A DNA stretch of 64,000 nucleotides from Thalassospira xiamenensis M-5 = DSM 17429 (GTDB taxonomy: Bacteria; Pseudomonadota; Alphaproteobacteria; Rhodospirillales; Thalassospiraceae). Shown here in pieces: positions 1-64,000 of this stretch. The stretch spans positions 1,469,501 through 1,533,500 of the forward strand of contig NZ_CP004388.1 of NCBI RefSeq assembly GCF_000300235.2, read 5' to 3'. The translations under genes and the position numbers were made by a program. The notes under the pieces are model-generated. The model was not told where the DNA came from, made no database searches, and saw nothing but the letters and a program-made list of their open reading frames with translations. How positions within the stretch are numbered: position 1 is the first letter of the stretch; each line of letters starts with the position of its first letter.

Positions 1-79
1 GCGCGGTCGCGATCAGGGCGGCAAGCAGGATCGCAAGGCGCTTGGTATTGATCGGGGCGCTGGCATCTTTATTCGCCAT
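1..79 (-). CDS. Partial N-terminus of a membrane or secreted protein
   Basis: Only the first 26 codons are inside the window; the gene runs off the left edge on the minus strand. Reading from the ATG at 79, the peptide begins MANKDASAPINTKRLAILLA and continues with a hydrophobic Leu/Ala-rich stretch. That is what an inner-membrane anchor or signal sequence looks like after a short charged cytoplasmic tail. A purine-rich GGA sits several bases upstream of the ATG. Too little is visible to name a family. It points the same way as the dct operon but is separated from it by about 400 bp and a terminator. Confidence 0.5.
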   Translation of the reverse strand, partial: MANKDASAPINTKRLAILLAALIATA

Positions 80-423
80 GACTTCCGTATCCGTTTCTTA
101 TGGTGGCAGGTGGGGTGCGATCCGTCCGGTTTCTGGTGTAGATATTTAACGGACTTCCTTAAGGCTGGCCACAATGACAGGTAATGGGGCAAATTCGCCC
201 ACCCCCGGATAACGGGAGGTGCGAAAATTCCGGTCAGATATGGCCGTGGCGTTAGGAAGGCTGCGCCGTTACGATTGACGGGGCCGGGTGGATCGCAACC
301 TGAAACGATTCAAGTCATGCTATTATCCACGTAAATTCTGTTTTTTCCAGCCCGGCGATTTTTGCGGGCTGAATATCAGCTATGCATATAACCGTTTGAG
401 GCGGTGGAAGAATATAGGCGGCA
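80..423. other. Gene-less spacer between the partial gene and dctM
   Basis: No reading frame here has coding character. The only structure seen is a 7-bp hairpin (CAGCCCG/CGGGCTG, about 348-371) without a useful T-tract. The stretch should hold the promoter of the partial gene to its left, but no clear -35/-10 pair was recognised. Confidence 0.5.
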
Positions 424-457
424 AAAGAAAACGGCACCCGCGATGGGGTGCCGTTTG
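424..457 (-). terminator. Rho-independent terminator of the dctPQM operon
   Basis: On the minus strand, just past the dctM stop, AACGGCACCC pairs with GGGTGCCGTT around a short loop and is followed by a T-rich tail. It is almost the same hairpin as the one at 38656-38690. Confidence 0.85.
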
Positions 458-481
458 CAAGGTTTTCAGTTCTCGCCTGAT

Positions 482-1888
482 CTAATAGTTCATGACCTTT
501 TCCGGGCCCATCAACATGGTCGGAAGCCATGTCGAAATTGCCGGGATATATGTCACGATGATCAGGAAGACCAGAAGGATCATCAACCACGGCAAAGCGG
601 CGCGAACCACTTGAACCAGCGACATTCCGGTAATGCCCGACGTCACGAACAGGTTAAGTCCGACCGGCGGCGTGATCAGGCCGATTTCCATGTTCACAAC
701 CATGATGATACCAAGATGGATCGGATCGATACCGAGCTTTATCGCGATCGGGAAGAGGATCGGTGCCATGATCAGAAGGATCGCCGACGGCTCCATGAAG
801 TTCCCGGCAATCAGCAGGATGATGTTGACCACGATCAGAAAGGCCCAGGGCTCCAGACCCCAGTTGATGATGGTTTCAGCAATGGTGTGCGGAATGCGTT
901 CGGATGTCAGCACATGAGCAAACAGCATGGCGTTGGCAATGATGAACATCAGCATGATGGTCACTTTGCCGGCCTCAAGCAGCACGTGGCGGATATCCTT
1001 GTCGAACGGGATCATGGCAATGGCCTTGCCGATTTTCGGCAGGTTATGGCCAATAATGGCAGCAAAGCTCATGCCTTTTTCCGGAACCCATGCAACGCCT
1101 TTTATCGGCCCCATATCGCGATAGAATACGATGGCGACCAGCATGGCATAGACGGATGCAACTGCCGCGGCCTCGGTCGGGGTAAATATCCCGCCATAAA
1201 TGCCGCCCATGATCACAACAACCAGAAGCAGGCCACCCGATGCTGAAAACAGGCCTTCAAGCCATTCGGTAACGCTCGGACGATCCTGTTTTGGCAGTTT
1301 CTTGATCCGGGCCACGATATAGATCACGGTCATCAGCATGATGCCGGCAATCAGACCGGGAATAACACCAGCCAGGAACATGCGACCAACGGAAACCTGG
1401 GTTGCCGCGGCATACACCACCATCACGATCGACGGCGGGATCAGAATGCCCAGCGTCCCGGCGTTACAAATCACACCGGCGGCGAAATTGCGCGGATAAC
1501 CGGATTTGATCATACCGGCAATCACGACGGAACCGATGGCAACAACCGTGGCCGGGCTTGAACCCGAAACGGCTGCAAACAGCATACAGGCCAGAACCGA
1601 CGCCATGGCAAGACCACCATGGAACCAGCCCACCGTATCGACGGCAAATCGGATCAGGCGGCGTGCCACCCCGCCAGTCGACAGGAAGGTCGAGGCAAGG
1701 ATAAAGAACGGAATGGCCAGAAGGGTGTAATGTTCCATCCCGTTGAAAAGCTTTTCGATCAGGGTCGCAAGCGAGTCTGATCCGAAAAACAGGATGGTGG
1801 TGATGGATGACAGGCCCAGCGCCACGCCGATCGGGGTGCCAAGCGCCATCAACGCAAACAGCGTGATGAACAGATATGCGATTGTCAT
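482..1888 (-). CDS. dctM: TRAP transporter large permease DctM
   Basis: Large membrane subunit of a tripartite ATP-independent periplasmic transporter. With DctQ it uses an ion gradient to import the ligand delivered by DctP, probably a C4-dicarboxylate such as succinate, malate or fumarate. The 468-residue protein is hydrophobic throughout. It has the usual DctM opening (ALGTPIGVALGLSS), the glycine/serine segment AVSGSSPATVVAIGSV, and the late segment NMEIGLITPPVGLNLFVTSG. It is about 40 residues longer than most DctM proteins; the extra sequence follows VFYRDMGPIKG near residue 225. It is the last gene of dctPQM, 19 bp after dctQ, and is followed by a strong terminator. The family call is secure; the substrate is inferred from the neighbouring DctB/DctD pair. 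Confidence 0.95.
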   Translation of the reverse strand: MTIAYLFITLFALMALGTPIGVALGLSSITTILFFGSDSLATLIEKLFNGMEHYTLLAIPFFILASTFLSTGGVARRLIRFAVDTVGWFHGGLAMASVLACMLFAAVSGSSPATVVAIGSVVIAGMIKSGYPRNFAAGVICNAGTLGILIPPSIVMVVYAAATQVSVGRMFLAGVIPGLIAGIMLMTVIYIVARIKKLPKQDRPSVTEWLEGLFSASGGLLLVVVIMGGIYGGIFTPTEAAAVASVYAMLVAIVFYRDMGPIKGVAWVPEKGMSFAAIIGHNLPKIGKAIAMIPFDKDIRHVLLEAGKVTIMLMFIIANAMLFAHVLTSERIPHTIAETIINWGLEPWAFLIVVNIILLIAGNFMEPSAILLIMAPILFPIAIKLGIDPIHLGIIMVVNMEIGLITPPVGLNLFVTSGITGMSLVQVVRAALPWLMILLVFLIIVTYIPAISTWLPTMLMGPEKVMNY

Positions 1889-1907
1889 TTAAGGCGTTCC
1901 CCCGCGA

Positions 1908-2483
1908 TCATTTATCGTTGTCGCGACGGACGATGCCGTCGGCCATGACGTCGGCTTTGTCGCCTTCGCCAATGGTTTCGATCACCTCGCGTGCTTCATC
2001 GGCAAGCGAGAATCCGTTTTGCTGACCCGAAAGAATACGCCACAGGACCTGTCCGAGACGGAACAGCAGCAACGCACCGCCAAGTGGCAGGATCAGATAG
2101 ACGACCCACATCGGGATCGGGGAATCTTCGGCCTCGATACCGATCATGTGATAGAAGGTCATGCTTTCCCAGCCGCCATAAAGAATAAGCGCGGCATAGG
2201 ACATGCAGACCAAAGCAACAAAGATACCGGTGATGCGCTGGGCGGGTTTTGCAAACAGTTGAACAAGGGCATCAACCCCGATATGGGATCCGACCTTGAC
2301 ACCATAAGACATGCCGAAAAGCACAAGCCAGGCAAACAGAAATTCGGTGATTTCCATCGACCAGGTCATGCCGGAATTGAAGCCGTAACGAAGGACGACA
2401 TTGACGAAGGTCAGCATCGTCATGGCGGCGAGAAGGAGGGCAATAATGCCCTCCTCCAGCCGGTCAACGACCGTTTTAATCAT
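1908..2483 (-). CDS. dctQ: TRAP transporter small permease DctQ
   Basis: Small four-helix membrane subunit that pairs with DctM. The 191 residues contain four hydrophobic segments. The first (IIALLLAAMTMLTFVNVVLR) runs into the family signature for this subunit, followed by a WSMEITEFLFAWLVLFG segment. The C-terminal tail is charged and cytoplasmic-looking. It lies between dctP (29 bp upstream) and dctM (19 bp downstream) on the same strand, so the three genes should be one transcript. The reading frame and start are unremarkable. Confidence 0.93.
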   Translation of the reverse strand: MIKTVVDRLEEGIIALLLAAMTMLTFVNVVLRYGFNSGMTWSMEITEFLFAWLVLFGMSYGVKVGSHIGVDALVQLFAKPAQRITGIFVALVCMSYAALILYGGWESMTFYHMIGIEAEDSPIPMWVVYLILPLGGALLLFRLGQVLWRILSGQQNGFSLADEAREVIETIGEGDKADVMADGIVRRDNDK

Positions 2484-2512
2484 AGCGGTAACGGTCCTCT
2501 AGGTTCGAGGAA

Positions 2513-3511
2513 TTACTTGTTGCAGGCGGCAGCGGCTTCGATCAGATCGGCACCGATATCACCTTCGAACTGCGCCCAGACAGGCTTCATGGCTTCGCGC
2601 CATGCTTTGACATCGTCAGCAGACGGTTTGACGAGTTCGGTTTCACCCGAATCAACGATCAGCTGGCGCTGTTCGTCGGCCAGTTTGCCCGACAGGCCGT
2701 TGGCATATTCGGTTGCCTCGTCCATGGCCTGTTTCAGGCCAGCCTGGATTTCCGGATCAAGACCGTCCCACCATTTGGTCGAGGTCACGACGAGATAGTC
2801 GAGAAGACCGTGGTTGGATTCAGTGATGTAATCCTGAACTTCAAAGAACTTCTGGGAATAAATGTTCGACCAGGTGTTTTCCTGACCGTCAACAACGCCG
2901 GTCTGAAGTGCCGAATAGGTCTCGGCGAATGCCATTTTCTGAGGAACGGCATCAACAGCTTCGAACTGTGCAGCAAGTACGTCCGAGCTCTGAATACGGA
3001 ATTTCAGGCCAGCAGCATCGGCTGGGGTCAGCAGCGGCTTGTTGGCCGAAAGCTGTTTCAGGCCGTTATGCCAGTAACCCAGACCGGTAAGACCCTTGTC
3101 TGCCATCGACAGCAGCAATTCCTGGCCTTTTTCACCTTTCTGGAAGCATTCAACAGCTTCCATGTCGTTGAACAGGAACGGAAGATCGAACAGGCCGAGC
3201 TTCGAGGTCCATTTGCCGAATTTCGCAAGCGACGGTGCTGCAAGCTGGACGTCACCACGCAGCATTGCCGGCAGAACCTTGTCGTCATCGAACAGCTGCG
3301 AGTTCGGGTAAATTTCGACTTTAACCTTGTCACCAAGGATTTCTTCGGCGCGCTTTTTGAAGAATTCAGCGCCCTGGCCCTTCGGGGTGTTCGGGGCAAC
3401 CACATGGGCGTATTTGACAACAACCTGTGCGGATGCCGCGCTGGTCATGCCAAGAACGGCTGCCATTGCAACGCTGGTTGCGAGAAGTTTTTTGGTAATC
3501 GGACGCATCAA
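2513..3511 (-). CDS. dctP: TRAP transporter substrate-binding protein DctP
   Basis: Periplasmic solute receptor that captures the substrate for DctQM. It has 332 residues. The N-terminus is a classical signal peptide (KKLLATSVAMAAVLGMTSA, cut near ASA-Q), followed by VVVKYAHVVAPNTPKG, typical of DctP-type receptors. The arginine that clamps the ligand carboxylate in this family is likely the one in GLKFRIQ; the central VVDGQENTWSNI segment is also conserved. It is the first gene of the operon, about 80 bp downstream of the start point expected from the sigma-54 promoter at 3601-3616. C4-dicarboxylate is the likely ligand given DctB/DctD, but this receptor family also binds other organic acids. 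Confidence 0.93.
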   Translation of the reverse strand: MMRPITKKLLATSVAMAAVLGMTSAASAQVVVKYAHVVAPNTPKGQGAEFFKKRAEEILGDKVKVEIYPNSQLFDDDKVLPAMLRGDVQLAAPSLAKFGKWTSKLGLFDLPFLFNDMEAVECFQKGEKGQELLLSMADKGLTGLGYWHNGLKQLSANKPLLTPADAAGLKFRIQSSDVLAAQFEAVDAVPQKMAFAETYSALQTGVVDGQENTWSNIYSQKFFEVQDYITESNHGLLDYLVVTSTKWWDGLDPEIQAGLKQAMDEATEYANGLSGKLADEQRQLIVDSGETELVKPSADDVKAWREAMKPVWAQFEGDIGADLIEAAAACNK

Positions 3512-3600
3512 TAGTCTCCCTATAAGCTTTGTGCGTTTTCCCAGTAGCGCGCCAATTATCGGCGTCGTTCAGGTCGCCGTTTGGCGCTGGGGTGCAACAC

Positions 3601-3616
3601 TGCAATTGCCGGGCCA
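3601..3616 (-). promoter_or_regulatory. Sigma-54 promoter of dctPQM
   Basis: Read on the minus strand this is TGGCCCGGCAATTGCA. It matches the sigma-54 consensus TGGCACGNNNNTTGCW with one mismatch, and the GG and GC dinucleotides are at the required -24/-12 spacing. It lies about 90 bp upstream of the dctP start codon, and the adjacent gene encodes a sigma-54 activator. Confidence 0.88.
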
Positions 3617-3735
3617 GTTCTGCATATCTGTCATTACGATAAGTAATATCAGCGGTTTGCAGTGTGTTTCGCAATGGTGCGGTGCAGCGTAAGTTCTTCT
3701 TTTTGTTGTCTTTCCCGCACATCCCTTCTTCGCAA

Positions 3736-3753
3736 TGTGCGGTCTTCCGCACA
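3736..3753. promoter_or_regulatory. Palindromic upstream activator site, probably for DctD
   Basis: TGTGCGG-TCTT-CCGCACA is a perfect 7-4-7 inverted repeat about 130 bp upstream of the sigma-54 promoter, a normal place for an enhancer-type activator site. Extra half-sites (CCGCACA near 3715, GTGCGG near 3843) suggest more than one dimer binds. Confidence 0.72.
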
Positions 3754-3920
3754 ATATCTCAAGTTGAAAATGCAAATTTTTTATCGATTGCAGGATTTTT
3801 GACGCAGGCGGGGCGGGTGATTGGTAGGACCAATTGCAAAACGTGCGGCAAAGGCTTATCCCTGCCAGTCGCTTTGTCAGATTACGGGCAGTATTGCGGG
3901 GCGATTTGCCCTGATCGTTC

Positions 3921-5276
<1,356 letters not shown>

Positions 5277-5304
5277 ATGCCTTCCCCTTTTAATCCGTTC
5301 CGGA

Positions 5305-7344
5305 TCACGGGGCGATCATACGATGTACCAGCAGATCCGTTTCCGCGCCTTCTGTTTCGGCGGTTTGGCCGGATGTTGTATCAGGCATCGGCGATGACGT
5401 CGAGGTTGATGTGCCGTCATGCCCGGACACCTGTTCTATGCATCGCAATTCAATCGTGAAACAGGCCCCGCCAATCGGGCGGTTTTCCGCACGTATCGTG
5501 CCGCCAAAGCTGCGCATGATGCCATAACAGATCGAAAGCCCCAGCCCCAGCCCGTCACCAAACGGTTTGGTGGTGAAGAACGGGTCGAACAGTTTGGGCA
5601 AATTTTCGGGCAGGATGCCGGGGCCGTTATCGGTAATCGCGACCAGAACGCGACCATCCTTTTCCTCAAGCATGATACCGATTTCGGGGAATTCCTCATC
5701 CCGGCAGGCATCGGCGGCGTTGCTCAGGATATTGAGGAACACCTGTTCAAGCTGGTTTTCCTCGGCGGTGACTTTTGGCAGGTTTTCCAACGCCTGATAA
5801 CGTATGTCGGCCAATCCGGCCCGGCCGGTTTCGCGCAGCAGATCAATCGCCTTTTCCAGCGGTTCGGCCAGTTGCACCGGATGGGCGTCATGTTTTGGGC
5901 GGCGGGCAAAGGTTTTCAGATGGTTGGTGATCCGGCCCATGCGTTCGGTCAGTTCAGAAATCCGGCCCAGATTACGGCTGGCGGTTTCGTCATTGCCGCG
6001 CGCAATGAATTTAAGTGCATTTTCGGCGTAACTTCGAATGGCGGTCAGTGGTTGATTGATTTCGTGTGCAATGCCAGCTGACATCTGGCCAAGGGCGGCA
6101 AGTTTGCCAGCCTGCACCAGTTCGGCCTGTGCCGTGCGCAGGGCGTCTTCGGTACGGCGGCGTTCGCTGATTTCCTCGGCAAGGCGGAGGTTTGTGCTCA
6201 TGAGGTCGGCGGTGCGAAGCCGCACCTGACGTTCCAGTTCACGTTGCGACCAGTCGCGGATTTCTATTTGTTCGAGCATCGCGCGACGGCGTTGCAGCAG
6301 CACAAAAATCGTCCCCATGATGATGATATGCATGGCCCCGCCGATGAAGCCCGCGGTCAGGATCGACTGATCAAGAACCGCCTTGTCGGTCAGCAGATAA
6401 ATATTCCAGCCCTGTTTGGGCAGGGGGCTTCGGATCACAAGATATGGTTTGGCATCATTTTTGGCTTTTCCGCTGGCTTCGGCGTCTGGTTTTGCCGTTG
6501 CAGCTTGCCCTGATTGAAGGGTTTTCGGAGTGATGACCTGTGCTGGTGCAAGCGACAGAATGCTGATTCCGTCATCGCCGGGCCATTCGCCCTGATGAAC
6601 GGGCATCGGATCGAGCGGGTATTCACCATATTTGCGCGAAAGCATCAGTTCAGGCCTGTCTTCGGGCGGAATACCGGTCAGGGCGCGGAACCGCCATTCG
6701 GGCCGTGATGTAATGATGACGATGCCGTTTTCATCGGTTACCAGAACATTCTCGTTCCCGCGTGCCCAGCGTTGGACAAGGGTTTCAAGATGGGTCTTGA
6801 CCACCATCACGCCTTCGAATGCCGCCCCGTTCGGGCGGACCGGATGCGAGATATAATAACCCGGGACATTCGACGTGATGCCAAAGGCAAAGTAATGCCC
6901 GGTCAGTCCGGCTTCGGCCTGTTTGAAATAGGGACGGAACGCAAAATTTCGCCCGACAAAGGATGCATCGCTGTTCCAGTTGCTGGCCGCAATTGTTGTC
7001 CCGTTGCGATCCATGAAATAGATGTCGGATGCACCACTGTCAGCGGCGAGTTTTTCCAGATAGAGATTGACCTCGGCCGCGTCCGACGGGCTGGAATGCA
7101 GGGCAAGGTCAAGGATACGTTTGTCACTGGCAAGCGTGATCGGAAGGTATTCGTGTTCCTTGATCGCCCCCTGAAGGTTGGAACGATAAAGTTCCAGCTT
7201 GTTGCGGCCGTCCTCGGTGATTTCGACAAGACGGGTTTCGCGCCACAGTTCCGTGGTCAGCCATACGGTAACCGGCAGCAATATCAGCATTCCGGCCAAA
7301 ACCAGACGTGCACTTCGCTTTGCGGATATTGATGTCTTGAGCAT
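5305..7344 (-). CDS. dctB: C4-dicarboxylate sensor histidine kinase DctB
   Basis: Membrane sensor kinase that detects external dicarboxylates and phosphorylates DctD. The 679 residues show a first membrane helix (about 12-30), a periplasmic Cache-type sensor region (about 31-327), a second helix (about 328-350), a coiled linker, the dimerisation/phospho-acceptor box MSAGIAHEINQPLTAIRSYA (His near 427) and an HATPase domain with an N-box (FLNILSNAADA) and a G-box (DNGPGI). It is longer than rhizobial DctB. Part of the excess is an Ala/Lys/Pro-rich insert around residues 275-300 in the sensor region, and part is a low-complexity Ser/Thr tail. Confidence 0.93.
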   Translation of the reverse strand: MLKTSISAKRSARLVLAGMLILLPVTVWLTTELWRETRLVEITEDGRNKLELYRSNLQGAIKEHEYLPITLASDKRILDLALHSSPSDAAEVNLYLEKLAADSGASDIYFMDRNGTTIAASNWNSDASFVGRNFAFRPYFKQAEAGLTGHYFAFGITSNVPGYYISHPVRPNGAAFEGVMVVKTHLETLVQRWARGNENVLVTDENGIVIITSRPEWRFRALTGIPPEDRPELMLSRKYGEYPLDPMPVHQGEWPGDDGISILSLAPAQVITPKTLQSGQAATAKPDAEASGKAKNDAKPYLVIRSPLPKQGWNIYLLTDKAVLDQSILTAGFIGGAMHIIIMGTIFVLLQRRRAMLEQIEIRDWSQRELERQVRLRTADLMSTNLRLAEEISERRRTEDALRTAQAELVQAGKLAALGQMSAGIAHEINQPLTAIRSYAENALKFIARGNDETASRNLGRISELTERMGRITNHLKTFARRPKHDAHPVQLAEPLEKAIDLLRETGRAGLADIRYQALENLPKVTAEENQLEQVFLNILSNAADACRDEEFPEIGIMLEEKDGRVLVAITDNGPGILPENLPKLFDPFFTTKPFGDGLGLGLSICYGIMRSFGGTIRAENRPIGGACFTIELRCIEQVSGHDGTSTSTSSPMPDTTSGQTAETEGAETDLLVHRMIAP

Positions 7345-7549
7345 TTCCCGCCAGACCGTTTCAAGAATTATGCCGGGGTATTATGATGACATATTGGTAA
7401 CAATGCATAGCCGAAAAAGGCTTCGCGTGTCAGGCGCTTGATAAAAGTGCGCACTGTCTGTACCAATCAGGAAACGATCTGGCCTGATCGTGGCCCCACG
7501 TTTCCTGCCTGGACGGGAAATCCATATTCCGACAAGGATGTGACCCTGA

Positions 7550-8545
7550 ATGACCGATGATGATGCTCGCCTGATCTGGGTTCTGGCCGATGACCGTGCA
7601 GGAAACGTCAATCAGGCCATCGGTGTCGCAGAAGCACTGGCACAGCCCTTCAAGCGGGTCGATATCGGTTATACCAATCTGGCACGGTTGCCCAATGTTA
7701 TCCGCCGGGCCAGCCTTTTGGGGGTGGATACCGGATCACGGGCGCGCCTTGTCGCACCCTGGCCCGATCTGGTGATTGCCGCAGGACGTCGTACCGCACC
7801 GATTGCCCGCTGGATCAAAAAGCAAAGCAACGGCCATACACGCATATGTCAGATCATGCGTCCGGATGGGGGCGAGGGGGCGTTTGACCTGATTGCGGTC
7901 CCGGCCCATGACCGGATGCCAGCGCGTGACAATGTTGTTGAAATCCCCGGTGCCCCGCATCGGGTAACCGAAACGCGGCTTCTGATCGAAGCCGATCTAT
8001 GGCGGCCGCATTTCAAGGGGCTGCCAAGCCCGCGCGTGGCACTGATCATCGGCGGCAGCACCAAAAGTACGGTATTCACCGCGGATATGGCCCGGGAACT
8101 GGTTGGTCGGGCGATTGAGGCGACCGGGGCCATTGATGGTAGCCTGCTGGTCACGACCAGCCGTCGCACAGGCCCGGAGAACGAGGAGATCATTGCCGAA
8201 ATGCTCGGCAATTCGGGGCTTGCCTATCATCTGCATGATTGGAGCTCGAAGGCGGAAAATCCGTATTTCGGGTATCTGGCGCTGGCCGATATCATCCTTG
8301 TTACCGGAGATTCGGTTTCGATGTGTTGCGAAGCGGCTGCCGCACCGGGCGGGGTTTATATCTATGCCCCCGATGGCATCGCAGGCCCCCGCCATCAACG
8401 TTTGCATCAGTCACTTTATGACGGTGGATATGCGCGGCCATTGCTTCCCAATACGGAAATCGTGCCGTTCAGGCATCCATCCCTGCAACCGGCCCGAACG
8501 GTAGCGCAGCGGTGCCTTGAACTGCTAAGCGCACCTGTTTCCTGA
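7550..8545 (+). CDS. ELM1-like (mitochondrial fission ELM1 family) protein
   Basis: 331-residue protein of the family named after plant ELM1 (former DUF1022), widespread in alphaproteobacteria. It opens with LIWVLADDRAGNVNQAIGVA, typical of the family, and contains nucleotide-sugar-transferase-like glycine-rich stretches (ALIIGGSTKSTVF; DIILVTGDSVSMCCEAAAA). The fold is expected to be GT-B-like, but no bacterial activity is established that I can cite. AAGGATG upstream supports the ATG at 7550. It is divergent from dctB and ends 43 bp before the convergent LysR gene. Its role is unknown; a cell-envelope function is only a guess from the glycosyltransferase-like look. Confidence 0.85.
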   Translation: MTDDDARLIWVLADDRAGNVNQAIGVAEALAQPFKRVDIGYTNLARLPNVIRRASLLGVDTGSRARLVAPWPDLVIAAGRRTAPIARWIKKQSNGHTRICQIMRPDGGEGAFDLIAVPAHDRMPARDNVVEIPGAPHRVTETRLLIEADLWRPHFKGLPSPRVALIIGGSTKSTVFTADMARELVGRAIEATGAIDGSLLVTTSRRTGPENEEIIAEMLGNSGLAYHLHDWSSKAENPYFGYLALADIILVTGDSVSMCCEAAAAPGGVYIYAPDGIAGPRHQRLHQSLYDGGYARPLLPNTEIVPFRHPSLQPARTVAQRCLELLSAPVS

Positions 8546-8588
8546 TCTGCCAGAATCCGCGATTTTATTTTTATCTTGATAGTGATCG

Positions 8589-9512
8589 TTACGGAAGTCG
8601 GATACCGTTTCCGTGCGGATCAATATGATTGACCAGAAAATCGATGAAGGCCCGGATGCGCGCGGCAAGATGTTCATGCCCGGCAAAGATCGCATGGATC
8701 AGCTGTTCGTCATTCGGGTTCCAGTCGGGCAGGATTTCAACCAGTGTTCCGGCCTTCAGATCGCCCTGAACATGGAACCGCCCCAACCGCGCCATGCCGA
8801 GCCCTGAAAGGCAAAGGCGGCGCATGGCCGGGCCGCTGTCGCAGAGGAAATTGCCCGATACCGTCCGGCCAAACCGTTCGCCGGTGTCGGGATTTGTGAA
8901 AGGCCATTCATTCATCGGGATCGGGAAGTTGAACCGCAGGCAATTGTGACTGTCCAGTTCGTCCGGATGGCCGGGCAGGCCGCGTTTGGCAATATATTCC
9001 GGTGATGCGACGATGGTGCGGCTGCTTTCGATCAGTTTGCGGGCCTTTAACGATGAGTCGGGCAATGATCCGGATCGGATGGCGATATCGGCCCGTTCCT
9101 CAAGCAGATCAATGATCCCGTCGGTCAGGGAAAAGTCCAGCTCGACCTCGGGATAGCGTGCGAGAAAGGCCGGGATCAGCGGCTGAACATACATCACGCC
9201 AAACGCGATGGAGGCATTGACGCGCAACCGTCCACGCGGGGCGGCCTTGCCGCCGCTTGCGACCGCACGTTCGGCATCGTCGATTTCATCAAGAACGCGC
9301 TGGGCGCGGACCAGATACATTTCGCCTTCGGGGGTCAGTTGCAATCCGCGTGTGGACCTTACCAGAAGCCGGGTCGCCAGCCGGTCTTCGATCCGTGTGA
9401 CAAGTTTGCTGACAGCAGATGGCGACAGATGCAGCTTGCGCCCGGCTTCGGAAAAGCTTCTGAGTTCCGCGACCCGGATGAAGACTTCCATTTCCCCTGC
9501 GCGATTATCCAA
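8589..9512 (-). CDS. LysR-family transcriptional regulator
   Basis: Probable regulator of the divergent MFS gene. The N-terminal winged helix-turn-helix (EVFIRVAELRSFSEAGRKLH, then SPSAVSKLVTRIEDRL) is followed by a LysR effector-binding domain. I chose the TTG at 9512: a perfect GGAGG lies 5 bases upstream, and the product then begins with DNRAGEMEVFIRV, a common start for this subgroup, giving 307 residues. An upstream ATG in frame (9602) would add about 30 residues unlike a LysR N-terminus and would overlap the promoter region of the MFS gene. The effector is unknown. Confidence 0.88.
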   Translation of the reverse strand: MDNRAGEMEVFIRVAELRSFSEAGRKLHLSPSAVSKLVTRIEDRLATRLLVRSTRGLQLTPEGEMYLVRAQRVLDEIDDAERAVASGGKAAPRGRLRVNASIAFGVMYVQPLIPAFLARYPEVELDFSLTDGIIDLLEERADIAIRSGSLPDSSLKARKLIESSRTIVASPEYIAKRGLPGHPDELDSHNCLRFNFPIPMNEWPFTNPDTGERFGRTVSGNFLCDSGPAMRRLCLSGLGMARLGRFHVQGDLKAGTLVEILPDWNPNDEQLIHAIFAGHEHLAARIRAFIDFLVNHIDPHGNGIRLP

Positions 9513-9672
9513 CTGATCCTCCGGCTTTGAATTCAATTCAAAAGCATTTGTCGCGCAATCCGGATTATCGTGCAAGCATTCCATCGGCATAGTGGGCGGC
9601 AATGAACGGGGCGGGATGCCCCACCAACCATTTGTGCCCGCAGACGCATGGCGCGCGGGCCGGAGAATTGAA

Positions 9673-10854
9673 ATGCCGCTTGCTTTATTTGCGTTGACGA
9701 TCGCGGCCTATGCGATCGGCACGACGGAGTTTGTTGTCGTCGGCCTTTTGCCGACCGTGGCAAACGATCTTTCGGTGACCCTGCCGATGGCGGGGTTGAT
9801 TGTCAGTGTCTATGCCCTTGGTGTCACATTTGGTGCGCCGGTTTTAACCGCCCTGACCGGGCGGATGCACCGCAAGACCTTGATGCTGGGTTTGATGGGG
9901 GTGTTTGTGGTCGGCAACAGTGCCGCCGCCCTTAGCCCGAGTTATGAAATGCTTCTGGTGGCGCGGGTGATTTCGGCCTTTGCGCATGGTGTGTTTTTCT
10001 CCATCGGGGCGACGATTGCCGCCGATCTGGTGCCGGAAAACCGCCGGGCATCGGCGATTGCCATGATGTTCATGGGGTTGACGGTTGCGATTGTGACCGG
10101 TGTACCGCTTGGCACCTATATCGGTCAGATGTTTGGCTGGCGGGCGACTTTTTGGGGTGTTTCGCTTCTTGGCGTGATTGCCTTTGTCGGGATTGCGGCT
10201 TTGCTGCCCTCGAACCTCAGCCGGGCAGAGCCCGCACGCCTGCTTGATCAGGTGCGCGTGCTTGGCAGTGGCCGGTTGCTTCTGGTGTTTGGCATGACGG
10301 CGTTTGGTTATGGCGGCACGTTTGTCACCTTTACCTATCTGTCTGCCGTGCTTCAGGATATTACGGGTTTCAGTGAATCCAGTGTCAGCCTTATCCTCGT
10401 TGCTTATGGGCTTGCGATTGCGGTTGGCAACCTTGCCGGGGGACGCATTGCGGATCGGAACCCGGTCCGGGCGTTGACCATCCTGTTTGCCTTGCAGGCC
10501 GTCACACTTGTGATCTTTACCTTTACCGCCGTGTCGCCGATCCTTGCGGTTATTACGCTGGCGGCCCTTGGTTTCCTGCAATTTGCCAATGTGCCGGGGC
10601 TTCAGCTTTATGTCGTGCAACTGGCAAAGCTGCACCGGCCGGGCGGGGTAGATGTCGCATCGGCGCTGAACATTGCGGCCTTTAACCTTGGTATTGCGAT
10701 TGGAGCGTGGGTTGGCGGGATTGTTGTTTCCTCGTCACTTGGCCTGTCGGCAACGCCTTGGGTTGCGGCCCTTCTGGTCGCGTTTGCTGTCGGCCTGACC
10801 ATGATCAGCGGCGCGCTGGATCGCCGGTCCGATAACGCCCTTCAGACCGCATAA
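9673..10854 (+). CDS. MFS transporter, drug/sugar efflux type (DHA1)
   Basis: 393-residue major facilitator with about twelve hydrophobic segments. It begins with MPLALFALTIAAYAIGTTEF and has the GLLPTVANDL element of the AraJ/YdhP/PbuE-like efflux branch. The loop 2-3 motif is TGRMHRKTLM. The ATG at 9673 is preceded by GGAG at 7-base spacing; in-frame codons further upstream encode a polar leader unlike this family. It is divergent from the LysR gene, the usual arrangement for a regulator and its efflux pump. The exported compound cannot be read from sequence. Confidence 0.9.
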   Translation: MPLALFALTIAAYAIGTTEFVVVGLLPTVANDLSVTLPMAGLIVSVYALGVTFGAPVLTALTGRMHRKTLMLGLMGVFVVGNSAAALSPSYEMLLVARVISAFAHGVFFSIGATIAADLVPENRRASAIAMMFMGLTVAIVTGVPLGTYIGQMFGWRATFWGVSLLGVIAFVGIAALLPSNLSRAEPARLLDQVRVLGSGRLLLVFGMTAFGYGGTFVTFTYLSAVLQDITGFSESSVSLILVAYGLAIAVGNLAGGRIADRNPVRALTILFALQAVTLVIFTFTAVSPILAVITLAALGFLQFANVPGLQLYVVQLAKLHRPGGVDVASALNIAAFNLGIAIGAWVGGIVVSSSLGLSATPWVAALLVAFAVGLTMISGALDRRSDNALQTA

Positions 10855-10970
10855 CCGATATCGGGTTGCCGCATCCTGTTTACCGGATGTGGCACCCTTT
10901 GCCGGAAAGACTTGTTTTAAGGGGCTTTCTGGCGTTTTCTGATTGTTCGCCCCACAAAACCGGTTTTGAT

Positions 10971-11906
10971 ATGTCCATTTCGACTGCCATGCCTGCTGCC
11001 GTTCCCGCGCATTTTCCGCGCCAGATTGCGGTTCTGATCCTTGTTGTTGTTGCCTGTTCCTTTGCCGGGAACCATGTGGCGGCAAGGCTGGCATTTGAAA
11101 ACGGCACCGGGTTGCTTCTGGCGATCCTGTGCCGGTCGGGGGTGGCGTTGGCGATCCTGATTACGCTTGTGATCTGGCAAAGGCAGACGATCCGGCTTCC
11201 GGCCGGGACGCGCAGATGGCAATTCTTGCTGGGGCTTCTGGTCACCATTCAAAGCCTGTGCCTGTATTCGGCAGTGGCCCGCATTCCGGTCGCGTTGGCC
11301 CTTTTGACGGCCAACAGTTTCCCGATCATTCTGGCGTTGCTGACCTGGGCGTTGGGTGGGGCGCGACCGACATTGAAATCGGCGGCCCTGATGCTGTTCA
11401 TCCTGTCGGGGCTTGTTTTAGCACTTGATGTGCCCGGCGTTCTGGCGATGGAGGGTGATGTCGGTGCGAACTGGTGGCAGGGGATTGTCTTTGCGCTTGG
11501 TGCGGCAACGTCCTTTGCCGTGGCCCTTTGGGTGACCGATCACAAATTGTCGGCTTTGCGCGGATCGGTGCGCAGCATGTTCACCATGCTGATTGTGTTT
11601 GCATCGATGATCGTGGCCGGTTTCGCCGAACTGGTGCCGGGCGGGATGGCATTGCCGTCCGCGACACCGGGCTGGTTCGGGCTTGGCGCATTGGTGCTGC
11701 TTTATGGTGGTGCCTTTTCCGTCCTGTTTATCTCGGTGCCGCGGCTGAATATGGCGCGCAATGCGCCGGTGATGAATATGGAACCGATTGCCACCCTGCT
11801 GTTTGGCTGGGTGGTGCTGGAACAGATGATCAGCCTGGCCCAGATGCTGGGCGGGTTGGTCGTGATTACCGGGATTGTCATCCTGACGCTGCGCAAATCG
11901 GCCTGA
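10971..11906 (+). CDS. EamA-family (DMT) permease
   Basis: Membrane protein with ten predicted hydrophobic segments and the two-repeat layout of the drug/metabolite transporter superfamily. The first repeat begins near AVLILVVVACSFAGNHVAAR and the second near WQGIVFALGAATSFAVALWV. A late GWVVLEQ segment fits EamA helix 9. About 311 residues from the ATG at 10971; an in-frame ATG lies at 10989, and a longer frame from 10866 gives an implausible N-terminus. No strong ribosome-binding site marks any of these, so the start is uncertain. It follows the MFS gene on the same strand after 116 bp. The substrate is unknown. Confidence 0.85.
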   Translation: MSISTAMPAAVPAHFPRQIAVLILVVVACSFAGNHVAARLAFENGTGLLLAILCRSGVALAILITLVIWQRQTIRLPAGTRRWQFLLGLLVTIQSLCLYSAVARIPVALALLTANSFPIILALLTWALGGARPTLKSAALMLFILSGLVLALDVPGVLAMEGDVGANWWQGIVFALGAATSFAVALWVTDHKLSALRGSVRSMFTMLIVFASMIVAGFAELVPGGMALPSATPGWFGLGALVLLYGGAFSVLFISVPRLNMARNAPVMNMEPIATLLFGWVVLEQMISLAQMLGGLVVITGIVILTLRKSA

Positions 11907-11982
11907 GTGCCGGAATTATCGGAACCTTCGGGTTTGGCAGCCGTTGCGAAGACAGTCGCGACATTTTCAATGAGGAATTCAG

Positions 11983-12807
11983 ATGTTTGATGTATCTGCA
12001 AATGGTGCGGTGATTCCCGCCCTTGGCTTTGGCACTTTTCGCATGCCCGAAGCCGACGTTCTGCGTATCGTGCCACAGGCGATCAAAACCGGCTTTCGCC
12101 ATATCGATACCGCCCAGATTTACGACAACGAAGCCGCCGTCGGGCAGGCGATCCTTGATAGCGGCGTCCCGCGCAAGGACATCTTCCTGACCACCAAGGT
12201 CTGGGTCAGCAATTACAGGCATGATGCCTTTATCAAATCGGTCGATGAAAGCCTTGAAAAGCTTAAAACCGATTATGTCGATCTGCTGCTGTTGCATTGG
12301 CCGAACAATGATGTGTCGCTTGCCGATCAGATCGGGGCGTTAAACGAGGTCAAGCAGGCCGGCAAGGTGCGCCATATCGGGGTCAGCAATTTCAACATTG
12401 CCCTGATGGATGAAGCCGCCGCGCTATCGGATGCGCCGCTTGTGACCAATCAGGTCGAATATCATCCATTCATTGATCAGACCAAGGTCATGGACGTTGC
12501 GCGCAAGCATGGCATGGCCCTGACCGCCTATTATGCGATGGCCGATGGCAAGGTGCTGGAGAATGAGCAGCTTGGCGAGATCGCCAAATCGCATGACAGG
12601 TCGGTCGCGCAGGTTGTCCTGCGCTGGCTGTTGCAGCAGAATGATGTGATTGCCCTGTCGAAAACCGCAACCGAAAGCCGGGTCGCGGAAAACTTTGATA
12701 TCTTTGATTTCGAACTGAGCGGCGAGGAAATGCAGGCCATTCATGGGCTGGCCGATGAAAACGGCCGGATCGTCAGCCCCGATGGGTTGGCACCCGATTG
12801 GGACTGA
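11983..12807 (+). CDS. Aldo/keto reductase, 2,5-diketo-D-gluconate reductase type
   Basis: 274-residue NADPH-dependent carbonyl reductase with the AKR TIM barrel. The catalytic tetrad is visible: Asp and Tyr in FRHIDTAQIYDNEAAVG, Lys in LTTKVW and His in LLLLHWP. The signature GKVRHIGVSNFN follows, and near the C-terminus the cofactor-binding SKTATESRVAENFDIF. Closest in style to DkgB-like enzymes that reduce small aldehydes and ketones. AGGAA lies just upstream of the ATG. It is the last gene of a run of three on this strand, but the gap to the EamA gene is 76 bp, so co-transcription is only possible. The true substrate is unknown. Confidence 0.92.
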   Translation: MFDVSANGAVIPALGFGTFRMPEADVLRIVPQAIKTGFRHIDTAQIYDNEAAVGQAILDSGVPRKDIFLTTKVWVSNYRHDAFIKSVDESLEKLKTDYVDLLLLHWPNNDVSLADQIGALNEVKQAGKVRHIGVSNFNIALMDEAAALSDAPLVTNQVEYHPFIDQTKVMDVARKHGMALTAYYAMADGKVLENEQLGEIAKSHDRSVAQVVLRWLLQQNDVIALSKTATESRVAENFDIFDFELSGEEMQAIHGLADENGRIVSPDGLAPDWD

Positions 12808-12932
12808 TGCTGCTTTCAGGAAGCGACAGGGCCGGGGAAACAGATTTTCCCGGCTAAGATATTGAGAAATATATTTTTTATGTCGTAATGAGTTTTGATT
12901 GGGAACTTTTTCCGGTTTTTGGAAAATTGTTC

Positions 12933-12961
12933 TTGATTTGTTCTTGGTCTTGTGGCATAAA
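12933..12961 (+). promoter_or_regulatory. Putative sigma-70 promoter of a small RNA
   Basis: TTGATT and CATAAA are separated by exactly 17 bp. A start point near 12968 would give a transcript of about 65 nt ending at the terminator at 12995-13032, with no reading frame between them. Confidence 0.5.
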
Positions 12962-13032
12962 GATAAAGTCAACAGGACAAATGGGTCCGGAGACAAAACC
13001 CGCAAAGCGTGATTCGCTTTTGCGGGTTTTTT
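12962..13032 (+). ncRNA. Candidate small RNA (about 65 nt)
   Basis: This short interval lies between a plausible promoter (12933-12961) and a strong terminator. It can fold as a small 5' hairpin (GGAC...GTCC, about 12975-12987), a purine-rich GGAGAC single strand, and the terminator stem. There is no ribosome-binding site followed by an open frame. I do not recognise it as a known RNA family. The alternative is a leftover leader and terminator of a lost gene. Confidence 0.42.
12995..13032 (+). terminator. Rho-independent terminator
   Basis: AAACCCGCAAAGCG pairs with CGCTTTTGCGGGTTT around a 5-base loop and runs into a T6 tract. It could end the candidate small RNA and any read-through from the aldo/keto reductase gene 190 bp upstream. 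Confidence 0.85.
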
Positions 13033-14135
13033 GCGTTTCGGGCGGCAAAAACAGGAATGAGACGATGACAGGGCAGCGATCTGAAAGGCCGCAATGGCGG
13101 CGGCGGTATCGCCAAAGGAGCATCATTGGCGCATGGAAAAGCCATTACGGCGGTGGTGCGTCCGGGCCGTGAGGCCGTCGGAAATTTGCGAAAAACGGGT
13201 GTTTATCATGACGGGAGAAATGTGTCCTTAGGGCAAGGGCGTGTGTTCGGGGCAGCGAGAACCGGGGCCAAGTTGGTTCAGTCCGGGGCCAGTCCGGTCG
13301 GTGAAGCGTGACAATGCCGAGAATCAGCGGGCCCGAATTGCGCCCGGATTGGATCGGCACTGGATCGTCTGACCGGGATTGGCTGGCAGGATCGGTTGTC
13401 AGCGGGCTGGTGGACCGTTTGGCGATGCCGAAAGGCTGGTCATCGATGGCGGGAGTTGTGTGTCTGCCATGCGGCAACGTGTGGCCCTTGGGGTGAGGTG
13501 CGTTTGCGGCGTCAACCGAGGGCGGTAGGTGCTTGTTCAGGGCAGCGTGGTCCGTCCGGGCGGTGGCGTTTGGCGATGCCGGGGGCGGCGGGCTTGGCTT
13601 GGCTTGGCGGGTTTGGATCGGTTTGCCCGGAGCGGCGGGCGGGATCGGTTGCCAGCGGAGCGATGGTGCGTTCGGAGATGCCGAAACGTGGGTCATTGAT
13701 GGCGGGATTTGTGCCTGCCATGCGACAACGTTCTTGCCTTTGGGGCGAGGTGCGTTTGTGGTGTCCATCGAGAGCCCGAGGTGTTTGTTCGGGGCAGCAG
13801 GGACTGGGGCGAGGTCGGTCTGGTGCAATCCGGTTCAGTCCTGTCCTGTCCTGTCCTGTCCGTCCAGCCCACCTGGTTGGTGGCATTTGGTGATGTCGAG
13901 GGGCAGCGGGGTTGGTTGGCTGGCAGGAATGGCCTGGCGATTGATCAAACCGTCATTCCGGGCGCAGCGGAGCGCAGACCCGGAACCTGCGCCCCATTGA
14001 AAGAGCTGGATTCCCGCCTTCGCGGGAATGACGATCAGGTTGGGAATGACGATCAGGTTGGGAATGACAATCGGATCGGGAGGGCTGTGTCAGCGGTCTG
14101 AGGGCCGGGTTATCCGGCCCTGTTGACAGCCACAT
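13033..14135. repeat. Gene-less region with diverged tandem repeats (unit about 253 bp)
   Basis: No convincing gene in about 1.1 kb. Instead there is a clearly related pair of units. The block from about 13390 to 13545 reappears at about 13642 to 13798 with a 253-bp shift; shared words include ATCGGTTG, CAGCGG, GATGCCGAAA, GGCGGGA, CTGCCATGCG, GAGGTGCGTTTG and GGGGCAGC. A weaker third copy is visible at about 13190-13300 (TGTTCGGGGCAGC). A 5-bp microsatellite, (CTGTC)x4, sits at 13841-13860. The long minus-strand frame through the repeats is Pro/Ala-rich and looks like a GC-driven open frame rather than a protein. Confidence 0.6.
13951..14077. repeat. REP-like palindromes and three 18-bp tandem repeats
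   Basis: CGTCATTCCGGG at 13951 is answered by GCGGGAATGACG near 14022-14033, and inside lies the hairpin TTCCCGCCTTCGCGGGAA (14011-14028). Palindromes of this sequence style are common between genes in alphaproteobacteria. They run straight into an 18-bp unit starting GGGAATGACGATCAGG, present at 14024-14041 and 14042-14059 exactly, and at 14060-14077 in diverged form. Confidence 0.75.
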
Positions 14136-15500
14136 CTAGACCGCCTGTGAATGCCGTCCGTGGGCGTGATCAAGATAGGTGTCAAACGCCGCACACACCG
14201 CACGGACAAGCGGGCGGCCGCTTTCGGTAAGGTGGATGTGTGTGCCGTTAACTTCGACGATGCCATCCTGTGTCATGGCGCGGACCCGGTCGATTTCGCA
14301 TGTGAAGCGGTCGGCGGATGTGCCGTGATCGGCGCAGATGGCGGCGACATCAACCGTCAGATTGCACATCAGTTCGTTGATGATGTCGCGCCGGATGCGA
14401 TCCTCGTTGCTAATCGCAATGCCCTTTTCAATCGCACATTTTCCGGCCTCTACCGCGCGTTGCCAGCGGGCAAGGGCCGGGTCGTTCTGGGCATAGCCCT
14501 GTGGCAGCGATGAAATGGCCGAGGGGCCAAATCCGATCAATGCTTCGGCGCGGTCGGTGGTGTAACCCTGAAAATTACGGTGCAAAAGGCCGCTTTTCTG
14601 TGCGATGGCCATGGCGTCGTCATCACGGGCGAAATGGTCAAGGCCGATGGCGCTGTAACCATGCGAGGTCAGCTGGGTCTGGATGGCTTCGTACTGGGCC
14701 CAGCGGGCTGCGGTGTCAGGCAGGGCTTCGGTCGGGATCAGGTTCTGATGCTTTTTCATCCATGGCACATGGGCATAACCGAATACCGACAGGCGGTCGG
14801 GATTGAGCTTGACCGTCTGATCAACGGTTTCGATGATGCTGTCGACCGTCTGGAACGGCAGGCCATACATCAGATCGACATTGATGCCCGAAATCCTGTG
14901 CGCGCGCAGGCGGGCAATGACATCTTCGACCAGCTCAAACGATTGCACGCGGTTGACCGCACGCTGGACAAACGGGTTGAAATCCTGAATGCCGATGCTG
15001 GCGCGGGTAAAACCGCAATCGGCCATGGCATCGATAAATTCCGGGGTTGCGGTGCGCGGATCCATTTCAAGGGCGACTTCGGCATCGTCAAGAATATCGA
15101 TGCGGTCCGTCAGGTCGGCCATGATCGCGCGCAGGTCTTCGGGTTTCAGTGCCGTCGGGCTGCCGCCGCCAAAATGAATGTGCGACACCTTGAAACGATG
15201 GGCGGGGTCAAGTTTTGACAGCAGGCTTGCGATTTCAGCCCGAAGGGCGACAACAAAATTGCCGACCGGGTCATATTGCTTGGTGATTTTGGTATTGCAG
15301 CCGCAGAACCAGCACATTTCCCGGCACCACGGAATATGCAGATAAAGCGATAAGGGTTGTGCTGGATCGAGGTCACCCAGCCAGCTTTCGAAAACCCTGC
15401 CATTCACCGACGCGCTGAAATGCGGTGCGGTCGGATAGCTGGTATAGCGCGGCAGACGCAGGTCGTATTTTTCGTAAAGGGCGAGTTGCATGACGGACAT
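14136..15500 (-). CDS. hemN: Oxygen-independent coproporphyrinogen III oxidase HemN
   Basis: Radical-SAM enzyme that decarboxylates coproporphyrinogen III to protoporphyrinogen IX without oxygen, in haem synthesis. The 454 residues are full length. The cluster-binding motif is HIPWCREMCWFCGCNT (Cys near 59, 63 and 66, with the extra Cys near 68 of true HemN). The N-terminal YEKYDLRLPRYTSYPTAPHF is also the HemN form rather than HemW. An FNR-type box lies 50 bp upstream of the start, which fits induction when oxygen is low. It stands alone downstream of the HIT gene on the same strand. Confidence 0.95.
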   Translation of the reverse strand: MSVMQLALYEKYDLRLPRYTSYPTAPHFSASVNGRVFESWLGDLDPAQPLSLYLHIPWCREMCWFCGCNTKITKQYDPVGNFVVALRAEIASLLSKLDPAHRFKVSHIHFGGGSPTALKPEDLRAIMADLTDRIDILDDAEVALEMDPRTATPEFIDAMADCGFTRASIGIQDFNPFVQRAVNRVQSFELVEDVIARLRAHRISGINVDLMYGLPFQTVDSIIETVDQTVKLNPDRLSVFGYAHVPWMKKHQNLIPTEALPDTAARWAQYEAIQTQLTSHGYSAIGLDHFARDDDAMAIAQKSGLLHRNFQGYTTDRAEALIGFGPSAISSLPQGYAQNDPALARWQRAVEAGKCAIEKGIAISNEDRIRRDIINELMCNLTVDVAAICADHGTSADRFTCEIDRVRAMTQDGIVEVNGTHIHLTESGRPLVRAVCAAFDTYLDHAHGRHSQAV

Positions 15501-15550
15501 CCCGAAAATTCGTTCTGTCCGTCTTTTGCATTATTCCAAATTCATCTTCC

Positions 15551-15564
15551 TTGATATGCGTCAA
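15551..15564. promoter_or_regulatory. FNR/FixK-type box upstream of hemN
   Basis: TTGAT-ATGC-GTCAA matches the consensus TTGAT-N4-ATCAA with one change. It lies in the 83-bp gap upstream of hemN and predicts oxygen-responsive control by an FNR/Anr/FixK regulator. Confidence 0.8.
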
Positions 15565-15583
15565 GGAGCGGCAAAGCGGGAAA

Positions 15584-16012
15584 TTACAGATGCTTGAAAG
15601 CCGAAATCAGATCAGCCCGCAGGATCGCCAGACGTTCATTGCCGGTTTCCTCGTCATACGGTTCGGCCTTGCCGACACCCCAGATCGGGCCGGGCCATGC
15701 GGCATCATTTTTGAACCGGGCGACGACGTGGCAATGCAGTTGCGGAACCATGTTGCCCAGCATCGCCACATTGGTTTTATCGGCCTTGAAACGACGCTTG
15801 AGGGTTGCTGAAGCAATCGCGCATTCATCGCCCAGCAATTTGCGTTCATCCGCGCTCAGATCGTCATAATCGACCAGATTGGCGCGTTTCGGCACAAGGA
15901 TCAGCCACGGATAGCGGGCGTCGTTCATCAGCAGCACGTGAGACAGTGGGCCATCGGTGACAAGATCGGTGTCGGCGGCAAGTTGCGGATGAAGGGCGAA
16001 GTCGTCGATCAT
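15584..16012 (-). CDS. HIT-domain protein
   Basis: 142-residue histidine-triad family protein; these hydrolyse or transfer nucleotides from small substrates. The triad region reads PQLHCHVVARF, so the first histidine of the H-x-H-x-H motif is Gln while the two following are kept, including the one expected to be the nucleophile. This Q-x-H-x-H form is known in a subgroup of bacterial HIT proteins. The C-terminal WPGPIWGVGKAEPYD segment fits that subgroup. It lies upstream of hemN on the same strand, but hemN has its own control site between them. The substrate is unknown. Confidence 0.87.
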   Translation of the reverse strand: MIDDFALHPQLAADTDLVTDGPLSHVLLMNDARYPWLILVPKRANLVDYDDLSADERKLLGDECAIASATLKRRFKADKTNVAMLGNMVPQLHCHVVARFKNDAAWPGPIWGVGKAEPYDEETGNERLAILRADLISAFKHL

Positions 16013-16098
16013 GGTGGGCCTCTTTTGGGGCGTGGGTCGGATGGATGCAAAATCTTATAATCGGAACGCATCAGCTTGTCGCGCGTTCCAGCAAAGGG

Positions 16099-16112
16099 GG
16101 ACAAAATTGTCC
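16099..16112. promoter_or_regulatory. Inverted repeat between the HIT and ndh genes
   Basis: GGACAA-AA-TTGTCC is a 6-2-6 inverted repeat in the 194-bp divergent intergenic region. It could be an operator for either gene; no regulator is identified. Confidence 0.3.
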
Positions 16113-16206
16113 ATCCAATTGTTCTTTTTGAATAACTTGCAATGATCGCCGTTCCTGCCTAGCTAGAGCCGGGGTCGGACAAATGCGATACAGGAGCATG
16201 ACCGGC

Positions 16207-17529
16207 ATGACGGACAGAAAGCGGGTGGTAATTGTTGGCGCGGGTTTCGGGGGCATGAGTGCCGCCAAGAAACTTGCGGGCAAGGATGATGTTGACGTCG
16301 TCCTGATCGACAAGCGCAATCATCATCTGTTCCAGCCACTGCTGTATCAGGTGGCGACCGCCGATCTGTCACCGGCCGAAATCGCCTGGCCGATCCGCAG
16401 TATTTTCAGCCGTTATCCCAATGTTTCCGTCTTCATGGGCGAGGTCACAGGCCTTGATTTGCCGGGGCGGCGGATCATCGCGGGGGATCGCGACCTTTCA
16501 TACGATTATCTGGTGATCGCGACCGGGGCGGTGACATCCTATTTCGGGAATGATCACTGGGCTATGGTCGCACCGGGCCTTAAAAACATTACCGAGGCGA
16601 CCGATATCCGCAAAAGCCTGCTTCTGGCGTTTGAGCGCGCGGAAAACAGCGAAGATGCCGAAGAACGGCGTCGGTTGCTGAACTTTATCGTGGTTGGCGG
16701 CGGGCCGACCGGGGTCGAGATGGCCGGCGCGATTGCCGAACTTGCCAAGCAGGCATTATCCCATGATTTTCGGCGGATCGATCCGCGTGATGCACGCATC
16801 ATCCTTGCCGAAGGGGGCCCCAGATTGCTGGGCGCATTCCCGGAGGATTTATCGGAATATACCCGTAAATCGCTTGAAAAAATCGGGGTCGAGGTCCGCA
16901 CCAATCAACAGGTTTCCGACATTACCGCGATGGGTGCGCAGATTGGCGATGAGTTTATTCCCAGTGCCAATGTGATCTGGGGGGCGGGTGTTCGGGTTGA
17001 TCACCTGGCCGACTGGACCGGGCGGGAATGTGATCGGGGGGGCCGGGTGATGGTCAATACCGATCTGTCGGTGCCGGGCTATGAGGATGTTTTTGTCATC
17101 GGTGATGCGGCGCATGTGCCGTGGCGCGATGGCATGACGGTACCGGGGATTGCACCGGCAGCCAAGCAGCAGGGCAAATATGTTGGCGGGCGTATCCTTG
17201 ATCATATGAGAAGCCGCGAAACGCCGCCATTTGCCTATCGTCATGCCGGAAATCTGGCGACGATTGGCCGTCATCGGGCGGTGATTGACCTGAACGGATT
17301 GAAGCTGCGCGGCTGGCTGGCGTGGTGGTTCTGGGGGCTTGCGCATATCTATTTCCTGATCGGTTTGCGTGCGCCCGCCCTTGTCATGGTGCAGTGGGTG
17401 TGGAGTTATCTGTTCCGCAAAAAGGGCGCGCGCCTGATCACCGGGCAGATGGCGGGCGAGGTATCGGAACAAATAAGTCCAGCGCAAAAACCGGCACAAA
17501 AACCGGCAAAAACACCACCGGGAGAATGA
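16207..17529 (+). CDS. ndh: Type II NADH dehydrogenase (NDH-2)
   Basis: Single-subunit, non-proton-pumping NADH:quinone oxidoreductase on the cytoplasmic face of the inner membrane. About 440 residues. The FAD-binding Rossmann motif VVIVGAGFGGMSAAKKL is at the very N-terminus, the NADH-binding motif VVGGGPTGVEMAGAIAEL is near residue 165, and FVIGDAAHVPW (second FAD contact) is near 300. IAPAAKQQGKY follows, then a hydrophobic C-terminal segment (WLAWWFWGLAHIYFLIGLR) that anchors it to the membrane. I chose the ATG at 16207 because AGGAG lies 10 bases upstream; ATGs at 16183 and 16198 add only a few residues. The last 20 residues are a Pro/Lys-rich tail. Confidence 0.92.
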   Translation: MTDRKRVVIVGAGFGGMSAAKKLAGKDDVDVVLIDKRNHHLFQPLLYQVATADLSPAEIAWPIRSIFSRYPNVSVFMGEVTGLDLPGRRIIAGDRDLSYDYLVIATGAVTSYFGNDHWAMVAPGLKNITEATDIRKSLLLAFERAENSEDAEERRRLLNFIVVGGGPTGVEMAGAIAELAKQALSHDFRRIDPRDARIILAEGGPRLLGAFPEDLSEYTRKSLEKIGVEVRTNQQVSDITAMGAQIGDEFIPSANVIWGAGVRVDHLADWTGRECDRGGRVMVNTDLSVPGYEDVFVIGDAAHVPWRDGMTVPGIAPAAKQQGKYVGGRILDHMRSRETPPFAYRHAGNLATIGRHRAVIDLNGLKLRGWLAWWFWGLAHIYFLIGLRAPALVMVQWVWSYLFRKKGARLITGQMAGEVSEQISPAQKPAQKPAKTPPGE

Positions 17530-17568
17530 GGGGCGATCCATTCCCCGGTGATGGTACCGTCATGTTGT

Positions 17569-18270
17569 TCAGGCCGTCATGGCGATATCTGAATCCTGCG
17601 TGTGACGTGCCTGCAATTGCGTGACGATATCTTTGACCTTTGCCTCGGCATCGGCGATGGATTTTTTGGTGCGTTCGTCGCCGAATTCGTCATATTCGAT
17701 GGCGGCACTATGTTGATCGGTGATGCCGATATATTCCAGCGGGGCAAAGACGCCGCCTTCGACATGGTTAAGATGGGCCACACGTCCACCCGGATCATAT
17801 CCGAAATCGCCGCGCGAGGATAAAACCACCAGTGATTTTCCCCCGGTCAGCATTGGCCAGTAGGGGACGCCATCACGGGCGCGGTCAAAGCCGAAGGTGA
17901 CGCCGACACGGACGATGTTTTCGATCCATGCCTTCATCTGGGCGGGCATGCCGAAATTATACATCGGCACCCCGGCAACAATCACATCGGCACGCAGCAA
18001 TTCGGCAAGCAGTTCGTCGCTTTCAGCCAGAACCTGATGCATCCAGTCTTCGCGCTGTTCGGGTTTGGTGAAGGCGGCGTGAACCCAGTCGCCGGTTACC
18101 GGGCTGGGCGGATTGGCACCGACATCGCGATAGATGATTTCGTCATCCGGGCGGGTGGTGCGCCATTGTTCGATGAATTTGGCGGTAAGGCGGCGGGAGT
18201 GGGAGCCATGGGCGCGGGTGTCGGATCGGCCGGGGCGCGCACTGCTGTCGATATGAAGGATGGTTGTCAT
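17569..18270 (-). CDS. azoR: FMN-dependent NADH-azoreductase (AzoR/AcpD type)
   Basis: Flavodoxin-like FMN oxidoreductase that reduces quinones and azo compounds with NADH. About 233 residues from the ATG at 18270, which has AGGTG a few bases upstream; a longer frame adds a leader unlike the family. It begins MTTILHIDSSARPGRSDTRA. The phosphate-binding start and the VAGVPMYNFGMPAQMKAWIE segment are typical of AzoR, as is LVVLSSRGDFGYDPGG. It is divergent from a GcvA-type LysR gene, whose product is the natural candidate regulator. Confidence 0.9.
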   Translation of the reverse strand: MTTILHIDSSARPGRSDTRAHGSHSRRLTAKFIEQWRTTRPDDEIIYRDVGANPPSPVTGDWVHAAFTKPEQREDWMHQVLAESDELLAELLRADVIVAGVPMYNFGMPAQMKAWIENIVRVGVTFGFDRARDGVPYWPMLTGGKSLVVLSSRGDFGYDPGGRVAHLNHVEGGVFAPLEYIGITDQHSAAIEYDEFGDERTKKSIADAEAKVKDIVTQLQARHTQDSDIAMTA

Positions 18271-18391
18271 GGGGCACCTTTGATCGTTAATGATGATCTG
18301 TGATAATCTGTGTTCATCTGTTTTCGATTTGCGTTGCCCCATATTTGACTTGGATATAGGCTTTGATCAAAATCGAATATCTCAGCCAATA

Positions 18392-18408
18392 GATGAATTG
18401 AGTTCATC
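18392..18408. promoter_or_regulatory. Inverted repeat in the azoR/LysR divergent region
   Basis: GATGAA-TTGAG-TTCATC is a perfect 6-5-6 inverted repeat ending 3 bp before the LysR start codon. Position and symmetry suit an autoregulatory operator, although it lacks the usual T-N11-A core. Confidence 0.4.
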
Positions 18409-18411
18409 CAT

Positions 18412-19302
18412 ATGTCCTTGCCCCCGCTTGCGACCCTGCGTGCTTTTGAGGCCGCCGCCCGACACCTTAGTTTCAAGCGGGCGGCGTCCGAACTTGCCGT
18501 GACGCCAACCGCGATCAGCCATCAGGTGCGATTGCTTGAAGAAACCCTTGGTGTGCGGTTGTTTGATCGCAAGCCAAGGCAGGTGACACTGACCGCCGCC
18601 GGGCAGGAACTTTATCCGACGTTGCGCGACGGCTTTGCCGGTTTTGCCGTGGCGATTGACCGGGTCAAGGCGCGCAAACCCCAACGCGGGCTGACGGTAT
18701 CGGTGCTGGCATCGTTTGCCGCCAAATGGCTGTTGCCGCGCCTTGGCGGTTTTCAGACAGCACATCCCGATATTCATTTGCGGCTGCATACATCGGCTGA
18801 GACGGTTGACCTTCATTCGGGGATGGCCGATGCGGCGGTGCGATATGGCAGGGGGCCATTTCCGGGGATGGTGGTGCAGACCCTGTTTGCCGACCGGTTC
18901 GCGCCGGTTTGCAGCCCGATGTTAAACATCCGACAGCCCAACGACCTGCGCGGGCAGACCTTTTTGCATCTGGAATGGTTGCGCCCGGACGAGGCAACGC
19001 CGACCTGGGCGCGGTGGTGCAAGCGGGCCGGGTTGGATGATGTCGATTTATCAAGCGGGCTTAGTTTCAGTGACGATACCCATGCCATTCAGGCCGCGAT
19101 TGCGGGGCAGGGTGTTGTTCTGGCCAGTTCGGAAATGGTGCGCTCGGAAATCGCCGCAGGGCTTCTGGTGCAGCCATTCGGCCCGGTGATGGAAGGGCAT
19201 CATTATCACCTGATCCATACCGGCAGGAGTGCGAACATCAAGGAAATCGAGGCATTCGGTGCGTGGCTGGCGGACGAAATTGCCAAAGATGGTGCCGTGT
19301 GA
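18412..19302 (+). CDS. LysR-family regulator, GcvA-like
   Basis: 296-residue transcription factor. The first 60 residues are a winged helix-turn-helix (LATLRAFEAAARHLSFKRAA, then TPTAISHQVRLLEETLG) in the form found in GcvA/AmpR-like members. The rest is the effector-binding domain, including DAAVRYGRGPFPGM, a GcvA-type signature. It is divergent from azoR with a 141-bp shared promoter region, so it probably controls azoR, perhaps in response to quinones or electrophiles. That function is inferred from position only. Confidence 0.9.
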   Translation: MSLPPLATLRAFEAAARHLSFKRAASELAVTPTAISHQVRLLEETLGVRLFDRKPRQVTLTAAGQELYPTLRDGFAGFAVAIDRVKARKPQRGLTVSVLASFAAKWLLPRLGGFQTAHPDIHLRLHTSAETVDLHSGMADAAVRYGRGPFPGMVVQTLFADRFAPVCSPMLNIRQPNDLRGQTFLHLEWLRPDEATPTWARWCKRAGLDDVDLSSGLSFSDDTHAIQAAIAGQGVVLASSEMVRSEIAAGLLVQPFGPVMEGHHYHLIHTGRSANIKEIEAFGAWLADEIAKDGAV

Positions 19303-19398
19303 TGAAGGTGTCCGGGGTGCCGTCCTGCTTTGGCATTGACGCGGCGGCGGCGATGCGAAACCATGACATTCCGAAATCATCCCCCAAGCAGGTGCCCG

Positions 19399-20187
19399 AT
19401 GCCCCGTTTTAGTGCCAATCTTTCATTCCTGTTTGCCGATCTGCCGTTTGAAAAACGGTTTGCCGCGGCGGCGGCGGCCGGGTTTGGCGGGGTCGAATAT
19501 GTCGGCGCCTATGACATGCCGATGGCCAGCGTCAAATCGCTGCTGAGCGATAATGGCCTTGAACAGGTTTTGTTCAACATGCCGACCGGCGATTGGGAAA
19601 AGGGCGAACGCGGGCTTGCCTGCCGGCCGGGGCGCGAGGATGCGTTTCGCGATTCCGTGGTCAAGGCGCTTGATTACGCAGCCGCGACCGGATGCAGGAT
19701 GGTGCATTGCATGGCGGGTGTGATGGGCAAGGGCGAGGACGCGGGGGAACTGGCGCGGCTTTATTGCGACAATCTGCTTTATGCCGCCGATCTGGCCGAA
19801 CAGGCCGGGGTCAAAATCCTGATCGAGCCGATCAATCCGCTTGATATGCCGGGTTATCTGCTTAATTCCGTCGAACAGGCCGCCGTGATCCTTGATCAGC
19901 TTGATCATCCAAATCTGGCGCTGCAATTCGATATTTATCATGCGCAAATTGTCGGCGGGAATATTGCCGCGCGTCTGGACAGGCATCTGGACAAAACCGC
20001 CCATATCCAGATTGCCGGTGTGCCGGGCCGCCGTGAACCCGATAGTGGCGAACTTAATTATCCGTTCCTGTTCTATATGCTGGATCGGGTCGGGTATGAC
20101 GGCTGGATCGGCTGCGAATACAAGCCGCATGGCGATACTGTTGCGGGGCTTGAGTGGATCCGCCCGTGGATGCCTGCGGCTAAGTGA
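19399..20187 (+). CDS. hyi: Hydroxypyruvate isomerase
   Basis: Interconverts hydroxypyruvate and tartronate semialdehyde in glyoxylate/glycerate metabolism. About 262 residues with the xylose-isomerase-like TIM barrel. It begins MPRFSANLSFLFADLPFEKRF, the usual Hyi N-terminus. Metal/substrate residues are expected in ILIEPINPLDMPGY, LALQFDIYHAQIVGGN and WIGCEYKPHGDT; all these segments are intact. The ATG at 19399 has AGGTG just upstream, whereas the frame opening at 19330 gives a poor N-terminus. It belongs functionally with the glycerate kinase at 20719, although an orphan gene now separates them and the kinase is on the other strand. Confidence 0.92.
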   Translation: MPRFSANLSFLFADLPFEKRFAAAAAAGFGGVEYVGAYDMPMASVKSLLSDNGLEQVLFNMPTGDWEKGERGLACRPGREDAFRDSVVKALDYAAATGCRMVHCMAGVMGKGEDAGELARLYCDNLLYAADLAEQAGVKILIEPINPLDMPGYLLNSVEQAAVILDQLDHPNLALQFDIYHAQIVGGNIAARLDRHLDKTAHIQIAGVPGRREPDSGELNYPFLFYMLDRVGYDGWIGCEYKPHGDTVAGLEWIRPWMPAAK

Positions 20188-20197
20188 GGGGGATGGA

Positions 20198-20713
20198 ATG
20201 TTCAGTTTTTGGATGGGAAGAAAATTTGCAAATAGCATTGCTTCATATTTGGATATAAACGCCTCGCTTCTGAGTTCTGCATTGTTAGAAGTAGGAATAA
20301 CTTGGTATCAGCTGAAGTTAATGAAAAAGTCTGGAATGACTATCCGCGAGGCAGCGGAGAAGCTTCTTCCTGCTATTACTTCCGGAATTGACGTGATCGA
20401 AAGGAAGTTTGGACAGCAGGGGCTAATTGTTGATGCCAGAAAAAAGCTTAACGATTTTGAAGTTCTTATTTCTAAGGGAGAGATGCGAGAAAATACGCAA
20501 AATCGTTACGTTCTTAGATTTTATGTTGAAGATGATTTCCAGAGAATCAGAGGTAAACCAGTTTTGACCCAGTTGGGTGATGATATCTTTGGAGATGATT
20601 TGCAGGCATTAACTTTGTTTGCAACTCCCCCCTTTGATTTTAAGGGGAAGCGTATTTGTCAAATTCGAGAGATTGAGAGTAATCAAATAGTTTTCTCTAC
20701 TCCGAATGAATAA
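20198..20713 (+). CDS. AT-rich hypothetical protein (orphan)
   Basis: 171-residue reading frame that I cannot assign to a family. It starts at the ATG at 20198, 10 bp after hyi, with GAGGGGG a few bases before. The product is mixed charged and hydrophobic with no signal peptide, no membrane helix and no obvious motif; the middle (about 40-85) is helix-like. Base composition is very different from its surroundings: 240 bases counted at 20281-20520 are 40% G+C, while adjacent genes are near 60%. It uses AT-ending codons freely. This points to recent acquisition between two metabolic partners. Confidence 0.7.
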   Translation: MFSFWMGRKFANSIASYLDINASLLSSALLEVGITWYQLKLMKKSGMTIREAAEKLLPAITSGIDVIERKFGQQGLIVDARKKLNDFEVLISKGEMRENTQNRYVLRFYVEDDFQRIRGKPVLTQLGDDIFGDDLQALTLFATPPFDFKGKRICQIREIESNQIVFSTPNE

Positions 20714-20718
20714 AAATT

Positions 20719-21981
20719 TTATTCGATCAGGATGGCGCGGAAGTCGTTTACGTTGGTAAGCGTCGGGCCGGTGATCAGGAGATCGTCGATTTTGGCGAAT
20801 GCGCTATAGGCGTCGTTATTGGCCAGATATTCCCGCAGATCGATCCCGGCCGAAATTGCCTTTTGCCAGCTTGTCGGGTCGATGATGGCACCGGCGTTAT
20901 CTTCGCTGCCATCAATGCCGTCGGTATCGATGGCAAGCGCGCTGAACCCGGCGTGGTCGCGGAACTGTATCAGGAGGGAGAGCAGAAATTCGCTGTTGCG
21001 GCCACCACGCCCCCCCTTGGCGCGGACCGTGACGGTTGTTTCACCGCCTGATAGCAACACACAGGGCTTGGCGGCGGGTTGGCCGTGATTGGCGACCTGA
21101 TGGGCGATCCCGGCATGGACGATGGCGACCTCGCGCGCTTCGCCTTCGATGGCGTCGCCCAGAATGACCGGATTGATGCCAAGGTCGCGGGCGACTTTGG
21201 CCGCGGCCTCCAGACTGTCCTGCGGGCGTGACAGCATGATCACTTCATGCCCGTCAAAGCATTTGTCGCCCGGTTTGACGGTTTCATGGATGTCGTTGTT
21301 TAAAAGTTCGGTCGCGGCAAGCGGGATTTCGATCCGGTAACGGCGGATGATATCAAGCGCGTCCTGCCCGGTTGTCGGATCGGCAACCGTGGGGCCCGAT
21401 GCAATGATCGCCGGATCGTCGCCCGGCACATCGGACACCAGATAGGTGACCATGCGCGCGGGGGCACAGGCGGCGGCCAGCCTGCCGCCCTTGATCGCAG
21501 ACAGATGTTTGCGCACACAGTTCATTTCGGAAATGGTTGCACCACTATGAAGCAGGGCCTTGCTGATCGACTGTTTGTCTTCGAGTGTCAGACCCGGACC
21601 GGGCAGGGCCAGCAGGGCCGATCCGCCGCCGGAAATCATGCAGACCACCAGATCATCGGGACCGGCCGATTTGACGATATCAAGAATACGCTGGGCAGCC
21701 TTTTGCCCGGCGGCATCGGGGACCGGGTGGGAGGCTTCGACAATTTCGATTTTCTCGCACGGGACGGCATGACCATAGCGGGTGACGACCAGACCGGTCA
21801 TATCGCCATCCCATGCCTGCTCGAAAGCGCGCGCCATATTGGCCGATGCCTTGCCCGCACCGATGACGATGGTTTTGCCCTTGGGCTTTGTCGGCAGGTT
21901 GCGCGGAATCTGGACCGCAGGATCGGCGGCCTTAAGGGCGGCATCCATCAACTGCAAAAGCGTGTCGCGCGAGGGTGTCAT
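20719..21981 (-). CDS. Glycerate 2-kinase (MOFRL family)
   Basis: Phosphorylates D-glycerate, feeding glyoxylate-derived carbon into lower glycolysis. 420 residues: an N-terminal DUF4147 domain beginning near residue 5 (IVIGAGKASANMARAFE; ISGGGSALLALPGPG; MNCVRKHLSAIKGGRLA) and a C-terminal MOFRL domain (VLLSGGETTVTVRAKGGRGG; ALAIDTDGIDGSEDNAGA). All characteristic glycine-rich motifs are present. TtuD and GckA are names used for this family. It is followed upstream on the same strand by the FadR-type regulator, and hyi is nearby, so the three likely form one glyoxylate/hydroxypyruvate-use module. Confidence 0.93.
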   Translation of the reverse strand: MTPSRDTLLQLMDAALKAADPAVQIPRNLPTKPKGKTIVIGAGKASANMARAFEQAWDGDMTGLVVTRYGHAVPCEKIEIVEASHPVPDAAGQKAAQRILDIVKSAGPDDLVVCMISGGGSALLALPGPGLTLEDKQSISKALLHSGATISEMNCVRKHLSAIKGGRLAAACAPARMVTYLVSDVPGDDPAIIASGPTVADPTTGQDALDIIRRYRIEIPLAATELLNNDIHETVKPGDKCFDGHEVIMLSRPQDSLEAAAKVARDLGINPVILGDAIEGEAREVAIVHAGIAHQVANHGQPAAKPCVLLSGGETTVTVRAKGGRGGRNSEFLLSLLIQFRDHAGFSALAIDTDGIDGSEDNAGAIIDPTSWQKAISAGIDLREYLANNDAYSAFAKIDDLLITGPTLTNVNDFRAILIE

Positions 21982-22036
21982 GTCTGGTTTCCCTGATTGG
22001 TCGTATTTTTATCGTTCTTATGATTTTATTTGCGGC

Positions 22037-22786
22037 TCAGTTCGGTTTGTTCACCGCGGCCAGTTTGAAATATTCGATGACCGCCTGCAAATGTTCCGAC
22101 ATGGCTTTTTCCGAGGCGTCCGGGTCACGGGCGGCGATGGCTTCGACAATCGCATAATGATGTTCCTGCACCATCCGGTCAAAGGATGGGCCGGACAGAT
22201 TGTTAAAGCGGATTTCGGTCAGGGCGGCCTGCAGGACATCGTGAAGCATTTTCATGACGTGATAATAGATGATCGATCCGCTGGCGCGGCCGATCATCAT
22301 ATGCAGGCGATGGTCGTCATCGGCACGGTATTTGGGCGCGCGACGCGGATCGTGGGCCTGCCGGTAGGCGATGCGCAGCAGTTCGATATCCTCGTCACTG
22401 GCATTGATGGCGGCCCGCCGTGCCGCCCACGTTTCCAGCGTGCAGCGGATTTCCTGAAGGTCGCGCAGATTGTTAAGCGAGTCCCGGACAAGATCGGTCA
22501 TCGCTGTGTCCATTTCGACCCCGGTGGATGACAGGACTTCGGTGCCGCCGCCCTGAACCGCGCGCAGGTAACCACGGGTTTTAAGCTTTTGCAGGGCCGC
22601 ACGGACCGAAACGCGGCTGACTTTCATGTCCTCGGCCAACTGTCGTTCACCCGGCAGGCGATCACCGGGCAGGAACATGCCCGCAGTGATCATGTCGAGA
22701 AGCTTGTCGGCAACCTGATCGGCAATCCTTTTGGGCCGGTTGGCATCAACCGTGTCGGAAGATTGTGCAGGTTTGACAGGCGGCAT
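22037..22786 (-). CDS. FadR-subfamily GntR regulator
   Basis: About 249 residues from the ATG at 22786 (GGAG 9 bases upstream). The N-terminal winged helix-turn-helix reads PGDRLPGERQLAEDMKVSRV followed by SVRAALQKLKTRGYL. The C-terminal all-helical FCD ligand-binding domain (about 105-235) has Asp/His metal-type positions in DDDHRLHMMIGRASG and MVQEHHYAIVEAI. It is 55 bp upstream of the glycerate kinase gene on the same strand, and a FadR-type palindrome lies just upstream of it. It most likely regulates itself and the kinase in response to a small organic acid. Confidence 0.9.
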   Translation of the reverse strand: MPPVKPAQSSDTVDANRPKRIADQVADKLLDMITAGMFLPGDRLPGERQLAEDMKVSRVSVRAALQKLKTRGYLRAVQGGGTEVLSSTGVEMDTAMTDLVRDSLNNLRDLQEIRCTLETWAARRAAINASDEDIELLRIAYRQAHDPRRAPKYRADDDHRLHMMIGRASGSIIYYHVMKMLHDVLQAALTEIRFNNLSGPSFDRMVQEHHYAIVEAIAARDPDASEKAMSEHLQAVIEYFKLAAVNKPN

Positions 22787-22840
22787 GTTTTGAACACTCC
22801 AGCAGCGACCGAGACCAGCCGACAATGCGTTTCGTTTTAT

Positions 22841-22851
22841 TGGTCATACCA
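22841..22851. promoter_or_regulatory. Candidate GntR/FadR-type operator
   Basis: TGGT-CAT-ACCA is a perfect palindrome matching the TGGTNNNACCA core used by many FadR-subfamily regulators. It is 55 bp upstream of the regulator's start and 177 bp from the divergent amidohydrolase. Confidence 0.65.
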
Positions 22852-23027
22852 CTTTACGGGATGTTTGGCGTTGCTGCAAAGTGTCCGTTGAACTGTTGTA
22901 AAGGGGGCGTGCGGGCGCGCTTGTCAGTCCTGCAATAAATTGATAGTTCAACAGGGTCCGATGTGCCGGTCCGTGCCGGTTTTGGACCCGAAAATTTTCA
23001 AGCTGCCCCAATTTCAGGAGAATTCGC

Positions 23028-23828
23028 GTGAGCCACCATACCGGGTCGCTGCTGGGTCATGATGATCCAGCACCGTTTGAGGTTTTGAACGAGAACGGCA
23101 AGGGGCATTCGCTTTTTGTCTGTGACCATGCTTCGCGCGAAATCCCCAAAAGCCTTGGTACGCTGGGCCTGCCGGAAGAAGAACGCAAACGCCATATCGG
23201 GTGGGATATCGGGGCACGCAAGGTGACCGAAATTCTGGTGGAGCGGTTTGATTGCCCGGCGGTTCTGGGCGGGTTTTCGCGGCTGGTGATCGATTGCAAC
23301 CGGCAGCTTTGGGACCCGACCGGGATGCCCGAAATCGCCGATCAGACGGTGGTGCCGGGCAATAAAAACGTTTCCCCTTCTGATCATATGAAACGCATCC
23401 GCGAGATTTTCCTGCCCTATCACGGGGCGATTGAAGAACGGATTGCCAATTTCCATGCCCATAAAATCGTCCCGGCCCTGATCGCCATTCATAGCTTTAC
23501 CCCCGTGTTCCAAGGGTTTGAACGCCCGTGGGAGATCGGCGTGCTTTGGGATCAGGATGGTCGTATTCCGGTGCCGTTGCTGGCAAAGCTTCGCGAACAG
23601 AATCCCGATCTGACGATTGGTGATAACGAACCCTATTCCGGGCAGCATATGGCCGATTACACCATTGATCATCACGGCGAGGCCGGTGGGTTGCCCTGTG
23701 TGTCGATTGAAATCCGCCAGGATCTGATTGATACTGATGCGGGATGTGAGAAGTGGGCCAAAATCCTTGGCGATGCCTTTGTCGACATCCTGGCCGACCC
23801 GAACCTTTATAAAATCAGGAGAGACTGA
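23028..23828 (+). CDS. N-formylglutamate amidohydrolase family protein
   Basis: Zinc hydrolase family that releases formate from N-formylglutamate or related amides. 266 residues from the GTG at 23028, with AGGAG 8 bases upstream. Family segments: LFVCDHASREIPKSLG, HIGWDIGARKVTEILVE, SRLVIDCNRQ, IAIHSFTPVFQG and VSIEIRQDLID. The adjacent gene begins one base after its stop and encodes a YbdK-like ligase, an often repeated pairing in alphaproteobacteria. There are no hut genes here, so histidine breakdown is not supported; the real substrate is open. Confidence 0.87.
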   Translation: MSHHTGSLLGHDDPAPFEVLNENGKGHSLFVCDHASREIPKSLGTLGLPEEERKRHIGWDIGARKVTEILVERFDCPAVLGGFSRLVIDCNRQLWDPTGMPEIADQTVVPGNKNVSPSDHMKRIREIFLPYHGAIEERIANFHAHKIVPALIAIHSFTPVFQGFERPWEIGVLWDQDGRIPVPLLAKLREQNPDLTIGDNEPYSGQHMADYTIDHHGEAGGLPCVSIEIRQDLIDTDAGCEKWAKILGDAFVDILADPNLYKIRRD

Positions 23829-23829
23829 T

Positions 23830-24999
23830 TTGACGGTGTCCCATTCGCGCGAACCGGGCTTTTCCATCGGGATCGAGGAAGAATTCTGGCTGGTGGACCG
23901 CGAAAGTCGCGATCTGGCGACGGACCCGGCAGCGGATTTTCTGAAAGACTGCAAGGCCGAACTGGGCGATCAGGTATCAAGCGAGTTCATGCGATGCCAG
24001 GTCGAAACCGGCACCAAGGTTTGCAACAGTGCGGCCGAGGCGCGTGACCAGTTAACGCATATGCGCAGCACGGTTGCCGATATTGCCGCACGTTATGACA
24101 TGGCATTGCTGGCGGCATCGACCCATCCGTTTGCGCAATGGGACAGCCAGAAACACACCGAGGGCGAACGTTACAGCACGATTGCGCGCGACCTTCGCAC
24201 GGTTGTCGACCGGCTTCTGATTTGCGGGATGCATGTGCATGTCGGGATCGAGGATGATGATCTGCGGATCGAACTGATGGCGCAGGCGAGCTATTTTCTG
24301 CCGCATCTTCTGGCACTCACGACCAGTTCGCCATTCTGGCGGGGGCGTGATACCGGGCTTCAGACCTTCCGTCTTTCGGTATTTGATAATTTGCCGCGTA
24401 CCGGATTGCCCGAAGTGTTCGGATCGTGGGCGGAATATCGCCGCCATGTCGATATGCTGATCCAGGCCGGGGTGATCGAGGATGGCACCAAGCTTTGGTG
24501 GGATTTGCGCCCCAGTGATCGTTGGCCGACGCTTGAAATGCGGATTGCCGATGTCTGTACCGATCTGGAAGATGCGATCTGTGTGGCGTCGATCACGCGA
24601 TGCCTTATGCGGATGCTGTATCGCCTGCGGCGCAATAACCAGCGGTGGCGGATTTATTCGAACATGCTGGTGCGTGAAAACCGTTGGCGGGCGTGCCGGT
24701 ATGGCAGCGACGCCGGGGACAAGACCGGCCTGATTGATTTTGGCCGGGCGGAGATCGTGCCCTATGCCGATCTGCTTGAGGAAATCATCGAACTGATCCG
24801 CCCGGATGCCGAACATTTTGGCTGTGTCGCCGAGGTCGAGCATGCGCGCACCATTATTGCACGCGGCACAAGCGCACGCCGCCAGCGCGAGATTTATACC
24901 GATGCGGTGGAAAAGGGGGCAAGCCCGCGCGATGCGTTGCTTGCGGTGGCCGATCACCTGATTGCACATACGGTGCCCGGCGAAAAATCGGCGGTCTGA
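23830..24999 (+). CDS. Carboxylate-amine ligase, YbdK / GCS2 family
   Basis: ATP-grasp-like ligase of the glutamate-cysteine ligase type 2 family, joining a carboxylate to an amine. About 389 residues. Diagnostic segments: SIGIEEEFWLVDRESRDL at the N-terminus, GMHVHVGIEDDDLRI (His-x-His), RPSDRWPTLEMRIADVCTDL and ENRWRACRYG. I chose the TTG at 23830: AGGAGAG lies 7 bases upstream and it starts one base after the preceding stop. A GTG two codons later is the alternative. The ATG at 23728 lies inside the previous gene and gives a meaningless leader. The two genes are clearly co-translated. The substrate is unknown. Confidence 0.88.
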   Translation: MTVSHSREPGFSIGIEEEFWLVDRESRDLATDPAADFLKDCKAELGDQVSSEFMRCQVETGTKVCNSAAEARDQLTHMRSTVADIAARYDMALLAASTHPFAQWDSQKHTEGERYSTIARDLRTVVDRLLICGMHVHVGIEDDDLRIELMAQASYFLPHLLALTTSSPFWRGRDTGLQTFRLSVFDNLPRTGLPEVFGSWAEYRRHVDMLIQAGVIEDGTKLWWDLRPSDRWPTLEMRIADVCTDLEDAICVASITRCLMRMLYRLRRNNQRWRIYSNMLVRENRWRACRYGSDAGDKTGLIDFGRAEIVPYADLLEEIIELIRPDAEHFGCVAEVEHARTIIARGTSARRQREIYTDAVEKGASPRDALLAVADHLIAHTVPGEKSAV

Positions 25000-25135
25000 C
25001 AGCCGTTTGGAAGCCGTTTGGAAGTTGCGGGGTTAACGGGTCTTGTCATGGCAAAGCGCATTGAGTATCGTCGCGCCGCATTAAAATTCAGCGCACCGGT
25101 TTCCGCTGCGCAATCATGATCGGAGAATATCAGGA

Positions 25136-25381
25136 ATGACCGAAGTCGGTGGAATCGCAGCCGATCAGCTTGCGAGCTATGTCGAACGTATCGAACGCCT
25201 TGAAGAAGAAAAGGCCAACCTGATGGCCGATATCAAGGAAGTTTACGGTGAAGCCAAGGCGCTTGGTTATGACGTGAAAATCCTGCGCCAGATTATCCGT
25301 CTGCGCAAAATGGAAGACCACGAACGCACCGAACAGGAAGAAATCCTTGAGGTTTACAAACGTGCGCTTGGCATGAGCTGA
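25136..25381 (+). CDS. gapR: GapR-like nucleoid-associated protein (DUF2312)
   Basis: 81-residue, almost wholly helical protein with the layout of Caulobacter GapR, a tetrameric protein that clamps over-twisted DNA and assists replication and chromosome organisation. The sequence has the typical ADQLASYVERIERLEEEKAN coiled-coil start, the KEVYGEAKALGYDVKILRQI segment and the RLRKMEDHERTEQEEIL helix, ending LGMS as often in this family. It is a single gene with its own terminator. Confidence 0.93.
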   Translation: MTEVGGIAADQLASYVERIERLEEEKANLMADIKEVYGEAKALGYDVKILRQIIRLRKMEDHERTEQEEILEVYKRALGMS

Positions 25382-25412
25382 TCAGCTTTGTCAGGAGTGT
25401 CGCGCCAAGTTG

Positions 25413-25446
25413 CAAAGCCCGCTTTCGAGCGGGCTTTGGTTTTTGT
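25413..25446 (+). terminator. Terminator of gapR
   Basis: CAAAGCCCGC pairs with GCGGGCTTTG around TTTCGA and is followed by a T5 tract. It ends only 12 bp before the mmcB start codon. Confidence 0.9.
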
Positions 25447-25457
25447 ATCCTGTGGCG

Positions 25458-25910
25458 ATGAATGACCGGACCCGCCCCAAAATCACCAATGAAGTCACAG
25501 AAGGCGTTTGCCGTCTTTTGTATCATCATCGCATGGCCTGCCTGACCGAGATCAGGCTTGGTAACGGACGCAGGCTTGATGTGCTCGCCCTTGGGGAGAA
25601 GGGCGATCTTTGGGCGGTCGAGGTCAAATCGTCGGTCGAGGATTTTCGCGTTGATCAGAAGTGGGAAAGCTATCTTGATTATTGCGACCGGTTTTTCTTT
25701 GCCGTGCCGATGGAATTTTCGCGCGACCTGATCCCGGTTGATGTCGGATTGATCGTTGCCGACAGGTTTGAAGCAGCCATTGTGCGCGCGGCACCTGAGC
25801 CGGACCGGAAACTGTCAGCAGCGCGCAGAAAGAAATTACTGATTTCATTCGGAAGGACGGCAGCAGGCCGGATGACTCCGGAAGCGGATAGTGAAATCTT
25901 TGTTCTGTAA
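25458..25910 (+). CDS. mmcB: MmcB-family DNA repair protein
   Basis: About 150 residues with a PD-(D/E)xK nuclease-like core: RLDVLALGEKGDLWAVEVKS, giving the D...ExK arrangement, followed by DQKWESYLDYCDRFFFAVP. In Caulobacter the homologue is a damage-induced repair factor and may act as a nuclease. I start it at the ATG at 25458, just after the gapR terminator. The in-frame codons upstream pass through the terminator hairpin and are unlikely to be translated. Confidence 0.88.
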   Translation: MNDRTRPKITNEVTEGVCRLLYHHRMACLTEIRLGNGRRLDVLALGEKGDLWAVEVKSSVEDFRVDQKWESYLDYCDRFFFAVPMEFSRDLIPVDVGLIVADRFEAAIVRAAPEPDRKLSAARRKKLLISFGRTAAGRMTPEADSEIFVL

Positions 25911-26583
25911 GTTATGGAAAACTAAATTAGAGAATAGTATAAATCTGTGAATGTATAAGTCTTTGCTATGTAATACTTATACGATACCCCGATAGGAAAC
26001 GGATACCTTAGGGTAGTACTTCTTGTCTCATTTTTGAACTAATATCCTAACAAACATGTCACTTGGTTGCGCTAGTGGTCGCTGACTACACTCTGCCGCG
26101 CGGTCAGGTGATAGAAGAAAATATCCCTGGAAACGATCAAGATCGGTTCATGCCGCGGAAACCTGTATGACGGGGTGCATTTTTGCGCGCCTGTCGGATC
26201 GTGGGGGTACGATGGCGGGGATGGGACGTGCTGCGAGAGCGGTAGCAGGCCACAGGCTTGTATCGGGGGACGGCATCGGGACGCGGGGGCGTCATATCCG
26301 ATATGCGGGTCCGAACTTTATCCGGTGCGGAACTGCGCACCTGCTTGTGGCCATCCACGCCCGGCATGTCTTCAGATTTTCAATAAAAACAAACGGTCGG
26401 CATTTGCCGCGCACGTATTTCGCAGCCTGCGAAATGGTGCGGGCGGATGATCGCTGTGTCGCCAATGACGTGGTTAAGGGACATCGCAAAAACAAGGGTG
26501 ACGCCATAGTCACCACCTTCCGGGAAACTGTTGGGGCAGTTGCCTGATATCCTTGTAGTTACAATTGGTTAGAACGTTACAGA
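25911..26583. other. Gene-less stretch upstream of a chemoreceptor gene
   Basis: About 670 bp with an AT-rich first half (25911-26060) and a GC-rich second half. Open frames at 26137-26367 (minus) and 26167-26547 (plus) overlap one another, lack a good ribosome-binding site and encode Arg/His/Gly-rich products without recognisable features. I therefore do not call them. No RNA or operator was recognised; the end should carry the promoter of the chemoreceptor. Confidence 0.45.
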
Positions 26584-28284
26584 ATGAAAACTTTCGTCAA
26601 TCTGAATATCGGTACCAAGTTGGCGGTTCTGCCGCTGATCGGGGTTATCGCCATTGCCATTGTGGGCGTCATCGGGGGACGCGCGATTGTATCACTTAGC
26701 AACGGTCTGGAATTTGCCGTTTCGGAGGCCTATCCGGAGGTCCGCGACATCAGCAATATCGACCGCAATGTCACCAAGGTTCATCAGACGGTCTATCGTC
26801 TGCTGTCATGGTCGGCCGCAGGCGTTGACGAAGACCGCATGAGCAGCGTGAATGCGGAATTGCAGTCGCAGATTACGGCGGCCCGCGATGCGTTTACCCA
26901 GATGCTGGGTGATCGGAACATGCAGGGGCCGGAACGCGAAATCGCGGAAGGCGCGGCCAAGCTTTACGAGGATTACCTTGCCAAGATCGACCAGGTTCTG
27001 GGGATGCTTGATATCGAGTATACCGGGGCGCTGAGTTTTTCGTGGTCGGCACAGTCGGATTACGAAAGCCTGATGGCAACCTTGGCCGAGCTTCGTGAAA
27101 CGGCGGAAAGCCGCATGGATGTTGCCAGTTCGGATGCGATGGCAGCCGGCATGGCAGCCCAGAATCAGACAATCATTGCATCGGTTGTCGCCGTCCTTGC
27201 GATGGTGCTGATCAGTTTTGCCATCACACGCGTGATTGGTGTGCCTGTCAAGCGGTTGACGGCGGTGATGCGCGAACTTGCCGATGGTCGGGCGGATATC
27301 GATGTGCCCTTTACCGGGCGGACCGATGAAATGGGCAGCATGGCAGGGGCGGTTGAAGTGTTCCGCCAGAATGCCGAAAGTTTGCAGGAAGCCGAGCGCA
27401 AACGCATAGAGGACGAAGCCAAGGCGGCCGAGGAAAAACGCCGGATCATGCAGGAACTTGCCGCCGAGATCGAAACATCGGTCAAGGGTACGGCAACCGC
27501 AGTCAGTGCTGCGATCGAGGAAATCGGTGCATCGGCCAGTGCGATGCTGACCAATGCCGAACGCACCGATCAGCAAAGCGAGAATGCCTATGATGCGTCG
27601 GGCAAATCCAGCCGCAATATGGGCGAGATTTCAGAGGCCGCCAACAGCCTTGCGGCCGCCATTTCCCAGATCAGCAACGAAATCCAGGAAAGCAGCCGAC
27701 GCGCACAGGCCGCAAGCGAGCAGGCACTGGATGCGGATGCCAAAATCCGCAAGCTTGAAGAAGCCAGTGTCCGGATCGAGGATGTTGCGGCATTGATCGG
27801 CAATATTGCCGAACAGACCAACCTTTTAGCGCTTAACGCGACGATTGAATCGGCCCGTGCCGGGGATGCCGGAAAGGGCTTTGCGGTTGTCGCCAACGAG
27901 GTCAAGAACCTTGCCAGCCAGACGGCACGTTCGACCGAGGAGATTGCAACGGAAATCGCCAATGTCCGCACGGAAACCGTTCTTGCGGTCGAGGCGATCC
28001 AGACGATTGTTGCCAGTGTCAATGACGTCAACGCTATCCTCAAAGCCATCGCCGATGCGGTGCTGGAGCAGGGGACGGCCACCGGCCAGATCAGCAACAG
28101 CATTTCGGAAGCCGCCGGGTATGCCGAAACCGTATCAGGCGGGATTGGCGATGTGCGTGAAATTGCCCGTGCCACACGCGATTCAGCGGATTCCGTCGGG
28201 CAGGCAACCGGCGAGCTTGGCCGCCAGATGACCGGTTTGAGTTCATCTGTGGACGGGCTTGTCGCCCGTTTGCGGGCGGTCTGA
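26584..28284 (+). CDS. Methyl-accepting chemotaxis protein with 4-helix-bundle-like sensor
   Basis: 566-residue inner-membrane chemoreceptor. First membrane helix about 13-33 ([20 protein letters not shown]), periplasmic helical sensor about 34-195, second helix about 198-216 ([19 protein letters not shown]), HAMP domain about 217-270, then the signalling domain with the hairpin tip [20 protein letters not shown] and [19 protein letters not shown]. The sensor is too short for a double Cache and looks like a four-helix bundle. It is 48 bp upstream of a secreted Cache protein on the same strand, so the two may work together. The ligand is unknown. Confidence 0.92.
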
Positions 28285-28332
28285 TCCATTTTCCATTTTA
28301 CTTCCAACAGGTTCATCAAAGGGGATTACCTG

Positions 28333-28797
28333 ATGACAACATTTATGCGTCTTTTTGTTTCTGCCATGACCGCACTTTGCCTGACCACCGGCCTTGCACA
28401 GGCCCAGGACAAGGCGGCAACCGCACAGGAACTGGTCGATAAGGCCATCGCACTTTACGATCAGGTCGGACAGGACAAGTCCTTTGCCACCTTCAACGAC
28501 AAGGACGGTGAATATGTTTTTGACGAATTTTATGTGATTGTCGCCGATGGTGAAAAGGGCACGTTCCTGACGCATGCGATCAATCCGAAGCTGATCAACA
28601 ATCCGAAAATCTGGGATCTTCAGGATGTGAACAGCAATTTCATCATTCGCGACATGGTGGAAACCGGCAAGACGAACCCGGATGGCGGCTGGTCCAACTA
28701 TACCTGGACCCACCCGGAAACCAAGAAACTTGCCGAAAAGAAAACCTGGGTAAAACCCCATGACGGCAAAATCTTTATGGTCGGTTATTACGAATAA
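28333..28797 (+). CDS. Secreted single-Cache-domain protein
   Basis: 154-residue protein with a clear signal peptide (LFVSAMTALCLTTGLAQA, cut before Q-D). The rest is one small sensory domain: a helix (ATAQELVDKAIALYDQVG), then FATFNDKDGEYVFDEFYVIV, DLQDVNSNFIIRDMVE and WSNYTWTHPETKKLAEKKTW. That is the layout of single Cache domains normally found inside chemoreceptors and kinases. There is no membrane anchor or output domain. Its position 48 bp after a chemoreceptor gene suggests a periplasmic ligand-binding partner, but this is inference. Confidence 0.82.
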   Translation: MTTFMRLFVSAMTALCLTTGLAQAQDKAATAQELVDKAIALYDQVGQDKSFATFNDKDGEYVFDEFYVIVADGEKGTFLTHAINPKLINNPKIWDLQDVNSNFIIRDMVETGKTNPDGGWSNYTWTHPETKKLAEKKTWVKPHDGKIFMVGYYE

Positions 28798-28821
28798 CGG
28801 ATTGCCGAATCGTGGAATTAC

Positions 28822-28854
28822 AGAAGGTCGCCCAAGTGGCGGCCTTCTTTATTT
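28822..28854 (+). terminator. Terminator after the Cache-protein gene
   Basis: AGAAGGTCGCC pairs with GGCGGCCTTCT around CAAGT, followed by TTTATTTAT. It closes the chemoreceptor/Cache unit. Confidence 0.82.
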
Positions 28855-29179
28855 ATGAGATTGGCGATCATGGAAGTATATTTCTGCCTGTGACGACCAT
28901 CACATCAATAGTGAAATAAAAGTTACGAAGCATTTTACTGGTATAGGCATTTGCGATTTCACACTATTCGATAGTCTATATTTGTTCCAAACTTTCATAA
29001 GATTGATGTCGAATGGTAAATTATCTTAAATATTGAATAGGTTATAATCGTTCTTAGCTTCATAGGCCCGCGCAAGACGGGCCGATATCTCCTGGGTGGA
29101 AGCGCTGGCAACTGCGGCGTTATTCCAACGCAGCGTTCGGGTGTTCAGCCGTTTAACGGCAAATGAGTGGGAGATAGCT
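28855..29179. other. AT-rich spacer before the patatin-like gene
   Basis: No gene seen. It is AT-rich and holds a small palindrome, ACTAT-TCG-ATAGT (28963-28975), that might be an operator. It should contain the promoter of the patatin-like gene, but no confident -35/-10 pair was found. Confidence 0.4.
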
Positions 29180-30370
29180 GTGAGAAAAGTCAAACGGGCA
29201 ATCTTTTTGTCCGGCGGTGGACCTGCCGTCGGGCTCAGTATCGGGGTTCTGAAACGACTTCAGCAGGAACCCGATATCACGTTCGATATCTGGTCTTCTG
29301 CCTGCATCGGTGCGTGGTTATCTGTGGCCTGGCATCAGGCGGACGAGGGACAGGAACTTGATCAGACCATCGGGTTTTTCCGCAAGATATTCCGCCCGGC
29401 AAGCGTTTATGACCGCTTTCCGATTGCATCGGCCTTTGCGCCGGATTTCTTTTCCGATTTCGCCAACCGGCTTTCCTATTTCTTTAACCCGGACAGTTAT
29501 CAGGGGCTGATCGTGCCAGAAGCGATGGCCGAAGCCGCCGAGCATGTCCGCCATTTCATGGGCAATCCGAAATACTGGACGCCCCATAACCTTAACGATG
29601 TGCTGTTGAATGGTATTCTGGCGGTCAATCCGCTGTCGCGCTTTATGGTGGGCGCGATGTACCAGACCAAAACCAAGGGATTGGCGAAAATCTATTCGCC
29701 AGACAGCATGTTCCTGGATCGGCTTGATTTTGACCGGTTGTATCAGCCCGATAAACCAGCCCTTTTCCATAATGCCTATAACCTGACACAGCAGCGGCTG
29801 GAGCTGTTCACCAACAAGCCGGACCATTACAATCTGCCGCAAATGAATGCGCAGACGCTGTGTGCCTGTTCGGCCCTGCCGTTTATCGAGGAACCGGTTG
29901 AAATAAACGGCGATACCTATTGCGAGGGGGCGACGGTTGATACGGTCAATTTCTTTGATTTCCTGCATCATCATCCCGATGTCGAGGAAGTCTGGGTCAG
30001 CCGTATTCTGGACCTTAAGCAGGTGCGTCAGCCGGAAAACCTTTATGACGCGCTGAATAACCTGATCATGCTGTTTGCCGCATCGGCAAGCGAGGATGCC
30101 GTCAAGGCCTTCAAGCGTGAAGTCGCCGAAAGCGGGCGGAAGATCGACATCATCGAAATCCCGGTTTCACCCCATATCAATTACGACTGGACGTGGGAGA
30201 ACCTTGATCGCGGGATTGACGATGGCTATCAGGCGACCGATGACATGATTGCAAGTTACCGCAGCCGGCAGCTTCGCGAACATCCGGTGCGTGATCTGCG
30301 CCGTCGCGCGGCACGGGTTCTGCCCGATCTGCATTTCCCGTTTGGCGGGCCACGGCCAAGACTGGCGTAA
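29180..30370 (+). CDS. Patatin-like protein with Cys/Glu at the catalytic positions
   Basis: 396 residues from the GTG at 29180, which has GGGAG 7 bases upstream; a longer frame from 29096 has no such site. The N-terminal oxyanion-hole motif GGGPAVG (about 12-18) and a C-terminal ACSALPFIEEPVEINGDTY segment fit the patatin phospholipase fold. However, the expected G-x-S-x-G nucleophile elbow reads S-A-C-I-G (Cys near 42), and the expected D-G-[GA] reads E-G-A (Glu near 249). It may be a thiol-based lipase relative or a non-catalytic lipid binder. There is no signal peptide. Single-gene unit with a terminator shared with the convergent ior gene. Confidence 0.85.
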   Translation: MRKVKRAIFLSGGGPAVGLSIGVLKRLQQEPDITFDIWSSACIGAWLSVAWHQADEGQELDQTIGFFRKIFRPASVYDRFPIASAFAPDFFSDFANRLSYFFNPDSYQGLIVPEAMAEAAEHVRHFMGNPKYWTPHNLNDVLLNGILAVNPLSRFMVGAMYQTKTKGLAKIYSPDSMFLDRLDFDRLYQPDKPALFHNAYNLTQQRLELFTNKPDHYNLPQMNAQTLCACSALPFIEEPVEINGDTYCEGATVDTVNFFDFLHHHPDVEEVWVSRILDLKQVRQPENLYDALNNLIMLFAASASEDAVKAFKREVAESGRKIDIIEIPVSPHINYDWTWENLDRGIDDGYQATDDMIASYRSRQLREHPVRDLRRRAARVLPDLHFPFGGPRPRLA

Positions 30371-30384
30371 GTAACATCATCAAA

Positions 30385-30420
30385 CAAAGGGGCCGCTGAT
30401 CTGATCATGCGGCCCCTTTG
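30385..30420. terminator. Bidirectional terminator between the patatin-like gene and ior
   Basis: CAAAGGGGCCGC pairs with GCGGCCCCTTTG. T-rich sequence follows on both strands, so it can end both convergent transcripts. Confidence 0.85.
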
Positions 30421-30435
30421 ATTTTGGAAGGCCGA

Positions 30436-33400
30436 TTATTCGGCGGCTTTCAGATGTTCCGGCGGGTTGCGGAACTGTTCAAGCAGTTCGGCCTTGCGGG
30501 TTTTGACCTTGTCGATATTGCGATCCTTTATATGGCCGTAACCACGGATCTGTTCGGGCAGGGCCAGAAGGGCGTTGGCAATGCGGGCATTGTCATGGTT
30601 AAGACCGTTGATGACCTCGTCCACCAGTGCCTCGTAATCGGCAATCAATTGACGTTCCATTTTGCGTTCATGGGTACGACCGAACGGGTCGATTGCCGTG
30701 CCGCGCAGGAATTTGAATTTGGCAAGAATGCCAAAGGCGCTCATCATCCAGGGGCCAAAGGCCTGCTTTTTCAGATGGCCGGTTTCCGGGTCCTTGTCGG
30801 CGAATGCCGGTGGGGCGAGATGGAAACGTATTTTGTAATCGCCGGTGAAGTTTTTGGCGAGTTTGGCCCTGAAAGCCGGATCGGTATAAAGGCGGGCGAC
30901 TTCATATTCGTCCTTATAGGCGAGCAGTTTGAAGTAATATTTCGCCACCGTCCGGGCCAGATCATCGCCATCATCAAGGCGTTTTTCAGCCGCCGCAACC
31001 CTGTCGACCAGTGCGACAAACCGGTTGGCATAGGTCGCGTTCTGATAATCGGTCAGGAAGGCCTTGCGTTTGGCAACCATGTCGGAAAGCGTGGTGGCAA
31101 TCGGATGTGCCTCTGCCTCGTTCGGGCCGATGACATCAAGCACGCGTTTCGGATCATGGGCAAACAGGCGGCCCCAATAGAAGGACTGCTTGTTCATATC
31201 AATCGCGACACCGTTAAGGTCTATGGCCTGCATCAGGGCTTCTTCGGTGATCGGGATCAGGCCGCGCTGCCACGCGACACCGAGCATGAACAGGTTGGTG
31301 GCAATCGAATTGCCCATCAGGCGGGTAGCGATATCGCTGCCTTCGACGAAGTTCACCGCATCAGCACCGCACGCATCGGAAATGACCTTCATATGCTCGT
31401 TCGATTTCAACTGGAAATCGGGGTTGCGGGTGAAGGCACCGGTGACGGTTTCGTGGGTGTTGATCACTGCCTGGGTAAAGTTGCGACGCATCTTGGCAAG
31501 GCCTTCGAAGCTTGCCGCGACCAGAAGATCACACCCCAGCACCACATTGGCTTCGCCCGCCGGGATGCGTGCGGCATGGAGTTTTTCCTGCGTATCGGCA
31601 AAGCGGATATGGCTTACGACGGCACCGCCTTTTTGCGCCAACCCCGCCATATCAAGGCCGACAATACCCTTGCCCTCGATATGGGCGGCCATGCCAAGCA
31701 ACGCACCGATGGTGACGACACCCGTGCCGCCAACACCCGTGATCAGAACCGACCATGGATCGGTGATATCGGGCAGGGTCGGGCGCGGCAGGCTGGCGAA
31801 TACAGCATCGCCCGCATTACCGCTTTTGGCGGCGGCTTCGGGTTTGCGCAAAGCGCCACCTTCGATGGTGACAAAGCTTGGGCAGAAGCCGTTCAGGCAG
31901 GAGAAATCCTTGTTACAGGCGGATTGGTCAATGGCGCGTTTGCGGCCAAATTCGGTTTCGACCGGAACAACCGCAAGACAGTTGGATTTTTCACCGCAAT
32001 CGCCGCAGCCCTCGCACACCAGATCGTTGATGAAGACCCGTTTGGGCGGATCGACCATCAGTTTGCGTTTGCGGCGGCGGCGTTTTTCGGCCGCACAGGT
32101 CTGATCAAAGATCAGGATGGTGACACCTTCGATTTCGCGCAGTTCTTTCTGGGTATTGTCCAGTTCGTCGCGGTGGCGGATATCAACACCATCGGCGAAA
32201 TGCGACGGAACCGGGTATTTATCGGGCTCGTCGGAAAGAACGATGATGCGTTTCACGCCTTCATCGGCCATCTGGCGGGTGATTTGCGGCACGGTCAGCG
32301 GGCCGTCAACCGGCTGGCCGCCGGTCATGGCGACCGCATCGTTAAACAGGATTTTATAGGTGATGTTGACACCGGCCGCGACGGCGGCACGTACCGCAAG
32401 CGACCCGGAATGGTAATAGGTGCCATCGCCCAGATTCTGGAAGACGTGCTTGGTATTGGTAAAGGGGGCCTGCCCGATCCAGGTGACACCTTCGCCGCCC
32501 ATATGGGTAAAGGTTTCGGTCGAACGGTCCATCCAGTTGACCATGTAATGGCACCCGATCCCGGCCATGGCACGGCTGCCTTCGGGGACCTTGGTCGAGC
32601 TGTTATGCGGGCAACCCGGGCAGAACCACGGAATGCGCGCGACATCCGGGCGCGGTTCGGCGATTTCGCGTTCTTTTTGTTCCAGCCAGTCGATGCGTTC
32701 GTGGATTTTCGGACTGTCATAGAAACGCTTGATGCGCTGTGCGAGGACAACCGCAATGCGCGCCGGGGTCAGTTCATCCATCGAGGGCAGAATCCATTCG
32801 CCCTTTTCATCGAATTTGCCGATCACGGTCGGGCGGACATCTTCGCGCCAGTTATAAAGCTGTTCCTTGACCTGATTTTCCATCACCGCGCGTTTTTCTT
32901 CGACGACGATGATTTCCTCAAGGCCCATGGCAAATTCGCGCACATCGTCGCGGTTGAGCGGCCAGCTCATGCCGACTTTCAGCACGCGAATGCCGATTTT
33001 TGCGGCATCGGCTTCGGATATGCCAAGGTCATCGAATGCCTGCATGACATCAAGATAGGCCTTGCCGGTCGTGATGATGCCAAGCCGTGCATTCGGGCTG
33101 TCGATGACGGTTTTGTTCAGCTTGTTGGCGCGCGCATAGGCAAGGGCGGCATAGAGTTTATATTTCATCAGGCGGTGTTCCTGATCCTTTGGCGTGTCGG
33201 GCCAACGGATATGAAGCCCGCCTTCGGGCATGTCGAAATTATCGGGGATGATCGGCGTGATGCGATCCGGCGCGACATCGACCGCGGCCGAACTTTCAAC
33301 CGTTTCGGCGATGGTTTTCATCGCGACCCAGCAACCGGAATAGCGGCTCATGGCCCAGCCGTGAATACCGAAATCAAGGATATCCTGCACGCCAGACGGG

Positions 33401-33918
33401 TTCAGAACCGGGATTTGCGCATCGATAAAGGCGTATTCGGTCTGATGGGGCAGGGTGGATGATTTGCAGGAATGGTCATCACCGGCCAGAACCAGAACAC
33501 CGCCATGTTTGGATGTACCGGCATAATTGGCATGTTTGAAAACATCGCCCGACCGGTCAACGCCCGGCCCCTTGCCGTACCACATGCCAAAGACGCCATC
33601 ATATTTGGCGTCCTTGTACATATTGACCTGCTGGCTGCCCCAGACGACGGTGGCGGCGAGGTCTTCGTTTACGCCAGCCTGAAATTCGATCTGCTGTCTG
33701 GTCAGGAATTTTTTGGCGCGCCAAAGCTGCTGATCAAGGCCCCCCAGTGGTGACCCGCGATAACCGGAAATACATCCGGCAGTGTTCAGTCCTGCGCGCG
33801 CGTCAAGCTGGCGCTGCATCAGGGGCAATCGAACCAACGCCTGGATACCGGTCAAATAGACCCGGCCTTCTTCAAGCGTATATTTGTCATCAAGGCTAAT
33901 TGCCGCCAATTGTGCCAT
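30436..33918 (-). CDS. Indolepyruvate ferredoxin oxidoreductase, fused alpha/beta subunits
   Basis: 1160-residue thiamine-diphosphate, iron-sulfur enzyme that oxidatively decarboxylates aryl- or branched-chain 2-oxo acids to acyl-CoA. Order: an N-terminal pyrimidine-binding region (about 15-400; NTAGCISGYRGSPLGGLDQQ), a ThDP-binding region (about 430-620; PWFCPGCPHNSSTKVPEG, GIGCHYM, FNDAVAMTGGQP), a ferredoxin-like cysteine cluster (VCEGCGDCGEKSNC, about 645-660), and a C-terminal gamma-type domain (ITGVGGTGVVTIGALLGMAA). This one-piece form is common in proteobacteria, whereas archaeal IorA and IorB are separate. No partner genes flank it. It probably acts in amino acid breakdown. Confidence 0.93.
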   Translation of the reverse strand: MAQLAAISLDDKYTLEEGRVYLTGIQALVRLPLMQRQLDARAGLNTAGCISGYRGSPLGGLDQQLWRAKKFLTRQQIEFQAGVNEDLAATVVWGSQQVNMYKDAKYDGVFGMWYGKGPGVDRSGDVFKHANYAGTSKHGGVLVLAGDDHSCKSSTLPHQTEYAFIDAQIPVLNPSGVQDILDFGIHGWAMSRYSGCWVAMKTIAETVESSAAVDVAPDRITPIIPDNFDMPEGGLHIRWPDTPKDQEHRLMKYKLYAALAYARANKLNKTVIDSPNARLGIITTGKAYLDVMQAFDDLGISEADAAKIGIRVLKVGMSWPLNRDDVREFAMGLEEIIVVEEKRAVMENQVKEQLYNWREDVRPTVIGKFDEKGEWILPSMDELTPARIAVVLAQRIKRFYDSPKIHERIDWLEQKEREIAEPRPDVARIPWFCPGCPHNSSTKVPEGSRAMAGIGCHYMVNWMDRSTETFTHMGGEGVTWIGQAPFTNTKHVFQNLGDGTYYHSGSLAVRAAVAAGVNITYKILFNDAVAMTGGQPVDGPLTVPQITRQMADEGVKRIIVLSDEPDKYPVPSHFADGVDIRHRDELDNTQKELREIEGVTILIFDQTCAAEKRRRRKRKLMVDPPKRVFINDLVCEGCGDCGEKSNCLAVVPVETEFGRKRAIDQSACNKDFSCLNGFCPSFVTIEGGALRKPEAAAKSGNAGDAVFASLPRPTLPDITDPWSVLITGVGGTGVVTIGALLGMAAHIEGKGIVGLDMAGLAQKGGAVVSHIRFADTQEKLHAARIPAGEANVVLGCDLLVAASFEGLAKMRRNFTQAVINTHETVTGAFTRNPDFQLKSNEHMKVISDACGADAVNFVEGSDIATRLMGNSIATNLFMLGVAWQRGLIPITEEALMQAIDLNGVAIDMNKQSFYWGRLFAHDPKRVLDVIGPNEAEAHPIATTLSDMVAKRKAFLTDYQNATYANRFVALVDRVAAAEKRLDDGDDLARTVAKYYFKLLAYKDEYEVARLYTDPAFRAKLAKNFTGDYKIRFHLAPPAFADKDPETGHLKKQAFGPWMMSAFGILAKFKFLRGTAIDPFGRTHERKMERQLIADYEALVDEVINGLNHDNARIANALLALPEQIRGYGHIKDRNIDKVKTRKAELLEQFRNPPEHLKAAE

Positions 33919-34350
33919 GACCAGTCTCCCTCGGGATCTCTCTCTGATTGCGGGGTCGTGCGGGCCAGTTGCGCTGCTTTTATTGATATAAGTTTACGCG
34001 CAGCTTTTTGGTATGGCCCGTAAAATTCTCTTTTGCGTCATTGGCGTTCCGGCTTTGGCGTTTGGTCGGGACGGATCGCTGTCTGACGGAATAATGGTAA
34101 TGAATGCTGACCTTTTTTCAAATCAACTCGCATTGCAATGTGCAAAACGCCTGATTGCACTGGTTGACGTTGGGTTAACTTGATATTTACTTATTCCGGT
34201 ACCGATTTGCGCGCAATTTTATTGCGAACATGCTGCGACGCGAAATTTCGGCTGTGGCCGAGTCCGGGCTCGGCAATCTGAAAACAGGGTGTTAGTCTCG
34301 TGTCGGGTTTGGGTGCTTTAGGGGTTTGACCCTGAGAGCAGGAGCATGAA
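33919..34350. other. Gene-less divergent promoter region
   Basis: No gene in about 430 bp between ior (minus) and the VOC gene (plus). It includes a short palindrome, CATTGCAATG (34131-34140), and a possible plus-strand promoter with TTGACG near 34163 followed by an AT-rich -10 region 17 bp later. Nothing else was recognised. Confidence 0.4.
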
Positions 34351-34791
34351 ATGGATCAACGTGTATCGCTGATTACACTTGGCGTGGCCGACCTTGACCG
34401 GTCGCGGCGTTTTTACGAGGACGGACTTGGTTGGAAAGTCAGCGAGATGGTCGAGGGACAGGTGGTTTTCTATCAATTGTCCAACGGGCTGGCACTTGGC
34501 CTGTTTGGCCGTGAAGATTTGATCAAGGACGGGCAGTTTGAGGATGATACCGGTGCCCGTTTTGCCGGTCTGACGATTGCCTATAACACCCGTGACGAGG
34601 CCGAAGTTGATGCGGTGATGGCAGAGGCAAAGAAAGCCGGTGCGGTCATTCAGAAACCGGCGGAAAAGGTGTTCTGGGGCGGGTATTCGGGATATTTCCG
34701 CGATCCCGACGGCCATGCCTGGGAAGTGGCGTATAACCCGTTCTGGGAACTGGATGCCAAGGGTAATCTGACGATCCCGAAGCCGGATTGA
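34351..34791 (+). CDS. VOC-family (glyoxalase/bleomycin-resistance fold) protein
   Basis: 146-residue metal-binding vicinal-oxygen-chelate fold protein. Two beta-alpha-beta units are visible: RVSLITLGVADLDRSRRFYE at the start and ARFAGLTIAYNTRDEAEVDA in the second half. The C-terminal GYFRDPDGHAWEVAYNPFWE supplies the typical D-P-D-G-H metal-site segment. AGGAG lies about 6 bases before the ATG. The reaction is unknown because VOC members include lyases, dioxygenases and resistance proteins. Its terminator was duplicated by the IS element just downstream. Confidence 0.9.
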   Translation: MDQRVSLITLGVADLDRSRRFYEDGLGWKVSEMVEGQVVFYQLSNGLALGLFGREDLIKDGQFEDDTGARFAGLTIAYNTRDEAEVDAVMAEAKKAGAVIQKPAEKVFWGGYSGYFRDPDGHAWEVAYNPFWELDAKGNLTIPKPD

Positions 34792-34807
34792 TTTTAACTG
34801 CGGCACT

Positions 34808-34838
34808 AAAAAAGGCCCTGCCGGTTATCCGCAGGGCC
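34808..34838. terminator. Left copy of the duplicated terminator hairpin
   Basis: An 8-bp stem, GGCCCTGC/GCAGGGCC, with a 9-base loop follows the VOC gene. The 25-bp hairpin (34814-34838) is repeated exactly at 36346-36370 on the other side of the IS. This copy keeps the A-tract on its left but has lost its right-hand T-tract, so it is now a good terminator only for minus-strand transcripts. Confidence 0.85.
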
Positions 34839-34851
34839 TCAGACCGCTGAC

Positions 34852-34885
34852 AAACCCCGTCATATTTTGGCGGGGTTTTTCTTTT
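34852..34885 (+). terminator. Inward-facing terminator at the left IS end
   Basis: AACCCCGTC pairs with GGCGGGGTT and runs into TTTCTTTT on the plus strand. It would stop transcripts entering from the VOC gene and so partly replaces the terminator damaged by the insertion. Confidence 0.8.
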
Positions 34886-34923
34886 AGAGGTGTTTGAAAG
34901 CTGGCTTGAGTGTGCCGAGGGGA

Positions 34924-36291
34924 TTATCCCTCAGCGATTGGCCCCTTGGGGCCCAAAGCCAGGGCTATTTTCTTGATGTTTTGGGCGGCGGCGGCCAGCA
35001 GACATTGGCATTTGACATTGATCAGTCCCCGGAACCTTGCATATCGATTACCGTGAAGCTGTTTGGCATCTGCAAAAGAGCGTTCGACCGTCTCTTTTCG
35101 GCGCTTGTAAACCCGCTTGCCCCACTCTGTCAGACGATAGGCGTCAGCCCGGTCTCTGGCGTCTTGCCAGACATGGCGCGTGACAGTTTTTCGGTGGTGG
35201 GCATTGGCGGTACAGGAAGCCAGCACAGGACAGGTGCGGCATTTTTCCGGGTCGCTGTGATAATGGCGGTATCCATTTCGGTCGGTTGTCGCATAAGACA
35301 GAAGCTGACCTTCGGGGCAGCGATAAGCATCACGTTCAGGGTCATAAACGTATTTGCGTTTGGGGATGTAGCCTTCCCGAAGGTTCGGGCGGCGATAACC
35401 CGTCACGCCAAGGATGTCGCGATCTTCAAGGCCTTTGGCAATCGCGGCGGTCGCATAGCCCGCATCCAGTCCGACGGCGATAACATCAAGGTCAAAACGC
35501 TGCCTTTGTCGGTCAAGACGGTCGAGATAGGGAATACTGTCATGCAGATTGGCCGGGGTGGCGTAACTGTCGGTAATGATCCCAAGCTTGCCATCGACCG
35601 TGCGGTGATCGAGATAGAAAAAGCCCTTGGGCTTGCCGTCGCGCACCATATATCCGCTGTCGGGATCGGTTCGGCTGATCTTGGTTTCTTTCTCAACCGG
35701 CTGGCGTTCCTTGGCTTTGAGCGGCTTTTTCGCATGAGCCGCCCGGTCTTCCTCAATCGCCAGATCCAGATCATCCCAATAGGCCGCGCGCGATTTGGCA
35801 ACCACTTCGCGGTCCCATTTGTTCTTGTTGGCATCGGCCTTCAAATGCGTGCTGTCGGTATAGAGAACCTTACCATCCACCAGCCCGTGCCTGATCGCCT
35901 GCTCGACGATCTCGTCAAAAATATCCTGCGCAACACTGGCATCATGATATCGACGCCGCCGGTTCTGCGACAGGGTCGAGGCATCAAAGACCTTGTCGGT
36001 CAGCTTGAGTTGCAAAAACCAGCGATAGGCGACATTGACCTCAATCTCGCGCACAAGCTGGCGCTCCGAGCGCACGCCAAACAGATAGCCAATGAACAGC
36101 GCCTTAAACATCATCACCGGATCAAGGGCGGGACGGCCATTGTTCGCGCAGTACAAATCGGCCACGCGCGCATGGATAAAACTGAAATCGATCACGGCAT
36201 CGATCTTACGAAGCAAATGATCGCTGGGGACCAAACTGTCGAGTGTCACCATCTCAAGTTCGGTTTGATGTGGGCTGGGTTTCTTAAGCAT
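34924..36291 (-). CDS. IS1182-family transposase
   Basis: About 455 residues with an N-terminal DUF772-type domain (about 15-95; MVTLDSLVPSDHLLRKIDAV, then GRPALDPVMMFKALFIGYLF) and a DDE catalytic domain. Likely acidic residues are in VLYTDSTHLKADANK, VGLDAGYAT and ERSFADAKQLHGN. A cysteine-containing segment (YRCPEGQLLSY; CRTCPVLASC) between them is usual for this family. I start it at the ATG at 36291; an in-frame TTG at 36306 is also possible. The frame is intact, so the element may still be active. Confidence 0.93.
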   Translation of the reverse strand: MLKKPSPHQTELEMVTLDSLVPSDHLLRKIDAVIDFSFIHARVADLYCANNGRPALDPVMMFKALFIGYLFGVRSERQLVREIEVNVAYRWFLQLKLTDKVFDASTLSQNRRRRYHDASVAQDIFDEIVEQAIRHGLVDGKVLYTDSTHLKADANKNKWDREVVAKSRAAYWDDLDLAIEEDRAAHAKKPLKAKERQPVEKETKISRTDPDSGYMVRDGKPKGFFYLDHRTVDGKLGIITDSYATPANLHDSIPYLDRLDRQRQRFDLDVIAVGLDAGYATAAIAKGLEDRDILGVTGYRRPNLREGYIPKRKYVYDPERDAYRCPEGQLLSYATTDRNGYRHYHSDPEKCRTCPVLASCTANAHHRKTVTRHVWQDARDRADAYRLTEWGKRVYKRRKETVERSFADAKQLHGNRYARFRGLINVKCQCLLAAAAQNIKKIALALGPKGPIAEG

Positions 36292-36309
36292 TCCCCATTG
36301 AATCAAAAA

Positions 36310-36336
36310 TCCCCGCCAATGGCGAGGACTTTGTCA
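36310..36336 (-). terminator. Inward-facing terminator at the right IS end
   Basis: Read on the minus strand, TCCTCGCC pairs with GGCGGGGA around ATT and runs into a T5 tract just before the transposase start. It would block transcription entering from the benE side. Confidence 0.72.
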
Positions 36337-36345
36337 GCAGTCTGA

Positions 36346-36376
36346 GGCCCTGCCGGTTATCCGCAGGGCCTTTTGT
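36346..36376. terminator. Right copy of the duplicated terminator hairpin
   Basis: Same 25-bp stem-loop as at 34814-34838. It lies 8 bp downstream of the benE stop but, on the minus strand, is now followed by the IS end rather than a T-tract. On the plus strand it is followed by TTTTG. Confidence 0.85.
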
Positions 36377-36378
36377 AT

Positions 36379-37563
36379 TTAACTGGCTTTATCTTTGCGC
36401 AGATGGGGCAGGAAATAGATCAGCCCACCGGCCAGCAATCCCCAGAACGCCCCGGCAACCCCGAAAAAGGATAGACCGGCGGCGGTGACAAGGAAGGTTA
36501 CGGCGGCGGCTTCGCGGGCGTCATCATCCTTGAACGCGGCAACCACAGACCCGGAAAATGCCCCGATCAGGGCGAGGCCTGCGACCGCTTCGATCAGGAT
36601 CGAGGGGGCGAGACTGACAAAGGCGGTGACAAGCCCGGCCAGCAATCCGAACAGGATGTAAAACACCCCGCCAAAGGCCGCCGCCCAATACCGTTTTTTC
36701 GGATCTGGATGGGCGTCTTCGCCCGCACACAGGGCGGCGATGATCGCGGCAAGGTTGACGGCGTGCCCGCCAAAGGGGGCGGCCAGCAACGAGAAAAAGC
36801 CGGTGGTGGCAAAAAGCGGACCGGGCGGGGTATCGTAGTTATTGGCGCGCAAAACTGCCGTGCCGGGAATGTTTTGTGATGCCATGGTGACGATAAACAA
36901 AGGCAGGGCAATGCCGACCAGACCGGCCAATGTGAATTCCGGTATGACGAATTCGACCGGCGGCACGATGGCACCGCCAAGACTGCCAAGCGTGTTTTCG
37001 GGGAAGTCCACGCCGACCACCATGACAATGATGAAGGCCAGCAAGGCGGCAGGCACGGCAAACAGGCGATTGATCCGCCCGACCACCAGCCAGGCAATGA
37101 CAATCGGCAGGCCCAGAAGCGGATTGAACGCAACCGCCTTGATCGGTGCCAGACACAGGCCCAGCAAAACACCGGCCAGCATGGCATTGGCAAGCGGGGC
37201 GGGAATGGCGGCAACCGCACGGCCCAACGGCTTCCAGATGCCGCAGATGATGATCAGAACTGCGCAGATGATAAATGCCCCGACGGCCACGGCAAAACCA
37301 CCGTCAATCGCGCCCGATGTTGCCAGCAATGCCGCACCGGGGGTGGACCATGCGATGCTGATCGGCATGCGGGTGCGCAGTGACAGATAGATCGAACACA
37401 GCCCCATCGCGACCGATAGCGCCATCAGGCCCGATGCTGCCTGATCGGGCGTTGCACCAACGGCACCAAGCCCCTGAAGGACGACAGCAAAGGAACTGGC
37501 CGAGCCGACAAAGGCGGCAAGAATGCCCATGAACAGATTTTGGGGCGAGATATCGCGCAGCAT
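36379..37563 (-). CDS. benE: BenE-family benzoate/H+ symporter
   Basis: 394-residue polytopic membrane protein of the benzoate:proton symporter family. It has about twelve hydrophobic stretches and the family segments GILAAFVGSASSFAVVLQG, RMPISIAWSTPGAALLATSG, VTMASQNIPGTAVLRANNY and APFGGHAVNLAAIIAALCAG. No aromatic-degradation genes lie nearby, so benzoate is the family-level substrate only. Transcription converges on the VOC gene. The terminator they once shared has been split by the IS, so benE transcripts now meet only the T-less right-hand hairpin and then the inward-facing IS terminator. Confidence 0.92.
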   Translation of the reverse strand: MLRDISPQNLFMGILAAFVGSASSFAVVLQGLGAVGATPDQAASGLMALSVAMGLCSIYLSLRTRMPISIAWSTPGAALLATSGAIDGGFAVAVGAFIICAVLIIICGIWKPLGRAVAAIPAPLANAMLAGVLLGLCLAPIKAVAFNPLLGLPIVIAWLVVGRINRLFAVPAALLAFIIVMVVGVDFPENTLGSLGGAIVPPVEFVIPEFTLAGLVGIALPLFIVTMASQNIPGTAVLRANNYDTPPGPLFATTGFFSLLAAPFGGHAVNLAAIIAALCAGEDAHPDPKKRYWAAAFGGVFYILFGLLAGLVTAFVSLAPSILIEAVAGLALIGAFSGSVVAAFKDDDAREAAAVTFLVTAAGLSFFGVAGAFWGLLAGGLIYFLPHLRKDKAS

Positions 37564-37650
37564 GGTGGCTCCGTCAAACAGGTAAAACGGATGGATGGGA
37601 AATGCGGTGGCAGAGCGGGTGAATTTAGTGGGATCGTGCGATACAGACCA

Positions 37651-37694
37651 GAAAAAAAGAAAGCCCCACAGGCCTTTGCCGGGGGCTTCTTTTG
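37651..37694 (-). terminator. Terminator of the interrupted gene
   Basis: On the minus strand AAGCCCCC/GGGGCTT forms the stem and TTCTTTTTTTCT follows. It lies just after the stop at 37719 and upstream of benE. Confidence 0.75.
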
Positions 37695-37718
37695 TCGACG
37701 GTTATTCGGGGCAGGTGG

Positions 37719-38561
37719 TCACAGCATATCGCGCTTGGTGTGCGGGTTTGCCACCTCGTGGGTGCCGATCAGTTTGGCCTGATGGCGGGCAAGGATATCT
37801 TTGGCGCGGTTTTCCGTTGTGTCGTCGGGTGTCTGAACCCATAGCAACAACCCGTTGTCATCAAGCTCGTCCTGCAATTCGCCGGAATATTTTTTGCCGA
37901 TCATGGCGGCGACCACACCGCCCGCCGCAGCACCGATGCCACCGGCACCGACGATGGCGGCAATGGTTGGTGCAATCGGGCCACCCGCGGCGATCATGAC
38001 GCCTGCGGCACCAAAGGCGGCGGCATACATGGGGGCACCGACCAAGACGCCCTCCGCATTGCCAATCGGGGTGGGGGCGGTATAGGCAAGCGGGGGCATG
38101 TCGGGATCGTTATCGATATCTTCGACCTTGCGATAGATATGGCCGAGTTTGTCTTCGATGGTGCGTTCGGTCGCAAGCAGGCTTAAAGCGTTTTGTGTTT
38201 AATCTGCTCCATTATGTTTGTTTTTGGCGTGCTGTTTGGCAAGGCACAGCGTGCAGAGCGATGCGGCGCATCGGTCAAACGGTGTAACGCCGCGAAACGC
38301 CGCCAAAAACAAACCCTTTGGGCCGGGATAACCTTCCGCCCCACAGCGTCAAGACCCTAGAACGTAGCCCCGGCTACGTCCTGCGGCTCTTTCCTCGTTG
38401 GACAGAAGGTTCTCTCCGGCAAAATGGTGCAGATTAAACACAAAACGCTTTAGGTCGGAATGTTTGAAACCGGCTTCTTCCAGATCCTCTGCGGTTTTTT
38501 GCAGGGCCGGAAGGTCATGAAAAACGCCAACGGTTTCGTTTCGGGTCCTGAGGATGGACAT
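37719..38561 (-). pseudogene. Small stress-type membrane protein gene split by a MITE
   Basis: The 5' part (38561 back to 38453) encodes MSILRTRNETVGVFHDLPAL and about 18 more residues ending HSDL. The 3' part (38183 back to 37719) continues SLLATERTIEDKLGHIYRKV and then a Gly/Ala-rich hydrophobic segment (MYAAAFGAAGVMIAAGGPIA, AAIVGAGGIGAAAGGVVAAM) and a charged tail. Removing the 265-bp element plus one TA copy joins the two in frame, giving a product of about 190 residues. The layout (short N-terminal domain, glycine-zipper membrane stretch) resembles general-stress proteins with a DUF1269-like or YflT-like start, but I am not sure of the family. As it stands the N-terminal piece reads into the element and stops at 38349. 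Confidence 0.82.
38186..38450. mobile_element. MITE-like element flanked by TA
   Basis: 265-bp element without a gene. Its ends are inverted repeats beginning AAGCGTTTTGTGTTTAATCT: the first 22 bp match perfectly and 30 bp match with two mismatches. It is flanked by a TA on each side (38184-38185 and 38451-38452), the target duplication made by IS630/Tc1-mariner transposases. Inside the left half, GTTTGTTTTTGGCG (near 38216) pairs with a complementary run near 38300, and a short palindrome (ACGTAGCC/GGCTACGT) lies near 38362. No parent transposase is present in this window. Confidence 0.88.
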
Positions 38562-38655
38562 TGTGGCCTCCTTTTACTGAAAGGCTCCCTGTCTAAGCAA
38601 CGTGCCGATGCGCCGATTGGTTCCGCAAATTTTTCAATATGTTGGAATGATGCCA

Positions 38656-38690
38656 AAACAAAAACGGCACCCGCATGGGGTGCCGTTGGT
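38656..38690 (-). terminator. Terminator of the OmpA/MotA/MotB-like operon
   Basis: AACGGCACCC pairs with GGGTGCCGTT on the minus strand, followed by TTTTGTTTT. Nearly identical to the dctM terminator at 424-457. Confidence 0.87.
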
Positions 38691-38709
38691 GATCTTTATG
38701 GTGCCGGTC

Positions 38710-39873
38710 TTACCGTTCGGTAATCTTGAATTCGATACGGCGGTTGCGGCGATAGGCGATTTCGTCGTCGCGGTTATCAAGCGGCTGATATTCGCCAAAG
38801 CCCGCAGCAACCAACCGGTTTGGCGGCACACCGCGTTCGATCAGGAATTTGACCACCGAAATGGCACGCGCCGCCGACAGTTCCCAGTTTGACGCGAATT
38901 TCAGGTTACGGATCGGAACTTTATCCGTGTGACCATCAACGCGCATGACCCAATCGATATCGTCGGGGATTTCGGCCGAAATGGTTTTCAGGGTATCGCC
39001 AAGTTTTGCCAGTTGTTCCTGACCGTCTTCGCCCAGATCGGCGGAGCCGGATGTGAACAGGACTTCGGACTGGAAGACAAAGCGGTCACCCACCACGCGG
39101 ATATCCTGACGGTCGCCCAGAACTTCGCGCAGGCGGCCAAAGAATTCCGAACGATAACGCTGCAATTCGGCGACCTTGGTGGCAAGGGCGGCATTCAGGC
39201 GCTGCCCGAGATTGACGATCTGGGCCTGGGCTTCTTCGTTCTCGCGCTCGGACGCTTCGAGGGCGGCTTCGATGCGGGCAAGCTGCTGACGCAGGGCCAG
39301 CATTTGCTGGTTCAGGGCGGCGACCTGTGCCTGTGCCTCGGTGCTGAGCTTTTTCTCGTCTTCGAGTTCGGCCGCGCGCGAGGCCAGCAGGGCGGAAAGT
39401 TCGTCGATGCGGGTTTCCTGATCGGCAAGCTGTTCGTCGGCTTTTTCGCGTGCGGTGCTGAGCTCGGCCTCTTTTTCCTCAAGATTGGCAAGCGCTGCCA
39501 GAAGTTTCTTTTCCATCTCGTCAGCGGACAGTTCGGCGGCGGAAAGCTGGCTTGCGAGGGCGGCGGCACGGTCGCGCAAATCGTCGCGCTGGTCGCTGGT
39601 GTTGGAAAGCTCGGTCGTGAGCTGTGTCAGTTCGAGTTCCATGCGCTGATTGTTGGTGCGTTCGAGCGACAAAAGATTGGTTAGCTCGTTCACCTGTGCG
39701 GTCAGGTCATTCAATGCCTGATCACGTCCCGAAAGGGCAGCACCCAGATAGACCTGGGCGACGACGAAAATCATCAGCAGGAAAATGATCACCATCAACA
39801 GGGTGGCCAAGGCATCAACAAAGCCAGGCCAGGTGTTGACGTCGCGATTTCGGCGGCGTGACAACCCGGTCAT
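38710..39873 (-). CDS. MotB-like, coiled-coil, OmpA-domain peptidoglycan-binding protein
   Basis: 387 residues. A short basic start is followed by one membrane helix (about 18-44) in MotB style: WPGFVDALATLLMVIIFLLM, with an Asp just ahead of the helix where MotB has its proton-binding Asp. Then comes a long coiled coil (about 50-245, heptads rich in Leu/Glu/Gln/Ala) and a C-terminal OmpA/MotB peptidoglycan-binding domain (about 255-385; VLFTSGSADLGEDG, MRVDGHTDKVP, SAARAISVVKFLIERGV, NRRIEFKI). The coiled coil is much longer than in flagellar MotB. It follows the MotA-like gene by 4 bp. It probably forms an ion-driven envelope complex with that protein; the function is unknown. Confidence 0.87.
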   Translation of the reverse strand: MTGLSRRRNRDVNTWPGFVDALATLLMVIIFLLMIFVVAQVYLGAALSGRDQALNDLTAQVNELTNLLSLERTNNQRMELELTQLTTELSNTSDQRDDLRDRAAALASQLSAAELSADEMEKKLLAALANLEEKEAELSTAREKADEQLADQETRIDELSALLASRAAELEDEKKLSTEAQAQVAALNQQMLALRQQLARIEAALEASERENEEAQAQIVNLGQRLNAALATKVAELQRYRSEFFGRLREVLGDRQDIRVVGDRFVFQSEVLFTSGSADLGEDGQEQLAKLGDTLKTISAEIPDDIDWVMRVDGHTDKVPIRNLKFASNWELSAARAISVVKFLIERGVPPNRLVAAGFGEYQPLDNRDDEIAYRRNRRIEFKITER

Positions 39874-39877
39874 GCGA

Positions 39878-41062
39878 TCAGCCCTCCTCGGCGATCGCGG
39901 CGATGGTGCGGGCCAGAAGCTTGATCTCGCTTCTGATTTCCTGGGTCGATTGCTGACGGCCCATGGTCAGTTCCTCGCCAACGCGGGCAAGGGTGTTATC
40001 GAGGGAACGGATATGGGCGCGTGTGTTGTCATCGATGCCGAAGCTGCCGATTTTCATGGAATCGGAAAGCTGATCAAGCACGGGTTTCAGATGCATCTGG
40101 TTTTCCGCCAGCTTGACCATAAGCTGCTGTTCGGCCTTCATCTGATCGGTCAGGGTCGAAAGTTTGTCGGCCAGATCGATCAGGGTGTTATGTGACTTGA
40201 TCTGTGAGCTTTCGGACCGCTGGATCGAGTTTTGCAACCCTTCCATATTATCGGCCATCTGTTCGATCAGGGCCGAAAGATAGGCCGGAACCGACTGTTC
40301 CCCGTCCGAAACCGGACCGCCCGAAGACAGGCGGGTAAAGCCCGAAAGCCATTCTTCAAGTTCGTTAAAGAAGCGGTTCTGGGCTTGGCCGGCCTGCATG
40401 TCGATCAGACCAAGGGCGAGCGAACCGGCCAGACCGAAGAGCGAGGACGAGAACGCCGTTCCCATGCCGCCAAGCGGCTCGGCAAGGCCCTGTTTCAGTT
40501 CGTTGAACCACAGATCGATATTCTGGCCCGAACCAACATTGACATCACCGATGACATTGGCAACCGAGTTGACGGTCTGAAGCAGGCCCCAGAAGGTGCC
40601 AAGCAGGCCAAGGAAGACCAGAAGGCCGACAACATAGCGCGACAGTTCGCGGCTTTCATCCAGACGCGAACGGATCGAGTCCAGAATGGTGCGGGTCGCC
40701 ATGGTCGAAAGTTGCGGACGGTCGCGGCGCTGTTCGGCCATCATGCGTGCCATTGGCAACAGCAGTTTTGGCGGAACCTGCGATGTCAGGCCCGGACGGT
40801 TGCGACGGAAATCTTCGATCCAGGTGACTTCGGCCGACAGGCCAGCAACCATGCGGAAGGTATAGATCACACCGACAACAAACACGCCAAGGATCAGTCC
40901 GTTCAGAACGGCGTTGGCCATGAACGCATCGGAAAGTGCCGGAAACAGCAAGGCACCGACGGCGGCGATAATGGCGATGAAAATCCCCATCCGCGTCAGG
41001 TAGCTTCCCGGTTTGGTCACGACAGGAAGGGTTGCCATGCCGTTGGCCGAATTATTGCTCAT
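39878..41062 (-). CDS. MotA/TolQ/ExbB-like proton-channel protein
   Basis: 394 residues with four hydrophobic helices (about 25-45, 50-72, 140-162 and 205-226). The last two, VVGLLVFLGLLGTFWGLLQT and GMGTAFSSSLFGLAGSLALG, are the MotA/TolQ/ExbB proton-channel core. Between helices 2 and 3 is a cytoplasmic loop, and after helix 4 a long C-terminal region (about 240-394) predicted to be helical. It is larger than TolQ (about 230 residues) and MotA (about 290). It starts 12 bp after the OmpA-like gene and ends 4 bp before the MotB-like gene. There are no flagellar genes around it, so a non-flagellar envelope motor is the best reading. Confidence 0.85.
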   Translation of the reverse strand: MSNNSANGMATLPVVTKPGSYLTRMGIFIAIIAAVGALLFPALSDAFMANAVLNGLILGVFVVGVIYTFRMVAGLSAEVTWIEDFRRNRPGLTSQVPPKLLLPMARMMAEQRRDRPQLSTMATRTILDSIRSRLDESRELSRYVVGLLVFLGLLGTFWGLLQTVNSVANVIGDVNVGSGQNIDLWFNELKQGLAEPLGGMGTAFSSSLFGLAGSLALGLIDMQAGQAQNRFFNELEEWLSGFTRLSSGGPVSDGEQSVPAYLSALIEQMADNMEGLQNSIQRSESSQIKSHNTLIDLADKLSTLTDQMKAEQQLMVKLAENQMHLKPVLDQLSDSMKIGSFGIDDNTRAHIRSLDNTLARVGEELTMGRQQSTQEIRSEIKLLARTIAAIAEEG

Positions 41063-41074
41063 GACGGATCAATC

Positions 41075-42334
41075 CTAGCGTTGAACGGTTTTGATATCGA
41101 CACGATCAGCCGGACCGGACGGCACATTGGCGCCCAGCGCACGGACATCGATGCGCGTGGACCGCACACCTTTGTCGATCAGGTAGGAACGGACCTGCAG
41201 GGCACGCGAAAGCGACAGACGGCGTGCCTTGCTGGCGTTGTTGGAATCACCTTCGGCATAGGCCTGAAGCTGGATACGCATGTTTTCATCGCTGCCCATG
41301 TTCTTGACGATGCTGTCAAGCTGGGCGCGGGCGGCGTTGTTCAGCTCGAAACTGCCGGAACCGAAGGCAAGGCTGTATTCACCGGCACCAGATGGTGCGG
41401 ATGCAACCGGGTCCTTGGCCGCAGGCGGAACAGCCGCAGTTTCCGCGGCCGGTTTCGGTGCGGGTGCAGGTTCAGGTGTGCTCGGCGCGGTTGCAACCGG
41501 TGCCGGTGCAGCGGGTGCCGACGGTTGGCTGTCGGAACGCTGTTCCAGCATTTCCTGCGGCGAGGTCGTGGTGTCAGGTGCCGGGCTTGGGGCGTCTGGC
41601 ACGTTTGATTTGTTCGGTACAACCGGCTCAGGTGCGGGCGGCGGTGGTGCCTGTTTGGTGTCCTCGGCCGGAAGCGGCGGGGCTTTGGGTGGTTCGACCT
41701 CGGCCGGTTTTGTTTCGACTTTCGGGGCCGGTTCGGCCTTGGGGGCCTCGGCCATTTCCGCAGCTGGCGCGGGGGCCGGTTTTGGGGCCGGGGTCGGTTT
41801 GCTTAGCGGGACCGGTGCGCTGCCGCTGGCTGCCTGTGCGGCGGCCGGGCTGGCCGGTTTGGCGCGCGGTGCGGCGGTGGGTTCGGGCCGGTTAAGGGCG
41901 ATCACCTGATTTGCGCCATCATCGTAGGACGGGCTGGTGGTGACACCGGGAACGCCGTAAAACTGCGATTGTGTCGGAACGTCGTTGCTGCCCGAACCGT
42001 CGATGACAACGGTTTCAAATCCGTCGCCATAGGTTGCTCCACCGGTATCCTGCGCAAAGCGGTCGGCGGCAAGGAATTCTGAATGCGGGCGGGTTTCAGG
42101 ATAGATCAGGTCGCTGCCGGCAATCGAAATATGGTCACGCGGAACCGAGGGTGAAAGATAGTTCGGTACGGTCGGTTGTCCGCCAAACCCGTCGGCAACA
42201 TCCCAGTTTACCTGTACGTTGCTGTCAACGGATACGGGGGTGTATTGCTGTGCGGATGCGCCGCCACTGACAACCACGTTACCGCCCAGTGCGGCCATGA
42301 ATGCCAGCACCGAAATCTTGGAATACCCCATCAT
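41075..42334 (-). CDS. Secreted OmpA-family protein with long Pro/Ala-rich linker
   Basis: About 419 residues. A signal peptide (ISVLAFMAALGGNVVVSG, cut near ASA-Q), a unique N-terminal domain (about 30-150), a very long Pro/Ala/Lys/Glu-rich linker (about 150-320) and a C-terminal OmpA-like peptidoglycan-binding domain (about 325-418; YSLAFGSGSFELNNAARAQL, RRLSLSRALQVRSYLIDKGV). The DP/GHTD-type motif is degenerate (QLQAYAEGDSNN). I start it at the ATG at 42334; the frame also has a TTG one codon earlier and another ATG one codon later. First gene of the three-gene unit, so it may be the periplasmic or outer-membrane partner of the Mot-like pair. Confidence 0.82.
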   Translation of the reverse strand: MMGYSKISVLAFMAALGGNVVVSGGASAQQYTPVSVDSNVQVNWDVADGFGGQPTVPNYLSPSVPRDHISIAGSDLIYPETRPHSEFLAADRFAQDTGGATYGDGFETVVIDGSGSNDVPTQSQFYGVPGVTTSPSYDDGANQVIALNRPEPTAAPRAKPASPAAAQAASGSAPVPLSKPTPAPKPAPAPAAEMAEAPKAEPAPKVETKPAEVEPPKAPPLPAEDTKQAPPPPAPEPVVPNKSNVPDAPSPAPDTTTSPQEMLEQRSDSQPSAPAAPAPVATAPSTPEPAPAPKPAAETAAVPPAAKDPVASAPSGAGEYSLAFGSGSFELNNAARAQLDSIVKNMGSDENMRIQLQAYAEGDSNNASKARRLSLSRALQVRSYLIDKGVRSTRIDVRALGANVPSGPADRVDIKTVQR

Positions 42335-42535
42335 CAAATCGCAGGCCCCTTGTTACCCTGTGTTTGAACACGTTTTTTTATAACGCACAGTTTTGTGTCG
42401 ATCTTTTGGCACATCGTTTTGTTTGGCGTGCCACCCCGGTCTGCTCACGCGGATAAATCCATGATCAGACGGCAAGTACCATAGCTTAGAGCTTGATGAT
42501 GAACAACCGCTTTGACCGGCACATGCACGTGAATG

Positions 42536-42580
42536 CAAAAAGGGCATCCGTGCGAAAGCAGGGATGCCCTTTCAAAAAAC
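42536..42580 (-). terminator. Terminator after the inositol monophosphatase gene
   Basis: Minus-strand AAAGGGCATCC pairs with GGATGCCCTTT and a T5 tract follows. It separates this gene from the OmpA-like operon. Confidence 0.88.
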
Positions 42581-42598
42581 GGTAATAAAAGCTGATAC

Positions 42599-43408
42599 TT
42601 ATTCGGTAACGGCTTTTTTAAGCGTCTTGGCCAGCACGGGCTGGATATAGTCGTTGGCGGCAACGACGCTGCCGGTGCCAAGCATGTTGGTGCCACCTTT
42701 GGCATCGCGGACATAGCCGCCTGCTTCGGTGATCATCAGAAGGCCTGCGGCGATATCCCACGCGTTAAGATGAGATTCCCAGTAACCGTCAAAGCGACCG
42801 GCGGCGACATAGGCCAGATCAAGCGATGCGGCACCCATGCGGCGCACACCGGCACAACGATCCATGACCGAATGCAGCTGCTTTTCAAACGCGGCGTGAT
42901 CGCCATGCCCGATATGGGGAACGCCACATGCCAGAACGCATTCGTTCAGACGACGGCGGCCCGAAACACGCAGGCGACGGTTATCAAGATAGGCGCCAAC
43001 GCCTTTTTCGGCCCAGAAGAATTCATCCTTGGCGACATCGTAGATGATGCCAGCGATGATTTCGTCACCCTTTTGCAGGGCCACGGAAATCGCAAAATGC
43101 GGAATGCCGTGCAGGAAGTTGGTGGTGCCATCAAGCGGATCGATGATCCAGCGGTGCTCCGGATCGGAGCCCTTGATTTCGCCGCCTTCTTCCATAAGGA
43201 AACCATAGCCCGGACGGGAACGTTCAAGTTCTTCGCGCAGACGTTTTTCGGCACGGTGATCGGCCGCAGAGACGAAATCTGCCGGGCCCTTCATCGATAC
43301 CTGAAGGTTTTCGACTTCACCGAAGTCGCGTTTAAGTCCATAGGCCGCCTTTTCGACGGCCTTGAACATGACATTGATATTAGCTGAACGACGGGCGGCG
43401 CCACGCAC
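42599..43408 (-). CDS. Inositol monophosphatase family protein (SuhB-like)
   Basis: 269-residue magnesium-dependent phosphatase. The metal-site motifs are intact: EEGGEIKG (Glu), IIDPLDGTTNFLHGIPHF (D-P-x-D-G-T) and WDIAAGLLMITEAGG (W-D-x-A-A-G). The GTG at 43408 has GGGAG 7 bases upstream. Candidate substrates are inositol-1-phosphate or a related sugar phosphate; in many bacteria SuhB also binds RNA polymerase and assists rRNA transcription, which sequence alone cannot show here. It lies 54 bp downstream of efp on the same strand, a common pairing in this group. Confidence 0.92.
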   Translation of the reverse strand: MRGAARRSANINVMFKAVEKAAYGLKRDFGEVENLQVSMKGPADFVSAADHRAEKRLREELERSRPGYGFLMEEGGEIKGSDPEHRWIIDPLDGTTNFLHGIPHFAISVALQKGDEIIAGIIYDVAKDEFFWAEKGVGAYLDNRRLRVSGRRRLNECVLACGVPHIGHGDHAAFEKQLHSVMDRCAGVRRMGAASLDLAYVAAGRFDGYWESHLNAWDIAAGLLMITEAGGYVRDAKGGTNMLGTGSVVAANDYIQPVLAKTLKKAVTE

Positions 43409-43462
43409 GGCTCATCTCCCGGTGTTTGAAAGTAAAAAAGGAAGGCCCAAGGACGAATGTCC

Positions 43463-44029
43463 TTAGTCTTTTGCACGTTCGAGATAGGTGCATTCGGTCG
43501 TGTTCACGACAACGCGCGTACCCGATTCAATATGCGGCGGAACGAGAATGCGAACGCCATTATCAAGAACGGCCGGCTTGAAGGAAGAAGACTGGGTCTG
43601 CCCTTTGACAACCGCGTCGGCTTCGACGATCTGGCAGACAACATGTTCGGGCAGGGTCACGGCAAGCGGTTCGCCTTCAAAGGATTCGATGGTGACAACC
43701 ATCCCGTCCTTAAGGAAAACAGCAGGCTCGCCGATCAGGTCGGAATTGACTGTGATCTGTTCGAAAGTTTCGCTGTCCATGAAGGTGATCATGTCACCAT
43801 CGGCAAACAGATAGGTATATTCATTCTGTTCCAGACGAACACGTTCGACGGTTTCCGACGCACGGAAACGTTCGTTCAGCTTGGTGCCGGTACGAATGTC
43901 TTTGAGTTCAACCTGGTTAAACGCACCGCCTTTACCCGGCTTCACAGCCTGGCATTTTACCGCACGCCACAGGGCACCTTTATGTTCGATAAGGTTACCC
44001 GGACGGATTTCGTTGCCGTTGATTTTCAT
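43463..44029 (-). CDS. efp: Translation elongation factor P
   Basis: 188 residues, full length, three beta-barrel domains. EF-P rescues ribosomes stalled at polyproline. The modified-lysine loop is KPGKGGAF (Lys near residue 33), which in many bacteria carries beta-lysine; epmA and epmB are not in this window. C-terminal signature residues [14 protein letters not shown] are present. Polyproline targets exist nearby: the OmpA-like protein at 41075-42334 is Pro-rich. Confidence 0.96.
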
Positions 44030-44224
44030 GGCACCAACCGTTCTTTCAGATCACAGATTCACGATGTAAGCGGGACACCCGTCCCATTAAAGTCGGGCTT
44101 AACTACCAGTTTGGCGAATTTGCTGCAAGCAGATTGATCAGGGTTTGCGTGCATGGCAAACCGTCATTCGCGCATGGCTGGCGCCAAATCCCTGCGGTAA
44201 AAAGGGGATAAACCGGGCTGGATT

Positions 44225-44875
44225 TCAGTCCGAAGCTGCGGCAATCGCGGCCTTTATTGCCTTCGCCCCGGCCTCGGCGCCGTCCGGATGGTTCCAGACT
44301 CCGCCCGTGACGGCAATGAAATCGGCACCGGCTTCGACAATCGGGCCAAGGTTATCGGCCGTGATGCCGCCAATCGCGACACAGGGCACCGTGGTAAAGG
44401 TCGTCCAGATTTCGATGATTTCGGGGGTGACGCTGGTTTTGGCTTCTTTGGTCTGGGTCGGATAGAACGCGCCAAACGCCACGTAATCAGCCCCTTTTTC
44501 GCCAAGCTCCATGGCGCGATGGCGGCTGTCATAGCAGGACACGCCGACAATGTGTTCTTCGCCCATGATGGCACGCGCTTCGTCGTAGCTGGCGTCTTCT
44601 TCGCCGACATGCACACCGTCAGCGCCCGATTTTTTGGCAATATCAGGGCGGTCATTGAGGATCAAGGGAATGTCGCGGTCCGCACACAGCGGCAGGATCG
44701 CATCAATTGCCTTGCGGATTTCATCATCGGAAACGTCTTTGAGACGCAGCTGCAAACAATCAATCGCACCGGTATCAAGCACGGATTTCAGGCGGTCCGG
44801 AAATACGGCCAGATCGATTTTGGGGGGTGTCAGAAGATAAAGGCCGGTTTGGTCGTCTGCGTTCACAATGGTCAT
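44225..44875 (-). CDS. thiE: Thiamine-phosphate synthase
   Basis: 216-residue TIM-barrel enzyme joining the pyrimidine and thiazole halves of thiamine. Diagnostic segments: LQLRLKDVSDDEIRK, PLILNDRPDIAKKSGADGVH, VGVSCYDSRHRAMELGEKGA, VAFGAFYPTQTKEA and VAIGGITADNLGPI. The usual S-x-H-x pattern is SCYDSRH. The gap to the upstream hypothetical gene is only 50 bp, with no room for a TPP riboswitch directly in front, so thiamine control, if any, acts elsewhere. Confidence 0.92.
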   Translation of the reverse strand: MTIVNADDQTGLYLLTPPKIDLAVFPDRLKSVLDTGAIDCLQLRLKDVSDDEIRKAIDAILPLCADRDIPLILNDRPDIAKKSGADGVHVGEEDASYDEARAIMGEEHIVGVSCYDSRHRAMELGEKGADYVAFGAFYPTQTKEAKTSVTPEIIEIWTTFTTVPCVAIGGITADNLGPIVEAGADFIAVTGGVWNHPDGAEAGAKAIKAAIAAASD

Positions 44876-44925
44876 TCCTGATCAAAAACTGCGTATCATG
44901 TAACGTTTCATCACCCTTTTGGCAA

Positions 44926-45360
44926 TCACCCAGCCAAAAACGCCGCAAGCCGACGGTCAAGTTCCGCATCGGGCAGATGATCGTCACCGGTTTCGTAAAT
45001 CCGGTCCGGGTCGGGCAGGGTGGTGCGTATCTGGCATCCTGATTTCGAGCCGAGATTTTCAAGCCGGGTTTTCAAGTCATCGGGCAGATCGTCATCAAGC
45101 AGGACCGCATCAATTCCGGCCTCCATCGCGGCCAAGGCCGATGCGCGACGTCCGCGACAATCAAGGATGCCGTGGATGAGGGCATCGGGAAAGTCGGTTC
45201 GTAATCTGGCGATCAGGGTGGCAAACCATTGTGCACCAAGCGACGCCCCTGCATTTTCCGGCGACAGCAGATTGATCCGCGCACGCCCTGCAACGCGGCA
45301 GGCCGATTGCCCGCCTGCCATGCCATGAATGCGAATGAAAAGGTTTGTGGTGTCTTTCAT
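44926..45360 (-). CDS. Hypothetical protein between gap and thiE
   Basis: 144-residue cytoplasmic protein I cannot name. It has alternating beta and alpha stretches (IHGILDCRGRRASALAAMEA, GIDAVLLDDDLPDDLKTRLE) resembling half of a TIM barrel, but no clear catalytic motif. It is 50 bp upstream of thiE and 90 bp downstream of gap, all on the minus strand, and a terminator sits between it and gap. A link to thiE is possible from position only. Coding quality is good, so the gene itself is likely real. Confidence 0.72.
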   Translation of the reverse strand: MKDTTNLFIRIHGMAGGQSACRVAGRARINLLSPENAGASLGAQWFATLIARLRTDFPDALIHGILDCRGRRASALAAMEAGIDAVLLDDDLPDDLKTRLENLGSKSGCQIRTTLPDPDRIYETGDDHLPDAELDRRLAAFLAG

Positions 45361-45389
45361 CGGGGCAAAATATCACCGGGTCGGGATTT

Positions 45390-45423
45390 GCCAAACAGAA
45401 AGGGCGACCCGAAGGCCGCCCTG
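45390..45423 (-). terminator. Terminator of gap
   Basis: AGGGCGGCC-TTCG-GGTCGCCCT on the minus strand (one mismatch in a 9-bp stem, stable tetraloop), followed by TTCTGTTT. Confidence 0.82.
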
Positions 45424-45450
45424 ATCCGGATAGATACCTTCAAGTTCCGA

Positions 45451-46458
45451 TTAAAGGAACTTTGCCATTGCAACGGCGGTATCGGACATACGGTTCGAGA
45501 AGCCCCATTCGTTGTCGTACCAGGACAGGATACGGACGAAGTTGCCGCCGATAACCTGGGTCTGGGTGACGTCAAAGGTCGAGCTGTTCGGGTTGTGGTT
45601 GAAGTCAATCGAGACCAGCGGAGCTTCGCAAACGCCAAGAACGCCCTTGAGCGGGCCGTTTGCGGCGTCCTTGATCGCGGCATTGATTTCATCAGCCGTG
45701 GTGTCGCGACCGGCAACGAAGGTCAGGTCAACCATCGAAACGTTCGGGGTCGGGACACGGATGGCGGTGCCGTCAAGCTTGCCTTTGAGTTCCGGCAGAA
45801 CCAGACCGACGGCCTTGGCCGCACCGGTCGAGGTCGGGATCATCGAAAGCGATGCGGCACGGGCGCGGCGCAGATCCTTGTGCAGGCTGTCGACGGTGTT
45901 CTGGTCGCCGGTGAAGGCGTGAACGGTGGTCATGAAGCCCTTGGTGATGCCAACGGTCTTGTTCAGAACGTCTGCAACCGGTGCCAGGCAGTTGGTGGTG
46001 CAGGACGCGTTCGAAACGATGATGTCGGATGCGGTCAGGCTGTCGCTGTTGACACCGTAAACGACGGTTTTGATGTCACCCTTTGCCGGGGCGGAAATCA
46101 GAACGCGTTTGGCACCGGCGGTCAGGTGTTTGCCTGCACCCGCTTCGTCAAGGAAGATGCCGGTGCATTCGAATGCGATATCGACATTCAGAGCGCCCCA
46201 CGGCAGGTTCGCCGGGTCGCGTTCCGAGCAGACCTTGATCGCCTTGCCGTCGATGACAAGGTCGTTGCCTTCGGCTTTGACGTCATTGGCAAGAACGCCA
46301 TGAACGGAATCGTATTTCAGAAGATGTGCGTTGGTGGCGACGTCACCCAGGTCGTTGATGGCCACGACTTCAACATCGGTACGGCCGCTTTCAACGATGG
46401 CACGCAGAACCAGACGGCCAATACGACCAAAACCATTAATCGCTACGCGAATAGCCAT
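45451..46458 (-). CDS. gap: Glyceraldehyde-3-phosphate dehydrogenase (type I)
   Basis: 335 residues, complete. NAD-binding start MAIRVAINGFGRIGRLVLRA; the catalytic cysteine is in SNASCTTNCLAPVADVLN, and the conserved His in a later SWYDNEWGFSNR context is present. It carries out the phosphorylating oxidation step of glycolysis, or its reverse in gluconeogenesis and the Calvin cycle. Following tkt on the same strand, it forms part of a tkt-gap sugar-phosphate cluster often seen in alphaproteobacteria. A terminator lies between the two, so gap can be expressed on its own. Confidence 0.97.
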   Translation of the reverse strand: MAIRVAINGFGRIGRLVLRAIVESGRTDVEVVAINDLGDVATNAHLLKYDSVHGVLANDVKAEGNDLVIDGKAIKVCSERDPANLPWGALNVDIAFECTGIFLDEAGAGKHLTAGAKRVLISAPAKGDIKTVVYGVNSDSLTASDIIVSNASCTTNCLAPVADVLNKTVGITKGFMTTVHAFTGDQNTVDSLHKDLRRARAASLSMIPTSTGAAKAVGLVLPELKGKLDGTAIRVPTPNVSMVDLTFVAGRDTTADEINAAIKDAANGPLKGVLGVCEAPLVSIDFNHNPNSSTFDVTQTQVIGGNFVRILSWYDNEWGFSNRMSDTAVAMAKFL

Positions 46459-46527
46459 TCATCCCTCCAAAATTATGATGATTGGTACCTGGGGAGTATC
46501 AATCACGGCTTGGGGTTTAACCCCATA

Positions 46528-46563
46528 GAAAAAAGGCCGGATCGGCATATTACCGATCCGGCC
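46528..46563 (-). terminator. Terminator of tkt
   Basis: GGCCGGATCGG pairs perfectly with CCGATCCGGCC around a 7-base loop, followed by T6 on the minus strand. A second small stem, GGGG-TTTAA-CCCC, follows at 46512-46524. Confidence 0.92.
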
Positions 46564-46570
46564 CCTTGAA

Positions 46571-48553
46571 TTAAACGAGTTCTTTGGCCGCCTTGACCAG
46601 CGCCTCGGCGGTGATGCCGAAATGCTCGTAAAGGACTTCGGCCGGTGCCGAGGCACCAAAGCCGTGCATGCCAATGACTTTGCCGTTGTCGCCAACGTAT
46701 TTTTCCCAGCCGAAGACCGACAGGGCTTCGATGGCGATACGCGGTTTGTCGCCAAGGACTTCCTTGCGGTATTCTGGTGACTGCGCGTCGAACAGTTCCC
46801 AGCTTGGCAGGGAGACGACGGCGGCATTGATGCCGTCGGCCTTGAGTTTCGCCTGAGCGTTCACGGCAATTTCGACTTCGGAGCCGGTCGCGATCAGGGT
46901 GACCTGACGATCACCGTCGCAATCGGAAATCACGTAGCCGCCGCGCGCGACAAGGTTGTCTTCGCGGTATTCGGTGCGCAAGGTCGGCAGGTTCTGACGG
47001 GTCAGCGCCATGACGGTCGGACCGGTTTCGTTGGTGATCGCCATTGCCCATGCTTCGGCGGTTTCAACCGCATCGGCCGGACGGATGACGGTCACGTTCG
47101 GCATTGCACGCAGGGACGCGACATGTTCGACCGGCTGGTGGGTCGGGCCATCTTCGCCAAGACCGATGGAATCATGGGTCATGACATAGACAACGCGCTG
47201 GTTCATCAGGGCCGACAGACGGATTGCCGGGCGGCAATAGTCGGTGAAGACCAGGAAGGTACCGCCATAAGGCAGAACGCCACCATGGAGCGCGAGACCA
47301 TTCATGGCCGCCGCCATGCCGTGTTCACGGATACCGTAATAGATATAGCCGCCATGATAGCCGCCATCTGCGGTGATCGGGGCCTGAACGCCGGTTTTGG
47401 TGTTGTTCGAACCGGTCAGGTCGGCAGAGCCGCCGATCATTTCCGGGATTGCCTTGGTCAGAACTTCAAGAACGTTCTGGGACGATTTGCGGGTTGCGAC
47501 TTTCGGCAGTTCAGCGGTGATCTGCTTTTTGTAGTCGTTGAACGCATCAATCCAGTTTTCCGGAAGCTTGCCTTCGACGCGGCGTTCGAATTCGTCCTTG
47601 AGGGAGGCTTCGAGATTTTCGAAACGCGCACCCCATGCATCGAAGTCGGCCTTGCCACGCGCACCGGCATTGCGCCATGCGTCGAGAATGTCGGCGGGAA
47701 TGTCGAACGGCTCAGACGTCCAGCCAAGTTTTTCACGCGCACCGGCAAGTTCGGTCGCGCCAAGCGGCGAACCATGCGTTGCCGAGGTGCCACCCTTGGT
47801 CGGGGCACCAAAACCGATAACGGTTTTGCAGGCGATCATCGACGGGGTATTGGTGGTTTTTGCCTTGGCAATCGCGGCTTCGATGGCGACCGGATCGTGG
47901 CCGTCAATCTGCTGCACGTCCCAGCCAGCGGCTTCGAAACGTTTTTTGTGATCTTCGGACGTCGAAAGCGAGGTCGGGCCATCAATCGAAATGCCGTTAT
48001 CGTCAAACAGGACGATCAGCTTCGACAGTTTCATGTGACCGGCCATCGAAATGGCTTCCTGGGAAATGCCTTCCATCAGGCAACCGTCACCGGCAATCAC
48101 ATAGGTGAAGTGATCGACAACATCATCGCCAAAGCGCGCATTCATGATGCGTTCGCCAAGCGCGAAACCAACCGAGGTCGCAATGCCCTGACCCAGCGGG
48201 CCGGTGGTGGTTTCGATACCGGCACCATGGCCGAATTCCGGGTGACCGGCAGTACGCGAACCCATCTGACGGAAATTCTTGATCTGATCCAGATCGAAAT
48301 CTTCGTAACCCGTAAGGTGCAGAAGCGAATAAAGCAGCATTGAGCCGTGACCAGCGGACAGGATGAAACGGTCGCGGTCGGGCCAGTGCGGGTGCTTTGG
48401 ATCAAATTTCAGGAATTTGGTATAAAGAACAGTCGCGACGTCTGCCATGCCCATCGGCATGCCGGGATGTCCGGAATTGGCTTTTTCGACTGCGTCGGCC
48501 GAAAGAAAGCGGATGGCATTGGCCATGCGGTTGTGTTCTGTTTGCGTCGTCAT
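46571..48553 (-). CDS. tkt: Transketolase
   Basis: About 660 residues from the ATG at 48553, which has AGGAA upstream; the frame continues to 48658 but those codons give a leader unlike any transketolase. Thiamine-diphosphate enzyme of the pentose phosphate and Calvin pathways. Visible features: HPGMPMGMADVATVLYTKFL at the start, GHGSMLLYSLLHLTGY, the ThDP motif GDGCLMEGISQEA...DDNGISIDG, THGSPLGATELAG, and in the second half FLVFTDYCRPAIRLSALMNQ and GEDGPTHQPVEH. Upstream of gap. Confidence 0.96.
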   Translation of the reverse strand: MTTQTEHNRMANAIRFLSADAVEKANSGHPGMPMGMADVATVLYTKFLKFDPKHPHWPDRDRFILSAGHGSMLLYSLLHLTGYEDFDLDQIKNFRQMGSRTAGHPEFGHGAGIETTTGPLGQGIATSVGFALGERIMNARFGDDVVDHFTYVIAGDGCLMEGISQEAISMAGHMKLSKLIVLFDDNGISIDGPTSLSTSEDHKKRFEAAGWDVQQIDGHDPVAIEAAIAKAKTTNTPSMIACKTVIGFGAPTKGGTSATHGSPLGATELAGAREKLGWTSEPFDIPADILDAWRNAGARGKADFDAWGARFENLEASLKDEFERRVEGKLPENWIDAFNDYKKQITAELPKVATRKSSQNVLEVLTKAIPEMIGGSADLTGSNNTKTGVQAPITADGGYHGGYIYYGIREHGMAAAMNGLALHGGVLPYGGTFLVFTDYCRPAIRLSALMNQRVVYVMTHDSIGLGEDGPTHQPVEHVASLRAMPNVTVIRPADAVETAEAWAMAITNETGPTVMALTRQNLPTLRTEYREDNLVARGGYVISDCDGDRQVTLIATGSEVEIAVNAQAKLKADGINAAVVSLPSWELFDAQSPEYRKEVLGDKPRIAIEALSVFGWEKYVGDNGKVIGMHGFGASAPAEVLYEHFGITAEALVKAAKELV

Positions 48554-49031
48554 TGGATGCGGTTCCTGGGGGTTTCGCGGTCGGGCGATGAAAACACTTT
48601 TGATACATGTATTCCATGTTAACGGAATTCGCGCGGAACATGCCCGTACGGGGGGCATCCGTCAACCGCTTCTGTCGAAAAACTGCGCCAATTGTCCTAA
48701 TTGTGGTTAACGAAAATGACAAACATGCCGGGTTGCCAAGGTGCATGTTGACGCGTCCTGATCCTGCCCCCTATGTTGCCGTTTGGCCCGGCGTTCCCTG
48801 TATCCTTTCGGTTCGGTGAACGGGGCGGGTAACGTTGCGCATGTCATGACGGGCTTTTCCATACGGTTTCCGGGCATTATTCCGTGGGGCAGATATTTGA
48901 TGCCACGGGTTTGTTCGGCAACAAATCAGCCTTTTTCATGACAAAGTCGGTTGGCAGGGTGGCCAATCTTGCGATTGGGTACGGGTTTTGCCTGTGCCGA
49001 CCGGGTAGTTTAACAAAGCTGGATATTGAAT
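48554..49031. other. Divergent intergenic region between tkt and the zapA operon
   Basis: About 480 bp without a convincing gene; the small frames here are not supported by ribosome-binding sites. It must hold promoters for both tkt (minus) and the zapA operon (plus). An imperfect palindrome, GATGCC...GGGCAT, near 48637-48660 lies on the tkt side. No known operator was recognised. Confidence 0.4.
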
Positions 49032-49298
49032 ATGTCGCGTTTGCTAGAAGCGAGTATCCGACTTAAAGCGGCCATCGACAGTCTTGATGCTGCCGTGGAG
49101 TCGCGTATGGCCAAGGATATCGGAAATCAATCCGATGCTGCCGGTGAAGTCGAAACCCTGAAAAGCCAGCTGGCAGCCGTGCGTCAGGATTATGACAAGC
49201 TCGCAACAGCAACCCAGACCGTCTCGGCCCGTCTTGACGGTGCCGTGGGGCAGTTGCGTCTGGTCCTTGATGATGATCGCGAACAAAGGCAGGCATAA
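49032..49298 (+). CDS. DUF4164-type coiled-coil protein
   Basis: About 88 residues, almost all coiled coil (RLLEASIRLKAAIDSLDAAV, then VETLKSQLAAVRQDYDKLAT). Small proteins of this kind (DUF4164) regularly precede zapA in alphaproteobacteria. I start at the ATG at 49032; a TTG two codons earlier is in frame. It ends 5 bp before zapA, so the two are co-transcribed and may act together at the division site. The function is not established. Confidence 0.8.
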   Translation: MSRLLEASIRLKAAIDSLDAAVESRMAKDIGNQSDAAGEVETLKSQLAAVRQDYDKLATATQTVSARLDGAVGQLRLVLDDDREQRQA

Positions 49299-49303
49299 AA
49301 TTC

Positions 49304-49645
49304 ATGGCACAGGTTTCAGTACGAATTAACGGGCGCAGCTATGATGTTGCCTGCGACGATGGTCAGGAAGAACGCCTGATGAGCCTTGCGCAATATGTCG
49401 ATGAACGGGTTCGCGAGATTGCCGGAGCGGTTGGTCAGATTGGCGAACAGCGCCTTTTGGTGATGACCAGTCTTCTGATTGCCGACGAGCTGGGCGACAT
49501 GCATGAAAAATTGCGCAAGGGTCAGACAAGTGTCGAACCGGAACCCGGCAGCGTAAGTGCGGCCGAAGGTGACGCGATTGCGGAAAACATGGAAAGCATG
49601 GCTGTTCGCATCGAAGCTATTGCGCAAAAGCTTTCGCAGGACTAA
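49304..49645 (+). CDS. zapA: Cell division protein ZapA
   Basis: 113 residues. ZapA binds FtsZ and bundles its protofilaments. N-terminal beta start MAQVSVRINGRSYDVACDDG and RLMSLAQYVDERVREIAGAV are characteristic, followed by a helix and a coiled-coil C-terminus. It lies between the DUF4164 gene and a 6S-like RNA, the standard zapA neighbourhood in many proteobacteria. Confidence 0.92.
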   Translation: MAQVSVRINGRSYDVACDDGQEERLMSLAQYVDERVREIAGAVGQIGEQRLLVMTSLLIADELGDMHEKLRKGQTSVEPEPGSVSAAEGDAIAENMESMAVRIEAIAQKLSQD

Positions 49646-49740
49646 GTTCCGGACGCTGACTGTTTTCGATGCGCCGTTCGCGGTGATCGGGCGCAGCGGC
49701 AAATCGGGGGCTGCCCTGTTCGTCAGGTTCGCTAATTCCC

Positions 49741-49870
49741 GGGGCCGATGCTCATTTCTCTAGGGAGCTGTCCCTGTCGAGGCCGTGGTCTCGTTATACG
49801 GCGCCCACCTGCACACGCAGGTCACGAGGAATTACCACATGGCCAACGGCAGCGGTGGCTCCCACTTAAT
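49741..49870 (+). ncRNA. ssrS: 6S RNA (SsrS), probable
   Basis: Immediately downstream of zapA is a non-coding stretch with an extended, interrupted hairpin. GGGAGC (49763) closes with GCTCCC (49858), CCGTGGT (49783) pairs in part with ACCACATGG (49834), CTCGT pairs with ACGAG, and the tip is CACCTGC...GCAGGT (49806-49822). A largely unpaired middle between outer and inner stems is the 6S RNA shape, mimicking an open promoter to hold RNA polymerase. Position after zapA is also typical. The paired core spans about 100 nt, rather short for a 6S RNA, and the exact ends are not defined. Confidence 0.66.
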
Positions 49871-49975
49871 TCATATCCCCAATTTATCTATGTTGTGCAT
49901 CAATCGGTGCGTCTGACAGGGGCATCGGTTACAGTCATGTCCGCATTTCGGGCGTGCGACGAAACGGGAAATACA

Positions 49976-50791
49976 ATGCGTTTACTCCATCTTGGCGACG
50001 TTCTTGGCCAATCCGGTCGCACTGCAGCACTTGAAGCGTTACCGATGCTGCGGGACCGTCTTTCGGTCGATATCGCGGTGGTGAACGTGGAAAATTCGGC
50101 GCACGGTTTTGGTGTGACGGCGAAAATCTGCAAGGAATTTTATGATGCCGGTGCGGATGTCCTGACGACGGGCAACCATGTCTGGGATCAGCGCGAAATC
50201 ATTGCCTATATCGATGAAGATGAAAAACTGCTGCGCCCGTGGAACTTCCCCGACGGGACACCGGGCAAGGGAGATTATGTTTTCAAAACCCGTTCGGGCA
50301 AAAAAGTTTGCGTTGTCAACATGATGGGGCGGCTGTTCATGGACCCGCTTTCGTGCCCGTTCCAGGGCGCGAACAAACTTTTTGCCAAACACAGGCTTGG
50401 CAAGAATGTTGATGCGATCATCATCGATTTCCATGCCGAAACCACGTCGGAAAAGATGGCGTTTGGCCATCATTGCGACGGGCGGGCATCGCTTGTTCTG
50501 GGGACGCACACCCATGTGCCGACGGCGGATGCCCAGATATTGCCGGGTGGAACGGCCTATCAGACCGATGTCGGCATGTGCGGCGATTTTGATTCCGTGA
50601 TCGGGATGAAAAAGGAAAATTCGGTCCGCAAATTCATCACCAAAATGCCGACCGGCCGGTTCGAACCGGCAGACGGACCGGCAACGGTGTGTGGTGTTTA
50701 TGTCGAAACCGACGATGCCACCGGCCTTGCCAAACGGATCGAGCCGGTCCGGATCGGCGGGCGGCTTAAGGGCAGCTGGCCCAGCGCGTAA
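49976..50791 (+). CDS. YmdB-family (TIGR00282) metallophosphoesterase
   Basis: About 271 residues from the ATG at 49976 (MRLLHLGDVLGQSGRTAALE). A longer frame from 49748 runs through the 6S RNA and is not real. Metal-ligand segments: LLHLGDVLGQSGR, ADVLTTGNHVWDQREI (G-N-H), IIIDFHAETTSEKMAFGHHC and LVLGTHTHVPTADAQILPGG (G-T-H-T-H). The family includes B. subtilis YmdB, a cyclic-nucleotide phosphodiesterase that affects biofilm and RNA decay; in alphaproteobacteria it often sits downstream of zapA and the 6S gene. The bacterial role here is unproven. Confidence 0.9.
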   Translation: MRLLHLGDVLGQSGRTAALEALPMLRDRLSVDIAVVNVENSAHGFGVTAKICKEFYDAGADVLTTGNHVWDQREIIAYIDEDEKLLRPWNFPDGTPGKGDYVFKTRSGKKVCVVNMMGRLFMDPLSCPFQGANKLFAKHRLGKNVDAIIIDFHAETTSEKMAFGHHCDGRASLVLGTHTHVPTADAQILPGGTAYQTDVGMCGDFDSVIGMKKENSVRKFITKMPTGRFEPADGPATVCGVYVETDDATGLAKRIEPVRIGGRLKGSWPSA

Positions 50792-50851
50792 AATCCAAAC
50801 ATTTTCAAATGTTGAATCCCTGCCTTTATGGGCGGGGACGATCATGCCAAA

Positions 50852-50893
50852 GCGACAAAAAAAATGAAAGGCCCGCCGGATGACGGGCCTTTC
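50852..50893 (-). terminator. Terminator of the first tandem chemoreceptor gene
   Basis: Minus strand: AAAGGCCCGtc...GGCGGGCCTTT with a short loop, followed by CATTTTTTTTG. Confidence 0.88.
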
Positions 50894-50917
50894 AGCACAA
50901 AAGACAGTGGTTTGTAA

Positions 50918-53137
50918 TCAGGCTGCGCGACTGCGGGCCTGCTCGCGAAGGTCTTCGAGGATGCCGTTGATGCGCGCACGCAGGGCTTCGACCTTGTGTG
51001 AGGCATCCTGTGCTGTGGTCAGAACTTCGCCCGACAGTTGGCCGGTTTTGCCTGTTTCACTTGCCACATCATTGATCGAGGCGGAAACGGTGCGGGTGCG
51101 GTCGGCTGCACTACGCACGTTGCGCGTGATCTCGTCGGTTGCCGAACCCTGTTCTTCGACCGCGGCCGAAATGGTGGTGGCAATCTCGTTGATGTTTTCG
51201 ATGATGCGACCGATATCCTCGATGGCGGTAACGGATTCCCCGGTCGCCTTCTGGATGCCGGAAATCTGACCGGCAATTTCTTCGGTCGCCTTTTCGGTCT
51301 GGTTGGCGAGGTTTTTGACCTCGGCGGCGACAACCGCAAAGCCCTTGCCCGCATCGCCGGCACGGGCCGCTTCGATGGTGGCGTTAAGGGCCAGAAGGTT
51401 GGTCTGTTCGGCGATGTCGGTGATCAGTGCGATGACCTCGCCGATGCGGTTTGCCGATTGCGACAGGCTGACCACCAGCTGGTTGGTTTCCTGTGCGCGG
51501 TCGGCGGCATTGTTGGAAATGCGGGTCGATTCCGCCATCTGACGGTTGATTTCCGCGTTTGATGCCGAAAGCTGTTCTGTGGCGGCGGCAACGGTTTCGA
51601 CGTTGCCGGTGGCTTCCTGGGCCGAAGAAGCGACATCTTCGGTCTGGCCGGAAACCAGTTCGGCGCTCTGGCTCATTTGGCCCGACACACCCTGAAGCTG
51701 TTCGGCGAGGGCGGCAATTTCACCGACCGCACTTTCGACTTCGTTCTGCAGGGTATCGGCAAGGCCAAGCAGTTCATCGCGGAGTGCTTCGTTGCGTTCA
51801 CGGTTCAGGCGTTCTTCTTCGGCCTGAAGTTCGCGCACCTTAAGGGCGTTGTCCTTGAACACCTCGACCGCGCGGCCCATGGCGGTGATTTCGTCATTGC
51901 CCTTGACCGGGACGTCGATATCAAGATTGCCATCGGCCAATGTCACCATGGTGGTTTGCAGACCGGCAAGACGACGCAGAAGGTTGCCACGCACATAGAC
52001 CACATAAATGATCAGCGAGATCAGGATGGCCGCACCGGCAACGCCATACATGATCTGCGAGCTTTGCGCATTCAGGGTCTGGGCCGATCCGGCGGCCGCG
52101 TCGACATCCGATTGCAGGCTTTCGACCAGTGCCTTGACGCTGTTTTCCATGTCGGCGGCGTATTGGGTGCTTTGATCGACGATCTGCTGCTGGGTTGCGG
52201 CGGCTTCAAGATACTTGATCCGCAAGTCAGGAAGACTGCCATCGCCAATAGAGAGTTCAAGCATGTCACTGACGATGTTGGAGTAGAACTTTTTGAGTTT
52301 TTCGTTGTCGAGACCTTCGATCAATTTTTGCAGCGATGCGAAGCTGCCGCGGACCTGCACGCTGATGACCGAAAGCCGGGTCGGGTCGTCGAGCGAGCTT
52401 GATGTCAGGATCGTGTTGACGATGTCGCTGCCCATCCGGCTGAGTTCAAGAACCGGTCCGCGCGATGCAACGGCATCGTCGAGGTCGTAAAGCAGTTTGG
52501 TTGTGCGGACCTGATCTTCGTAGGGCAGGGGATCGCCTGATTTGCGCAGATCTTCGACTGAGGCATTGATCCCGGCAATGGTTGTCTGGGTGAAAGACAG
52601 GAGCGGGGTGATCATGCTGCTGTAACGCCCGCTTAGCTGCTGAAACTTGTTCAGTTTTCCGGCAATGTCATCGGCGATGGCAAACCGGTTCAGGGTCATT
52701 GCATGCAGATTTTCCAGCGCGTCGCGCAGATTGGCACTGTTGGTATCTATACCATCGAGGATTTCGGCTTGAAGATTTGTTTCGCGCAATTGCGCGACAT
52801 TTTCGTCAAGCCCGGCCAGCAGCGTATCAAGTTCTGCTTTGACAGCCTGTTCTTCGTCGGGGGTTTTCGATGCGATGATCCGCGGCGCGATGGCCACGAT
52901 CTTTGCGCTGTCGGTCGCGAGTTGTTGTGCCGAAAACATCGGCGGCAGTTTCGAATGCGTGATGTCCGCAAGTTCGGAGCCGAACTTGTCGAAGGATATC
53001 ACGGCGACGGTGGCCGCCACGACGGCCATCAGGCCGACAAGTGCAAATGATGCCGCCAGTTTCCCCTGAACGCCGAAGCCTTTTGTGGTCTTGTTGACCG
53101 GCTTCTGGCGATCATCAGATTTGATAGTCTTTCCCAT
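50918..53137 (-). CDS. Methyl-accepting chemotaxis protein (tandem copy A)
   Basis: 739-residue chemoreceptor. A charged cytoplasmic start (about 1-25), membrane helix 1 (about 28-48, [19 protein letters not shown]), a long all-helical periplasmic sensor (about 49-355), helix 2 (about 358-378, [17 protein letters not shown]), HAMP (about 380-435) and a signalling domain with tip [21 protein letters not shown] sensor of about 300 helical residues suits a helical bimodular-type domain, which in other receptors senses organic acids. From helix 2 to near the C-terminus it is almost identical to its neighbour at 53501-55672, while the sensors differ. It has its own terminator. Confidence 0.93.
51045..52030 (-). 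repeat. Near-identical signalling-domain repeat, copy A
   Basis: About 1 kb coding for helix 2, HAMP and most of the signalling domain. It aligns base for base, shifted by 2583 bp, with 53628-54613. The run 51156-51394 is identical to 53739-53977 over 239 bases, with scattered, mostly silent differences elsewhere. Confidence 0.9.
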
Positions 53138-53437
53138 TACTCACCTAACCCCGATTACGCATAACCAGCGCACCGGCATCTGTCATGCCGGTAACACGCG
53201 TCTGTTTGATTTTCCTGGATGAAACCTTCCTGTGGTTTCCGCATTCGGGGAGTCCCGCGATATCGGTTAGGAACGATAAGGATGCGCGACAATTGAAGGC
53301 GGAAGTTCTTGTTTTTCTTATGTTGAAAATTTCTATAGCACAGGCGCCGGTGCAGAATAACCCAAATGTTTCTCTAATGTGGCAGCCCTGTCCATCTGGA
53401 TAAGTCCTTTGTACAAAAGCTTGTAGCCATTCTGACC
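53138..53437. other. Spacer between the tandem chemoreceptor genes
   Basis: No gene seen in about 300 bp, apart from the terminator at its right edge. It should include the promoter of copy A; no clear sigma-28-type or sigma-70 promoter was recognised. Confidence 0.4.
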
Positions 53438-53468
53438 AATAGAAAAGGCCCGCCGGGTGGCGGGCCTT
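53438..53468 (-). terminator. Terminator of the second tandem chemoreceptor gene
   Basis: Minus strand: AAGGCCCGCC-ACCC-GGCGGGCCTT followed by TTCTATT. Confidence 0.85.
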
Positions 53469-53500
53469 GCACAGAAGAAGGTTTGGCAGATTTCGGCAGA

Positions 53501-55672
53501 TCAGGAGGCGCGATCACGTGCCTGCTGACGGAGATCCTCGAGGATGCCGTTGATCCGCGAACGCAGATTTTCGACCTTTTCGGATGCGGTCTGTGCCGTT
53601 GCCAGAACCTGACCGGAAAGTTCGCCGGTTTTGCCGGTTTCACTTGCCACATCATTGATCGAGGCGGAAACGGTGCGGGTGCGATCAGCCGCACTGCGCA
53701 CATTACGCGTGATCTCGTCGGTTGCCGCACCCTGTTCCTCGACCGCGGCCGAAATGGTGGTGGCAATCTCGTTGATGTTTTCGATGATGCGACCGATATC
53801 CTCGATGGCGGTAACGGATTCCCCGGTCGCCTTCTGGATGCCGGAAATCTGACCGGCAATTTCTTCGGTCGCCTTTTCGGTCTGGTTGGCGAGGTTTTTG
53901 ACCTCGGCGGCGACAACCGCAAAGCCCTTGCCCGCATCGCCGGCACGGGCCGCTTCGATGGTGGCGTTAAGGGCCAGCAGGTTGGTCTGTTCGGCGATGT
54001 CGGTGATCAGTGCGATGACTTCGCCGATGCGGTTTGCCGATTGCGACAGGCTGACCACCAGCTGGTTGGTTTCCTGTGCGCGGTCGGCGGCATTGTTGGA
54101 AATGCGGGTCGATTCCGCCATCTGACGGTTGATTTCCGCGTTTGAGGCCGAAAGCTGTTCGGTGGCTGCGGCAACGGTTTCGACGTTGCCGGTGGCTTCC
54201 TGGGCCGAGGATGCGACATCTTCGGTCTGGCCGGAAACCAGTTCGGCGCTCTGGCTCATCTGGCCCGACACACCCTGAAGCTGTTCGGCGAGGGCGGCGA
54301 TTTCACCGACCGCACTTTCGACTTCGTTTTGCAGGGTATCGGCAAGGCCAAGCAGCTCGTCACGGAGTGCTTCGTTGCGTTCACGGTTCAGGCGTTCTTC
54401 TTCGGCCTGAAGTTCACGCACCTTAAGGGCGTTGTCCTTGAACACCTCGACCGCGCGGCCCATGGCGGTGATTTCGTCATTACCCTTGACGGGGACTTCG
54501 ATATCGAGATTGCCATCGGCCAGTGTCACCATGGTGGTTTGCAGACCAGCCAGACGACGCAGAAGGTTGCCACGGACATAGACCACATAAATGATCAGCG
54601 AGATCAGGATGGCGGCGATGGCGACAACGGCCAGTGCCGTCAGGCTCTGTTTTTCGACGACTTTTGCCTGTGTGGCGGCGTCATCGACTTCGGAGTTCAG
54701 GGCGGCGACCAGTTCGGAAACGCCGCTGCGCATTGCGTTGGCGTATTCACCGCTCTGGATGACCAGACGCTGGCTTTCTTCGGCGGCGGCAAGTTCGCGT
54801 TTGCGAAGCTCCGGCAGGCTGTCATCCCCGACCGAGAGCTTCTGCATCTTGTCGATCAGTTCGACATAGAAGTTCTTCAGGCGCTCGTTCCCGATGGAAT
54901 CAAGGGCGGCCAGTGCATCGGCATAGGTGCCGCGAATACGCACCGGAATGATCGACAGACGCACGGCCTGCGTTTCGGTGGTTGACGCGATGATCATGTT
55001 GGCAGCAGACGAACCAAGACGTTCGATTTCCAGAACCGGTGAACGTGCGCTGATGGCCTCGTTCATCTTGATGAAGTTTTCAACGACTTCTTCGGTGCTT
55101 GCCGTGTATTTGGCGGACGGGTCGTCCTTTAATGACTGCGCATAGGCGTTGCCCTGCGCGATGTCATTCTGAGTATAGGACAGAACCGGTTTCAGCGTAT
55201 CGCCATAGCGTTTTGCAAGGTCCTGGAACTCGCTTAGTTTTTCGGCCTTTTCGGTCGAAATGGCAAAACGTTCCTGGGTGACGGTGTGCAATTGACCAAG
55301 GGTGTCCTGCAACTGAATGCGGTTGTCATTGATCGTGGTAATCACGTCGGGCATGAAGCCGGTTGATTCGATTTCGTTGATCTTGTTGACCAGTTCCAGC
55401 AGGCGGAAATCAAGTTCTTCCTTGATGGCCAGTTCTTCATCTGTGGAATTGGATGCGACGATGCGCGGCGCAATCGCGACGATTTCCGCGCTTTCGGTCG
55501 CCAGTTGCTGTGCCGCGGCGATCGGCGGCAGTTTTTCTTCTGTAATGGTGGTCAGAGCTTCGCCGAACTTGTTGAAAGACACGGCACCCACAACGGCAGA
55601 AACCACCGCCATCAATCCGACCAATGCAAACGATATCAGAAGTTTGCTTTGGACCCCGAACTTAATTCCCAT
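53501..55672 (-). CDS. Methyl-accepting chemotaxis protein (tandem copy B)
   Basis: 723-residue chemoreceptor with the same plan as copy A: helix 1 (about 12-32, [18 protein letters not shown]), helical periplasmic sensor (about 33-340), helix 2 (about 343-363), HAMP and signalling domain. The sensor shares the opening [20 protein letters not shown] with copy A's [20 protein letters not shown] but then diverges strongly, so the two probably sense different ligands. The output half is nearly identical to copy A. Upstream, CTAAAG-N16-TTACGAAC (55771-55800, minus strand) weakly recalls a flagellar sigma-28 promoter. Confidence 0.93.
53628..54613 (-). repeat. Near-identical signalling-domain repeat, copy B
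   Basis: Partner of 51045-52030 at a constant 2583-bp offset. Near-identity stops sharply just before membrane helix 2 and again about 120 bp before the stop codon. Confidence 0.9.
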
Positions 55673-56165
55673 TCTGTCCTACCTTCTTGTGCTGTTTTCC
55701 CCGAGCGGCTTCTGTGTCCGTCCGGGTTTCTTGGATCAGGCAACGGGTGTTTTGTTCTTTTCGTCGCCCAGTTCGTAACCCCCGAAGAGTTATACTTTAG
55801 AGTTATTTTTTCTTATTAAGGGACATTATTGAAATATTATTCACAGAACTGCAAGGCGTAAGCCGTTCTGCGACGAAAAATCACGGTTAAATCCATAAGT
55901 TGTATAAATCGGAGGTGATGCGCCCGCGGTTTCGGTGCGCGCCGGTTGATGAATGCGGGCTGATGACGGATAGCTGGACCTTGAAGCGCAAACAGGATAT
56001 AGGAGCGGTCGAAATTTCTGCCTGTCAGTTTGTCCGGTCCGGTTCGGTCCGCCGGACTGGCGCGCAATCATCGCGAGACCGGTCTGCCCGGGAAGATCCC
56101 GCAGTTACCGGCCGGTGCCCGATTTGCACTGATCGACAACACGAAAAGAATACAGGTTTCAGGTT
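55673..56165. other. Gene-less divergent region before yebC
   Basis: About 490 bp without a convincing gene. It is AT-rich near 55790-55850 and GC-rich towards yebC. The longest frames are antisense or fragmentary and lack ribosome-binding sites. It must contain the promoters of chemoreceptor copy B and of yebC; apart from the weak sigma-28-like site noted with copy B nothing was recognised. Confidence 0.4.
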
Positions 56166-56912
56166 ATGGCCGGCCATTCCCAATTTAAGAACATCATGCA
56201 CCGCAAAGGCGCGCAGGATAAAAAGCGCGCCAAAATCTTCACCAAACTCGCCCGTGAAATCACGGTTTCGGCGAAAATCAGTGATGATATCAACAGCAAC
56301 CCGCGTCTGCGTGCAGCGATTGCCGCCGCGCGTGTTCAGAACATGCCCAAAGACAACATTGATCGCGCGATTAAAAAGGCGACCGGTGCAGGCGAGGGCG
56401 ACAATTATGAAGAGGTCCGTTACGAGGGCTACGGGACGGCCGGTGTTGCCGTGATCGTCGAGGCGCTTACGGATAACCGCAACCGTACCGCATCCGAAGT
56501 GCGTGCCGCATTCGCCAAAAGCGGTGGAAACCTTGGTGAAACCGGTTCGGTCGGCTTCATGTTCAACCGTCTTGGTGAAATCGTTTATCCGGCGGACAAG
56601 GCCGGTGCGGATGAAATGTTTGAGGCCGCCCTTGAAGCGGGGGCTGCAAACGTGGAATCGGATGATGAGAGCCACGTCATCGAAACCGAGATCGAAGAGC
56701 TTAACAATGTGCGTGAAGCGCTGACCGAGAAGTTCGGGGATCCGGAAAGTGCGAAGCTTGTCTTCCGCGCGGTGACCGAAGCCGACATCAGCATCGATCA
56801 GGCACAGAGCATCATGAAGCTTGTTGATGCGCTTGAAGATAACGATGATGTCCAGAATGTCTGGACCAACGTTAACTGGACCGACGAGATCGCTGCTGCG
56901 CTTGATAACTGA
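56166..56912 (+). CDS. yebC: YebC/PmpR family protein (TACO1-like)
   Basis: 248 residues of the universal YebC family, with the standard start [20 protein letters not shown] and [40 protein letters not shown] and [12 protein letters not shown]. Reported family roles are transcription regulation and help for ribosomes at difficult sequences such as polyproline. It heads the yebC-ruvCAB block found in many proteobacteria, though a terminator separates it from ruvC here. Confidence 0.95.
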
Positions 56913-56924
56913 TTACGCTTGCTT

Positions 56925-56966
56925 ACGCCCGTCATTCCCTTTTGAATGACGGGCGTATTTTATTTT
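56925..56966 (+). terminator. Terminator between yebC and ruvC
   Basis: ACGCCCGTCATTC pairs perfectly with GAATGACGGGCGT, then ATTTTATTTT. ruvC starts only 26 bp later. Confidence 0.9.
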
Positions 56967-56991
56967 GCTTATGATAATAAGGTGAGGCGAC

Positions 56992-57510
56992 GTGGTCAGG
57001 GTTCTCGGTATCGATCCCGGTCTTCAACGCACGGGCTGGGGGGTGATCGACCTTACAGACAACCGGATGCGTCATGTTGCCAATGGTGTCGTGACCTCGA
57101 CACAGTCGCTATCGCTGGCGGAACGGCTTGATCAGCTTCATAGCGGGCTTATGGAGGTGATTGCGGCCTGGACGCCCGATGAGGCCGCGGTCGAGGAAAC
57201 CTTCGTTAACAAAAACCCTGTTTCGACGCTTAAACTGGGGCAGGCGCGCGGTGTTGCGCTGCTTGCGCCGGCACGTTGTGGCATTCCGGTAACGGAATAT
57301 ACACCCAATGCCGTCAAAAAGACGGTGGTGGGTGCGGGGCATGCGGCCAAGCAGCAGGTTGAAATGATGGTATCCACCCTGCTGCCGGGATGTCAGATCC
57401 ATGGCGCAGATGCGGCCGATGCACTGGCGGTTGCGATTTGTCATGCACAACATGCCGGAACCCGCGCGCTTGCGGGGATAACATCCGGACCGGGGAGAAA
57501 ATACAGGTGA
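56992..57510 (+). CDS. ruvC: Holliday junction endonuclease RuvC
   Basis: 172 residues from the GTG at 56992. RuvC cuts Holliday junctions in recombination and repair. The acidic catalytic residues are visible: Asp in [16 protein letters not shown], Glu in [12 protein letters not shown], and Asp in [16 protein letters not shown]. It overlaps ruvA by 4 bp (GTGA), so ruvC, ruvA and ruvB are translationally coupled. Confidence 0.96.
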
Positions 57511-58205
57511 TCGCAAAACTTCGCGGAATTGTCGATTTCATTGGCGAGGACAGTGTCATCATCGATGTGAACGGGGTCGGATACCTTGTTTTTGCATCGC
57601 GCAGAACATTGACCATGCTGCCGCCAAAAGGCGGCGAGGCGGGCTTGATGATCGAAACCCATGTCCGCGAAGATCACATTCATCTTTATGGTTTTGCCGA
57701 TAACGCCGAAAAGCAGTGGTTTGCCCTTTTGACGACGGTTCAGGGGGTTGGGGCCAAGGTTGCGCTGGCCCTTTTGTCGGTTTTAAGCCCGACCGATCTT
57801 TTGCGTGCGATTGCCGCGCAGGATACCACGGCCCTTTGCCGGGCGCCGGGGATTGGCCCGAAGGTGGCGACCCGTGTTGTGGGTGAACTGAAAGACAAGG
57901 CGTCGCGCCTTAACCTTGGCCCGGTTGCGGCCCCGGCGGCACCCGTGGCACCGCCCGCCGCAACTTCGTCAAAAAAATCTGCAAAATCGGCCAAACCGGT
58001 TGCTGATGTGAGTATCGACACAGCCGATGCCGCGCCGGTTGTCGATGATGGCGCGGTTCTGGCCGATGCGGTTTCAGCGCTGGTTAATCTGGGCTATGGC
58101 CGGTCCGAGGCATTTGGCGCGGTTGGCAAGGCCGCCCAGCAGGCCGGTGAGGACAAGACACTTGATACCCTGATCCGTCTGGGATTGAAGGAGCTTAGCG
58201 CGTGA
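57507..58205 (+). CDS. ruvA: Holliday junction branch migration protein RuvA
   Basis: 232 residues from the GTG at 57507, overlapping the ruvC stop; the frame is open from 57390 but those codons are inside ruvC. RuvA holds the four-way junction for the RuvB motor. Domain I ([20 protein letters not shown]), two helix-hairpin-helix elements ([38 protein letters not shown]) and a C-terminal RuvB-binding domain ([20 protein letters not shown]) are present. It is longer than usual because the linker before the last domain is an expanded Ala/Pro/Lys tract (about 140-185). Confidence 0.95.
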
Positions 58206-59278
58206 GCGAGGAAGAAGACCGTTTGCTTAGCGGGGAACGCCGCGAAGAGGATTATCAGGACGGCTCTTTGCGCCCGCGTCGGCTGGACGATTTTACCGGC
58301 CAGAAAGAAGTGCGCGAAAATCTTGATGTGTTCATTCAGGCTGCGCGAGGCCGCGAAGAGGCCATGGACCATGTACTGTTTTTCGGGCCTCCGGGCTTGG
58401 GGAAAACGACACTGTCGCAGATTGTTGCCAGCGAGCTTGGCGTCGGTTTCCGGGCGACGTCCGGCCCGGTGATTGCCAAGGCCGGTGATCTTGCTGCCCT
58501 TCTGACCAATCTTCAGCCGCGCGATGTTCTGTTTATTGATGAAATCCATCGCCTGAACCCGGCGGTCGAGGAAATCCTGTATCCGGCGATGGAAGATTTC
58601 CAGCTTGATCTGATCATCGGCGAGGGACCGGCTGCACGTTCGGTGCGGATTGATCTGCCGCCCTTTACGCTTGTCGGGGCAACGACACGGTCGGGGCTTC
58701 TGACCACGCCGCTTCGTGACCGGTTTGGCATTCCGTTGCGGTTGCGATTCTATGAGCCCGAAGAGCTGGTCGAGATCGTGGCGCGCGGTGCGCGGTTGCT
58801 GAGTTTCGATATGACGCGTGAAGGGGCGATGGAAATTGCCCGCCGGTCACGGGGAACACCACGTATTGCCGGGAGGTTGTTACGCCGGGTGCGTGATTTT
58901 GCGGTGGTTGCCGGAAAATCGCCCGTCGATAAATTCATCGCCGATGCGGCGCTAACACGGCTTGAGGTCGATAACCTTGGCCTTGATAGCCAGGACCGGC
59001 GTTATCTGAACTGTATTGCCGGGAATTACGGCGGCGGGCCAGTTGGAGTTGATACGCTGGCTGCCGCCCTGTCGGAAGAACGCGACACGATTGAAGACGT
59101 GATCGAACCGTATCTGTTGCAGCAAGGATTGATACAGCGCACCCCGCGGGGCCGGATGCTGGGCATCAAGGGATACAAGCATCTGGGGCTGGTGCCGCCG
59201 CGCGAAGGCAATGGTGTGCCGTTGGCGGACCTGTTTGACCAGCGCGCGACCAAGGCCGCAGACGGGACAGAGGAATGA
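58202..59278 (+). CDS. ruvB: Holliday junction helicase RuvB
   Basis: 358-residue AAA+ motor that drives branch migration with RuvA. Walker [14 protein letters not shown] (about 64-76), Walker [17 protein letters not shown], sensor 1 [20 protein letters not shown] and the arginine finger region are intact, and a C-terminal winged helix contacts DNA ([17 protein letters not shown]). GTG start overlapping ruvA by 4 bp; its stop overlaps ybgC by 4 bp. Confidence 0.97.
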
Positions 59279-59736
59279 CGGATAAGCGTGAAAACAGCCT
59301 GCTCGGTCATATCGAGGGCAAGCGACATATTTTCCCGTTAATGGTGTTTTACGAGGATACCGATGCAGGTGGAATTGTATATCACGCCAACTATCTCGCC
59401 TTTGCCGAGCGGGCACGTTCAGCGATGCTTAACCTGTTGGGCTTTAGCAATAGTAGCGTTGCAGAGCGCCACAAAGTTGCCATAGCCGTTCGACACTGTA
59501 CGCTCGATTTTCGCCGGGCGGCCCGGTTGGAAGACAGGCTGATTGTGGATACTCGCCTGATCAAACTGGGGGGCGCGTCGCTGGGATTCGAACAGAAGAT
59601 CATGCGGGATGACGAGGTGCTCGTGGTTATCGAGATATATCTCGCCTGCATGTCGCTGCAAGAGTTACGGGCGCAACGGCTGCCCGATGAATTGAGAACG
59701 GCTTACGCAACCTATCTGGATGTGAACGAGGACTGA
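59275..59736 (+). CDS. ybgC: Tol-Pal-associated acyl-CoA thioesterase YbgC
   Basis: 153-residue hot-dog-fold thioesterase. The signature [20 protein letters not shown] carries the catalytic Asp. It is the first gene of the tol-pal group and overlaps ruvB by 4 bp, which couples the ruv and tol genes in one transcript. It ends 7 bp before tolQ. Confidence 0.95.
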
Positions 59737-59743
59737 AGAGAAT

Positions 59744-60475
59744 ATGGAAAATCAGGTGGTCGACGCGGTAACGCTGGGGCAGTCGGTCATGGCCCATGAC
59801 ATGTCCATGTGGGGTCTGTTCATGCAGGCCGGGATTGTCGTCAAAACGGTGATGATCGGGCTGATGCTGGCATCGGTTTGGGTCTGGGCAATTGTCATTG
59901 AAAAGCTGATCCGGTTGCGCAAATTGCGCGCCCAGGCAAACACATTTGAAGAAGCCTTCTGGTCGGGCGGGTCGCTTGAAGACCTGTATGACCGAATTGC
60001 TGATCAGCCGCGCGATCCGATGTCGGCGATTTTCGTTTCGGCAATGCGCGAATGGCGTCGTTCGAACGCGCGCGGGGTCAAGGGCGAAACAATGCGCGCC
60101 CGCCTTCAGCAGCGCCTGGAACGGTCGATGGAAATCACGCTGGGCCGTGAAATGGACCGGGTTGAACGTTATATGACCTTCCTTGCGTCTGTTGGTTCGA
60201 CCGCACCGTTTGTCGGCCTGTTCGGGACGGTCTGGGGGATCATGGTTTCCTTCCAGGCGATTGCGGCCTCGAAAAACACGTCGCTTGCGGTTGTCGCACC
60301 GGGGATTGCCGAGGCACTGCTTGCAACGGCGATGGGCCTTGTCGCGGCAATTCCGGCGGTGGTGGCCTATAACAAGATTTCCAGTGACCTGAACCGGTAT
60401 GGCAATCGCCTTGAAGCGTTTGTTGACGAGTTCACGTCGATCCTGTCACGCCAGCTTGACGACGCGAGAGACTGA
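59744..60475 (+). CDS. tolQ: Tol-Pal system proton channel TolQ
   Basis: 243 residues with three membrane helices (about 22-45, 140-162 and 175-200). With TolR it forms the proton-driven motor that energises TolA. Helices 2 and 3 contain the conserved FLASVGSTAPFVGLFGTVWG and IAEALLATAMGLVAAIPAVV segments. It is followed directly by tolR. Confidence 0.96.
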   Translation: MENQVVDAVTLGQSVMAHDMSMWGLFMQAGIVVKTVMIGLMLASVWVWAIVIEKLIRLRKLRAQANTFEEAFWSGGSLEDLYDRIADQPRDPMSAIFVSAMREWRRSNARGVKGETMRARLQQRLERSMEITLGREMDRVERYMTFLASVGSTAPFVGLFGTVWGIMVSFQAIAASKNTSLAVVAPGIAEALLATAMGLVAAIPAVVAYNKISSDLNRYGNRLEAFVDEFTSILSRQLDDARD

Positions 60476-60476
60476 T

Positions 60477-60932
60477 ATGGGCGCTCAACTCGCATCCGGA
60501 TCCGGCGGAGGACGCCGCCGCGGTCGCCGCAGCAACCGCCGCCGCGCCATGAGCGACATCAACGTCACCCCGATGGTTGACGTGATGCTTGTTCTGCTGG
60601 TGATTTTCATGGTGGCGGCACCTTTGATGACGGTCGGTGTCGAAGTGGACCTGCCGGAAACATCGGCCGCCCCGATGACCGGTCAGGACGAACCACTTGT
60701 CGTGTCGGTCACGGGGGATGGCACCCTTTATATCATGGACAGTGAAGTCGCCCAGGACACGCTGGTCGAAAAGCTTTCGGCCATTACCGAGAATAAACGC
60801 GATACCCGTATTTTCGTGCGCGGTGACCGGGCAATTGATTATGGCCGTGTAATGGAAGTCATGGGCCTGATCAACGAGGCCGGGTTTAGCAAAGTTGCGC
60901 TGATCGCGGAGCTGCCCGCAAAGGGCAAGTAA
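60477..60932 (+). CDS. tolR: Tol-Pal system protein TolR
   Basis: 151 residues from the ATG at 60477, one base after the tolQ stop; an upstream in-frame start at 60399 lies inside tolQ and is not needed. A basic cytoplasmic start (GRRRGRRSNRRR) leads into one membrane helix, INVTPMVDVMLVLLVIFMVA, with the proton-binding Asp in MVDVM, then a periplasmic ExbD/TolR domain. The Arg-rich, Gly-rich N-terminus is longer than in E. coli TolR. Confidence 0.95.
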   Translation: MGAQLASGSGGGRRRGRRSNRRRAMSDINVTPMVDVMLVLLVIFMVAAPLMTVGVEVDLPETSAAPMTGQDEPLVVSVTGDGTLYIMDSEVAQDTLVEKLSAITENKRDTRIFVRGDRAIDYGRVMEVMGLINEAGFSKVALIAELPAKGK

Positions 60933-60938
60933 ACCGAC

Positions 60939-61883
60939 ATGTTTCGCAGTGTTCTGATTTCTCTGGCAGCCCACTTGGTGATCTTTCTGATTGCCTGGTT
61001 AGGCTTGCCGGAACTGTTCGAGGAAACGCCGCTGGAACTGCAATCGATTTCGGTCGAGGTGGTGACAGTCGATGAATTCTCGGCTGCTCCGACCAAGGCG
61101 CTGCCAAAGCCGAAAGCCGAAGAAAAGCCGAAACCGAAACCGGTTGCAAAGCCAGAGCCAAAGCCGGTTCCGAAGCCGGAACCCAAACCGACCCCGAAAC
61201 CGGAACCCAAGCCTGCGCCAAAGCCAGAGCCCAAACCGGAACCGAAGCCTGAGCCGAAACCGGAGCCGAAGGTCGAGCCCAAACCACAGCCGAAACCGGA
61301 ACCCAAACCCGTTCCGAAACCGGAAGTGAAGAAGGAACCGACCCCGACCCCGGAAAAGCCGAAACCAAAGCCGGTTGAGGCAAAAAAGCCAGAGCCAAAG
61401 CCGGAACCGAAGAAACAGCCCGACCCGGAGCCGAAGCGGACACTTGCCGATATTCTGAAGGATGTGCGCAAAACCGAACCGAGCGCACAGCCGACACCAC
61501 AGGATACACCGGAAGATACGCCCGAAGACAATGCAAGCGAGGTGGTTGCGACCCGTCTGGACGCGCGTTTGACTATGAGCGAGCTTGACGCCGTCAAAAG
61601 ACAGATCGAACGCTGCTGGAGCCCACCGGCCGGAGCCAAGGAAGCCGGGAACTTTGCGGTCGAAATACATGTTGTTGCAAGGCCAGACGGAACAGTACAA
61701 AAGGCACAAATCAGCAACTCCGGGGAGATTGGAGGTGATCCTTCTCGCCGTACGATTGCAGAAAGTGCTCTTCGAGCTGTGCTAAATCCGCAATGCAGTC
61801 CTCTAAAACTGCCGCTGGATAAATACGAAATGTGGCGCACATTCACGTTCAATTTTGACATGCGTGAAATGCTGGGCCTGTAA
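60939..61883 (+). CDS. tolA: Tol-Pal system protein TolA
   Basis: 314 residues. One N-terminal helix (about 4-22, VLISLAAHLVIFLIAWLGLP) anchors it. The periplasmic domain II is a long Pro-Lys-Glu tract built of PKPEPKP-type repeats (about 50-165), unlike the Ala/Lys/Glu helix of E. coli TolA, and is probably an extended polyproline rod. The C-terminal domain (about 205-312) is the TonB-like module that meets TolB and Pal (VKRQIERCWSPPAGAKEAGN). Confidence 0.93.
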   Translation: MFRSVLISLAAHLVIFLIAWLGLPELFEETPLELQSISVEVVTVDEFSAAPTKALPKPKAEEKPKPKPVAKPEPKPVPKPEPKPTPKPEPKPAPKPEPKPEPKPEPKPEPKVEPKPQPKPEPKPVPKPEVKKEPTPTPEKPKPKPVEAKKPEPKPEPKKQPDPEPKRTLADILKDVRKTEPSAQPTPQDTPEDTPEDNASEVVATRLDARLTMSELDAVKRQIERCWSPPAGAKEAGNFAVEIHVVARPDGTVQKAQISNSGEIGGDPSRRTIAESALRAVLNPQCSPLKLPLDKYEMWRTFTFNFDMREMLGL

Positions 61884-61932
61884 TGAATAAAATCATAAGT
61901 CCCTCAAAACGCGTGGAAAATAGCGAGGCAGG

Positions 61933-63303
61933 ATGACCATCAAGACCAACGCATCAAAACGAGATTGGGTTACACGCAGTCTGGCCGGACTGTGTGCCCT
62001 TGCCGTTGTCGCTGGCCTGGCCGTTGTACCCTCGGCACCGGCGCATGCCGAACTCCGTATCGACATCACCCGGGGTGAAGTCAAACCGATGCCGATTGCC
62101 GTTACCCGTTTCCCGGGTGAAGGTGTTTCGGAAACCGAAGTCGGTCAGAACATCACGTCGGTGATCAGTGCCGATCTGGCGCGATCGGGTCTGTTTGCGC
62201 CAATTGACGAAAAAGCCTTTATCCAGAGTGCCAGTTCGCTGGCGGTCAATCCGAACTTTGCCGAGTGGCGCGCGATCAATGCGCAGGCACTTGTCAATGG
62301 CCGGGTTGTTACCGAACCGAACGGGCTTCTGCGTGTCGAATTCCGCCTTTGGGATGTTCTGGCTGAAAACCAGATGGCAGGGGTGGCCTATCGCACCCAG
62401 CCGAACAACTGGCGGCGTATCGCACACAAGATTGCCGACGAGATCTATAAACGCATTACCGGGGAATCGGGTTATTTCGATACCCGTATCGTTTATGTCT
62501 CCGAATCGGGCCCGGGCGATAAACGCGTCAAGCGGCTGGCCATCATGGATCAGGACGGTGCGAACCACCGTTTCCTGTCGGACGGCAAGTTTCTTGTTCT
62601 GAACCCGCGTTTTTCTCCGACGGCCCAGGAAGTGGTTTATATGTCGTACTTCAACGATAAACCACGTGTCTATGTTCTGGATATCGATACCGGCGAGCTT
62701 GAATTGCTTGGCGATTTCCCGGGCATGACCTTTGCCCCGCGTTTTGCCCCAGACGGCAATTCCGTGGTGATGTCCCAGGCTTTGGACGGCAATAGTGAAA
62801 TCTACCAGCTGGATCTGCGTACGCGCGAAAAACGCCAGTTGACGCGGCATCCTGCAGTTGATACATCGCCGTCATATTCTCCTGATGGTTCGCGAATTAC
62901 GTTCAACTCGGACCGTAGCGGATCACAGCAACTTTACGTGATGAATGCGGATGGAAGCGGTGTCCAGCGCATCAGTTTCGGTGGTGGTCTTTATGCCACA
63001 CCGGTCTGGTCGCCACGCGGTGACCTGATCGCATTCACCAAGTCACAAGGAGGTCGGTTCTATATCGGTGTCATGCGTCCAGATGGCAGTGGAGAGCGGC
63101 TTTTGGCCGAGGGCTTCCTTGTCGAAGGCCCGACATGGGCACCGAACGGAAGAGTGTTGATGTATCACCGCCAGCACCCGTCCAGGGACGGGACCAAGGA
63201 TCGCTATCGTCTGTATTCGATCGATTTGACCGGTTTTAACGAACGTGAGATCGTGACACCGGCGGATGGATCGGATCCGGCATGGTCACCCTTGATTCCC
63301 TGA
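61933..63303 (+). CDS. tolB: Tol-Pal system beta-propeller protein TolB
   Basis: 456 residues. Signal peptide to about residue 36 (cut after AHA). The N-terminal domain follows ([20 protein letters not shown]) and then a six-bladed propeller of WD40-like PD40 repeats, e.g. [20 protein letters not shown] and [20 protein letters not shown]. It links TolA and Pal in the periplasm. Same strand as tolA, with a 49-bp gap. Confidence 0.96.
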
Positions 63304-63335
63304 TATCTCAAGAGTATAGTCATCGCGAAGCACTG

Positions 63336-63350
63336 AATGCGATTCGCATT
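63336..63350. promoter_or_regulatory. Perfect palindrome upstream of pal
   Basis: AATGCGA-T-TCGCATT, a perfect 15-bp palindrome in the 129-bp tolB-pal gap. It is Fur/operator-sized, but no regulator is identified. Confidence 0.3.
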
Positions 63351-63432
63351 AATCGCGGGCATTTTCGGTGTCGCGAGACATGGAAAACACCACAATCGGG
63401 CGAATGCGTCCGGTGTTAAGGGGAAAACTTAA

Positions 63433-63930
63433 ATGAAACTTCGGATTCTGAGTGTTTTTGCTGCTGCCGCACTTCTGGCTGCCTGTGAAACCGCACCTGA
63501 CAGCTCGGCAACTTCTGCTGGCGAAGGTGTTTCGACCACCAATCAGCCGTCTTCCACTTCGAGCACGCTTTCGGAAAGCAGCCCGGAATGGTTCGCGGTT
63601 AATGTTGGCGATCGCGTATTCTTTGGCTTCGACAAATATGACCTGTCGGGCGAAGCACGCCGTACGCTGGAACTTCAGTCTGCCTGGCTGAAAAAATACC
63701 CGCAGTACAAAGTGGTTGTCGAAGGCCATGCCGACGAACGCGGTACCCGTGAATACAACCTTGCACTGGGTGAGCGTCGCGCGAACTCCGTGAAAGATTA
63801 CCTCGTTGCGCTTGGCATCGATCCGTCACGTGTCGAAACCATTTCTTATGGTAAAGAACGTCCGGTCGCGCTTGGCCACGACGAAGAAAGCTGGGCTAAA
63901 AACCGCCGCTCTGTTTCGGTTATCCGTTAA
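63433..63930 (+). CDS. pal: Peptidoglycan-associated lipoprotein Pal
   Basis: 165 residues. The lipobox LLAAC (Cys near 20) follows a signal sequence (LRILSVFAAAALLAAC), then a Ser/Thr-rich linker (about 21-60) and an OmpA-like peptidoglycan-binding domain (about 62-163; FFGFDKYDLSGEARRTLELQ, VVVEGHADERGTREYNLALG, RRANSVKDYLVALGI). It tethers the outer membrane to the wall and closes the Tol-Pal chain. Confidence 0.96.
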   Translation: MKLRILSVFAAAALLAACETAPDSSATSAGEGVSTTNQPSSTSSTLSESSPEWFAVNVGDRVFFGFDKYDLSGEARRTLELQSAWLKKYPQYKVVVEGHADERGTREYNLALGERRANSVKDYLVALGIDPSRVETISYGKERPVALGHDEESWAKNRRSVSVIR

Positions 63931-63958
63931 GCGCGTGCAGGTGAAAGCCTGAATTTCA

Positions 63959-63996
63959 AGGCGCCTGTTCCGAAAGGGACAGGCGCCTTATTTTTG
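63959..63996 (+). terminator. Terminator after pal
   Basis: AAGGCGCCTGTTCC pairs with GGGACAGGCGCCTT, then ATTTTTG. It ends the tol-pal transcript at the window edge. Confidence 0.9.
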
Positions 63997-64000
63997 CCGC

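Follow-up and report, generated by a model that had tools for sequence, protein, structure and literature searches.

A TA-flanked 265-bp MITE interrupting a Thalassospira gene belongs to an Alphaproteobacterial family whose ends vary yet stay matched

A small gene of Thalassospira has been interrupted by a 265-bp MITE belonging to a family that keeps one architecture over many Alphaproteobacterial genera, in which the ends, the part that a transposase reads, vary yet stay matched to each other. MITEs are usually viewed as short-lived derivatives of one IS. We think that the present elements are mobilised by IS630-type transposases and that their arms are homogenised by template switching within hairpins, a reading to which we assign a probability of about two-thirds. 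Insertion sites that species share would then document, in nature, how hairpins homogenise and invert the element, and would make it possible to ask directly if an element without a transposase of its own can, by template switching, go on fitting new ones. Many genomes, moreover, owe broken genes and very stable hairpins to this family.

RESULTS

The element splits a gene that is uninterrupted in close relatives

The window, i.e., the whole stretch of 64,000 nucleotides that was analysed (Thalassospira, G000:C1:1469501-1533500), holds the element between two pieces of a gene (Table 1). A first-pass annotation made from the letters alone had described a 265-bp element with 22-bp perfect ends and a TA on either side, and our check of the sequence agrees: the first 22 bp form a perfect inverted repeat, and with the TAs included the inverted arms (38184-38216 and 38420-38452) comprise 33 nt that are 94% complementary. 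The homologue search returned 10 loci, all of them Thalassospira records. Nine cover the insertion site (L056-L064) and all nine lack the insert; the tenth, L065, begins downstream of the site and is uninformative there. Where the window reads CCGACC-TA-[265 bp]-TA-AGCCTG, three of the nine (L056, L057, and L064) show CCGAYC-TA-AGCCTG. Given that these empty sites hold a single TA, the gene was cut by a 267-bp insertion that duplicated TA, which argues against mobilisation by a RAYT (Y1 transposase). In L056 and L057, which at 95% protein identity are the closest relatives found, the reading ...EEAGFKHSDLSLLATERT... continues uninterrupted across the site, and insert plus one TA amounts to 267 bp, or 89 codons, in line with the earlier claim that their removal restores the frame. 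With its inverted ends, duplicated target, many copies, and absent transposase gene, the element has the features of a MITE.

Insert and TA together have a length divisible by three, which would also fit a conserved part of the gene. This explanation can for practical purposes be dismissed: the homologue alignment shows the site empty in every record that covers it, copies occur elsewhere, and the open reading frame on the gene strand (38349-38561) ends within the element. Judged by the empty sites, the insertion is younger than the split from L056 and L057, the closest relatives found, and it is in this sense only that the annotation's word "recent" can be retained. Its "inactivated stress-type membrane protein" likewise holds in part. 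The gene is truncated, being present in its own genome as two pieces that flank the element (tblastn with the homologue), while the product is a sub-threshold hint: the intact homologue had ActD (E 0.051) and YflT (E 0.078) as its best Pfam matches, neither reaching the cut-off, and nothing up to E 0.1 in NCBIfam. We therefore regard the family of the gene as uncertain. The sole other match in the same genome (G000:C1:4360907-4361206) is a distant relative with 32% identity (E 1e-4). A different mobile element lies about 2 kb from the MITE, represented by a 460-aa transposase with DDE_Tnp_1_6 and DUF772 domains (34924-36306, minus strand).

Table 1. Features of the element and its insertion site (window coordinates)
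Feature	Position	Strand	Basis or remark
265-bp MITE, transposase gene absent	38186..38450	+	longest stop-free stretch 57 codons
Target-site duplication TA, left	38184..38185	.	one TA in empty sites L056, L057, L064
Target-site duplication TA, right	38451..38452	.	empty-site comparison
P1 terminal stem, left arm (terminal inverted repeat)	38186..38213	+	inverted-repeat search, fold, alignment
P1 terminal stem, right arm	38423..38450	-	inverted-repeat search, fold, alignment
Hairpin P2, core of covariance model R1	38216..38313	+	fold, alignment, model match
Mini hairpin, P2/P4 junction	38314..38320	+	fold
Hairpin P4, probably a diverged inverted P2 copy	38321..38420	+	fold, alignment; R1 on opposite strand
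Interrupted gene, 5' piece (homologue residues 1-38, tblastn)	38451..38561	-	
Interrupted gene, 3' piece (homologue residues 33-191, tblastn)	37719..38185	-	

Ends vary between copies and match within them

The annotation had proposed a search for other genomic copies, and these are plentiful. One further full-length copy and fragments are present in the same genome, and matches were obtained in 26 of the 29 genomes from the genus (all but G005, G020, and G024) and in 4 of 31 other genomes, some of these matches being partial. From 101 loci that were scored, 94 copies were analysed after L233 (unmatched) and L019, L196, L199, L210, L231, and L232 (duplicate, short, or rearranged) had been dropped. 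Copies measure 251 to 268 bp, and 91 of the 94 fall between 262 and 266 bp. A TA stands on both sides in 58 and is missing from one or both sides in 36; this is a count of flanks alone, TA duplication being backed by the empty-site comparison for the window copy.

End positions 1 to 4 are near-invariant ([A/G]AGC). Positions 5 to 13 comprise 52 distinct left 9-mers among the 94 copies, and still the left and right ends of a copy agree at 8.34 of these 9 positions, against 4.90 with the right ends shuffled (2,000 shuffles, maximum 5.43); these two means include L046 with misplaced ends, and the counts of length, TA, and position 7 use the corrected L046. Position 7 is mismatched in 22 of the 94 copies, 10 of which are among the 12 of genome G026, so that amplification does not require a perfect end match. 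The G026 copies (L197-L209) form a burst with closely related ends, RAGC[A/G]TATTTCYTTTAATA plus a variant with G. Genome G003 has 12 distinct left 9-mers in its 12 analysed copies. The 94 copies occupy many different sites, 13 groups of them being orthologues. Matches to TAGAGCAACTGACTTTTAATC had been considered as solo element ends and were rejected, as all three loci tested (L066, L077, and L086) proved to be tRNA-Lys genes.

Paired changes in a stable fold

The window copy is predicted to fold into a terminal stem, P1, that encloses hairpin P2, a mini hairpin, and hairpin P4, with z-scores of -10.6 for plus-strand RNA, -11.8 for minus-strand RNA, and -10.8 for plus-strand DNA (0 of 200 shuffles in each case). 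Aligning the 94 copies shows that both sides have changed in 58 of the 80 predicted pairs. Covariation counts on alignment A3 lean towards the model that aligned it and are not taken as proof. Counted as events, in a single parsimony reconstruction for which the one tree used was built with the outer P1 columns left out, two-sided Watson-Crick changes outnumber one-sided ones in the 21 pairs of outer P1 (120 versus 66), and the reverse is seen in inner P1 (9 versus 29), P2 (29 versus 105), and P3/P4 (45 versus 86). One-sided events in P2 are skewed on the plus strand, with 69 leading to G-U and 19 to A-C. The corresponding figures are 31 to 27 in P3/P4, 10 to 9 in inner P1, and, as a weak bias, 28 to 16 in outer P1, and at unpaired sites the per-base rates of C>T and G>A are about equal, with no bias like that of P2. 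The skew hints at selection on P2 of the plus strand as RNA or as a single strand, and template switching alone is insufficient to explain it.

Stems that are under selection as a transcribed functional RNA, the paired changes being ordinary compensatory mutations, would account for the P2 skew and its want of a counterpart at unpaired sites, for the many pairs changed on both sides, and for z-scores of about -11. We nevertheless hold this explanation to be unlikely. The wobble bias is unclear outside P2, or weak in the case of outer P1, and in P1 and P4 pairs have been swapped by transversion-type changes for which wobble intermediates are few (e.g., columns 12-273 and 158-243). The hairpin inversions described below are events at the DNA level. 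Moreover, Rfam returned no gathering matches in five outside loci, and the element itself was unmatched up to E 1; one sub-threshold hit, sR30 (E 0.11), lies near the element and outside its borders.

Model R1 also scores 33.6 bits on P4 of the window copy, on the opposite strand, and head-to-head R1 matches were found in 6 of 6 Thalassospira loci tested and in 31 of 58 outside loci. P4 is thus probably an inverted copy of P2; we go no further than "probably" because P2 is palindromic and matches its own reverse as well.

Changes in place and inversions at shared sites

Thirteen loci are common to more than one species (17 pairs). Taking one pair per locus, we find 10 paired positions at which both arms have changed and are still Watson-Crick, compared with 0.60 expected if the arms changed independently (Poisson p 9e-10, a value that is too small given that the 10 are confined to 4 of the 13 loci and that neighbouring changes may be single events). 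Three further two-sided differences were excluded from the 10, not being Watson-Crick in both copies. Changes in one arm number 40 in the same comparison, and this excess of one-sided changes, in place as in inner P1, P2, and P3/P4, speaks against template switching.

Inversions are seen as well. At the locus represented by L049 and L050, the whole element has opposite orientations in the two species, and 3 of the 94 copies have an inner hairpin with an inverted spacer, L024 and L208 (P4) and L216 (P2), in the case of L208 by comparison with its near-twin L209. L055 was left uncounted, as it appeared inverted in one of four tests and then through its match to the inverted L216 alone. In yeast, template switching between inverted repeats has been described by Abraham and Hazkani-Covo with precisely such outcomes, arm homogenisation and spacer inversion (PMC8604942). 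By analogy, we infer that the same enzymology acts in these elements.

IS630 elements as candidate movers

Of the 29 same-genus genomes, 9 have a match to DDE_3 (IS630-type). Relatives of the IS630 found in the window's own genome were detected in 75 of the 317 genomes searched in the order. This IS630 (L118) is about 1,050 bp long and TA-flanked, with ends AAGCACGTCGCAT and AAGCGTGTCGCAT; an in-frame stop splits it into 84 + 232 codons (L118:1060-2013). In genome G010 the 232-codon part recurs at 100% identity. The left end of L118 equals that of MITE copy L036 at 12 of the first 13 bases (by eye), including all of positions 5 to 13, and fits L036 better than it fits the window copy. More generally, TA-flanked [A/G]AGC ends were recovered at 16 of 34 IS630 loci, two of which represent one IS. 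Compared with the best MITE end over positions 5 to 20, the IS630 ends agree at 10.7 of 16 positions, versus 7.1 for 21 control TA[AG]AGC sites of the window (p 8e-8, from 30 ends of 15 IS, the two ends of an IS not being independent); the IS ends had been selected by their likeness to each other and not to the MITE.

These similarities make IS630 the likely mover. The annotation's assignment to the IS630/Tc1-mariner type gains from the TA duplication and from the presence of an IS630 with related ends in the genome, but the exact ends of the window copy were not found on any IS630 among the loci examined. Both of the annotation's own grounds for refutation fail: the homologues that cover the site lack the 265 bp, and other copies as well as an IS630 with related, TA-flanked ends are present. 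Furthermore, 19 of the 26 MITE-matching same-genus genomes lack a DDE_3 match (in G009 a relic of an IS630 persists, whose ends were not recovered), implying that the helper has been lost, resides elsewhere, or was missed. For ISY100, a bacterial IS630/Tc1-type element, binding of the ends is ascribed to an N-terminal helix-turn-helix domain of the transposase (PMC2170065).

Conceivably, transposition by itself could keep the ends matched, if many IS630 transposases, each with an end sequence of its own, moved copies whose two ends fitted beforehand and nothing happened after insertion. Species-specific bursts with closely related ends (G026 and G027), the identity of L118 and L036 at positions 5 to 13, and the general resemblance between IS and MITE ends would all follow from such a scheme. 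It is weakened by the joint changes that 4 of the 13 fixed loci display and by G003, which combines a different left 9-mer in every analysed copy with the absence of an IS630 match in the searches for both DDE_3 and relatives of the own-genome IS630, and we consider it very unlikely to be the whole explanation.

Occurrence beyond the genus

For R1, 85 P2 sequences remained as input after identical ones and L216, L179, and L213 had been removed, and the model was made from 45 (44 of them random). In the order, 118 of the 317 genomes have a match, in 53 of 115 genera, with 26 of the 118 belonging to the window's genus. A sample of 385 genomes from the class contains 37 with a match, of which 2 are Thalassospira; a match to the P2 model is not equivalent to a whole element. 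Among 30 outside loci of a first set, 27 have matched ends, of which 23 are 259 to 270 bp long and 17 have TA on both sides (counted by eye, with L271 and L272 being one element and the end search giving a small bonus for TA). In the class set of 29 loci, 16 have matched ends (15 at 259 to 270 bp, 14 with TA on both sides) and 13 have none. Two base shuffles of the loci yielded matched ends in 0 and 1 of 30 and in 0 and 1 of 29. As within the genus, the ends of the outside copies vary between most loci and match within a copy. The element thus appears to be a member of an old and large Alphaproteobacterial family with a fixed fold that is apparently unnamed. Other length forms exist, namely, L270 (169 bp), L290 (160 bp), L284 and L285 (314 bp), and also L232 and L233; the short forms may hold a single hairpin.

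DISCUSSION

The reading that we favour combines two processes. A non-autonomous MITE of the IS630/Tc1-mariner type would have entered a TA of a small Thalassospira gene and truncated it; the insertion and its TA duplication are directly visible, and the transposase is deduced from the ends. When DNA of the element becomes single-stranded, for example in replication, it could fold on itself, and a polymerase that switches template in the hairpin would either copy one arm onto the other or invert the sequence between the arms. Template switching of this kind would allow the ends to drift and still remain matched. At fixed loci both arms are observed to have changed jointly, and the enzymology behind this is conjectural. 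Copies whose ends happen to fit a resident IS630 might then amplify, giving rise to species-specific bursts. The copies with a TA missing from one or both sides, the mismatches at position 7, and the many MITE-bearing genomes that lack a DDE_3 match weigh against this reading.

A bolder variant treats the family as class-wide mobile DNA whose helper reads mainly the TA, the GAGC tip, and the folded terminal stem, such that paired ends may drift freely, with P2 acting in addition as a plus-strand RNA needed by the host or the element. We mention it as a speculation to which we give little credence.

Among the closest known systems is RUP of Streptococcus pneumoniae, a MITE of IS630-Spn1 that is likewise non-coding, has a TA target, and carries IS630-like ends (PMC2229807). 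RUP is, however, 107 bp long, whereas the present family has about 265 bp, three stems, and matched ends that are specific to each copy. The Correia/NEMIS and ERIC repeats are small elements with terminal inverted repeats and 5'-TA-3' ends, and are set apart by their description as occurring in other hosts and measuring less than 200 bp (PMC2229807). CIR of Caulobacter and Brucella is itself an Alphaproteobacterial intergenic repeat, described as two hairpin arms with a linker and TA termini (PMC2229807). At about 110 bp it has a conserved GANTC, a motif that is absent from the window copy and present in 8 of the 94 copies, which rules out membership of the CIR family. REPINs of Pseudomonas are hairpins formed by inverted dimers, in which compensatory changes on the two hairpin sides are reported to be common, but their ends are highly conserved and tied to RAYTs, in contrast to the variable ends and TA target seen here (PMC3116915). 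The IS630 elements L118, L126, and L139 resemble the MITE in their TA-flanked [A/G]AGC ends, with which they are related over about 20 bp, and differ from it in length (about 1,050 bp) and in encoding a DDE_3/IS630-family transposase (L118). No report of the family was found in searches of open-licence papers, and it may have been described elsewhere; a review of prokaryotic MITEs published in 2024 does not appear to show it, and the words "IS630" and "Alphaproteobacteria" are absent from its main text (PMC10969869).

Copies also seem to be lost. The genome of the window contains at least five solo 21-mers of the form TAAAGC..TTTAATC that have no mate, compared with one match for a control pattern written backwards. 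At one locus where G003, G004, and G017 have a full element, G012 and G016 carry a solo end of 21 bp, so the solos there are deletion remnants, and by extension we take solo ends to be such remnants at least in part. G005, a genome without a match to the full element, nonetheless carries a solo end, which it shares with G028 at the same place (L072/L073) in surroundings that are 98% identical.
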